Assembly (NCBI RefSeq): GCF_000379525.1
Contig: NZ_KB902430.1
Location: 60,480 to 101,171 of the forward strand
Direction of reading: 5' to 3'
Origin: Lamprocystis purpurea DSM 4197
GTDB taxonomy: Bacteria > Pseudomonadota > Gammaproteobacteria > Chromatiales > Chromatiaceae
Length of the DNA stretch: 40,692 bases
The position numbers and the translations under genes were made by a program. A model generated the notes under the pieces. The model was not told where the DNA came from. It saw only the letters and a list, made by a program, of their open reading frames with translations, and ran no database searches. Of this stretch, positions 1 through 40,692 are shown piece after piece; within the stretch, counting starts at the first letter, position 1; every line of letters starts with the position of its first letter.

Positions 1-1
1 C

Positions 2-403
2 CAGGTACGTACGGGCACCTGCGGCGTCGGGGTTGACTGCGAGGGGGTTGGTCCGCACAGCGGACCCTACGAGGGGGTTGGTCCGCACAGCGGACCCTAC
101 GGGGTGAGGGTCTCATCAGGCGAGAGGCGTGTGCTGCGCGGCGCCAGTTGGATCAACGAGGCGCAGAACCTGCGCTCCGCGTACCGCAACCACGACGATC
201 CCGGCAACCGCAACCACAACACCGGTTTCCGGCTTGCCCTAGCTCGACGGGGCGGCGGCAGTTGCCCCATGGACCAGACGCTCATCCTGTCCTGCCGCCC
301 GGCAGGCGAAAAGCACAGGGCCGGCGGTGTGTTGGTAGGGGGAGCGGATGCCTCCCGAAGGCTCGCCGTCCGGCCGCCCTCAATCGGGTGCGGCGCGCGA
401 TGA
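2..403 (+). CDS. FGE-sulfatase/C-type-lectin domain protein, 5' end outside window
   Basis: The frame is open from the left edge to a TGA at 401-403. Residues around 120-260 nt read as the C-terminal end of an FGE-sulfatase (SUMF1-like, C-type lectin fold) domain: RVLRGASW, then an Asn-rich stretch, then GFRLAL. Two in-frame copies of a palindromic repeat encode GPHSGPY just before it. After GFRLAL there is an unusual tail of about 55 residues with no recognisable domain. The stop overlaps the next start as ATGA (400-403), so the two genes look translationally coupled. The family name is from the motif; binding function rather than formylglycine chemistry is inferred, because the segment lacks the two catalytic cysteines of SUMF1. 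The Asn-rich stretch resembles a DGR variable or template repeat. Confidence 0.7.
   Translation, partial: QVRTGTCGVGVDCEGVGPHSGPYEGVGPHSGPYGVRVSSGERRVLRGASWINEAQNLRSAYRNHDDPGNRNHNTGFRLALARRGGGSCPMDQTLILSCRPAGEKHRAGGVLVGGADASRRLAVRPPSIGCGAR
41..101. repeat. Perfect tandem pair of 30-bp repeat carrying a REP-like palindrome
   Basis: The 30-bp unit 41-70 is repeated exactly at 71-100. Each unit contains the palindromic core ggtccgcacagcggacc followed by ctacg. The same core recurs at 830-851, 33308-33378 and 34967-35040. Here it is inside an open reading frame and is translated as GPHSGPY twice. Confidence 0.9.
149..226 (+). other. DGR variable-repeat-like segment A (Asn/AAC-rich)
   Basis: This is the C-terminal end of the partial FGE gene, from the Trp of GASW to the Gly of GFRL. 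Aligned without gaps to 1165-1242, it differs at 18 bases. Fifteen of those are adenines in this copy. Two of the other three (G at 194, C at 222) are explained if the shared template had A there. This is the adenine-specific signature of DGR mutagenic homing. Because it keeps AAC/CAC codons, this copy may be close to the template. Confidence 0.75.
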
Positions 404-1287
404 AGGGGCCGCCGCCCGGGCCGCCTCCGGAGCAGTTCCCCGCCTGCTGGGCCGGCGATTGGGGTGAGGACCCCTTCGGTCTGTGGCAATCGCTGATTTA
501 TCGTGGAGTGCGGCAGGCGTTTCGGTGGATTCCGCCGACGGCTGAGCCGTTTCTCATGGGCTCGCCCGAATCCGAGCATGAGCATCGCAGCGACGAGCGG
601 CAGCACCCGGTGCTCCTCACCCGCGGTTTCTGGCTGGCCGAGACCGCCTGCACCCAGGCCCTGTGGACGGCGGTGATGGGCGGGAATCCAAGTGGGTTCA
701 AAGGCGAGCGGCGGCCGGTGGAGAACGTTTCCTGGGACGATGTGCAGGGGTTCATTGACCGGCTGAATGCCGAACTGGCTGCTTTTCCGGGTCGGGTTTC
801 AGCGCAGCCTGGGGCGGTGGCGGAGGGTCGGTCCGCGCAGCGGACCCTACGGCTGCCGACCGAGGCCGAGTGGGAATATGCCTGTCGCGCCGGGACCACT
901 GGCCCATTCTCCTGCGGCGACGACATCACCCCGGAGCAGGCCAACTACGACGGCAACTTTCCCTATCGCGGTAACCGCAAGGGGCTCTATCGGCAAGAGA
1001 CCATTGAGGTGGCCTCCCTGCTGCCCAACCCCTGGGGCCTGTACGAGATGCACGGCAATGTCCGGGAGTGGTGCCGCGACTGGTATGGCGATTATCCGTC
1101 CGGGCTGGTCACTGACCCAGTCGGCCCTGACTCGGGCGAGGGGCGTGTGCTGCGCGGCGGCAGTTGGCTCTACGAGGCGCTGTACCTGCGCTCCGCGTCC
1201 CGCTACCGCCTCGGCCCCGGCCACCGCGTCCTCCACTACGGTTTCCGGCTTGCCCTAGGTCCCGAGCCCGGCCAGCCCGGCGAGTGA
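400..1287 (+). CDS. FGE-sulfatase/C-type-lectin domain protein with diversified C-terminus
   Basis: A protein of 295 aa. The ATG at 400 is chosen because it overlaps the upstream stop as ATGA. A SUMF1/FGE-sulfatase-type domain covers about residues 40-285: FLMGSP near the start, VENVSWDD, LRLPTEAEWEYACRAG, NPWGLYEMHGNVREWC, then VLRGGSW and GFRLAL. In DGR systems this fold displays variable side chains at the C-terminus, and here that segment (1165-1242) is rich in Tyr, Leu and His where the neighbouring copy has Asn. A palindromic repeat at 830-851 is inserted in frame just before the LRLPTEAEW motif. The protein has no signal peptide or membrane segment. Ligand recognition is inferred; enzymatic sulfatase activation is unlikely because the catalytic cysteine pair is absent. 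Confidence 0.85.
   Translation: MKGPPPGPPPEQFPACWAGDWGEDPFGLWQSLIYRGVRQAFRWIPPTAEPFLMGSPESEHEHRSDERQHPVLLTRGFWLAETACTQALWTAVMGGNPSGFKGERRPVENVSWDDVQGFIDRLNAELAAFPGRVSAQPGAVAEGRSAQRTLRLPTEAEWEYACRAGTTGPFSCGDDITPEQANYDGNFPYRGNRKGLYRQETIEVASLLPNPWGLYEMHGNVREWCRDWYGDYPSGLVTDPVGPDSGEGRVLRGGSWLYEALYLRSASRYRLGPGHRVLHYGFRLALGPEPGQPGE
830..851. repeat. REP-like palindrome inside coding sequence
   Basis: The core ggtccgcgcagcggacc followed by ctacg is one base different from the copies at 50-71 and 80-101. It adds residues between a helix and the conserved LPTEAEWEYA motif of the FGE domain without breaking the frame. Confidence 0.85.
1165..1242 (+). other. DGR variable-repeat-like segment B (diversified)
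   Basis: Ungapped partner of segment A (149-226). Nearly every difference falls where A has an adenine: aac to tac four times, atc to ctc, tac to tcc, aac to gtc, and so on. The conserved framework codons between them (ctg cgc tcc gcg, ccc ggc) are identical. The segment ends in the invariant GC-rich ggt ttc cgg ctt gcc, as expected at the initiation end of mutagenic homing. Confidence 0.75.
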
Positions 1288-1435
1288 GGAGCGGGGCCGG
1301 ACTGCCCGCGCAGGCAGCGAGCGGGAGCGAGCGGAAGGCGCGGGCGGTCAGGCCACGCGGTGGGCGAGGAGACGCAAGTTCCATCAGGCGGTGAGGTGGA
1401 TGCGCCGGGTGATTGACAACCTATAGCGCATTCGG

Positions 1436-1507
1436 GCGTGATAACTAGACGTAGGGGCGGGTTTTAAACCCGCCCCTACAGCAAAGGTCTGTCTGGATAT
1501 CAGATAC
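1436..1507. repeat. Dispersed ~70-bp palindromic element, copy 1
   Basis: A perfect 14-bp inverted repeat (gtaggggcgggttt, one-base loop, complement) at 1451-1479 is embedded in a longer unit. A second copy of the whole unit lies in reverse orientation at 35163-35228, so similarity covers flanks (tagac... and ...aggtctgtctgg) as well as the palindrome. It lies between the FGE gene and the antitoxin-like gene. Apart from this repeat I see nothing in 1288-1510. Confidence 0.85.
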
Positions 1508-1532
1508 GAAGGCTCTATCGAGGAGGCGCTGT

Positions 1533-1745
1533 ATGCTGTCTGAACGCTTGCAGAAACGGTTGGCGAAAGATCGGCCCATGACCACGATTACGCTACGCAT
1601 CCCGGTGGACGTGGTGGAGTCGCTGGAAGTGATTGCCCCGCTTAAGGGATTCTCCGGGTATCAAACGTTGTTGAAGTCGTATCTCAGCGAAGGGCTGCGC
1701 CGCGATGAGGCGCTGGTCCGCCCTGCCGCGTGGCCGGAGCCGTGA
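1533..1745 (+). CDS. Small ribbon-helix-helix-like antitoxin/regulator
   Basis: A protein of 70 aa with a good ribosome binding site (ggagg at 1521-1525) before ATG 1533. After a basic N-terminus, MTTITLRIPVDVVESLEV looks like the strand and first helix of a CopG/BrnA-type ribbon-helix-helix, followed by a helical GYQTLLKSYLSEGL. Such proteins usually pair with a toxin and repress their own promoter. No toxin is adjacent: upstream is only a palindromic repeat, and downstream is another regulator. It may be a solitary antitoxin or the survivor of a broken module. The family call is by motif shape only. Confidence 0.65.
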   Translation: MLSERLQKRLAKDRPMTTITLRIPVDVVESLEVIAPLKGFSGYQTLLKSYLSEGLRRDEALVRPAAWPEP

Positions 1746-1798
1746 GACCTTGATCATAACGTGGCCCCCAGGCCCTGGGCGTGGAGCGCCAAGACATG

Positions 1799-1824
1799 CG
1801 TGACACCGCCGGAGCGGTGTCACG
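1799..1824. promoter_or_regulatory. Hairpin / possible operator between two regulators
   Basis: An 11-bp perfect inverted repeat (cgtgacaccgc, loop cgga, complement) sits 45 bp before the start of the winged-helix gene at 1869. There is no T-run, so an operator for one of the flanking regulators is more plausible than a terminator. Function is inferred. Confidence 0.4.
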
Positions 1825-1868
1825 AGAGCGCGGGGTGGACGGACTTATGACCAGGCGAGGAATCCGCG

Positions 1869-2216
1869 ATGACCACGCTGACCATTGATGTCGCTGACCT
1901 GGCGACCGTGCAGGCGAGCATGAAGGCCGCATTCAGCGGGGTGCCGCAGGGCTGTACCTACTCCTTCCCCAGTGAAGAACAACTGCTGACGACCCTGAAC
2001 GCGAACCGCTGGGCCATTCTCAAGGCCCTCACCGGTGCCGGGCCGCTCGGGGTGCGCGCGCTGGCGCGGCGCGTCGGGCGCGACGTGAAGGGCGTGCACA
2101 CGGATGCCCAGGTGCTGGCCGACTGCGGGTTGATCGACAAGACCAGCGAGGGCAAGTTAAGCCTGCCGCATGATACGGTGCGCCTTGAATTGATCGTGCG
2201 GGCCGCGGCGGCCTAG
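1869..2216 (+). CDS. Winged-helix transcriptional regulator (HVO_A0114/TumA-like antitoxin)
   Basis: A protein of 115 aa, with gagga at about 1857-1861 upstream of ATG 1869. The middle (ANRWAILKALTGAGPLGVRA through LARRVGRDVKGVHTD) is a MarR/HVO_A0114-type winged helix-turn-helix: helix, turn, recognition helix, then a wing around GKLSLPHD. Related proteins serve as antitoxins of TumE (DUF6516) toxins. No DUF6516 ORF is visible on either side, so the toxin seems absent. The neighbouring 1533 gene is also regulator-like, suggesting a graveyard of toxin-antitoxin modules. DNA binding is well supported; the antitoxin role is inferred. Confidence 0.75.
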   Translation: MTTLTIDVADLATVQASMKAAFSGVPQGCTYSFPSEEQLLTTLNANRWAILKALTGAGPLGVRALARRVGRDVKGVHTDAQVLADCGLIDKTSEGKLSLPHDTVRLELIVRAAAA

Positions 2217-2462
2217 ACCCCACGGGCGGCGGCCTCGGCCCCGGCTGGTGCAGCCCGTAGGTTGCCATGAAAGTCGGGCGGGGCCAGAGACGACAACAAC
2301 CCTCGCAGTCTCGCAGAGACACGATAAGGGTACGGCGTTGGCCGGGCCTCCGGCGCTCAGTCAAGCACCACCCCGTAGATGCCTATAACTTCGCGGCCTT
2401 GGCTCGGCCTCCTAAGCATAGCCCGACTTTCATGGGAGGGGGTGAGCGCGGCGATCATGACC

Positions 2463-2528
2463 GTTGGGGTGAGGAACGAACCCCAACATCCCGGCCGCCG
2501 ATCGTTGGGGTTCGTTCCTCACCCCAAC
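2463..2528. repeat. Perfect 25-bp inverted repeat
   Basis: The arms 2463-2487 and 2504-2528 are exact reverse complements (beginning gttggggtgaggaacgaac) around a 16-base spacer. There is no T-run, so it is a repeat hairpin rather than a terminator. Confidence 0.9.
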
Positions 2529-2540
2529 CTACCGGGCTTG

Positions 2541-2733
2541 AGCCTGAGAGCCCGATCAAGGGTTTTTCACGAAGACACGGAAGGAAGAGAAGAAATCCTC
2601 TCACAAAGACACAAAGACACAAAGACACAAAGATAGAGAAGCCTTTCATGGCTTTTTTTCTCTCTTTTCTTCTTCGTGTCTTTGTGTCTTTGTGAGAGCA
2701 TCTTCTTTCTCGGTGAGAGCCCGTAGGTTGGAG
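2541..2733. repeat. Long hairpin element, copy 1 (MITE-like)
   Basis: Left arm: gaagaaatcctctcacaaag followed by gacacaaa units. Right arm: their complement, ending in gtgagagcatcttctttc. Together they can form an imperfect hairpin of about 130 bases. A second copy lies at 3627-3803 in the same orientation. This copy has two extra gacacaaa units (16 bp). Confidence 0.85.
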
Positions 2734-2734
2734 C

Positions 2735-2815
2735 CCGTAGGATGCGGTGAGTACTCGAACCGCATCACCCAGCGCGCGACCTGCGATGCGGTTCGTGCCT
2801 CACCGCATCCTACGG
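2735..2815. repeat. Imperfect inverted repeat
   Basis: The arms ccgtaggatgcggtgag...gaaccgcatc and gatgcggttcg...ctcaccgcatcctacgg are near-perfect complements. A decayed half (ctcaccgcatcctag) is at about 3931-3945. Confidence 0.8.
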
Positions 2816-2859
2816 TTACACTTCCGACTGACGCCAACCCCCAGAGGAGGACCGCGGCG

Positions 2860-3627
2860 ATGAATCCCCTCGCGCATTTCGATCCCGATGACCCCTATCC
2901 GGAGAGCGACGGCGAGCCCATGGCGGAGAATACCGAGCAGTATGAGTGGCTGGTCAAGATCAAGGAGAATCTGGAGATCCTCTTTGCGCAGGACCCGCAG
3001 GTCTTCGTCGCCGGCGATCTTTTCTGGTATCCGGTTCCCGACCGGCGGATCGCCGGCCCGGTGGCCCCGGACGTGATGGTCGCCATCGGCAGGCCCAAGG
3101 GCCGCCGCGGCTGTTACAAGCAGTGGGAAGAGGGTGGTATCGCTCCCCAGGTGGTGTTCGAGATCCTTTCGCCGGCGAACAGTCTCAAGGAGATGGCGGA
3201 TAAGCTGGCCTACTACGACACCTACGGGGTCGAGGAATACTACGTCTACGATCCGTCCGCCAACACGCTGGAGATTTGGCTGCGTCAGGAGGGGCGGGTG
3301 CGGCGGATGTCCCACTTGAAGGGCTGGGTCAGTCCGCGGCTGGGTATTCGCTTTGCGTTGACCGGCGAGACGCTGGAGATCTTCGATCCGCAGGGCCAGC
3401 CGTTCCTGACCTCGGTTGAACTGGCCGCGCGCTTGCGCGATGAGGCGGGGCGTGCCGCGCTGGAGCGTGCGCGTGCCGAGGAGGAGCGTGCGCGTGCCGA
3501 GGAGGAGCGTGCGCGTGCCGAGGAGGAGCGCGCGTGCGCCGCGCAGGAGCGTGCCCGTGCCGAGCAGGAACACGCGCGTGCGGAGCAACTGGCCGAGCGG
3601 TTGCGCGCCCTGGGGTTCGAGCCTTGA
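2860..3627 (+). CDS. Uma2 family endonuclease-like protein with C-terminal coiled coil
   Basis: A protein of 255 aa. ATG 2860 follows agaggagg (2843-2850). Residues about 20-190 match the Uma2 (DUF820) PD-(D/E)XK fold: APDVMV (Asp71), VVFEILSP (Glu101), a Lys at about 115 in DKLAYYDTYGVEEYYVYDP. The C-terminal 60 residues are Glu/Arg/Ala repeats (EEERARA units, from 21-bp tandem DNA repeats near 3470-3530) predicted to form a coiled coil, common in this family. The cellular role of Uma2 proteins is poorly defined; nuclease activity is inferred from the fold. The gene sits between two direct copies of a hairpin element, and its stop codon touches the second copy. Confidence 0.88.
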   Translation: MNPLAHFDPDDPYPESDGEPMAENTEQYEWLVKIKENLEILFAQDPQVFVAGDLFWYPVPDRRIAGPVAPDVMVAIGRPKGRRGCYKQWEEGGIAPQVVFEILSPANSLKEMADKLAYYDTYGVEEYYVYDPSANTLEIWLRQEGRVRRMSHLKGWVSPRLGIRFALTGETLEIFDPQGQPFLTSVELAARLRDEAGRAALERARAEEERARAEEERARAEEERACAAQERARAEQEHARAEQLAERLRALGFEP

Positions 3628-3803
3628 GCCTGGGGGCCCGATCAAGGGTTTTTCACGAAGACACGGAAGAAAGAGAAGAAATCCTCTCACAAAGACACAA
3701 AGATAGAGAAGCCTTTCATGGCTTTTTAGCTCTCTTTTCTTCTTCGTGTCTTTGTGTCTTTGTGAGAGCATCTTCTTTTTCGGTGAGAGCCCGTAGGTTG
3801 GAG
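3627..3803. repeat. Long hairpin element, copy 2
   Basis: Same order of blocks as 2541-2733: cccgatcaagggtttttcac, gaagacacggaa, inverted gacacaaa arms, gtgagagcccgtaggttgg. It begins at the last base of the Uma2 stop codon. Tandem number is lower (two gacacaaa units). Confidence 0.85.
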
Positions 3804-4224
3804 TGAGCGAGAGCAAACCCCAACGCCCCCTGGCCGCGAAATGCCCGGAGAGCCCCGTAACCCCTTGAAAGCATGTTCAGGAGACGCTGGGCTTCAATGG
3901 GTTAGCGAATTCGCCATCAGTGTCCGTTCCTCACCGCATCCTAGGAGTCTCCCGCGTGACGGCCTTAGGTTACGCTTCCGACACCCGCAGGCGCGCTACA
4001 GCACCAAGCGCGGCGTGGACTGGGTTGGCTACAAAGTTCACTTCATGCAACCCTGGTTTCTCAGTTGAAAAAGGAGTGAGCGGTGCTAGACTCATTGGCA
4101 GGACAGGCTGCGGACCAGCGGCGATCATCAGCCGGATCGGGTTTCCGGATGCATAAGAATGTTGTAATCCCGATAGGATTTCCGTGGCTTTTTCTCTGTA
4201 TCGACCGATGAGCGCATTGGGGGT
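3804..4224. other. Intergenic region without a recognisable gene
   Basis: Contains a decayed half of the 2735-2815 repeat near 3931 and otherwise nothing I can support. It presumably holds the promoter of the following exported protein, but no clear -35/-10 pair stands out. Confidence 0.6.
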
Positions 4225-6798
4225 ATGGTCATGGCCACTCGCACTGATTTTGCGGTCACGGCGTCCTATCGGGCGCACCCGCTCTCCATGGCGATCACGG
4301 GCTGCCTGCAGCAGGGCTCAGGGATGCGTCTGGCTTCGGCTGCCGTATTGACACTGGCCATGGCCGTGCCTTCCTTGAGTCAGGGCGATACGTTCGCCGT
4401 CACCAACCTGCTCGACTCCGGTCCCGGAAGCCTGCGGCAGGCATTACAGGACGCCAACACGCATCCTGGGGCAGATCAAGTCACGCTCAGCAGTGTCAGC
4501 GGCACTCTGACGCTGACCTCCGGGTCGCTCGCGATCACCGATTCAGCCACGATCAGTGGGCCGGGCTCGGATCTGCTGACGATCGACGGGAATCTTGCCG
4601 CGCCACTGATTCAGATCAATATTACGGACGCCGATATCACGCTTTCCGGGCTGACCTTGACTCGCGGCGCCGCTGGGGACAGCAGGGGCGGGGCCATCAC
4701 GTGCGAGATTGCGGTTGACCAATCAGGGTCGACGCTGACGATCAACGACGCGGTGATCACAGGTAATGTTGGAGTCGGAATCGGCGTTAGCGTTTTCACT
4801 TCGCCTGAATACTCACCGTATCCCGCCGACAGCACGGCTCTGATCATAATAAATGACAGCACCATTTCTGCGAATTCCGATGGTGGGGTGACATTCGAGA
4901 CCTATGAAAACAAGGCAACTCCGACACTGCAGGTAAATTACAGTACGATCAGCGGGAACCGGGGGCCTGGACTGCGTGGCGATACTGATCAGAGTTCGTG
5001 GTTATACTCATATTATAACGCCCAAATTGTCATTCAGGACAGCAGCGTCCTTGATAACCAAGACGTTGGAATACGCGGTGGCTGCACGGCTGTTTCGGTC
5101 ATTAACAGTACTATCTCCGGAAACGGTGGCGGTGGTGTCTTGGCGCATGGCGGACAATGCGACTGGAACTATGGGCCATCGCCAACAATTATCGAAAATA
5201 GTCAGATTGTGGGTAATGACGGGTCTGGAGTGCTGGCGCGGCGTTTCGGCCATCCCAGCGTGATCAACAGCCAGGTTTCCGGCAATCGGGGCGATGGGGT
5301 TTATCTTACGACCGGCGGCGGCGCCATTGTGATCGAGAGCAGTCGGATCTCCGGCAATGACGGGGTCGGAGTTGTTGAATCCTCTGACGGTTACGCGAAC
5401 TCAATGTGTTCCGTAAGCAACAGCACGATCGATAACAATCAGGGCGGCGGGATCGAGGTGTCGAATTTCACCGGCTGGGTTCACAATGAGCTTGACATCA
5501 GCAACAGCACGATCTCGGGTAATTTCGGCGCCTTCGGCGGCGTGCGGTTTTACTCTGCCGAACAAGGACCTCTGCGTATCCGCAACAGCACGATTGTCGG
5601 GAATTCGGCGGATGCTCAGGGCGGCGGTGTGCAATGGGGTTATTATTTTGAGAACGAAGCGAGTGCCATGCTGGAGAATAGCATCGTGGCAGGCAACTCT
5701 GTCGGTGGTTCCGGCTCTGATCTGGAGGGTGTCTTCACTGCCGCGTACTGTCTCATTCAAGCGCCAGGTGCGGCCACCATTCACGAACCTGTTGCCGGCT
5801 CAAATCTGATCGGTGTCGATCCTGGGCTCGGTCCATTGCAGGATAACGGCGGTCCGACGCCAACCCATGCCCTGCTTGCCGGCAACCCGGCGCTTGACCG
5901 CGGTGACCCGGACTTCGCGCCGCCGCCGGATTTCGACCAGCGGGGCGACCCGTACGCGCGGGTGGGTCACGGCCGCCTTGATATCGGCGCCTACGAAGTA
6001 CAAGGCGCTGCCCCAGCGGCCCTTGGGGTTTGGCGCCCGAGCGACCGTGGGTTCCGGCTGGATACCAACGGCAACGGCCGTTGGGACGGAGTGGGCGGCG
6101 GCGATACGCTGACCGCTGCCTTCGGACAGGCAACTGACCGCCCGGTGGTCGGCGACTGGAACGGCGACCACACCGATGATGTCGGTTTCTGGCGTCCGAG
6201 TACCCGCCAGTTCTTCCTGGACACCAACGGCAACCGCCGTTGGGATGGAGTCGCGGGCGGCGATACCCTGACCGGCGCCTTCGGTCTCGCAACCGACTTG
6301 CCGGTGACCGGCGACTGGAGCGGTGAGGGGACTGATGGGGTTGGCACCTGGCGCCCGAGCGACCGCAGATTCCGGCTGGACAGCAACGGCAACGGTTGGT
6401 GGGACGGTGTGACCGGTGGCGATACGCTGACCGATGCCTTCGGACAGGCCACTGACCGCCCGGTGGTCGGCGACTGGAACGGGGTTGGTCGCGAGGAGGT
6501 CGGTTTTTGGCGTTCGACGGACCGCCGCTTCCGGCTGGACACCAACGGCAACGGTCGTTGGGATGGCACCGCGGGCGGCGATACCCTGACCGATGCGTTC
6601 GGGTCGGCGGCTGACCTCCCGGTGACCGGCGATTGGAACGGTGACGGCGCCGACGAGATTGGCTGCTGGCGCCCGAGTACCCGCCAGTTCTTTCTCGATG
6701 TCAACGCAAACCAGCGGTGGGACGGGGCGACCGGCGGCGATACCCTCACCTTCGCGTTCGGCGCTTCAACCGATGTTCCGTTGGCGGGAGCGTGGTGA
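4225..6798 (+). CDS. Exported right-handed beta-helix protein with C-terminal WRPS repeat domain
   Basis: Up to 857 aa. A signal peptide starts at the internal Met encoded at 4324 (MRLASAAVLTLAMAVPSLSQ), so that ATG may be the true start; the ATG at 4225 would put 33 residues before it. Residues about 55-90 match the CSLREA-like opening (VTNLLDSGPGSLRQALQDAN). Residues 90-560 are parallel beta-helix turns with recurring NSTISGN motifs, closing with a choice-of-anchor-Q-type segment (DNGGPTPTHAL, RGDP, DIGAYE). From about 595 there are five repeats of about 47 residues (WRPS, F.LDTNGN.RWDG, GGDTLT, DWNGDG) resembling FG-GAP/calcium-binding loops. Likely a secreted or surface adhesin-like protein. 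Function is unknown. Confidence 0.85.
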   Translation: MVMATRTDFAVTASYRAHPLSMAITGCLQQGSGMRLASAAVLTLAMAVPSLSQGDTFAVTNLLDSGPGSLRQALQDANTHPGADQVTLSSVSGTLTLTSGSLAITDSATISGPGSDLLTIDGNLAAPLIQINITDADITLSGLTLTRGAAGDSRGGAITCEIAVDQSGSTLTINDAVITGNVGVGIGVSVFTSPEYSPYPADSTALIIINDSTISANSDGGVTFETYENKATPTLQVNYSTISGNRGPGLRGDTDQSSWLYSYYNAQIVIQDSSVLDNQDVGIRGGCTAVSVINSTISGNGGGGVLAHGGQCDWNYGPSPTIIENSQIVGNDGSGVLARRFGHPSVINSQVSGNRGDGVYLTTGGGAIVIESSRISGNDGVGVVESSDGYANSMCSVSNSTIDNNQGGGIEVSNFTGWVHNELDISNSTISGNFGAFGGVRFYSAEQGPLRIRNSTIVGNSADAQGGGVQWGYYFENEASAMLENSIVAGNSVGGSGSDLEGVFTAAYCLIQAPGAATIHEPVAGSNLIGVDPGLGPLQDNGGPTPTHALLAGNPALDRGDPDFAPPPDFDQRGDPYARVGHGRLDIGAYEVQGAAPAALGVWRPSDRGFRLDTNGNGRWDGVGGGDTLTAAFGQATDRPVVGDWNGDHTDDVGFWRPSTRQFFLDTNGNRRWDGVAGGDTLTGAFGLATDLPVTGDWSGEGTDGVGTWRPSDRRFRLDSNGNGWWDGVTGGDTLTDAFGQATDRPVVGDWNGVGREEVGFWRSTDRRFRLDTNGNGRWDGTAGGDTLTDAFGSAADLPVTGDWNGDGADEIGCWRPSTRQFFLDVNANQRWDGATGGDTLTFAFGASTDVPLAGAW

Positions 6799-6836
6799 CC
6801 GCACCGGAAAGCGGACCGGGAATATCCGCCGGAAAC

Positions 6837-6865
6837 AAAAAAGGCGCTGTTTGCACAGCGCCTTC
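6837..6865 (-). terminator. Rho-independent terminator of tRNA-Leu (possibly bidirectional)
   Basis: An 8-bp perfect stem (ggcgctgt / acagcgcc, loop ttgc) at 6843-6862 is followed on the minus strand by a run of six T (aaaaaa at 6837-6842). It lies 40 bases past the tRNA 3' end and 38 past the stop of the beta-helix gene. Confidence 0.85.
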
Positions 6866-6901
6866 TCTATTTCTTGATCAGTTGGATTGCTGATCAGCAA
6901 T

Positions 6902-6986
6902 TGGTGCCGAGGAGAGGACTCGAACCTCCACGGGTCGCCCCACTAATACCTGAAACTAGCGCGTCTACCAATTCCGCCACCTCGGC
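6902..6986 (-). tRNA. tRNA-Leu (anticodon CAG)
   Basis: An 85-base cloverleaf read on the minus strand: acceptor GCCGAGG with CCTCGGC, D-arm with GGTAGACGC, anticodon loop TTCAGGT giving CAG, long class II variable arm, T-loop GGTTCGAGTCC, and an encoded CCA at 6902-6904. The variable arm and D-arm identify it as leucine. Confidence 0.96.
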
Positions 6987-7117
6987 TTATCCCGGCGGCT
7001 GGTCGGCCTGAAGGCTGACTGTGACCGGGAGCGCGCATCTTAGTGAGACAAGGGCGCCTTGTCAACGGTACACTATCAGACCTTAGACATTTTTCAGAGC
7101 AGAGTCAGTAACACCAC

Positions 7118-9388
7118 GTGGCAAGACGCAAGACGACCCCCGAGAAGACCGAAACCCCGCCCCCGAGCCGGACCGCCCGCGACAAGGACCCGCATCGCCA
7201 ACGCGAGGCGAAGAAGTACGAGAACCCGATTCCCAGCCGGGAGTTCATCCTCGAAACCCTGACCGCGCAGGGCACCCCGCTGGAGTTGCCGGAGCTCGCG
7301 CAGATCCTGGATCTGACTGCCGCCGAGGATCTGGTGGCGCTGGAGCGCCGGCTGGGGGCCATGGTCCGCGACGGTCAGCTCCTGCGCAATCGTAAGCACG
7401 CTTTCTGCATCGTCAATCACCGCGATTTGATCGTGGGGCGGGTGATCGGACACCCGGACGGCTTCGGTTTCGTGCGCCCCGATGAGGGCGGCGATGACCT
7501 CTATCTGTATCCCAAGGACATGAAGGCGCTGTTCCACGGCGATCGGGTGGTGGTGCGGGTGAGCGGGCGCGACCGGCGCGGGCGTCTGGAGGGGTCGCTG
7601 GTCGAAACCCTGGAGCGCAACACCCGCACCGTGGTGGGCCGGCTTTATCAGGAGGGCGGGGTGGGCTTCGTGGCTGCGGACAACAAGCGGCTCGCCCACG
7701 ACATCATCATTCCCAGCGACCGTCTGGGCGGCGCCACCCAGGGCCAGATCGTGGTCGCCGAGATCACCGATCAGCCGACGGTGCGCACCCCGCCGATCGG
7801 CCGCATCGCCGAGGTGCTGGGCGACCACATGGCCGCCGGCATGGAAACGGACATCGCCATCCGCGCCCATGATTTGCCGGTGGAATGGCCGGCCGCGGTG
7901 GAGGCCGAGATCGCGGCGCTGACCCCGGAGGTGCCGGAGGCGGCGAAGGCCGGCCGCATGGATCTGCGCAAACTCCCGCTGGTCACCATCGACGGGGCCG
8001 ATGCCCGCGACTTCGACGACGCCGTGTATTGCGAGCGCAAGCCCAAGGGCTGGAAGCTGCTGGTCTCGATCGCCGATGTCTCGGCTTACGTGGTCCCCGG
8101 CACGGCCCTGGACCGCGAGGCCTATGCGCGCGGCAACTCGGTCTATTTCCCCGACCGCGTCATCCCCATGCTGCCGGAAATCCTGTCCAACGGGCTCTGC
8201 TCGCTGAACCCGGAGGTGGATCGGCTGTGCATGACCGCCGAGTTGTACATCGATTTCGAGGGCAAGGTCACCCGCACCCGGTTCTACTCGGCGGTGATGC
8301 GCTCGCAGGCGCGGCTCACCTATGATCAGGTGGCGGCGATGATCGTGGACGGCGACCCGGACTTGTGCGTCCGCCACGCCAAGCTGCTGCCGCATCTGCA
8401 CGAACTCTATGCCCTGTATCAGGCGCTGCATACCGCCCGCGCGGCGCGCGGGGCCATCGAATTCGACTCGATCGAGACCAAATTCGAGTTCAATGAGCAA
8501 GGGCGCATCGCCGCCGTGGTTCCGGTGATCCGCAACGATGCCCATCGGCTGATCGAGGAGTGCATGCTGGCCGCCAACGTGGCGGCGGCGCGGTTGTTCG
8601 AGCGCAAGAAGATCGCGGCGCTCTACCGCATCCATGACCTGCCGAGCGAGGAGAAGCTCAACGATCTGCGCGAGTTCCTGGGTCAGCTCGCGCTCAAGCT
8701 GCCGGGCGGGGTCAAGCCGACGGCCGCGGACTATGCCCAGTTGCTGATCGAGATCAAGGATCGTCCGGACCGCCAACTGATCCAGACCGTGCTGTTGCGC
8801 TCCATGCAGCAGGCCATGTACAGCGCGGATAACCTGGGTCATTTCGGCCTGGCCTATGCGGCCTATACGCACTTCACCTCGCCGATCCGCCGTTATCCGG
8901 ATCTGATCGTCCACCGCATCATCAAGCACCTGCTCGACGGCGGCGCGCCGGCGGATCTGGATTACGCCAAGTCCGATCTTCAGCAGATCGGTGAGCACTG
9001 CTCAGGCACCGAGCGGCGCGCCGATGAGGCAACCCGCGACGCCAATGACTGGCTCAAATGCGAGTTCATGCAGGACAAGCTGGGCGAGCAGTTCGAGGGG
9101 CTCATCACCAGCGTGACCTCCTTCGGCATTTTCGTTCAGCTCGATGAGATCCATGTCGATGGTCTGGTGCACATCACCGCGCTGGACAACGACTATTATC
9201 ACTTCGACCCGATCGGTCACCGGCTGGCCGGCGAGCGCACCGGCACCGTCTATCGTCTGGGCGACCGGCTGCGGATTCAGGTGGCGGCGGTCAATCTGGA
9301 CGACCGCAAGATCGACTTCGTGCTGGCGCCGCCGGCGGTCGAGGAGACGCGCGCGGCGGGCTCAGGACGGCGGCGGCGCAAAAGCTGA
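7118..9388 (+). CDS. rnr: Ribonuclease R
   Basis: A protein of 756 aa starting at GTG 7118; no in-frame ATG precedes the conserved region. Processive 3'-5' exoribonuclease of the cytoplasm, degrading structured RNA. Order of domains: Lys/Arg-rich N-terminus, RNase R winged helix (about 35-100), two cold-shock OB domains (about 105-250), RNB catalytic domain (about 285-610) with IDGADARDFDD giving Asp292, Asp298, Asp300 and Asp301, and S1 domain (about 655-735, GLITSVTSFGIFVQLDEIHV). The C-terminus ends in a short basic tail GRRRRKS. Length and all catalytic residues agree with the family. The usual partner rlmB does not follow; a palindromic repeat and a convergent lipoprotein gene do. Confidence 0.97.
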   Translation: MARRKTTPEKTETPPPSRTARDKDPHRQREAKKYENPIPSREFILETLTAQGTPLELPELAQILDLTAAEDLVALERRLGAMVRDGQLLRNRKHAFCIVNHRDLIVGRVIGHPDGFGFVRPDEGGDDLYLYPKDMKALFHGDRVVVRVSGRDRRGRLEGSLVETLERNTRTVVGRLYQEGGVGFVAADNKRLAHDIIIPSDRLGGATQGQIVVAEITDQPTVRTPPIGRIAEVLGDHMAAGMETDIAIRAHDLPVEWPAAVEAEIAALTPEVPEAAKAGRMDLRKLPLVTIDGADARDFDDAVYCERKPKGWKLLVSIADVSAYVVPGTALDREAYARGNSVYFPDRVIPMLPEILSNGLCSLNPEVDRLCMTAELYIDFEGKVTRTRFYSAVMRSQARLTYDQVAAMIVDGDPDLCVRHAKLLPHLHELYALYQALHTARAARGAIEFDSIETKFEFNEQGRIAAVVPVIRNDAHRLIEECMLAANVAAARLFERKKIAALYRIHDLPSEEKLNDLREFLGQLALKLPGGVKPTAADYAQLLIEIKDRPDRQLIQTVLLRSMQQAMYSADNLGHFGLAYAAYTHFTSPIRRYPDLIVHRIIKHLLDGGAPADLDYAKSDLQQIGEHCSGTERRADEATRDANDWLKCEFMQDKLGEQFEGLITSVTSFGIFVQLDEIHVDGLVHITALDNDYYHFDPIGHRLAGERTGTVYRLGDRLRIQVAAVNLDDRKIDFVLAPPAVEETRAAGSGRRRRKS

Positions 9389-9402
9389 TGGGCATCAGTG
9401 CT

Positions 9403-9496
9403 GTGGGAGCGGCCTCCGGCCGCGATTCGGTCTCACGGTGAATGCCGATGTCGCGATGGTCCGCAAGGTCCAATCGCGGCCGGAGGCCGCTCCCAC
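9403..9496. repeat. REP-like inverted pair (gtgggagcggcctccggcc family)
   Basis: The 23-base arm at 9403-9425 is the exact complement of 9474-9496, around a 48-base spacer. Other copies are at 17267-17289 (single arm) and 19400-19493 (pair). It lies between the convergent rnr and lipoprotein genes. Confidence 0.92.
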
Positions 9497-9546
9497 GGGG
9501 ACTGCCCTGTCCCCGAGGTGCGGCCGCTCCGGTCGCTCTGCTCGGC

Positions 9547-9954
9547 TCAATACCAGCCGGGGCCGCCCAAGCCGCCCCAACCGCCCCAGGCACCCCAGTT
9601 CATCGCGGCCGCCTGATTCATCTCGGCGGCCTCCAGGTTTTCGTTGCTGATTTGTTTGGCCAGACGCAGTTGCTGGTAGCTCTGATACTGCTTGGGTCCG
9701 CCGATAAAGGCCTGGTTGTTCTTGACGTCGGGCAGAATGTAATAGGTCTTGCCGTTATAGGCGACCTGGGTGACCCGATCCGCCGGCAGCGTTGAGAGCA
9801 GTGTCACCTGATCGGGCTTGGTGGGGGTGATCGCCTTGAAACCGGCGGCGACGGCCAGGTTCTCTTTTTCCTGAAAATCACTTGCGCAGCCCGCGGCGAG
9901 CGCCAGGAGCGCGATCACGACGAGGCCTTTCAGTGCGGTGGCTGGGGAGTTCAT
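9547..9954 (-). CDS. Small lipoprotein of unknown function
   Basis: A protein of 135 aa. The N-terminus ALKGLVVIALLALAAGC is a lipoprotein signal peptide with lipobox LAAGC, so the mature protein would start at Cys23 and be membrane anchored. The middle (AITPTKPDQVTLLSTLPADR, GKTYYILPDVKNNQAFIGGP) resembles a conserved hypothetical family of gammaproteobacteria. The C-terminus is rich in Gly, Trp and Ala (NWGAWGGWGGLGGPGWY). It is transcribed toward rnr and divergently from the alkene reductase gene, so it is probably monocistronic. No enzymatic motif is visible. Confidence 0.8.
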   Translation of the reverse strand: MNSPATALKGLVVIALLALAAGCASDFQEKENLAVAAGFKAITPTKPDQVTLLSTLPADRVTQVAYNGKTYYILPDVKNNQAFIGGPKQYQSYQQLRLAKQISNENLEAAEMNQAAAMNWGAWGGWGGLGGPGWY

Positions 9955-10240
9955 GGTCGTTTCGATCGTCCTGCGGCGAGGATGGAAGAGGGGCCTCGAT
10001 CAAGGGCGATCCCCCGTCCGGGGATCGCGGCAGCCCCGCCCGTGCGTCCAGTGGCCTGGCCGGAAGGCTGCTCGAGGTCGGCCAATACACCGCCGTAAGT
10101 GCGGTTCGGCGCTCAGTCTACGCCCGCTTCACGCCGTGTCAACGGGGGTCCGGATGATGCGGCCAACGACCAAGGCGATGTCCGGATATCAGATGCGAAG
10201 GCGATATACTGGTCATCCACTTCCGGCGTGATGGAATCCC

Positions 10241-11371
10241 ATGCACGCCACCACCACTCCATACGAGCGATCCATGCCCGACCACGACACCAGTGACCTG
10301 TTTTCTCCCTACCAGCTCGGCAGCCTGAGGCTCGCCAACCGCATCGTGATGGCCCCGCTGACACGCAGCCGCGCCGGTGTCGGCGATGTGCCCACGCCGC
10401 TGATGGCGGCCTATTACGCGCAGCGCGCGAGCGCCGGTCTGATCATCAGCGAGGCCTCGCAGATCTCGCCGCAGGGCAAGGGCTACATTCAGACGCCCGG
10501 CATTTACAGCGAGGCGCAGATCGCCGGCTGGCGGCAGGTGACCGCGGCCGTGCATGATCAGGGCGGCAAGATGTTCTGCCAACTCTGGCATGTCGGGCGC
10601 ATCTCGCATCCCGAGCTGCAGGAGGGCGGCGCGCTTCCGGTGGCGCCCTCGGCGGTCAAAGCGGTGGGGCAGGTGTTCACCGGCCGGGGGATGGTCGACA
10701 TGGTGACGCCGCGGGCGCTGACGCTCGAGGAGATTCCCGGCCTCATCGCCGACTACCGGCAGGCCGCGCGCAATGCCAGAGCGGCCGGCTTCGACGGGGT
10801 CGAGATCCACGCGGCCAACGGGTATCTGCTCGACCAGTTCCTGCGCGACAAGACCAATCTGCGCACGGATGCCTACGGCGGCAGCATCGAGAACCGTGCC
10901 CGGTTGTTGCTCGAAGTGACCGACGCGGTGCTGGAGGTCTGGGACAAGGACCGTGTCGGCGTGCGCATCGCGCCGCTCTCGCCGGCGAACGACATCGCCG
11001 ACAGCGATCCGGAGCCGCTTTTCACCTATGTGACGCGGGAGCTTTCGGCCCGCGGTATCGGGTTCCTGGATGTCGTCGAGGGTGTCACCGGCGGCCCGCG
11101 CGAGACCGGTCACCGCTTTCATCTCGCGACCCTGCGCCCGCTGTTCAAGGGCACTTACATCGGCAACAACGGCTATTCACGCGAACTGGCACTGACCACC
11201 CGCGCCGCGGACCACGCCGACCTGATCGCGTTCGGCAAGTTGTTCATCGCTAATCCCGACCTGGTGGAGCGTCTGCGCCTTGACGTCCCCCTGAACGCGC
11301 CCGACCAGGCGACTTTCTACGGCGGCGATGAACACGGCTATACCGATTATCCGTTCCTCGACGGGCACTGA
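10241..11371 (+). CDS. Alkene reductase, Old Yellow Enzyme family (NemA-like)
   Basis: A protein of 376 aa from ATG 10241; the Met at 10274 (MPDHDTSDLF) would give 365 aa, closer to the family norm. FMN-dependent, NAD(P)H-using reductase of activated C=C bonds. TIM-barrel landmarks: NRIVMAPLTRSRAG at the N-terminus, HVGRISHPELQ, GFDGVEIHAANGYLLDQFL with the His190/Asn193 substrate pair, DAYGGSIENRARLL, and GNNGYSRELA near the phosphate-binding end. Cytoplasmic. Physiological substrate cannot be told from sequence; electrophile detoxification is usual. It is convergent with the OmpA gene and separated from it by a GC-rich hairpin. Confidence 0.93.
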   Translation: MHATTTPYERSMPDHDTSDLFSPYQLGSLRLANRIVMAPLTRSRAGVGDVPTPLMAAYYAQRASAGLIISEASQISPQGKGYIQTPGIYSEAQIAGWRQVTAAVHDQGGKMFCQLWHVGRISHPELQEGGALPVAPSAVKAVGQVFTGRGMVDMVTPRALTLEEIPGLIADYRQAARNARAAGFDGVEIHAANGYLLDQFLRDKTNLRTDAYGGSIENRARLLLEVTDAVLEVWDKDRVGVRIAPLSPANDIADSDPEPLFTYVTRELSARGIGFLDVVEGVTGGPRETGHRFHLATLRPLFKGTYIGNNGYSRELALTTRAADHADLIAFGKLFIANPDLVERLRLDVPLNAPDQATFYGGDEHGYTDYPFLDGH

Positions 11372-11385
11372 TCGGGAGCGGGTCA

Positions 11386-11425
11386 GCGGGCAACCGCGGC
11401 CTGCCTTCAGGACGCGGCTGCCCGC
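11386..11425. terminator. GC-rich hairpin between convergent genes (possible terminator)
   Basis: The arms gcgggcaaccgcg and cgcggctgcccgc (one mismatch) enclose a 14-base loop in the 62-base gap between the two stop codons. There is no T-run on either strand, so intrinsic termination is uncertain. Confidence 0.45.
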
Positions 11426-11433
11426 CCGGCGGA

Positions 11434-12444
11434 TTACTTCTCGACCATGCCCTCGACCGTCACTTCAACGCGGCGGTTGGGTTGATAGCATTCGATCAGC
11501 GCCTCTCTGGACTTGGCACCGGCGCAGTCGGCCGGCGTGACCTTCAGTTGGCTCTTGCCGAAGCCTTGTGCCGAGATCTTATCCGCGGGAATGCCCTGAC
11601 CGACCAGATGGTCGCGGACGGTGTTGGCGCGGCGGTCGGACAAGGCCAGGTTGTAGGCTTCCGAGCCGATCGGGTCGGTGTGGCCGGCCACCTGGATGTC
11701 GTTGAAATTGACCTGGTTGAGATCGCCGGCAAAGGTGTTCAGCCGGTCCGCGCCGGTGGGCTTGAGGGTGGCCTTGTCGAAGGCGAACAGGGCGTCAGCC
11801 GACAGTTCGAAGGTCCGGGTCACGGGCGCCGGCTTGGCGCGGCTGCCCAGCGGAATCACGATGCCGGCGGTGACGATCCAGTCGCCGAAGTCTTCATCGT
11901 CGATCAGGCGGGCCGCATTATCGTCGTAGCGGTAGCGGCCGTCGACCCGCAAGGAGGCATATTCGGTGATCGGCACCACGAAGCCGGCACCGGCCTCGGC
12001 CATGAAGCTGAAGCCGCTGCCGGATTTGCAGTTACCGATGTTCACCTCGGAAATATTGCACTCGAAATCGTCGTTGATGATGCCGATGCCGGCCAGCAGG
12101 AACGGCTGGAAGCGGCCGCGGCTCAGGAAGAACAGGCCGTCCACACCCAGGTCGCCGATGCGGAAGTCGCCGCCGGCGTCGTCCTGGCTGGCCAGGTCGG
12201 TGTAGGTCATCCGCAGTTCCAGATTGAGGCGTTCGTTGAGCGGCTTGCCGACGGCGAACCCGCCGCCGAAGCCGTCATCGACGCCCCGATTCTCGTCCGC
12301 CCAGGTGTAGGAGGCGAAGGGGAGGATGTACCAGCGGTCATCGAACCGCGGCAGCGTGTCGGTCTGGTAATCGGTTTGTGCGATCGCGGCCAGCGGAGCG
12401 GCGAGGACGAGGGCGGAGAGTGTGCTTCGATAGATGTTTTTCAT
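11434..12444 (-). CDS. OmpA-family outer membrane beta-barrel protein
   Basis: A protein of 336 aa from ATG 12444, chosen because a signal peptide (MKNIYRSTLSALVLAAPLAA, cleavage after IAQ) follows directly. Residues about 30-215 form an 8-strand OmpA-like barrel (WYILPFASYTW, GFGGGFAVGKPL, LNLELRMTYTDL). Residues about 230-330 form the OmpA C-terminal peptidoglycan-binding domain: ALFAFDKATLKP, VAGHTDPIGSEAYNLALSDR, RANTVRDHLVGQGI, NRRVEVTVEG, with the Asp and Arg that bind diaminopimelate. There are two Cys pairs, one in a barrel loop (FECN...GNCK) and one in the OmpA domain. It anchors the outer membrane to the cell wall. Confidence 0.93.
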   Translation of the reverse strand: MKNIYRSTLSALVLAAPLAAIAQTDYQTDTLPRFDDRWYILPFASYTWADENRGVDDGFGGGFAVGKPLNERLNLELRMTYTDLASQDDAGGDFRIGDLGVDGLFFLSRGRFQPFLLAGIGIINDDFECNISEVNIGNCKSGSGFSFMAEAGAGFVVPITEYASLRVDGRYRYDDNAARLIDDEDFGDWIVTAGIVIPLGSRAKPAPVTRTFELSADALFAFDKATLKPTGADRLNTFAGDLNQVNFNDIQVAGHTDPIGSEAYNLALSDRRANTVRDHLVGQGIPADKISAQGFGKSQLKVTPADCAGAKSREALIECYQPNRRVEVTVEGMVEK

Positions 12445-12631
12445 GGAGCGATACCCGAATAACTGATGATAGGTCAGGCGTTCAGTTGGGGTTGGTCGTC
12501 CCGATCCAAGCGCCAGATGCAAAAATAGCACATGTTGTCTTTTTTGCACGAAGGTTTCTGATGCAATCCGGAAATCACCCTAACTGTGGTAGGCAAAGCT
12601 ATACTGTCGACTCAGATTCCGGGAGGTGCTT

Positions 12632-15229
12632 ATGGCTCAGGCGACGCGTAGCGGACAGTTGAATTTCAGCGATTATGTCGAACGGGCGCTCCGCGAGGGG
12701 GCCATGTGGACGCTGATGTGTGTCGCTCTCTACTTGGTGTTGTCGCTGGTGACCTACGTGCCGGATGACCCGGGCTGGTCCTACGTCGGCGAGACGACGC
12801 GGATCAGCAACGCCGGGGGGCGGACCGGGGCCTGGTTCGCCGATGTCAGTCTGTATCTCTTCGGCTATTTTGCCTATCTGGTGCCGCTGATGGTGGGGTT
12901 CAGCGCCTGGGTGTTGTTCCGCGGGCGCGAGGAGGAGGGCGCACCGCGGGCCTGGATGCTGGCCCTGCGTTGGATCGGCTTTCTGCTGACGTTGGCCGCG
13001 GGTTGCGGCTTTGCGACCATGCACTTCATCGCGCTGGGTACGGGGCTGCCCAACGGCAGCGGCGGCGGCCTGGGACACGCGGTCAGCGGTCTCATGGCCG
13101 AGCGCTTCGGGGCCGGCACCGAGGTCCTGCTGGCCGGCGTGCTCCTGGTCGGATTCACCCTGTTTTCGGGGATCTCCTGGTTCGCGCTGATCGAGTCGCT
13201 GGGTGACGGCTTGTTGCAGGGGCTGCGCTCGTTGGGTGCCGGCGCGGCGGGTGGGCTGTCCGCCTTGGCCAGGCGCCGGGGCGGGTCCGTGCCGATCGAG
13301 CTCCCCAAGGATCTCCAACTGATCGACGCCGCTGAACTGGCTCCGACGCGGGATGCGGCGGATGCGGCGGACGCGTCGGGGGCCTGGGACTGGCCCCAAT
13401 CGGAGGCGGTTGCCCGCGTGGCCAAGCGTCAGCAGCCCGAGGCCGATGCGGAGCCGCCGTCGGAGTCCTTGGCGGATCGGGACCCCGAGTGGCTGGATGC
13501 GCCCGCACCTGCCGCGGCCGCTGTGCCCCAGGCCGCGACCACCGCGGTCAGGGAGTCCGAGCCCGATGCCGAGCCCGCGTCTGAGCCGGTTCTCACCCTG
13601 ACCGATCTGATCAAGGGCCAGCGGCCGGTACCCAAAGAAGCGCCGCGGGTCCAAACGGTGCGACGCACTCCGGCGGCTGCCGGGTGCCCGCTTGTCCGGT
13701 CCGAGTCCGTGCCGACCGGGGAGGGCCGCCGCCCTCCGCTCGACCTGCTGGACCTGCCGCGCAAGACCGGCAAGGGGTATACGGATGAGCAGATCGAGGC
13801 GCTGTCGCGTCTGGTGGAGGTGCGGCTCAAGGACTTCGGCGTGCAGGTGGAGGTGGTGGCCGCCTACCCCGGACCGGTGGTGACGCTGCTCGAGTTGCAG
13901 TTGGCGCCCGGTACCAAGTCCAGCAAGATTCTGGGTCTCTCCAAGGATCTCGCGCGCGCGCTGTCCAAGATCAGCGTGCGGGTGGTCGAGGTCATCCCCG
14001 GTAAATCGGTGATCGGCATCGAGATCCCCAACGAGAAACGGGAGACGGTGTTTCTGAGCGAAATCCTGGGCTCCACCGACTATCTGGAGTCCAAATCGCC
14101 CCTGACGCTCGCCCTGGGTCACAACATCTCCGGTCTGCCGGTCTCGGTCGATCTGGCGCGCATGCCCCATGCCCTGATCGCCGGCACCACCGGCTCCGGC
14201 AAGTCGGTCGCCATCAACGCGATGATCCTGAGCCTGGTCTACAAAGCCGGACCCGAGGACGTCCGCCTGATCATGGTGGACCCCAAGATGCTGGAACTCT
14301 CGGTTTACGAGGGCATTCCCCACCTGCTGACGCCGGTGGTGACCGACATGAAGGAGGCGGCCAATGCCCTACGCTGGTGTGTCGGTGAGATGGAGCGCCG
14401 CTATCGGCTGATGGCCGCCCTGGGCGTGCGCAACATCGGCGGTTACAACCGCAAGGTCGCGGATGCCGAGGCGGCCGGGGAGCCGTTGCGCGACCCGGTG
14501 CTGGCGGCCGAGTTCGCCAAGAATCCGGGGATGGAGGGGGCAGTGCCCACCATCGGCCATTTGCCCTATATCGTGGTCATCATCGACGAGCTGGCCGATA
14601 TGATGATGGTGGTCGGCAAGAAGGTGGAGGAATTGATCGCCCGTCTGGCTCAAAAGGCGCGCGCCTCCGGCATCCATCTGATGCTCGCCACCCAGCGGCC
14701 CTCGGTCGACGTGCTGACCGGCCTGATCAAGGCCAACATCCCGACCCGGATCTCGTTCCAGGTCAGCTCCCGGATCGATTCGCGCACCGTGCTGGATCAG
14801 ATGGGTGCGGAGCAACTGCTCGGCCACGGTGACATGCTCTACCTGCCGCCGGGCGGCAACATCCCGCAGCGGGTGCACGGGGCTTTCGTCGACGATCATG
14901 AGGTGCACCGCGTGGTGGAATTCCTCAAGACCCAGGGCGCGCCCGACTATATCGAGGATATCCTGCGCGAGTCCCAGGAGTCGCTGCCGGGGATCGATCC
15001 GGAGCCGCGCGGTGATGTCGAGGACAGCGACCCGCTCTTCGATGAGGCGGTGCAGATCGTTGTAGAGAGCCGACGCGCCTCCATCTCAGGGGTACAACGC
15101 CGGCTCAAGATCGGCTACAACCGTGCCGCGCGCATGATCGAAGAGATGGAGCGCATCGGCATCGTCGGCCCCCCGGAGACGAATGGGAACCGTGAGGTGC
15201 TGGCCCCCCCTGTTGTCCACGAGGATTGA
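12632..15229 (+). CDS. ftsK: DNA translocase FtsK
   Basis: A protein of 865 aa. ATG 12632 is preferred over the in-frame GTG at 12626 because gggagg (12621-12626) is its Shine-Dalgarno; tatact at 12600-12605 could be a -10. FtsK sits at the division septum and pumps DNA toward dif for chromosome dimer resolution. Four membrane segments fall in about residues 20-200, followed by an acidic, Pro/Ala-rich linker (about 220-370). The motor domain has Walker A GTTGSGKS (Lys524) and Walker [10 protein letters not shown] (Asp652), and the C-terminal gamma winged helix (about 800-865) reads [19 protein letters not shown] for KOPS recognition. Its TGA abuts the lolA ATG directly, indicating an operon. 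Confidence 0.97.
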
Positions 15230-15898
15230 ATGCCTATGCGTCATTTGCACCCCCGCACCGCGGCGCGGCGCGGACTTTCCGCGCCGATTGCGTACGTTCT
15301 GACTGCCATCCTCAGCCTGATCTGGCTGCCGGCCGGCGCCGAGGGAACGCAGCGCCTGGACGCCTACCTCAAGGGGCTGACCAGCCTGGAGGCGGATTTC
15401 GCCCAGTTCACGTTCAATGCCGACCGGACGCGCATGATGGAGGGGCGGGGCACTTTCTATCTGCAGCGCCCTGGACGGTTCCGCTGGCAGTACGAAACCC
15501 CCGGCAAACAGGTGATCATCGCCGACGGCAAGCGGGTTTATCTACACGATCTGGAACTGGATCAGGTCTCGCACCAGTCCGAGGAGAAGGCCCTGCGCGG
15601 CACGCCGGCCCTGTTGCTGGCGAACAACGACCCTATCGACCGGCATTTCACCGCCAAGCCGATAGACAGTACCGACGGCCGCGAGTGGGTCGAGCTGACG
15701 CCCAAGGCGGCGGACACCGACGTGATCCGGATCGAACTGGGGTTCGGCGACACGGGGATCGAGAGCATGATCATGGAAGACAGTTTCGGCCAGACTACCC
15801 GGCTGAACTTCACCGAGATCAAGCGCAACCCGTCACTCGACGCCGCCCTGTTCGAGGTCGACGAAAAGGCCGGCGGGGACTTCCTGTCGTTCGACTGA
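15230..15898 (+). CDS. lolA: Outer-membrane lipoprotein carrier protein LolA
   Basis: A protein of 222 aa beginning immediately after the ftsK stop. LolA is the periplasmic chaperone that takes lipoproteins from LolCDE to LolB. The N-terminus has a basic region and a hydrophobic stretch ([18 protein letters not shown]) as signal peptide. The mature part has family landmarks: [48 protein letters not shown], and the C-terminal [19 protein letters not shown]. Length is typical. The ftsK-lolA-rarA order is conserved in many gammaproteobacteria, which supports both identity and cotranscription. A second in-frame ATG at 15236 is an alternative start. Confidence 0.96.
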
Positions 15899-15917
15899 GA
15901 CCGCGGGTCCAAACCGC

Positions 15918-17243
15918 ATGACCACGCCGACGCCTGACGCACCCCTGGCCGATCGGATGCGCCCGCACGACCTCGACGGCTTCGTCGGTCAGGACCATCT
16001 GCTCGGCATCGGCAAGCCGCTGCGCCAGGCGATCGACTCGGGTCGGCTGCATTCCATGATCTTCTGGGGGCCGCCGGGCACCGGCAAGACCACCCTGGCG
16101 CGGCTGGCGGCGGTGCGCTCGGGTGCGCATTTTATCAATCTTTCGGCGGTGCTGGCCGGGGTCAAGGACATCCGTGAGGCGGTGGCGCAGGCGCAGCAGA
16201 TGCGCCGGAGTGAGGGCCGGGCCACCGTGCTTTTCATTGATGAGGTGCACCGCTTCAATAAGGGTCAGCAGGACGCATTTCTGCCCCATGTCGAGGACGG
16301 TACCCTCACGTTCATCGGCGCCACCACCGAAAACCCCTCATTCGAACTCAACAACGCCCTGTTGTCGCGCGCCCGTGTCTATGTGCTCAAGCCGCTGGAT
16401 CTCAATGCCATTGCCGCCGTGGTCACCCGTGCGCTGCAAGACCCGGTCAATGGATTGGGTTCGAGCGGCCTGACACTCCCCGCGGACGCGGCCAATCTGC
16501 TCGCGCAAGCGGCCGATGGCGATGCTCGCCGCGCGCTCAACCTGCTGGAGTTGGCGGCCGAACTGGCTGAGGGCGGGATCATCGACGCGGCGGGGGTGGC
16601 CGCGGTGGCAGCGGGTCAGGTGCGCCGTTTCGACAAGGGCGGCGATCTCTTTCATGACCAGATCTCGGCCCTGCACAAATCCATCCGCGGCTCAGCCCCG
16701 GATGCCGCACTCTATTGGCTGGCGCGCATGATCGACGGCGGCTGCGATCCGCTCTACATCGCCCGCCGGCTGGTGCGCATGGCCTGCGAGGACATCGGCA
16801 ATGCCGACCCGCGAGCCCTGGCGCTGGCCATGAATGCCTGGGATGCCCAGGAGCGGTTGGGCTCGCCGGAGGGCGAACTCGCCCTGGCTCAGGCCGCCGT
16901 CTATCTGGCCAGCACGGCCAAGAGCAATGCCATCTATCTGGCCTGGAACGCGGCCCTGGCCGACGCCCGCCAATTCGGGACAGCGGAGGTCCCCAACCAC
17001 TTGCGCAACGCCCCCACCCGACTCATGAAGGGCCTGGGCTACGGGCACGCCTACCGCTATGCGCATGACGAGCCGGAGGCCTATGCCGCCGGCGAGACCT
17101 ATTTTCCCGAAGCCTTGGGCGAACGGCGCTATTACCAGCCGACCGACCGCGGTCTGGAGATCCGGATCCGCGAGAAGCTCGACCGCCTGCGCGCACTGGA
17201 TCGCGCGGCACGCGAGAATGGAGCGTCGGGCGGGTCTGAGTGA
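15918..17243 (+). CDS. rarA: Replication-associated recombination protein A
   Basis: A protein of 441 aa, 19 bases after lolA. RarA (MgsA) is an AAA+ clamp-loader-like ATPase acting at stalled replication forks with SSB. Features seen: [18 protein letters not shown] at the N-terminus, Walker [12 protein letters not shown] (about 51-61), Walker [11 protein letters not shown] (Asp108), sensor 1 [13 protein letters not shown] with arginine finger region LLSRARVY, and the C-terminal tetramerisation region ([37 protein letters not shown]). Length is normal. It is the last gene of the ftsK-lolA-rarA run; a half-copy of a REP-like repeat follows 23 bases after the stop. Confidence 0.96.
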
Positions 17244-17266
17244 TCGCTTTGGCCGCAACGGCGATC

Positions 17267-17289
17267 GTGGGAGCGGCCTCCGGCCGCGA
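17267..17289. repeat. Single arm of the gtgggagcggcctccggcc repeat
   Basis: Only one arm of the family seen as inverted pairs at 9403-9496 and 19400-19493. The rest of 17244-17541 holds a short echo of the DUF1703 gene (17310-17345) and no gene. Confidence 0.85.
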
Positions 17290-17541
17290 TCGGGCCTCGC
17301 GAGATCTTGAACAAGACCTTCGCCAAGATCCACGCGGTTGATCGGACGGGTGGCGAATTGCGCTCAAACGGGCGTATCCGCCGCACCGACTGGTTCAGAT
17401 CCGGAATGTCTCACGCCACGGCGCCAAGACGCCAAGGTTCTTCAAGGCGCTATCGAAACCGGAGGCCATTGAACACGAATGCGGGTCCATGCTACCGTCC
17501 ATCCGCACCGCCTCAGCCATTCCCACGAAAAGGAAATCCAC

Positions 17542-19291
17542 ATGTTTTTTGAACTGCTCCAACGCCATCCGGGGCTGCGCGGCCAACGCGCGGCACTTTT
17601 TGCCTTGTGTTTGATATTGGTCCTGAGTCTGGCCCTGGGCCAGGCCGCGGCCGGGCTGGCGGTTCCCGGCGACGCGGCGGCGACCCATGGCGCTGCCCTG
17701 CGCGCGCAGGTGGTCGCCGCGGGCTGGGTGACCGTGCGGGTGGATCTGCGCGCGGTGGCGTCGGTCGCGGCGGCGGAGGACCTGGAGCAGACGGCCCAGG
17801 ACCTGCTGTTCGCCTTGCCGGTCGGGTCATATGAGGTGGTCGAGGGCGGCGCCGACTCAGCCAGCTTGGCCCTGCGGGTCGATGCCGCCGGACTGGATGC
17901 GCTACTGGGCTCCCCATGGGCGGCGGCGGTGACCACGGGCGGTACGTCGGAGATGCAGCGGCTGGCTGCGGGCGGTTATCACAGCCTGGCCATCAAGCCC
18001 GATGGCAGCCTCTGGGCCTGGGGTCACAACGTCCCTGGCCCTCAAGACCGACGGCAGTCTCTGGGCCTGGGGAGACAACTACAACGGCCAGCTCGGCGAC
18101 GGCACCACCACCAATCGGTCGACGCCGGTCCAGGTCCTGACCGGGGTCGCGGCCATGGCAGGCGGCTACGCCCACACCCTGGCCCTCAAGACCGACGGCA
18201 GCCTCTGGGCCTGGGGATACAACTACTTCGGCGAGCTCGGCGACGGCACCACCACCGATCGCTTGAGGCCCGTCCAGGTTCTGACCGGCGTCGCGGCCGT
18301 GTCAGCCGATTATCACACCCTGGCTCTCAAGACCGACGGCAGCCTCTGGGCCTGGGGGTACAACAGTGGCGGCCGGCTCGGCGACGGCACCACCACCGAT
18401 CGCTTGAGGCCCGTCCAGGTTCTGACCGGCGTCGCGGCCGTGTCAGCCGGTGGTGATCACACCCTGGCCCTCAAGACCGACGGCAGCCTCTGGGCCTGGG
18501 GCGTCGGCCCGCTTGGCGACGGCACCACCGCGACTCACCTGAGTCCAGTGCCGGTGGTCGGGTTTGGGGGATCACTCACCCCCGACGCCGACTTCACCGT
18601 CACCAACGTCACCCTGAACCCGAGCGCCCCGCTCGCCGGCGGCACCTTCAATGCCTGGATCACCTTGAAGAATCGGGGCACCCAGGCCGGCAACCCAGGC
18701 ACCCTGCGCGTCTGGGCCAACCAGCCCCAGACCCAAAGCTGCGATGCCCCAGGGGACGTCGACATCAGCCTGACGAGCCTGCCCGCGGGCGCCAATCAGA
18801 CCGTGCGGATCACCCTGCCGGCCGGCACCGCCGGTTACAAGACGCTGCGGACTTTCATCGACAGCCAGTGTCAGACCACGGAACTCAATGAGACCAACAA
18901 CCAGGTCGGCAAAGGCTACCGGGTCTTCGCCCAGCCGATCGCCGACTTCGCGGTCACCGCCATCGCCCTGACGCCCAAGCGCCCCACCGCCAGCGGGACC
19001 TTCAGCGCCGCCGTGACGGTGAAGAACCGCGGCACCGCACCAGGCGACGCCGGCGTGCTCGCCCTCTGGGTCGATCGGCCGGACGTCCCCGCCTGCGGCG
19101 CCGCGGGCGACGCCGCGCTGCCCGTCGGCACCCTCGCCGCCGGGGCCAGCCGCACCCTGACGCTGGACGGCCTCCCGGCCGGGACGGCCGCCGCCAAGTC
19201 ACTGCGCGCCTTCGTCGACGCCACCTGCATCAGCGCGGAGGCCTACGACGGCAACAACCACTGGATGAAGCCTTACACGGTCGTGCCCTGA
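17542..19291 (+). pseudogene. RCC1-repeat and CARDB-domain exported protein, frameshifted
   Basis: ATG 17542 follows aaaagga. The first frame gives a signal peptide (LFALCLILVLSLALGQAAAG), about 130 residues without a clear domain, then one RCC1-type unit ([18 protein letters not shown]). Near 18030 the reading frame is lost. The second frame resumes mid-unit with [20 protein letters not shown] and continues through about three more RCC1 units, then two CARDB domains (about 18590-18925 and 18940-19285), ending VVP and a stop. The break removes most of one repeat unit, so a deletion between near-identical repeats is likely; an assembly error in the repeats is possible. If intact it would be a secreted beta-propeller protein. 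Role unknown. Confidence 0.8.
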
Positions 19292-19399
19292 ACCACCCTC
19301 CGGAGGTAACGCGCGCAGTCACCCGACGTCCCGTCTCGGAACCTCGGGTGACGCCGCGCTAAACAGGTGCATAAGCCCCCCGGACGATGAACGTCCGCC

Positions 19400-19493
19400 G
19401 TGGGAGCGGCCTCCGGCCGCGATGCGAGGCCGCGGTCACCTGCGATCCAGCGGCAGTTTGAGAGGCCCCGTCGCGGCCGGAGGCCGCTCCCAC
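19400..19493. repeat. REP-like inverted pair (gtgggagcggcctccggcc family)
   Basis: The arms 19400-19422 and 19471-19493 are exact complements around a 48-base spacer, the same geometry as 9403-9496. The spacer sequences differ. It lies in the 406-base gap between the RCC1 pseudogene and the DUF1703 gene. Confidence 0.92.
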
Positions 19494-19560
19494 AAGGGAG
19501 ACCGGCCTGGCGTTCACGCTAACCCCGAACCCGATCGACACGGACTGGTTCGGAACGCTG

Positions 19561-19618
19561 ATCCACAGATGTCACAGATGTTTTTCTTCATCTGTGAACG
19601 TCTGTGACATCTGTGGAT
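19561..19618. repeat. Inverted repeat of cacagatgtcacagatg type
   Basis: The left arm atccacagatgtcacagatg (19561-19580) pairs with tctgtgacatctgtggat (19601-19618). It forms a hairpin 80 bases before the DUF1703 gene. No T-run follows. Confidence 0.85.
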
Positions 19619-19697
19619 AAATCCGAATCATGACAGGCTTCCGCGAACCCGTTACCCTGCACCCCGACGACTCGCGTCCCTGCTTCCGAGGCCCGCC

Positions 19698-21242
19698 ATG
19701 CACCGCCGCAGACTGCCGATCGGCATTCAGACCTTCGCCAAGATCCGCGCGGATGATCACTATTACGTGGACAAAACCGGCTTCATCCGGCAGTTGACCG
19801 ACGAGGGCACGCACTATTTTCTGTCGCGCCCGCGCCGTTTCGGCAAATCGCTGCTGCTCGATACCTTGGGAGAACTTTTCGCCGGCAACGAGGCGCTGTT
19901 TCGCGATCTCGCTATTCATCCGCACTGGGACTGGGCCACCCGCTATCCGGTCATCCGGATCAGCTTCGGCGGCGGTCTCGTGCACAGCCGGGCGGAGCTG
20001 GACGACAAGATCGGGGAACAACTGCGCATCAATCAGGCCGCGCTGGGGCTGCGCTGCACCGAAACCGGCAGTGGTGCCTGCTTCGCGGAACTGCTGCGGC
20101 TGGCCCATGCCGCGACCGGCCAGCGGGCGGTGGTGTTGGTCGACGAATACGACAAGCCGATCCTCGACAATCTCACCGATCCCGACACCGCGCGCGCCGC
20201 CCGCGATGGGCTGCGCGATCTCTATTCGGTCATCAAGGACAACGACGCCCATGTTCGCTTTGTATTCATCACCGGGGTGAGTAAGTTCAGCAAGGTGAGC
20301 ATTTTCTCGGGGCTGAATAACCTGCGTGACATCACGGTCTCTGCCGATTATTCAGCCCTTTGCGGTTATACCGAGCAGGATGTCGAGACCGTCTTCGCCC
20401 CCGAACTTCCCGAGTTGGACCGGGACGAAATCCGCCGCTGGTACAACGGTTACAACTGGACCGGCGCGGCCGTCTACAATCCCTTTGATCTGCTGCTGCT
20501 GTTTCAGGAACGCGAATTCAGAACCTGGTGGTTCGAAACCGGCACGCCGACTTTTCTGGTGGATCTGCTCATGCAGCGCGGCTTTTTCAGCCCCAGTCTG
20601 GCGCGCCTGCGCGCCGACGAAGCGCTGCTGTCGGCCTTCGACGTGGATCATCTGGCCACCGAGGCGCTGCTGTGGCAGACCGGCTATCTCACCTTCACCG
20701 GCGCGCGGCGCATCGGTGCCCGACTCGAATACACCCTGGGTTATCCCAATCTGGAAGTCGAGAGCGCGCTGAACGATAGCCTGATCAAAGCACTGATCGG
20801 CCATCCGGGACGCGCCAGCGAGCTGACGAGCCGGCTCTACGATCTGCTGCTGGCAGCGGATTTCGACGGCCTGCGCGCCCATCTCGACAGCCTGTTTGCC
20901 GCCATTCCCTATCACTGGCATACCGGCAATCCCATCGCCCGCTATGAGGGCTACTACGCCAGCGTCTTCTACAGCCACCTGGCCGCGCTCGGCCTGGACT
21001 TGACGGCGGAGGACGCCAGCCGCCAGGGTCGGGTCGATCTGACGCTGAGATTCAACGGCCGGATTTGGCTGTTCGAGTTCAAGGTGGTCGAACTCGAACC
21101 CGCTGGGCGGGCCTTGCAACAGCTCAAGGATCGGGGCTACGCGGACAAATACCGGGCGGCGGGCCAGCCGATCCATCTGATCGGCATCGAATTCAGCCGC
21201 GAGCAGCGCGGCGTGGTCGGCTTTGAGGTCGAGACCCTTTAA
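19698..21242 (+). CDS. AAA-ATPase-like / DUF1703 (PD-(D/E)XK nuclease superfamily) protein
   Basis: A protein of 514 aa from ATG 19698. The N-terminal half matches the AAA-ATPase_like family: LPIGIQTFAKIRADDHYYVD, KTGFIRQL, FLSRPRRFGKSLLLDTL (a P-loop-like RRFGKS), and VVLVDEYDKPILDN as Walker B. The C-terminal part (about 400-510) is the DUF1703 nuclease-like domain: GYYASVFYSHLAALGLDL, GRVDLTLRFNGRIWLFEFKV with D...E-K spacing, YADKYRAAGQPIHLIGIEF. These proteins are abundant in some bacteria and usually called hypothetical; a nucleic-acid processing role is inferred. Complete in length. Its last bases form one arm of an inverted repeat shared with the end of metH. Confidence 0.9.
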   Translation: MHRRRLPIGIQTFAKIRADDHYYVDKTGFIRQLTDEGTHYFLSRPRRFGKSLLLDTLGELFAGNEALFRDLAIHPHWDWATRYPVIRISFGGGLVHSRAELDDKIGEQLRINQAALGLRCTETGSGACFAELLRLAHAATGQRAVVLVDEYDKPILDNLTDPDTARAARDGLRDLYSVIKDNDAHVRFVFITGVSKFSKVSIFSGLNNLRDITVSADYSALCGYTEQDVETVFAPELPELDRDEIRRWYNGYNWTGAAVYNPFDLLLLFQEREFRTWWFETGTPTFLVDLLMQRGFFSPSLARLRADEALLSAFDVDHLATEALLWQTGYLTFTGARRIGARLEYTLGYPNLEVESALNDSLIKALIGHPGRASELTSRLYDLLLAADFDGLRAHLDSLFAAIPYHWHTGNPIARYEGYYASVFYSHLAALGLDLTAEDASRQGRVDLTLRFNGRIWLFEFKVVELEPAGRALQQLKDRGYADKYRAAGQPIHLIGIEFSREQRGVVGFEVETL

Positions 21243-21321
21243 ACCGCGCCCGCTCCAGCAATCGTCAAGTCTGCCCAAGCCGATCCCATCCAAAAGCATC
21301 GCATACCGCGCCGGGCGCGGT

Positions 21322-21326
<5 letters not shown>
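21238..21326. repeat. 15-bp perfect inverted repeat spanning both convergent stop codons
   Basis: The arm tttaaaccgcgcccg (21238-21252) contains the TAA of the DUF1703 gene. Its exact complement (21312-21326) contains the TAA of metH on the other strand. The spacer is 59 bases. It could fold as a shared terminator-like structure, but there is no T-run. Confidence 0.75.
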
Positions 21327-23966
<2,640 letters not shown>

Positions 23967-23970
<4 letters not shown>

Positions 23971-24185
23971 GGCTGTTTGCGGAAGGGGTGTTCGACCTTG
24001 ATGCCGTCGCTGTCGCGGCCGCTCTGCAGGTCTTCGATGTAAAGGATGTGGGCCTTGGCGCGTCGGGTGGTCGCGAGGTCGCGCGTATTCTCCAACGGGA
24101 TCAGTGTATCACGGGGCCGCGTGGTACTCACCCGTGCGTCTCGGTTGATCCTGGGAGGCAAGCGGCGTCCGCTGCGGTCCGTCAC
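23967..24185 (-). CDS. Small ORF overlapping metH start, unknown function
   Basis: Up to 72 aa from GTG 24185. Its TGA overlaps the metH ATG (ATGA, 23967-23970), the usual sign of translational coupling. The C-terminal half ([20 protein letters not shown], then [11 protein letters not shown]) looks protein-like and polar, with a hydrophobic-aromatic core. I do not recognise a family. The true start is unclear; the first 25 residues are Arg/Pro-rich and may be non-coding. It could be an accessory peptide of the split methionine synthase, or coincidence. Confidence 0.4.
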
Positions 24186-24252
24186 GGAGCATCGCGGCCG
24201 CGGGTTGGATCAAGCGAGCGTTGATCAGCGCTCTACCGCAAGGCATGGGCGC

Positions 24253-24918
24253 TCAATTCGCGTCATCCCGCGGTGCGGGATCGGCCGGCCGGAGGCTGCC
24301 CGCCTGATCCAGATAATGGCGGGCCTCGGCGAGCAGTCGCTTGCGTCCGAACAGAATCTGCCACCGGTTACCACCGATCTGGCGCCACAGCAGGGCCGAG
24401 CGGACGGCGGCCAGGAGCAGGGCGCGGATGCGGTGTTGGTTGTCCGGGTTCTGTAAGTGCAGCGCGACGCCGCGCACCAGGATGCGCGGCGACAGGCGGC
24501 TGAGCACCTCGCTGTAGAGGTCGGCGAAGTGGGCGAGCAGATTGGGGTGCAGCAAGGGGAAGTGTTCGCGCTTCTCGGCGGCCGCCTTGATGCCCTGGCC
24601 GATGCGCGCGAGCAGGTCGGGGCGGGCGGACAGGCTGCGTTCGAGCTTGAGGACCGAGACGATACAACGGGTGAGTTCCAGGTCGCGCTCGGGTCGGCCG
24701 GTGAGGTGCGCGACGACCTGACGCGCCCCATTCGCCACGGCCCCCGGTGGGCCGTAGACGGCGGTCACGTCATCCGCATCGACTTGGAACAGACTATGGA
24801 TGCAGGGCTCCATGGCGCTGACGTCGGCGCTCCCGGTGCGGGCGATGCGTACCACGCTGGCGACCGCCTGAAACATGCCGGCGAGGGCGGTGATGCGATC
24901 CTGATCGTCATGGGCCAT
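24253..24918 (-). CDS. hflD: High frequency lysogenization protein HflD homolog
   Basis: A protein of 221 aa from ATG 24918 (MAHDDQDRITALAGMFQAVA), with aaggag about 12 bases upstream. The ORF is open 40 residues further up, but that stretch has no HflD similarity. All-helical HflD family landmarks: RITALAGMFQAVASVVRIAR, LTGRPERDLELTRCIVSVLK, LERSLSARPDLLARIGQGI, LHPNLLAHFADLYSEVLS, RALLLAAVRSALLWRQIGG. HflD is a peripheral inner-membrane protein, known in E. coli for affecting lambda CII. It follows mnmA by 77 bases on the same strand, the conserved mnmA-hflD order; purB, often next, is absent. Confidence 0.92.
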   Translation of the reverse strand: MAHDDQDRITALAGMFQAVASVVRIARTGSADVSAMEPCIHSLFQVDADDVTAVYGPPGAVANGARQVVAHLTGRPERDLELTRCIVSVLKLERSLSARPDLLARIGQGIKAAAEKREHFPLLHPNLLAHFADLYSEVLSRLSPRILVRGVALHLQNPDNQHRIRALLLAAVRSALLWRQIGGNRWQILFGRKRLLAEARHYLDQAGSLRPADPAPRDDAN

Positions 24919-24995
24919 GGGGGATTCGGCTCCTTGGGGCGATTGCTTGCAAGGTGACAGGATACCAGCGACCGCCCCGTTTTGCCTTGAGGCGA

Positions 24996-26102
24996 TTACG
25001 GCTGTGCCCGGTCCACCGTGGCTCCGCCAAGACAGCAATCCCCCCGGTAGAAGACCAATGCCTGGCCGGGTGTCACCGCCCGCTGGGGTTCCGCAAACCG
25101 GACCTCGCAGCGTTGCTCCGTGATCTGGGTCAGCGTGCAGGCCTGCAACGGCTGGCGATGGCGCAGCCGGGCGTGACAGGGGAACGGCAGCGGGCCGGGT
25201 GGCGACCCGCTGATCCAGTGCAGCCGGTCGGCGGTCAGGGATTGGGACTGGAGCAGTGGGTGGTCGCCGCCCTGGACCAGGATCAAGCGGTTGTGGGCCG
25301 GATCCTTGGCCGCGACGAACCAGGGTGCCGCGCCGCCGCCCGCCACCCCGCCGACGCCGAGTCCCTGGCGTTGGCCGATGGTGTAATAGGACAAGCCCTG
25401 GTGTTCACCCAGGCGGTGTCCGTCCGGGGTCTCGATCGGACCGGGCGCGCGCGGCAGATAGCGGGCGAGGAAGTCGCGAAATCGCCGTTCGCCGATGAAA
25501 CAAATGCCGGTGCTGTCGCGCTTTCCGGCATTGGCCAGCCCGAGCTCGCGGGCGATGGCCCGGACCTCCGGCTTGGTGAGATCGGCCAGCGGAAACAGGC
25601 TGCGGGCGAGTTGAGTCTGGTCCAGGAGGTAAAGAAAGTAGGTCTGATCTTTGTTCGGATCGGCGCATAGCCGCAGTTGGCAGCCCTCCGTGTCGCGGGT
25701 GATCCGGGCATAGTGACCGGTGGCGATCCAGTCGGCGCCGAGCCCCAGGGCGTGATCCAGGAAGGCGCGAAACTTGATCTCGCGGTTGCACAGCACGTCC
25801 GGATTGGGGGTGCGCAGCGCCCGGTATTCCTCCAGGAAATACGCGAACACCTGGTCCCAATACTCGGTGGCGAAGTTCACCGTATGCAGCCGGATCCCCA
25901 GCCGGTCGGCCACCGCGGCGGCATCGGCCAGATCTTGGGCGGCGGCGCAGTAACCGGGTGCGTCGTCTTCCTCCCAGTTCTTCATGAACAGGGCCTCGAC
26001 CCGGTATCCCTGCGCAATCAGCCGGTGCGCCGCCACCGCCGAGTCCACCCCGCCCGACAGACCGATCATCACGTGATCGCCGGGGTTCATACGATCACCC
26101 AT
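24996..26102 (-). CDS. mnmA: tRNA-specific 2-thiouridylase MnmA
   Basis: A protein of 368 aa. MnmA makes the 2-thio group at wobble U34 of tRNA for Lys, Glu and Gln with sulfur relayed from IscS/Tus. Seen: PP-loop [15 protein letters not shown] at about 14-28, [21 protein letters not shown] with the first catalytic Cys, [36 protein letters not shown] with the second Cys, then the C-terminal beta-barrel domain. Two candidate starts lie four codons apart (MGDR-MNPG); both precede the PP-loop. It is upstream of hflD and just six bases after the end of the alpha/beta hydrolase gene, so the three may share a transcript. Confidence 0.97.
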
Positions 26103-26108
26103 ACCTTA

Positions 26109-26999
26109 TCAGTCCTGCGACAGGCCGCCCAGGTTCGCCCGCAACCACTGATCCGTCCATGAGACGATCTGATCGAGCCCCGCCTGCTGATCCAAAGTAG
26201 GGGTATTCGGGTCGGCCGCGGGATCGTTTTCATTGCAGATCCCGTAATGGTTCGCTCCGGCGATGGCGATCAAGGCGTGGGGCTGCTCCAGCAACGGCAG
26301 GGTCTGATCGGCCTTGATCGGGGCGGCGACACCGTCCACCGTTCCCTGCAGCAATGCGACGGCGACCCCCGATGTATCCCGGTCCACATCGGTGCGGTTG
26401 CTACCGTAAACCACGACGGCCTTGAGTGGGCCGGGATCGAAAAAGCTGATCTCATTGACCTGATCGTCGCCGTCGACATCCTTGCACAGAAAAGGAGGTT
26501 CACAGACGCCGGCGGCGGCATTGATGGCGACCGACCCTCCAAAGGAATGACCGACCACGCCCAAGCGGTTGGTATCGACGATTCCGAACAGGTTCGAGGA
26601 GGGATCGCCATCCTCGACAATCATTTGATCCAGTGCTTCGGTCAACACGCTGACCTCGGTAAACAGTGCGTCACCGAAACCCGGTATGAATTGTTCGTGG
26701 TTCGGGATGATCACCACGTAGCCATTTGCCGCGAGCCGCCGTCCAAACCGGGAGTAATTCGATTTATCCACCAGCGCGCCTTGCAGGACCACCACCAGGG
26801 GAAACGCGTCCTGGAACCGTTGGTTGAACTTGCGCGGAATGACGGGGGCGTAGACGTCGGCAACATCACCACTTGAGAGGATGATGGTCTGTGCTCTCAC
26901 CTCGCCAGTCCAATGGCCCGGTGGTTTCGCGCTGCCGATCATGGGGATGACCAAGCAGACGCAGAGGAGCAGTGATCGAGCATCGAGGGGCACACGCAT
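26109..26999 (-). CDS. Exported alpha/beta hydrolase
   Basis: A protein of 296 aa with aggag 7 bases before ATG 26999. A signal peptide (LLLCVCLVIPMIGSA) suggests export to the periplasm. The core resembles chlorophyllase/PAF-acetylhydrolase-type alpha/beta hydrolases: FPLVVVLQGALVDKSNYSRF, ANGYVVIIPNHE (oxyanion-side strand), nucleophile elbow VGHSFGGS, an acid in LLQGTVDGVA, and a His in AIAGANHYGI. A Cys-containing insert (GVCEPPFLCKDVDGDDQVNE) has a Ca-binding-like DVDGDDQ loop. An esterase acting outside the cytoplasm is inferred; substrate unknown. The stop is six bases before the mnmA start. Confidence 0.85.
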   Translation of the reverse strand: MRVPLDARSLLLCVCLVIPMIGSAKPPGHWTGEVRAQTIILSSGDVADVYAPVIPRKFNQRFQDAFPLVVVLQGALVDKSNYSRFGRRLAANGYVVIIPNHEQFIPGFGDALFTEVSVLTEALDQMIVEDGDPSSNLFGIVDTNRLGVVGHSFGGSVAINAAAGVCEPPFLCKDVDGDDQVNEISFFDPGPLKAVVVYGSNRTDVDRDTSGVAVALLQGTVDGVAAPIKADQTLPLLEQPHALIAIAGANHYGICNENDPAADPNTPTLDQQAGLDQIVSWTDQWLRANLGGLSQD

Positions 27000-27547
27000 A
27001 GCAGACTCCTAATCAGACAAGGACATGGTTGAGGTCAGCCGGGAAGAGGCACGGTCAGAGTACAGGAAGGACGGAGAGGAAAACCAGCCATCCGCAAGCG
27101 GCCTTGATCATCGTTCCGGCCGGCGACGGCCTGTCCGCAACTGGAGATCGAGGCTCTAGCCGGTGGCGATTCCCGAGATCTCAAAGAAAATCAGCGGTGC
27201 CTGCGCGCCGGACCGGCTAAAGCCTCGACCTCCACGACTTGACGGTCCCGCGTTTCCCGGCCGCATTCCGGGCGCCAACGGTTGCACCGCCGTCCGTGAC
27301 TCTGCCATTCTGTAGCGCTTCTCGGAAGCCGCTAACATCCGCGGGCCGGTGCGACTGGCGACGGCTCAGGCTCGCCGATATCGGGGAGGTTGGGCCCAAC
27401 TTGGGCGCCTGATCCTGAGCCTGTCGGCTATCGGTATCGTGCGATTCGTTGATCCGGATCGCCTTATACCGGCCGGCGGATTCCGCTCCGGCAGTCCCCC
27501 GATGAGTTACCTGTACCAAGCGCCCCGAGGGCCACGCCGAGGTTGCC
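27000..27547. other. Intergenic region, no gene recognised
   Basis: Between the divergent hydrolase and RNB genes. Short open frames are present on both strands, but none has a ribosome binding site plus recognisable protein. No clear repeat or tRNA is seen; it presumably contains both promoters. Confidence 0.6.
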
Positions 27548-29323
27548 ATGAACCAGTCTGACCGCGAATTGTTTCTGGGCTTCGGCATCCACGTCGAGGG
27601 CCGACCGCTCTTGGAACGTTGCTTCGACCCCACCCCCGCGCGCCGGTCGCCGCTGGCCGCGGGCGAGGCGGTCGGTGAGGGCGACTATGTGCTCGCCGAG
27701 ACGGACCCCCGTGGCGCGCGGGTGCGCGAGCGTCTCGCCACCTCCGGCAGCGCCTTGGCCGCGGTTTATGCGCTGGCCGTGTGCCACGGGCTGAATCCCG
27801 TGTTTCCGCCTCGGGTCATGGCGGACGCGGATGCGCTGCGCGCACGCCCAGGAATCGACGACCCCCTGCTCGCGGACCTGACGGAACTGCCGTTCTGCAC
27901 CATTGATGGTCCCACGACCCGCGACCTGGATCAGGCGCTCCACGTCGAAGCCTTGGCGACGGGCTTTCGGCTCCATTACGCCTTGGCGGACGCGGCCTGG
28001 TTCGCGCCCCTGGGCAGCGCCCTGTTCGCGGAGGCCCTGCGGCGGGCATCGAGCTTCTATCTGCCGGGGCTCACGATCCCCATGCTCCCCAGGGTGCTGT
28101 CCGAAGACATCGTCTCGCTCGCCCCTGAGGTTGCACGGCGGGCGTTGGTCATGGTTCTGGAACTCGACGCCGACGGCCAGGTCAGTCGGCGCGACTGGGT
28201 GCGGGCGCGGATCCGCAGCCGCGCCAAGCTGGCGTTCGGGCAGGTGGCGCGGATGCTTGCCGGTGATGCCGGCGCCGGCCCGGACGCGCCTGCATTACTC
28301 GCGAGCTTGGCCGCCTTTCGCGACCTGGGCGAGACCCTGGCGCGGCGGCGCGACCGGGAGGGGGTGGTGCGCTATCGGCGCGATGAGGTCGATCTGACCC
28401 TGATCGAGGGCGGCCGAGGACTGGTCCCGGTGCGGCCGGTGGTGAACCCCGTGGAGCGCTGGAATGAAGAGGTCTCGGTGCTCTGCAACACGCAGGGCGC
28501 GTGCTTCCTCCTGGAGGGTGACAACGCCGACGATGCCATCGAGCCGATCTACCGGGTCCACCCGGCCCCGCCGCCCGCGGCGCTGGCCGCGTTGGAGCGG
28601 CGTCTTGCCGGACTGGTCGCGCTGCGGCAGCTCGCCCCGGCGGTCTGGACCTGGCAGCGGCAAGCGGGTCAGAGCCTGGCCGACTATCTGCGCGGGCTGC
28701 CGGTCGACGGGGAGGCGGGGCGGCTGGCCCAGGTGGTGAACCGGCAGGCGGTGATCACCAACCTGCGCGCCACCTACTCGGCCGAGCCGGCGCCCCATGC
28801 GGGGGTGGGGGCCGAAGTCTACGGCCGCTTCACCGCCCCCATGCGGGAGATCGTGGGCATCTTCCTGCACCACGAAACCATCGAGAAGCAGACCGGAGCC
28901 GCGCTCAGCGGTGCGAGCAAGGATCGTGCGCTGCGCCAACGGGTCATCGACGGCGCCAACCGTGCCCGGGAACTCCAGTCACGGCTGGTGAAGGATCTCA
29001 ACCGGGCCGTCATCGATGCGCTCTTCCGGGCGGACCTGGATCTCCCCGCGGCCGAGCGGCCACGCCGACGCGGGACCGTGATGGGTCTGCAAGGCAATCG
29101 GCTCTACTGTTTGCTCGACGACCCGCCGCTGGAGGTCAAGGTCTATACCGCCGATGTGGCGGAGGCGGTGGGCGAGCCGGTGGCGATCGACCCGGACGGC
29201 ATTGCCTTGCGGGCCAGCGCCGATGGCCGCGTGCTGGCGCGGCTGGGTGACCGGGGGCGACTCGACGTCCGGAGTTTCGATGCGCCGCGGGACCGCTGGG
29301 TCTTCGGTCTGCTGGCCGATTGA
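27548..29323 (+). CDS. RNB-domain (VacB/RNase II family) exoribonuclease-like protein
   Basis: A protein of 591 aa, distinct from RNase R at 7118. It lacks the N-terminal helix-turn-helix and cold-shock pair typical of RNase R. The RNB domain occupies about residues 105-470: CTIDGPTTRDLDQALHVE, FYLPGLTIPMLPRVLSEDIV, SLAPEVARRALVM, and GRFTAPMREIVGIFLHHETI (the counterpart of the conserved TSPIRRYPDL). Catalytic aspartates align as Asp120, Asp126 and Asp128, but the fourth is Gln129. This RDLDQA variant occurs in other RNB proteins, so reduced or altered activity is possible rather than certain. The C-terminal 90 residues look like a small OB/S1-like barrel. RNA exonuclease role inferred; partner unknown. 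Confidence 0.88.
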   Translation: MNQSDRELFLGFGIHVEGRPLLERCFDPTPARRSPLAAGEAVGEGDYVLAETDPRGARVRERLATSGSALAAVYALAVCHGLNPVFPPRVMADADALRARPGIDDPLLADLTELPFCTIDGPTTRDLDQALHVEALATGFRLHYALADAAWFAPLGSALFAEALRRASSFYLPGLTIPMLPRVLSEDIVSLAPEVARRALVMVLELDADGQVSRRDWVRARIRSRAKLAFGQVARMLAGDAGAGPDAPALLASLAAFRDLGETLARRRDREGVVRYRRDEVDLTLIEGGRGLVPVRPVVNPVERWNEEVSVLCNTQGACFLLEGDNADDAIEPIYRVHPAPPPAALAALERRLAGLVALRQLAPAVWTWQRQAGQSLADYLRGLPVDGEAGRLAQVVNRQAVITNLRATYSAEPAPHAGVGAEVYGRFTAPMREIVGIFLHHETIEKQTGAALSGASKDRALRQRVIDGANRARELQSRLVKDLNRAVIDALFRADLDLPAAERPRRRGTVMGLQGNRLYCLLDDPPLEVKVYTADVAEAVGEPVAIDPDGIALRASADGRVLARLGDRGRLDVRSFDAPRDRWVFGLLAD

Positions 29324-29431
29324 CATCGAACGGGGGAGCGCGGCCGTCGGGACAGAGGTCAAGAACCGCCATGTGACCGCCGCCCCTGATGGCCTCGATC
29401 AAGATTCCGGCCACTTGGGCTCGCCGGGTGC

Positions 29432-29481
29432 GTAGTTAGGCCATCCTGGCCTGACACCGTCAGGGCTGGAAGCCCTGACTA
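29432..29481. repeat. REP-like double palindrome interrupting higA
   Basis: gtagttaggccatcctggcc is followed by a spacer and gtcagggctggaagccctgac (itself a 9-bp stem with a 3-base loop at 29459-29479), and the unit begins gtag and ends ctac. It supplies the premature stop of the HigA-like ORF. Confidence 0.8.
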
Positions 29482-29717
29482 CTGAAAGGCTCCAGGTCTT
29501 TCGCCGCCAGACCTTGTTGACCCATGCGGAATTTGATGGCCTCCACCGGGTCGGCAGGGCCGATGGGGTAATGTCGGTTCTCGTAAGCCTCGACCAACGT
29601 CACGAGCACCTCCATCTCATCTGCCTCGGGCGTCCCTGGAGTTGCTTGGAAAATGGACTCCAGCCGTTCGAACGCGGCGCGCAAGTCCGCGTCATTGCGT
29701 ATCGGCTGAATCGTCAT
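29460..29717 (-). pseudogene. higA: Truncated HigA-like antitoxin
   Basis: 85 aa remain. The sequence through VTLVEAYENRHYPIGPADPV and EAIKFRMGQQGLAAKDLEPF is the typical N-terminal part of HigA-type antitoxins, which continue with a helix-turn-helix of about 35 residues (normally GSRxRVSEVLNxKR). Here it changes after LEPF to SSQGFQP and a stop, exactly where the palindromic element 29432-29481 begins. The DNA-binding helices are therefore missing. A HigB toxin gene would be expected upstream (above 29717); only repeat-like sequence is there. A broken toxin-antitoxin module. Confidence 0.8.
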
Positions 29718-29779
29718 TCATTGAACACCACTCGGTTGTTGCCGCACATTTTAACTCCCAAATCGGGAGGCTTGACCGC

Positions 29780-30020
29780 TCGACGCAAAGTCCAGCAATT
29801 CCAAATTTGGGCAGTATCGCGCAGCCCCCCTGGTGGATGCGGCGCGCACGACCGGCGTGCCGGGTCCCTGACACCGAGCGGCGCGCCTTATCCACCCTAC
29901 AGCGGGTCGGTGTTGTAGGGTGGATAAGCGCAGCGCATCCACCATCAGCCTCGCTGCCGGCACGCTGTCGGCGGGCAGCCACCCAAAATTGGAACTGCTG
30001 CGCAAAGTCTCGCATCGCGG
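29780..30020. repeat. Large imperfect inverted repeat
   Basis: agcaattccaaatttgggcag (near 29790) recurs in reverse complement near 29985-30005 (agcagttccaattttgggtgg), and ggtggatgcg recurs inverted at about 29830 and 29935. The centre is the hairpin cttatccaccctaca / tgtagggtggataag (about 29886-29930). No gene is seen in 29718-30151. Confidence 0.6.
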
Positions 30021-30151
30021 CGGAGTCGCCAACCGCCGTTCTGGTCCTGCACTGCCTGGGGCGGCCGGTGTCCCGTCCACTGTCAACCACCTTTCCGCGC
30101 GTGTTATCCTCAATCGTGGATCCACCAGCGCAAATCCGCGGAGTCGTTGCC

Positions 30152-30309
30152 ATGGCGTTCAGACTGATCGAGTTGGAAGACGGCACCTTGATCGAGGTCG
30201 AGGCGACCGCGGCGCAGGTGGAGCAGGTGGCCGACGGACCGCGGCTGATCAAGGGGCGCCGAAGCCTGAGCCAAAGCCGGAGCCGAAGCCGGACCCCAGC
30301 GTCGGCTGA
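30152..30309 (+). pseudogene. Short Trypco1-like ORF (trypsin-co-occurring domain), frameshifted
   Basis: ATG 30152 opens MAFRLIELEDGTLIEVEATA, the N-terminal strand pair typical of the trypsin-co-occurring domain 1 (Trypco1), which accompanies trypsin-domain conflict genes. After about 34 residues the frame loses sense at a gggg run near 30254. One frame over, the sequence continues as a neat Pro/Glu/Lys tail (PKPEPKPEPKPDPSVG) ending at a TGA (30307-30309), 30 bases before the protease-kinase gene. Even with the shift repaired the product (about 52 aa) is shorter than the usual domain, so there is probably also an internal deletion. The position directly upstream of a trypsin gene supports the call. 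Confidence 0.55.
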
Positions 30310-30338
30310 ATCCCGCGGCGCGGCAAGGAGGGCGTTTG

Positions 30339-33300
30339 GTGACACACTGGGCCGAGGCCGACTGGGACTCGATCGTTCAGGTCACTGCCGGCCGGCCGTC
30401 CGGCAGTAAAGAGACCGTCGGGACAGGCTTCGTCGTCCAGGTCGCGGACGACGCCACCTGGGTCGTCACCTGTGCCCATGTGATCGAGGACGGCGCGCCG
30501 GACGGGCTCAGGGTCGACGGCAGACCGGCCCAGGTTGTCGGCAAGGAGCGCCCCGACATTGATCTGGCCGTCCTCAAGGTCAAGGGCCGCCTGGATGCCC
30601 GGCCTTGGGATCTGACCACCCTGAACGGCAAGGCGGCGGATATCCCCGGATGGCATGCCGTGGCGCAGGGCGAGGATCGCCAGTGTGACGTGCTGCGGAC
30701 GACGATCGGACGCAAGAAGCGTTTCTCAGGCAAGCCCGGAACCATCCAGCACGCCTGGGCGCTGGAGGTCGTGGGTTTCGCCGATGCGGACCCCCAACTG
30801 TTCGACCCGCAAGCGCCCCTGATCGACCACGGCTTCAGCGGCGCGCCGGTGATCTGTCAGGCTCAGCACGCCGTCTTTGCCGTGGCCCGCTACAAGCACG
30901 GCGACGGGAAGGCCGGCTACGCCATCTCCATCGAGCACCTGAACGCCATCTGGCCGGACGACGCCCCCAGGCCCGTCTGGCAAGACCTGCCGGGCCAGCC
31001 GCTCGACGGCCATGCCGTCCAGGTGCTCGCCGACCTCTTTTCGGCGCTCCCCGCGGGCCTGACCCTCGACGCCCTCAAGGTCCATTGCGAGCGGTGCGCA
31101 CCCCCCGGCCTCGAACTCGACTTTCCGCCCGGCGGCGACCCCTTTGCCTTTCTCTTCTGGCTGATCCGCAAGGGTCGCCTGGTGAACCGCCATCGCTTGC
31201 TCTACGACGTGCTGGCGCGCCTGGAGCCCGCGATCACGGACGATCTGAGACGACAGCGCCTGCGCCGCATCCGGGACGCCATCGCCGCGTGCGATCCGGA
31301 CCTCGACTGCACCCAGCCCGCGGCGGACGCGGGCCTCGATCATCGTTCCGAACGCATCTGGGTCGATCTGCGCCCGCGGGCAGACTCGGGCGACCTGACC
31401 CCACTGGATCGGCTGATCTGGGGCATCACCGGCGACCGTCCCGGCGGAACATCACGAGATTGGCCGCCCAGGGCTGCTGGCCGGAACGATGATCAAGGCC
31501 ATCCGCGCGCTCCCCCAGACCCGCCGGTAGGCCCGGTGGATCCGCCGATCGTGCCAACCAAGGTGCCGGTGGCTTCAAGCGCAAACACCGCTGCGATCAG
31601 CCCCGACGCCACCGCCGTGCGCCCCGTCAGCCAGTGTCCGGACCTGCAGACCCAATCCCTCTCGGATGCCCTGGACGCCGCCCGCGACGAGGAAGTGCGA
31701 CTCGTCTGTGCCGGGGCGGATGCCGGCGCGGTCCAGGCGCGGATACTGGATCTCAAGCGGCGCATCCGCGAAGGCGGGCGGTTGCGCGTTGGCGATGATC
31801 TGCTCGGTCGTTACAAGCTCGTCGCAAAGCTTGGTCACGGCGGATTCGCGACGATCTTCAAGGCGTTCGATACGCATGCGCGCCGCCTGGTCGCCCTGAA
31901 GGTCCTGCATGGCCAGTACGGCGACGACAAGAGCCGGGTGGAACGCTTTTTCCGTGGTGCCCGCAAGATGGCGGAGCTGCACCACCAGGGCATCGTCCAG
32001 GTCTTCGACTCCGACCTGGTGGATGAGGGACACTACTTCTTCGTCATGGAGTGTCTCCCCGGCGGGGATCTGCGCCAGGCCGTGCTGCGCCGCAGCGTGG
32101 CGGCCGAGGCGGCGCTGGACCTGATCCTGAGCGTGGGCGCCGCCCTGGCCTTTGCCCACGCCCGCGGGATCATCCATCGGGACATCAAGCCGGCCAACAT
32201 TGTGCTCGACGCCGCGGGGTCGCCCAAGCTCACCGACTTCGATCTGGTGCGGGCCGGCGATACGACCGGGGGCACCCGCACCGGCGCGCTCGGGACCTTC
32301 GGCTACGCGGCCCCTGAATTGCTGTCTCGGCCACAGGATGCCGATGCCCGGGCCGATGTCTACGGCTTGGGGATGACCGCCATCTTTGCCCTGTTCGGCG
32401 CGGACCCGCCCCTGCAGGAGACCCTGTTCAACGCCGCGCGCTTCATCGACCGGTTGGCGGTCCGCGCCGCGGTCAAGCCGGTCCTGTGCCGTGCCATCGC
32501 CTGGGAGATCGGTGAGCGTTATCCCGACGTTGAATCCTTCTGCACGGCGCTGGGTCAAGCGCGCCAGGCGCGCGAGCCGCGGCTGGTTGCGGTGACGTCC
32601 GACAGTGCGTCTGCTGCGCCGCCGGATGCGGACCTTCCCCAAAGGTCGCCGGCCCATGCGAACTTGCGGGAGCCCGTTCACTTCCGCGACCCTTTCACGG
32701 ATGGCTCGGGTGAGGCCCCGGAGATGATCTGGCTGCCCGGCGGCACCTTCCGCATGGGCAGCCTCGCAGGTGCCCGTTCCGACGACGAGCGGCCGGTCCA
32801 TGACGTGACCTTGAGCCACTATGCGGTCGGCAAGTATCCGGTCGCGGTCGGAGAGTTTCGCCGGTTCTGCGTTGCGACCGGCTACCGCACCGAGGCGGAG
32901 CAGGGGGACGGTGCCTCTGTGCGGACCAAAGAGGAATGGGGCAAGAAGAAGAACGCGAGCTGGCGCAACCCCTATTGTGCGCAGGACGACCGCCACCCCG
33001 TGGTCTGCATCAGTTGGAAGGATGCCCAAGCCTATTGCGATTGGCTCGGCAAGGAGACCGGTCAGACCTATGGTCTGCTGAGCGAGGCGCAGTGGGAGCA
33101 CGCCTGCGGGACGGGCAGTGTGACGCGCTACTGCTTCGGCGACGATGCGAATCAACTGGGGGACTACGCCTGGTACAGCCGCAATGCGGGTGACGGGACC
33201 CGTCCGGTCGGACTAAAGCAAGCCAATGCCTGGGGGCTGCACGAGCTGCACGGCAATGTGTCGGAGTGGTGTCGGGACTGGTACTCGGGCGACTACTACC

Positions 33301-34673
33301 AGTCGTTCGTAGGGTCCGCTGTGCGGACCGGCGCCCCCGAAGCGAGCGCGGCGCATGGTCCGCACAGCGGACCCTACGGCGACTCGCAGTCTACTCGCAC
33401 TACGGCGAGTGGCCTTGCAGTGGCTGCGAGTGGCGCTGCAGTGGCCGCGAGCAGCGGCGAGCAGCCACTGGCAACTGATCCCAGTGGCCCCGAGACGGGC
33501 TCCTGCCGGGTGGTTCGCGGCGGCTCCTGGGGCTCCGGCGCCGACGACTGCCGTTCGGCGTACCGCTACAGGTACGGGCCGTCCCTCCGCTACAGCAACC
33601 TCGGTTTCCGCCTTTCGAGGACTGGCCCTTTACACTCTTACCCTTTTACCCTTGTCGGCGTGCCACCGCCCAAGGCGCCTGCGTCGACAGTACCGGCCAC
33701 CCATCCCCGTTTCGCGCCCTATGAGGTCTTCCGCGATCCGCTGGATGGCGCGGGCCAGGACGGCGCTGCGCAGCAGGCGCTCGCGGCCCCGGAGATGGTC
33801 TATCTCCCCGGCGGGACCTTCCTAATGGGCGACGAACAAGGCGGCAGCGACGAACAGCCGGTCCATCCGGTCAGCGTCCCCGCCTTCGCCATGGGGCGCA
33901 CCCCGGTCACCTGGCGCGACTACCTGCGCTTTTGCGAGGCAACCGACAGCCACTGGCCGGAATGGTTGGAAAAGGGCGGTCAGTACCACTTGGAGACCGG
34001 CAACAACGACTATTACGCGAAGCGCGGCATCGGCCGCGAGGCGCTGGACCTGCCCGTGGTCGGCATCGGCTGGGAGGATGCCGGTGCCTACTGCGCGTGG
34101 CTGAGCGATCAGACCGGCGAGCGTTACGCACTGCCCAGTGAGGCGCAGTGGGAATATGCCTGCCGTGCCGGAGGTGCGACCCGCTGGTGTTGCGGTGACG
34201 ACGCGGCCGGGCTGGGCGACTATGCTTGGTTCAGTGAGAATGCGGGCGGCCGGCTCCATCCGGTCGGTGAGAAACGGGCCAACGCCTGGGGGCTGCACGA
34301 TACGCACGGCAACGTGTGGGAGTGGTGTGCGGACTGGTATGCGCCGGGCTACTACCAGCAACTCGCTGACGCACTGCTAGCAACCGCGAGCAGCGCCGAG
34401 CAGGCGGCGAGTGGCGGCCAGCAGCGCGCGAGCGGCCAGCGACACGCTGCCAATGCGCTTGGGATCGATGCCAGTGGAAACCCAGCAGGCGCCAGTGTCA
34501 TGCAGCAGTCTGCCAGTGTGAACCCCAGTGGCCCTGAGTCGGGCTCCGTCCGGGTGATTCGCGGCGGCTCCTGGGGCAGCACCGCCGGCGGCTGCCGCTC
34601 GGTGTACCGCGGCAGGGGCGAGCCGTCCTACCGCCGCGGCGACCTCGGTTTCCGCCTTTCGAGGACCGTATAG
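30339..34673 (+). CDS. Trypsin-like protease / EAD-like / Ser-Thr kinase / double FGE-lectin protein
   Basis: A protein of 1444 aa; GTG 30339 follows aaggaggg (30324-30331). Residues 1-215: trypsin-like domain with His47 (TCAHVIEDG), Asp75 (DIDLAVLKV), Ser167 (HGFSGAPVIC). Residues about 225-320: helical region resembling effector-associated (EAD) adaptor domains. Residues about 345-485: Pro-rich linker and helix. Residues about 489-745: Ser/Thr kinase with Gly loop LGHGGFATI, Lys521, HRDIKPAN (Asp615), DFD in place of DFG (Asp633), YAAPELL. Residues about 790-1095 and 1145-1444: two FGE-sulfatase/C-type-lectin domains (LPGGTFRMG, LSEAQWEHACG, HELHGNVSEWC, VVRGGSWG; LPGGTFLMG, LPSEAQWEYACRAG, THGNVWEWC). 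Each ends in a DGR-like variable segment. No signal peptide or membrane helix, so cytoplasmic. Interpreted as a sensor-protease-kinase of a conflict system. Frame, domains and triad are seen; function is inferred. Confidence 0.9.
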   Translation: MTHWAEADWDSIVQVTAGRPSGSKETVGTGFVVQVADDATWVVTCAHVIEDGAPDGLRVDGRPAQVVGKERPDIDLAVLKVKGRLDARPWDLTTLNGKAADIPGWHAVAQGEDRQCDVLRTTIGRKKRFSGKPGTIQHAWALEVVGFADADPQLFDPQAPLIDHGFSGAPVICQAQHAVFAVARYKHGDGKAGYAISIEHLNAIWPDDAPRPVWQDLPGQPLDGHAVQVLADLFSALPAGLTLDALKVHCERCAPPGLELDFPPGGDPFAFLFWLIRKGRLVNRHRLLYDVLARLEPAITDDLRRQRLRRIRDAIAACDPDLDCTQPAADAGLDHRSERIWVDLRPRADSGDLTPLDRLIWGITGDRPGGTSRDWPPRAAGRNDDQGHPRAPPDPPVGPVDPPIVPTKVPVASSANTAAISPDATAVRPVSQCPDLQTQSLSDALDAARDEEVRLVCAGADAGAVQARILDLKRRIREGGRLRVGDDLLGRYKLVAKLGHGGFATIFKAFDTHARRLVALKVLHGQYGDDKSRVERFFRGARKMAELHHQGIVQVFDSDLVDEGHYFFVMECLPGGDLRQAVLRRSVAAEAALDLILSVGAALAFAHARGIIHRDIKPANIVLDAAGSPKLTDFDLVRAGDTTGGTRTGALGTFGYAAPELLSRPQDADARADVYGLGMTAIFALFGADPPLQETLFNAARFIDRLAVRAAVKPVLCRAIAWEIGERYPDVESFCTALGQARQAREPRLVAVTSDSASAAPPDADLPQRSPAHANLREPVHFRDPFTDGSGEAPEMIWLPGGTFRMGSLAGARSDDERPVHDVTLSHYAVGKYPVAVGEFRRFCVATGYRTEAEQGDGASVRTKEEWGKKKNASWRNPYCAQDDRHPVVCISWKDAQAYCDWLGKETGQTYGLLSEAQWEHACGTGSVTRYCFGDDANQLGDYAWYSRNAGDGTRPVGLKQANAWGLHELHGNVSEWCRDWYSGDYYQSFVGSAVRTGAPEASAAHGPHSGPYGDSQSTRTTASGLAVAASGAAVAASSGEQPLATDPSGPETGSCRVVRGGSWGSGADDCRSAYRYRYGPSLRYSNLGFRLSRTGPLHSYPFTLVGVPPPKAPASTVPATHPRFAPYEVFRDPLDGAGQDGAAQQALAAPEMVYLPGGTFLMGDEQGGSDEQPVHPVSVPAFAMGRTPVTWRDYLRFCEATDSHWPEWLEKGGQYHLETGNNDYYAKRGIGREALDLPVVGIGWEDAGAYCAWLSDQTGERYALPSEAQWEYACRAGGATRWCCGDDAAGLGDYAWFSENAGGRLHPVGEKRANAWGLHDTHGNVWEWCADWYAPGYYQQLADALLATASSAEQAASGGQQRASGQRHAANALGIDASGNPAGASVMQQSASVNPSGPESGSVRVIRGGSWGSTAGGCRSVYRGRGEPSYRRGDLGFRLSRTV
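33308..33378. repeat. Inverted REP-like pair inside the first FGE domain
   Basis: The complement of the core (cgtagggtccgctgtgcgg) at 33308-33329 and the forward core (ggtccgcacagcggacc) at 33357-33378 flank 27 bases. The forward copy is read as GPHSGPYG, the same peptide as the copies at 41-101. It lies in the loop before the variable segment and keeps the frame open. Confidence 0.9.
33531..33605 (+). other. DGR variable-repeat-like segment C (FGE domain 1)
   Basis: Codons after GGSW up to LGF, protein residues about 1065-1089. Compared with segment D (34575-34649) it differs at 19 bases; 17 are explained by adenines in a common template with aac at the variable codons, and two (cgt/cgc, gcg/gtg) are not. 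Framework codons such as tgc, tcg, tac cgc, agg, ccg tcc are kept. Confidence 0.75.
34575..34649 (+). other. DGR variable-repeat-like segment D (FGE domain 2)
   Basis: C-terminal segment of the second lectin domain, residues about 1413-1437, ending 24 bases before the stop codon. It is Gly/Arg-rich (RGRGEPSYRRGD) where segment C has Tyr codons and the downstream relic E has Asn codons. This is the pattern expected from independent adenine mutagenesis of one template. Confidence 0.75.
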
Positions 34674-34791
34674 CTTGGTACTTTTCCCCTCTTACCCTCG
34701 TCCGCGCCGGGATGCCCGGCACCGCTCCGATGCAGCACTGCGTCCCGGCGCCCGGCGACGCGGCGGTCATCTGATGCTGGTCCGGGTCTTC

Positions 34792-34865
34792 ACTGCCGTT
34801 CGGCGTACTGCAACAGGAACGCGCCGTCCAATCGCAACAGCACCCTCGGCTTCCGCCTTTCGAGT
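34792..34865 (+). other. Non-coding template-repeat-like relic E
   Basis: Outside any gene, 118 bases after the stop. It starts actgccgttcggcgtactgc and ends ctcggcttccgcctttcgag, matching C and D. At variable codons it has aac, aac, aat, aac, agc, acc: adenines where C and D carry T, G or C. Position downstream of the variable repeat is where DGR templates normally sit. It has about five non-adenine differences from the inferred template, so it is a decayed template or a fragment of a third lectin module. No further gene is seen in 34674-35272. Confidence 0.6.
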
Positions 34866-34966
34866 ACAGCGCATCCGCCCGTTGGGTGCCGTCTACGGAT
34901 TGGTGCATCCGCGGACAAGGTCGGGCGCTATACCGATCGCATCACGCGGATGCCAGAGCGGCGGAC

Positions 34967-35040
34967 GGTCCGCACAGCGGACGGTCCGCATAGCGGACCC
35001 TACGATAACACCGTAACCCGTAGGGTCCGCTAAGCGGACC
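34967..35040. repeat. Cluster of ggtccgc...gcggacc palindromes
   Basis: A partial core at 34967-34982 is followed by a full one (ggtccgcatagcggacc, 34983-35004) and an inverted one (35019-35040) separated by 14 bases. This is the same family as 41-101, 830-851 and 33308-33378, here in non-coding DNA. Confidence 0.88.
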
Positions 35041-35162
35041 GACGACCGTACAGATCGCGCAATGGCCGGAGTTATGACCAAGGCCCGGGCGCCGATCCGC
35101 GTGGCGCTGGAGCAAGCACCGAGTCCAGGATCAAGCTGCAGAAGCAGCTCTAGCGTTCGCAC

Positions 35163-35228
35163 CTGATAGCCAGACAGACCTTCGTGTAGGGGCGGGTTTG
35201 AAACCCGCCTCTACGTCTGGTTATCGCG
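35163..35228. repeat. Dispersed ~70-bp palindromic element, copy 2
   Basis: Reverse orientation relative to 1436-1507. Contains gtaggggcgggtttg and aaacccgcctctac plus conserved flanks. It lies just where a Doc-like toxin gene would continue, downstream of the AbrB-type antitoxin. Confidence 0.85.
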
Positions 35229-35276
35229 TCCGCAGGCTATCATCGCCAAGTTCCTGATCCAGATCGGCTCCGTCAT
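35229..35276 (-). pseudogene. Stub of a toxin gene (Doc-like start) cut by the palindromic element
   Basis: An ATG at 35276 overlaps the antitoxin stop as ATGA. It reads MTEPIWIR, like the opening of Doc/Fic-type toxins, then loses similarity and runs into the element at 35163-35228. Only about eight residues support the call. Confidence 0.35.
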
Positions 35277-35476
35277 TCAGCCAGCGTCTTGAGTGTGTTG
35301 CGATAGCGGCGCATGCCTGCTTCGGCCACTGACATCTGCTTCTGGAAGTCCGGATCATAGGGGGTGAGTCGATAACCACCCTCGGGCGATTCAGTCAGGA
35401 TCACACGGTCGCCGTCCACGAGCTGCATGTGTGTCAACACCGCGTCAGGCAGATGCATCCCGAGCGCGTTACCCAT
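35273..35476 (-). CDS. AbrB/MazE-like antitoxin, start uncertain
   Basis: The conserved part AFAVKMGNALGMHLPDAVL plus DGDRVILTESPEGGYRLTPY and a C-terminal helix (VAEAGMRRYRNTLKTLAE) is a looped-hinge (SpoVT-AbrB) antitoxin of the Doc-partner type. Similarity starts a few residues before the only nearby ATG (35476), and the region further upstream changes into unrelated sequence that on the other strand is an ICE relic. The true start may therefore be lost. The frame stays open up to 35743. The stop overlaps a toxin-like start, so this is the first gene of a broken module. Confidence 0.65.
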   Translation of the reverse strand: MGNALGMHLPDAVLTHMQLVDGDRVILTESPEGGYRLTPYDPDFQKQMSVAEAGMRRYRNTLKTLAE

Positions 35477-35499
35477 TTTGACGGCAAAGGCGTCTGGCT

Positions 35500-35967
35500 G
35501 TGGACCCTCGCCTCGGGCTTGATCCTGTTCGTGATGGAGTTCTACACGCGGCGAGCGACCAGATTCTGCTACCGGGTCCCGATACCGGTGGGGCGGGGCT
35601 CGCGAAGCTCGCCGACAGTCCCTGTTGGGCATGGCTCGCCGGGCGGCTGACCGTCGTCTGGTGGTCCCTCGGCCAGGCGTGTCAGCGGCTCGCGGTGTTG
35701 CTCTCGTGGTGGCCGTTGCTCGGTCTCCTGGGGCTTGCTGCATGGGGCGATGGCTGGCTGCGGCGGCCCATCCGGCAGTTCTCCTTCGCCTATGCCAGTC
35801 CGCTGACCCATCATCTGGCGTTGCGGGTCGTGCTGTGGCTGGTCACCGGGGCGCTGCTGCTGCTCGTGGCGCCGGTGCCGTTGCCGGCGCTGGGTGTGCC
35901 CATAGTCGGGGCGGCCATCGCATTGCTCCTGGGGTTGGCTTTGGCGAATACACAGAAGCGGTTGTAG
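35500..35967 (+). pseudogene. ICE membrane protein relic (DUF4400 / TIGR03747-like)
   Basis: The stretch from about 35560 (ILLPGPDTGGAGLAKLADSP) through LTVVWWSLGQACQRLAVLLS, LGLLGLAAWGDGWLRRPIRQ and FSFAYASPLTHHLALR to LLGLALANTQKRL resembles the C-terminal two-thirds of the DUF4400 family. These are membrane proteins of integrating conjugative elements. Three hydrophobic helices are apparent. The N-terminal part is missing and no start with a ribosome site is seen. No other conjugation gene is in the window, so this is a leftover of an excised or decayed element next to toxin-antitoxin debris. Confidence 0.6.
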
Positions 35968-36089
35968 GCGGGGTCTGGGGGGTAGACGAGCGACGGGACG
36001 GCGGAAGTCAGCACATTGAGGGGCCTGAGACTTGGCGTCCGCTTGGGCAGGTCTCAGCCAGTTGTGCAGGACAACAGGCATCGGGGATG

Positions 36090-36215
36090 CTATTCGTAAA
36101 CGACAACGCTCTCGCTTCCCAGCTCGACATAGCGAGGGCTTACTGCAAGTGCCTGGGCCAGCGCTTCCCAATGCTCGTCGAACAAGGCAAGCAAAGCGTT
36201 ATCAGGCGACTCGCC
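36090..36215 (-). pseudogene. C-terminal remnant of an unidentified protein
   Basis: In the frame next to the end of the DUF433 gene the minus strand reads GESPDNALLALFDEHWEALA, QALAVSPRYVELGSESVVVY, E and stop. It looks like a real C-terminus without a beginning. DUF433 antitoxins are often followed by a DUF5615 toxin, but I cannot match this tail to that family. The rest of 35968-36201 has nothing else. Confidence 0.35.
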
Positions 36216-36429
36216 GTAGCGGCTCGCCGGAAACCACCAACCGCGCATAGTGCAGACAGTCAAGGATATCCTCGCGCTCCAACTCCGGGTGATCGGCGAG
36301 GATCTCGTCCGTCCCCATACCCGCGGATACGAGATCGAGGACGACTTCCACCGGCCAGCGCATGTGACGGACGCACGGCTTGCCGTGGCAAATGTCCGGG
36401 TCGAGGGTGATACGGCTCAGATCTGGCAT
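36202..36429 (-). CDS. DUF433 family protein (VapB45-like antitoxin)
   Basis: A protein of 75 aa, full length for the family. ATG 36429 has aagg 9-12 bases upstream. Seen: ITLDPDICHGKPCVRHMRWP, VEVVLDLVSAGMGTDEILAD, HPELEREDILDCLHYARLVV, the standard DUF433 pattern with its helix-turn-helix-like middle. Structures of this family pair it with DUF5615 toxins as a type II module. The expected toxin ORF does not follow: only a C-terminal remnant overlaps its end. Probably an orphan antitoxin. Confidence 0.85.
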   Translation of the reverse strand: MPDLSRITLDPDICHGKPCVRHMRWPVEVVLDLVSAGMGTDEILADHPELEREDILDCLHYARLVVSGEPLRRVA

Positions 36430-36593
36430 GACAGGACCTTGGTAAACCGGGTCGCAAGCTGCGGCGGCCCGGGGTTGAGCGGTCGTTGGTAACTGGGCCG
36501 CAGTATAGGTCAGGGCGAGTGCTGAGGATCGAGGAAATAGGTGCTCTACACAGCCTTCCTCGAGGTCAAGCTCGCGGCAGTCGATGACAAGAG

Positions 36594-36875
36594 ATGCAGG
36601 CCACGCGAGCCGAACGGGTCAAGACCTGGATCGAGGAGTGGAAGCAGCAGGGTCTCCAGCAGGGACTTCGGCAGGGTCGCCAGGAAGGCAGGCAGGAAGG
36701 GCGACAGGAAGGCGAGGCCAAGGTGTTGCACCGACTGTTGAGCCGCCGTTTCGGCGCGTTGCCCGCGTGGGTGGATCAACGGTTGGAGCAGGCCAACAAC
36801 GTGGACCTCGAATACTGGACCGACCGGGTGCTGGACGCACAGGCTCTCGATGACGTTTTCCAGCCCCAGAGTTGA
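36594..36875 (+). CDS. C-terminal fragment of an Rpn/DUF4351-type protein
   Basis: A protein of 93 aa. WIEEWKQQGLQQGLRQGRQE followed by GRQEGRQEGEAKVLHRLLSR and RFGALPAWVDQRLEQAN is the coiled GxQEG repeat plus C-terminal helical tail (DUF4351) of Rpn recombination-promoting nuclease/transposase-like proteins. Full-length members have about 200 more N-terminal residues with the PD-(D/E)XK domain, absent here. Upstream 36430-36593 has no recognisable gene. It may be translated from ATG 36594 but is best seen as a relic. Confidence 0.65.
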   Translation: MQATRAERVKTWIEEWKQQGLQQGLRQGRQEGRQEGRQEGEAKVLHRLLSRRFGALPAWVDQRLEQANNVDLEYWTDRVLDAQALDDVFQPQS

Positions 36876-36908
36876 CCACGATTCGATTCGGTGCCTTTTC
36901 GTTCGGGT

Positions 36909-37493
36909 CTACGCCGCATTTTGCCAGGCACCAAAGACCGCGCTCAGCACGGACTGCGCCTGCGCCTGGATACCCGGACGCTCAGACTCACGGGGGCCGG
37001 CGCAGTTGAGCACCCGCACGCTATTCATCCGCAGCCAGGCCACCAGCTCGGCGACCACGACCGGGTGGTCGAGGTTGCGCAGCAGGAGTGGGCGGCCCCA
37101 GCGCCGGGAGAGTTGAATGGTGAGCCGGGTGCCGCCCGCAAGGTCGCCCCGGTGCAGGATCAAGGTGGCGTCGCTGTCGCGCACGTTCCACTCGGTGCGC
37201 GTTGCATGGTCGGTGCTCGGGGTCGGCGTGAGGGCATCACCGGTCGGGATGGGTCCGTCCTCCGCGAGGCGCCCGGCGGGGCACCACCCGCCGATCGGCA
37301 GGCCAAGGGCCAGCGCGGCTTCCAGCGCGGCCCGTTCGACCCCGGTCTGGCCGCCCGAAAACACCCGTCGGGTGGCGTCCTGGGAGGCCTCTCGATGGCG
37401 CAGAGCGGCGAGCAGGGCTTGGTCCTGACGCGCGAAATACTGACCCTCTTCGGCCCGCTCCTTGAGTTTGAGTTTATCTACGAATCCGCTCAT
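36909..37493 (-). CDS. YpsA-like SLOG-domain protein (putative molybdenum carrier family)
   Basis: A protein of 194 aa from ATG 37493, with ggagg 7 bases upstream; the longer open frame above it has no similarity. A short N-terminal module (DKLKLKERAEEGQYFARQDQ) precedes a Rossmann-like domain with FSGGQTGVERAALEAALALG (nucleotide/ligand loop; the usual Asp after GV is Glu here), GGWCPAGRLAEDGPIP, TRTEWNVRDSDATLILHRGD, GGTRLTIQLSRRWGRPLL. The family is annotated as putative molybdenum carrier but belongs to the SLOG superfamily, which binds nucleotide-derived ligands. Ligand here unknown. Divergent from the sirtuin gene with a 205-base shared promoter region. Confidence 0.85.
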   Translation of the reverse strand: MSGFVDKLKLKERAEEGQYFARQDQALLAALRHREASQDATRRVFSGGQTGVERAALEAALALGLPIGGWCPAGRLAEDGPIPTGDALTPTPSTDHATRTEWNVRDSDATLILHRGDLAGGTRLTIQLSRRWGRPLLLRNLDHPVVVAELVAWLRMNSVRVLNCAGPRESERPGIQAQAQSVLSAVFGAWQNAA

Positions 37494-37698
37494 GCTTGCC
37501 TCCGGAAGAAGTGCGCCAAGTGATGACGAGTAAGATGTGGAACTGCTGCTGCCTGAATCCAATATCCCAACCATTAGCCGACTGCGGTAGACTGGCTCGA
37601 TACATGCTCCCTGCGTCGGGCAATCGACGAGACCTGGCCAGGGCACCCGGTGCCCGACCCGCGATCCGATCCCCGGTCCGATCAGGAGCCGCATCGCT

Positions 37699-38460
37699 AT
37701 GCGCATCGTCCCCGCCCTCATCGAGACGCTCCGCAGGACCAGGCATCTGTTGGTCCTCACCGGCGCCGGGGCCTCTGCCGAAAGCGGCATCCCCACCTTC
37801 CGTGACGCGTTGACCGGCCTGTGGTCGCGGTTCGACGCCGCATCGCTGGCCACCCCCGATGCCTTTGCGCGCGATCCGGACCTGGTTTGGGGCTGGTACG
37901 CGTGGCGGCGGATGAAGGCGCTCCAAGCCGCGCCCAATCCCGGACACCGGGCCATCGCCGCCCTGGCGGCGCGGGTGCCGCGCTTGACCCTCGTCACCCA
38001 GAACGTCGATGACCTGCACGAACGGGCGGGCAGCCCGGCGGTTCTGCACCTGCACGGGAGTCTGCACGCCCCGCGATGCGTTCGCTGCGCCCGACCGTTC
38101 GACCTTGCGCCGGGTGTTCCCGACGAGCCCGAGGGTGGACGCCGTCTGGCCCCGCCGCGCTGCCCGCAGTGCGGGGGCGCCATCCGCCCCGGGGTCGTCT
38201 GGTTCGGCGAGTCGCTGGTGCCCGCGGTCCTGGACGCGGCCGAGGCGGCGGCCCGCGCCTGCGACCTGTGCCTGACGGTCGGGACCGCGTCCCTGGTCTA
38301 CCCGGCCGCTGCCCTGCCGGGGATCGCCCGCGATGCTGGGGCGGCCCTGGTCCAGGTCAATCCGAGCCCCACGCCGCTGGACGGGATGGCCCGCCACACC
38401 CTGCGCGGGACCTGCGCCGAGGTCTTGCCCGCCCTGCTGGCGGCCGCCTGGCCAGGCTGA
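37699..38460 (+). CDS. cobB: Sirtuin, NAD-dependent protein deacylase (CobB/SIRT5-like)
   Basis: A protein of 253 aa. It removes acyl groups from lysines using NAD, giving nicotinamide and O-acyl-ADP-ribose; cytoplasmic. Seen: GAGASAESGIPTFRD (about 22-36), TQNVDDLHERAG, LHLHGS with catalytic His119, a zinc site with Cys127/Cys130 and Cys155/Cys158, GVVWFGESL, VGTASLVYPAA, and VQVNPSPTPLD. Tyr67 and Arg70 form the YxxR motif that marks class III sirtuins preferring succinyl or malonyl groups. Length is normal. ATG 37699 lacks a strong ribosome site. Divergent from the SLOG gene; the following trypsin relic is on the other strand. Confidence 0.95.
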   Translation: MRIVPALIETLRRTRHLLVLTGAGASAESGIPTFRDALTGLWSRFDAASLATPDAFARDPDLVWGWYAWRRMKALQAAPNPGHRAIAALAARVPRLTLVTQNVDDLHERAGSPAVLHLHGSLHAPRCVRCARPFDLAPGVPDEPEGGRRLAPPRCPQCGGAIRPGVVWFGESLVPAVLDAAEAAARACDLCLTVGTASLVYPAAALPGIARDAGAALVQVNPSPTPLDGMARHTLRGTCAEVLPALLAAAWPG

Positions 38461-38628
38461 GCCTGGCGCCCCGGAGATGTCCGTGAGAGCCGAAGTCTTT
38501 ACCAGGGCTGGCCGCCGGAGTCGCATCAACCGGTCGACCCGCGGCAACGACGTTCCGTTCTGAACCCTACTGTGGCGCCGACCATACGGCCTACTTGGCC
38601 GTCGGATGTGCACCGTTTAGACGCAGAC

Positions 38629-38832
38629 TTAGACAGCCGTCAACACATGGTTGTTCGTCACCACGTAGTCGCCGCGGCCGACCACGAAACCGGAGCACGC
38701 TCCGACGTTGCCCTCCTTCGAGAAGCAGATCACGCGCACGGTCGAGGCGTCCATGTCATCGGCGAGCGCGTTTGCCGCCGCGATCTATGGGAGCAGCAGA
38801 CAGGCGGCGGCCAGGGGGGATGGGCCAGTGGC
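38629..38832 (-). pseudogene. Trypsin-like serine protease N-terminal remnant
   Basis: Minus strand reads a signal-peptide-like PLAAACLLLP, an in-frame TAG (38785-38787), IAAANALADDMDASTVRVIC, FSKEGNVGACSGFVVGRGDY, VVTNNHVLTAV and a stop. GxCSGFVV and TNNHV are the start of a trypsin-like fold with the catalytic His; Asp and Ser regions are missing. It is the only content I see in 38461-38935. Confidence 0.65.
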
Positions 38833-38935
38833 ACCTGGGCTTATGGGGATGCTGATCGGGAGTCATCGTTGCTCTTGGTTCCTCGGATCGAACCTGTCTA
38901 CAATGGACGCAACAAATAGACATAAGGAGGCCATC

Positions 38936-39238
38936 GTGCCCTGGAATATCGCGCAAGCGAAGCAACGTTTCTCCGATCTCGTCAAACAGGCGGCCGCGGG
39001 GCCGCAATTGATCTACAACCGCAAGCGTCTTGTCGCCGCGGTCATCGACGTCGAGGAGTACCGCGCCTTCCAGCAATGGTCGCAAAAGGGCGGCGGGCCT
39101 ACCCTCGCCGACGAGTTCGCCGAGCTGCGCCAAATCCTGTCCGAGGAGAACTGTACGCTGGTCGCCTCACCAAGGTCCACCCGACCGAACGCCCTGGTCG
39201 AGACGCTGGAGGCGGATGGGCGTGACCTACCTCGTTGA
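38936..39238 (+). CDS. Phd/YefM-type antitoxin
   Basis: A protein of 100 aa. GTG 38936 is chosen for the strong taaggagg at 38923-38930; the longer open frame upstream runs over the trypsin relic. WNIAQAKQRFSDLVKQAAAG then PQLIYNRKRLVAAVIDVEEY is the standard Phd fold that binds DNA, and the C-terminal half would wrap the toxin. The gene overlaps the PIN toxin by 23 bases, so the pair is one operon, probably autoregulated by the antitoxin. The C-terminus (SPRSTRPNALVETLEADGRD) is longer than in minimal Phd proteins. Confidence 0.9.
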   Translation: MPWNIAQAKQRFSDLVKQAAAGPQLIYNRKRLVAAVIDVEEYRAFQQWSQKGGGPTLADEFAELRQILSEENCTLVASPRSTRPNALVETLEADGRDLPR

Positions 39239-39620
39239 CACCAACGTCATCAGCGAACTGTCCCGGCGCGAGCCCGATCCGGGCGTTCTGGCCTGGGCCG
39301 GGACCGTCATCCGGTATGCCGTCTCGGTCATCAGCGTGGACGAGGTCTTCTTCGGACTGGCGTGGCGTCCCAACGCCCGCGTGCTCGCCTGGATGGACGG
39401 TTATTTCCAGCGCCATGAGGCACTGCCGATCTCGCCGGTGATCGCGCGCCGCGCGGGCGAACTGCGGGGCCAGCTCGCCGCCCGCGGTGTCGTGCGGCAT
39501 CAGGCGGACATGCTCATCGCCGCGACGGCTCAGGCGCATCAACTGACCCTGGTGACACGCAACACGCGGGACTTCGAGCACTGCGGTATCGGGCTGCTGA
39601 ACCCGTTTAGTGACGCTTAA
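39216..39620 (+). CDS. PIN-domain toxin (VapC/FitB-like)
   Basis: A protein of 134 aa from ATG 39216, inside the antitoxin's last codons. PIN-domain ribonuclease; acidic metal-binding residues are present: Asp8 in YLVDTNVISELSRREPD, Glu43 in SVISVDEVFFGLA, Asp98 in VRHQADMLIAATA, with a fourth likely Asp in TRNTRDFEHCGI. Such toxins cleave tRNA or rRNA when freed from the antitoxin. All catalytic residues are kept, so this is the one toxin-antitoxin module in the window that looks intact. Confidence 0.93.
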   Translation: MGVTYLVDTNVISELSRREPDPGVLAWAGTVIRYAVSVISVDEVFFGLAWRPNARVLAWMDGYFQRHEALPISPVIARRAGELRGQLAARGVVRHQADMLIAATAQAHQLTLVTRNTRDFEHCGIGLLNPFSDA

Positions 39621-39779
39621 ACGTGCTGCCACCAGTCCTTTCCTGGTCTCGAAGCTTCAGTTTGGTGGCCCACTGGTGGGACTCCGGCGTTGCGTGTCGC
39701 TCTGAGCGAGACGGGCTCTGCAATCCCATCCCGAAGGTTTCGGGGCTCGCAGGAGACGCGGGGGCTTTGGTTGTCCTTG

Positions 39780-40199
39780 CGGTAATATTGCTCGAAGGGG
39801 GCGTAACCGGCGCTGACCACCACGGACAAAGAGCGGCTGGGCTCGCCCAACGCCTGCCGGGCGGCACCGAAGTCCAGGAGGACGGGCCGCGTCCCGCCCG
39901 AGTCGATGCGTGCTAGGTAGATGTTCTGGGGCTTGATGTCACGGTGCAGAAAGTGCTTGGCATGAACCGCCCGCAGGCCGTCCAAGATCGGCAGCATCAG
40001 TTGCTTGGTCTGGTCCTCCGGCAGGCGCCCGCCCTGATGCTCCAGGTGCTCGGCGAGCGACAGCCCCCGGTATATAGGCCATGACCAAATAGGCGGTACC
40101 GTTGGCGTCGAAGAACTGGCGCACCCGCACGATGTTGGGGTGGTCGATCTGGGCCAGGGTGCGCGCCTCGCGCAGGAACTCATTGGAAAATGGCATCGA
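39780..40199 (-). pseudogene. Ser/Thr protein kinase fragment, truncated at both ends and frameshifted
   Basis: Beginning four bases past the tRNA-Arg 3' end, the minus strand reads [20 protein letters not shown] and [14 protein letters not shown] (kinase N-lobe after the missing Gly loop and Lys). A one-base shift in a ggggg run near 40070 moves the rest to another frame: [57 protein letters not shown]. After about 39782 similarity ends. So the activation segment is present but the C-lobe and N-terminal ATP site are not. Non-functional; not derived from the kinase at 30339, which has DFD and a different sequence. 39621-39780 has no gene. Confidence 0.8.
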
Positions 40200-40203
40200 A
40201 AAA

Positions 40204-40280
40204 TGGCGCGCCCGACAGGATTCGAACCTGTGACCCCAGCCTTCGGAGGGCTGTACTCTATCCATCTGAGCTACGGGCGC
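40204..40280 (-). tRNA. tRNA-Arg (anticodon CCG)
   Basis: 77 bases on the minus strand: acceptor GCGCCCG / CGGGCGC, D-arm AGCTCAGATGGATAGAG, anticodon stem CAGCC / GGCTG with loop CTCCGAA giving CCG, T-loop GGTTCGAATCC, encoded CCA at 40204-40206. tRNA-Arg genes are frequent integration sites for genomic islands; a truncated kinase abuts its 3' end. Confidence 0.96.
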
Positions 40281-40692
40281 GTGGGAACCGGGAAGGACCC
40301 AAGGCCTGGCGGCTTGACGGGTCACCTGGATGCCATTTTTGATGGATCCACCGGACGGGTAAGTTTACATCGGTGTTGCTGATGCGTCCATACCCGCGTT
40401 GATTGAGACATTTGCGCTGCGGCGTTTTTCGCGGACGCGCCGGAACCCGGGGTCGGCGCCAGGTGGGCTGACGCACAGGCATTTCCTGGCGAGCATCGGC
40501 GAAATCGGGTCGCCGGGGCGCCCATTTGAGAATTATTCTCAACAACCCTGTCCCGCGGACAGCCGCGCCCGCAGGCGACGCGCGAGCGGCCTGGCCGGAC
40601 GTGGCAGTCGGTGAGGGGCTATCCGGTCGCGGGGATGGGCTGAACCAGCGAACGCATTTGTTCGAGGCGACCGGCTTTGACGTGTCCCAGCG
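40281..40692. other. Right-edge region without a complete gene
   Basis: No convincing complete gene. A minus-strand frame (stop at 40619-40621) runs out of the window and reads LGHVKAGRLEQMRSLVQPIP ATG, which could be the C-terminus of a gene beyond the edge; too short to identify. Confidence 0.4.
40526..40542. promoter_or_regulatory. Fur-box-like palindrome
   Basis: ttgagaattattctcaa is a perfect palindrome of 8-1-8 form and matches 13 of 15 positions of the 7-1-7 Fur motif (tgataatnattatca). AT-rich in a GC-rich setting. The controlled gene is not visible within the window. Confidence 0.5.

What the first reader, a model, noticed from the sequence alone, without database searches (positions are those of the whole stretch)
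33531..34649. One protein with two DGR-like variable segments
The two lectin domains of the 1444-aa protein end in segments C and D. Of 19 base differences, 17 are explained if a common template had adenine (aac at seven or more codons). Framework codons stay fixed. Two independently variable surfaces in one chain would multiply binding diversity or allow two ligands. The inferred template is distinct from that of the left-edge FGE pair, so two template families may coexist.
Basis: partly seen in the sequence, partly recalled or inferred. Interest (0 to 1): 0.85.

Follow-up and report, generated by a model that had tools for sequence, protein, structure and literature searches.

The report
Two stranded DGR variable segments
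A sensor-like bacterial protein carries two segments once rewritten by a targeted-mutation retroelement whose reverse transcriptase has been deleted from the locus and was not found intact elsewhere in the genome, so its two binding surfaces are probably no longer changing.

Summary
Against an RT-linked template of a sister genome, C differs at 19 of 30 adenines and 8 of 90 other bases, D at 20 of 30 and 6 of 90. They are variable repeats (VRs) of a diversity-generating retroelement (DGR).

New here: the window holds two template-repeat (TR) relics, T (34792-34902) and A (102-303). About 1.9 kb with accessory gene, reverse transcriptase (RT) and TR start is missing between the gene and T. No intact DGR RT was found in this draft genome, only a fragment; five loci with open target genes lack the RT. 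In seven RT-bearing sister cassettes, 13 VRs match their TR at 957 of 958 non-adenine bases; four VR-relic comparisons here differ at 21 of 244.

Most likely a decommissioned DGR. C and D themselves show little framework drift, so their stop is recent or only inferred. Two VRs in one chain is already published; RT loss across a genome's DGR loci is the new variant.

The parts
30336..34673 (+). Target gene, 1445 aa: trypsin-like peptidase, protein kinase and two FGE/C-type-lectin domains
   Evidence: Trypsin_2 aa 29-180, Pkinase aa 493-692, FGE-sulfatase (3 stretches)
32712..33626 (+). First FGE domain
33504..33617 (+). Variable repeat C
   Evidence: 19/30 template adenines changed, 8/90 others
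33783..34670 (+). Second FGE domain; by sequence its second-best solved relative is TvpA of Treponema denticola (2y3c)
34548..34661 (+). Variable repeat D
   Evidence: 20/30 template adenines changed, 6/90 others
34774..34793 (+). Stub of the DGR accessory gene: first 20 bases, joined straight to the template
   Evidence: window 34774-34793, L070 494-513; homology of the L070 region to the C347 accessory protein; HRDC domain of the C347 protein
34792..34902 (+). Template-repeat relic T with its template-type 3' flank; first ~50 bases of the template lost
   Evidence: 111-base match to the RT-linked templates of G004 C259 and C347; ends TCGAGTAC like those templates, while C and D read TCGAGGAC
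102..303 (+).
   Evidence: 94% identical over 125 bases to G005 C746:6365-6489, which follows an RT; match continues to 303 with the template-type flank
1150..1254 (+). Variable repeat B of the second class, in the 379-aa FGE gene 148-1287
   Evidence: 14/21 adenines of the G005 template changed, 6/84 others
33313..33373 (.). Inverted GGTCCGC..GCGGACC palindromes inside the coding linker of the first FGE domain
   Evidence: 8 matches in the window, 0 in 100 shuffles

Best explanation
C and D are two variable repeats of one target protein, written by adenine-directed mutagenic retrohoming of the DGR type. Accessory gene, RT and template start were deleted next to the gene, leaving the template relic T; sister genome G004 carries the same junction, so the deletion is most simply ancestral. 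Repeats at this locus were still rewritten afterwards, so RT and template must then have acted in trans. In this lineage no intact DGR RT is found, so both binding surfaces are most likely no longer rewritten, while the gene stays open. Shown by sequence: VR and TR identity, the deletion, no intact RT in the assembly, framework drift in other DGR classes of this genome. Inferred: trans action, present inactivity of C and D, and a role as sensor with peptidase and kinase output.
For: Adenine bias against RT-linked templates. Codon positions 15, 12, 0 of 18. T has the template-type end and flank. About 1.9 kb missing relative to G004 C259 (L070 514 to about 2420) and the same junction in G004 C126. 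RT searches of the own genome with PF00078, one DGR RT and a six-RT profile: a piece on C179 that I read as group-II-intron-like, and a DGR RT fragment on C1 covering profile positions 10-126 of 335 (translation). RT missing at five loci. VR against own TR: 1 of 958 non-adenine mismatches for 13 VRs of seven RT-bearing sister cassettes, 21 of 244 for four comparisons here. VR-VR pairs on C111 differ at 8, 8 and 5 non-adenine sites, 0, 0, 0 in G004 C139. C and its positional partner C126 v1 differ at 16/28 adenine sites and 7/86 others, D and v3 at 15/28 and 7/86, which implies rewriting after the shared deletion. dN/dS 0.26-0.42 in four comparisons of target-gene parts.
Against: The assembly has 211 contigs; an RT could lie in an unassembled piece. 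C and D differ from G004 C126 v2 at only 2/86 and 1/86 non-adenine sites and from each other at 3/86, although dS next to them is 0.22-0.36: they show little framework drift, so any freeze is recent, or the stretch was exchanged recently. The 12/96 mismatches of C and D to T may then be mostly drift of T or another template: T has C where both VRs have A or G. G004 C71, a pair with no RT found on its contig, also differs at only 3. VRs written from different templates can differ without a freeze (C126 v2 against v1 and v3: 6 each). Positional partners in C126 may not be strict orthologs: by framework both C and D resemble v2 most.
Confidence: 0.72

Rival explanations
1. C and D are still diversified in this strain by an RT and template in trans that the assembly missed.
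For: Trans action very likely existed in the lineage: C126 in G004 has the same local deletion, yet its repeats v1 and v3 are identical at 86 of 86 non-adenine sites while differing at 16 of 28 adenine sites. C and D show little framework drift. C, D, E2, C126 v2 and G006 C147 carry A or G at one base where T and the C347 template have C, so a further template probably existed that I did not find. One contig (C154) starts inside an FGE match.
Against: Three kinds of RT search found none intact. Four other loci of this genome lack the RT within continuous contigs. Other classes here show framework drift. The first 4 kb of C154, C179 and C168 and the 4.2-kb contig C52 gave no RT match (best E 0.83).
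Confidence: 0.18
2. No DGR was involved: C and D are ordinary paralogous FGE loops that vary because the loop is unconstrained.
For: Unrelated FGE proteins vary at the same residues (ends of 46 translated relatives).
Against: Third codon positions unchanged in 18 of 18 AAC codons while positions 1 and 2 changed 27 times; 957 of 958 non-adenine sites fixed in RT-bearing sister cassettes. E3, another domain in C183, shows what ordinary divergence looks like: 16/27 adenine and 33/93 other sites, third position changed in 4 of 9 codons.
Confidence: 0.02
3. The variation was written by a DGR elsewhere and reached C and D by domain shuffling or gene conversion among FGE genes, not by retrohoming into this gene.
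For: The locus is mosaic: its trypsin part matches a trypsin/VMAP-C gene in G004, its kinase part other loci in G000 C183 and G003 C566. The noncoding stretch 34674-34839 differs at only 7/166 from G004 although dS is 0.22-0.36 nearby. D differs from C126 v2 at 11/28 adenine and 1/86 other sites.
Against: Conversion would bring adenine-site alleles and flanks along; here the two domains are 483/683 identical before the repeat but 83/86 at its framework sites, as expected of a short copied segment with fresh adenine changes.
Confidence: 0.08

Closest known systems
DGR loci 4 and 5 of Thiohalocapsa PB-PSB1 (PMC10907252; abstract, part of the introduction and sections 5, 7, 10, 13, 16 and 18 read)
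   Same: Purple sulfur bacterium; single target genes with tandem VR-bearing C-type-lectin domains; VMAP setting (as in the G004 ortholog); RT gene replaced by MITE-like repeats; degenerate loci with missing machinery.
   Different: There each class keeps one complete locus and eight of nine loci are diversified in nature. Here no class was found to keep an intact RT in the genome.
Marichromatium purpuratum 984 DGR (PMC3521204, passages; PMC10907252 section 13)
   Same: One ORF with tandem FGE-sulfatase domains, each with a VR.
   Different: Three VRs, reported as a DGR in a table keyed by RT (its row was not among the passages I saw); here two VRs and no RT found.
Pseudogulbenkiania NH8B distal targets (PMC3521204, passages)
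   Same: Target ORFs far from the working RT beside a strongly mutated RT; local RT loss explained by trans support.
   Different: There a working RT remains in the genome.
TvpA of Treponema denticola (PDB 2y3c)
   Same: Second-best solved relative of the second FGE domain, aligned through the VR.
   Different: One variable FGE domain, not a peptidase-kinase chain with two VRs.

Membership tests
Diversity-generating retroelement (working cassette) | VR differs from TR almost only at TR adenines | tested here: met
   against RT-linked templates of a sister genome and between C and D
Diversity-generating retroelement (working cassette) | Template repeat present with a distinct end | tested here: inconclusive
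   T is a 5'-truncated relic with the template-type end, 5/48 and 7/48 non-adenine mismatches to C and D
Diversity-generating retroelement (working cassette) | Intact DGR reverse transcriptase in the locus or genome | tested here: not met
   only a fragment on C1 (profile positions 10-126 of 335); draft assembly
Diversity-generating retroelement (working cassette) | Accessory protein (Avd or HRDC type) | tested here: not met
   20-base stub only; the intact gene in G004 C347 has HRDC
Diversity-generating retroelement (working cassette) | Retrohoming activity | not testable with these tools
   needs population reads or an experiment
FGE-type C-type-lectin variable protein | FGE domain with the VR at its C-terminal end | tested here: met
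   by sequence; no structural model was obtained
VMAP ternary conflict system | VMAP-C domain next to the peptidase | tested here: not met
   present in the G004 ortholog, no match in the window protein at E 0.01
VMAP ternary conflict system | MoxR-like ATPase and vWA partner genes | not tested
   the neighbouring genes were not scanned for these

The most novel reading that the evidence does not exclude
A lineage that relied on several DGR classes has shed every DGR reverse transcriptase, locus by locus, while keeping the target genes open, so an evolvable sensor repertoire became a fixed, inherited one, possibly because hypermutation cost more than it gained once a useful set was reached.
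Probability: 0.28. Interest if true: 0.65.

Novelty: new variant of a known kind. Interest (0 to 1): 0.46.

Why it matters
The function of cellular DGRs is still open. A genome that keeps the targets but seems to have lost the mutator, beside close relatives that keep both, is a natural comparison: does the target still matter when it can no longer change? Framework mismatches (1 of 958 in RT-bearing cassettes against 21 of 244 here) suggest a simple sign of whether a DGR locus is alive. If the deletion is ancestral, its presence in two genomes with continued change afterwards is natural evidence that DGR machinery acts in trans.

Tried and rejected
RVT_1 in the own genome: one hit, which I read by eye as group-II-intron-like (no family search of it). 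T as another VR: rejected on its template-type end and flank. T as the exact template of C and D: rejected. A as an FGE domain end: replaced by a template relic. Framework drift as proof that C and D are frozen: dropped when one search showed that both lie within 1-2 of 86 sites of C126 v2; confidence was lowered for this from a drafted 0.78 to 0.72. The genome-contig scan kept 80 distant FGE loci; of 48 segments that I chose, 46 translated without a stop and 36 went into alignment A2. Literature: six searches were answered, with lists capped at 20 of 33, 2 of 2, 10 of 44, 7 of 7, 8 of 17 and 8 of 1,221 papers; in these listings I saw no report of DGRs in Thiodictyon or of a genome with DGR targets and no RT. 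The library lacks most subscription papers, and I opened three papers only.

Rows left out of counts: one search uses seven RT-bearing cassettes with 13 VRs. The RT-bearing loci L162, L163, L164 and L109 gave no VR/TR pair under my motif filter and were not counted. G006 C253 (L073), whose RT matches only in pieces, was not counted; its VR differs from its TR at 4 of 90 non-adenine sites. L071 was not computed. In one search C and D contribute 12 of 96 and B and VR0 9 of 148 of the 21 of 244 mismatches.

Full report
Check of the observation. The ORF 30336-34673 encodes 1445 aa with a trypsin-like peptidase (aa 29-180), a protein kinase (aa 493-692) and FGE-sulfatase domains. The first domain is 483 of 683 identical to the second before the repeat, but over the repeat (33504-33617 and 34548-34661) only 3 of 86 non-adenine sites differ against 19 of 28 adenine sites. 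In the nine codons that are AAC in both templates, positions 1, 2 and 3 changed 15, 12 and 0 times of 18.

Real templates. The own genome is G000, 6.9 Mb in 211 contigs; its genus includes G007, of which 3000 bases are 100% identical to plasmid NZ_CP020372 of Candidatus Thiodictyon syntrophicum. In the same-genus genome G004, contigs C347 and C259 carry target gene, accessory gene, RT and template in this order; the C347 accessory protein has an HRDC domain. Against the C259 template C differs at 19/30 adenines and 8/90 other sites, D at 20/30 and 6/90; against the C347 template C 15/27 and 11/93, D 18/27 and 11/93.

Template relic T. At 34792-34868, outside any FGE domain, lies a third copy. 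Its match to both G004 templates runs on to 34902, and its end is TCGAGTAC as in these templates, while C and D read TCGAGGAC. Just before it, the first 20 bases of the accessory gene (34774-34793) are fused to the template. Relative to C259 about 1.9 kb are missing: the rest of the accessory gene, the RT and the first ~50 bases of the template. G004 C126, which matches two stretches upstream at 92% and 88%, has the same junction; there the match to T stops at 34839. The deletion is most simply ancestral to both.

Rewriting after the deletion. C against its positional partner C126 v1 differs at 16/28 adenine sites and 7/86 others; D against v3 at 15/28 and 7/86. Within C126, v1 and v3 differ at 16/28 and 0/86. 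By framework, C and D resemble C126 v2 most: 2/86 and 1/86, with 20/28 and 11/28 adenine sites different. So repeats of at least two template types sit in this locus in two species after the local RT was lost; rewriting in trans is the simplest reading, exchange between FGE genes a rival. C, D, E2 (C183), C126 v2 and G006 C147 share four template marks that T and the C347 template also have, but carry A or G at one base where those two have C, so their template was probably a further one, which I did not find.

No intact RT in this genome. Searches with PF00078, the C347 RT and a profile of six DGR RTs give only a fragment on C1 (267768-268121) covering profile positions 10-126 of 335, without the catalytic core by my reading, and the piece on C179. 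In a family sample 57 of 116 genomes match the RT profile at 1e-10, a count that includes the G000 fragment and probably group II intron RTs. Five target loci of G000 lack the RT: (1) the finding's locus; (2) the left edge, where G005 C746 has VR, RT, TR, VR and G000 has VR, a Y1-transposase-like ORF below Pfam's cut-off, a 114-base repeat array, TR relic A, VR; (3) C183, with a 42-residue accessory stub and no RT or TR found; (4) C111, which lacks the ~2 kb that hold accessory gene, RT and TR in G004 C139; (5) C112, with a ~1.7-kb loss of RT and TR against G004 C198. Target ORFs at these loci are long and open: 1445, 1015, 1617, 985 and 784 aa.

Framework mismatches as a sign of life. In seven RT-bearing cassettes of G004, G005 and G007, 13 VRs differ from their own TR at 172 of 290 adenines and 1 of 958 other bases. 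In G000, C and D against T (12/96) and B and VR0 against A (9/148) together differ at 46 of 68 adenines and 21 of 244 other bases (Fisher 2.5e-14). VR-VR pairs: G000 C111 8, 8 and 5 non-adenine differences against 0, 0, 0 in G004 C139; G000 left edge 5 against 0 in G005. For C and D themselves the sign is weak: 3/86 apart, and 1-2/86 from C126 v2, although dS of nearby coding parts is 0.22-0.36. Their mismatches to T may mostly be drift of T or another template. If they are frozen, this is recent. Target-gene parts compared with G004 or with C183 have dN/dS 0.26-0.42 (four comparisons), so the genes look kept, though most of that time may predate the loss.

What it probably does. The second FGE domain's second-best solved relative by sequence is TvpA of T. 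denticola, aligned through the VR. The trypsin part matches a 610-aa protein in G004 that also carries VMAP-C, which puts the ortholog in the VMAP setting where Dore et al. propose DGR-diversified antigen sensors (PMC10907252 section 13). In the window VMAP-C is not found, and peptidase, kinase and two lectin domains are one chain. My inference: binding by either FGE domain is signalled to the kinase and peptidase of the same chain.

Against what is known. Tandem VR-bearing FGE domains in one ORF are known in Marichromatium and Thiohalocapsa, as are degenerate loci and support in trans (PMC3521204 passages; PMC10907252 sections 5, 7, 10 and 13). What I did not see in the listings of six searches is a genome with several DGR target classes and no intact RT. 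As a working DGR this locus fails two defining features (RT, accessory gene), so I file it as a decommissioned DGR locus, a variant of a known kind.

Limits. The RT absence rests on a draft assembly. No structure was obtained. The low divergence (7/166) of the noncoding stretch 34674-34839 beside dS 0.22-0.36 is unexplained and, with the closeness of D to C126 v2, could point to a recent exchange of this end of the locus.

Noticed in passing
window 34674-34839: Noncoding stretch with T differs at only 7/166 bases from G004 C126 although synonymous divergence nearby is 0.22-0.36; constraint, conversion or recent transfer.
   Followed up: partly
window 33313-33373; also 50-96, 830-846, 34983-35040: GGTCCGC..GCGGACC palindromes, eight matches in the window and none in 100 shuffles; two lie inverted inside the coding linker of the first FGE domain, and this stretch matches several sister loci.
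   Followed up: partly
window 30336-32411: The 1445-aa gene looks like a fusion: its trypsin part matches a separate trypsin/VMAP-C gene in G004, its kinase part loci in G000 C183 and G003 C566.
   Followed up: partly
L067 (G007:C1:1033000-1050000): In the three-contig genome G007 a locus with three VRs of the same class shows no template of this class in two DNA searches (one 73% match beside another RT was not examined), and its VR pairs differ at 3-5 non-adenine sites: perhaps another orphan.
   Followed up: partly
L009:13750: A middle FGE domain of the 1617-aa C183 protein (E3) has the VR motif but ordinary third-position divergence; a PilP-like segment lies inside the same protein.
   Followed up: no
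G000 genome: 53 FGE-sulfatase matches in one genome, most of them not examined for VRs.
   Followed up: no
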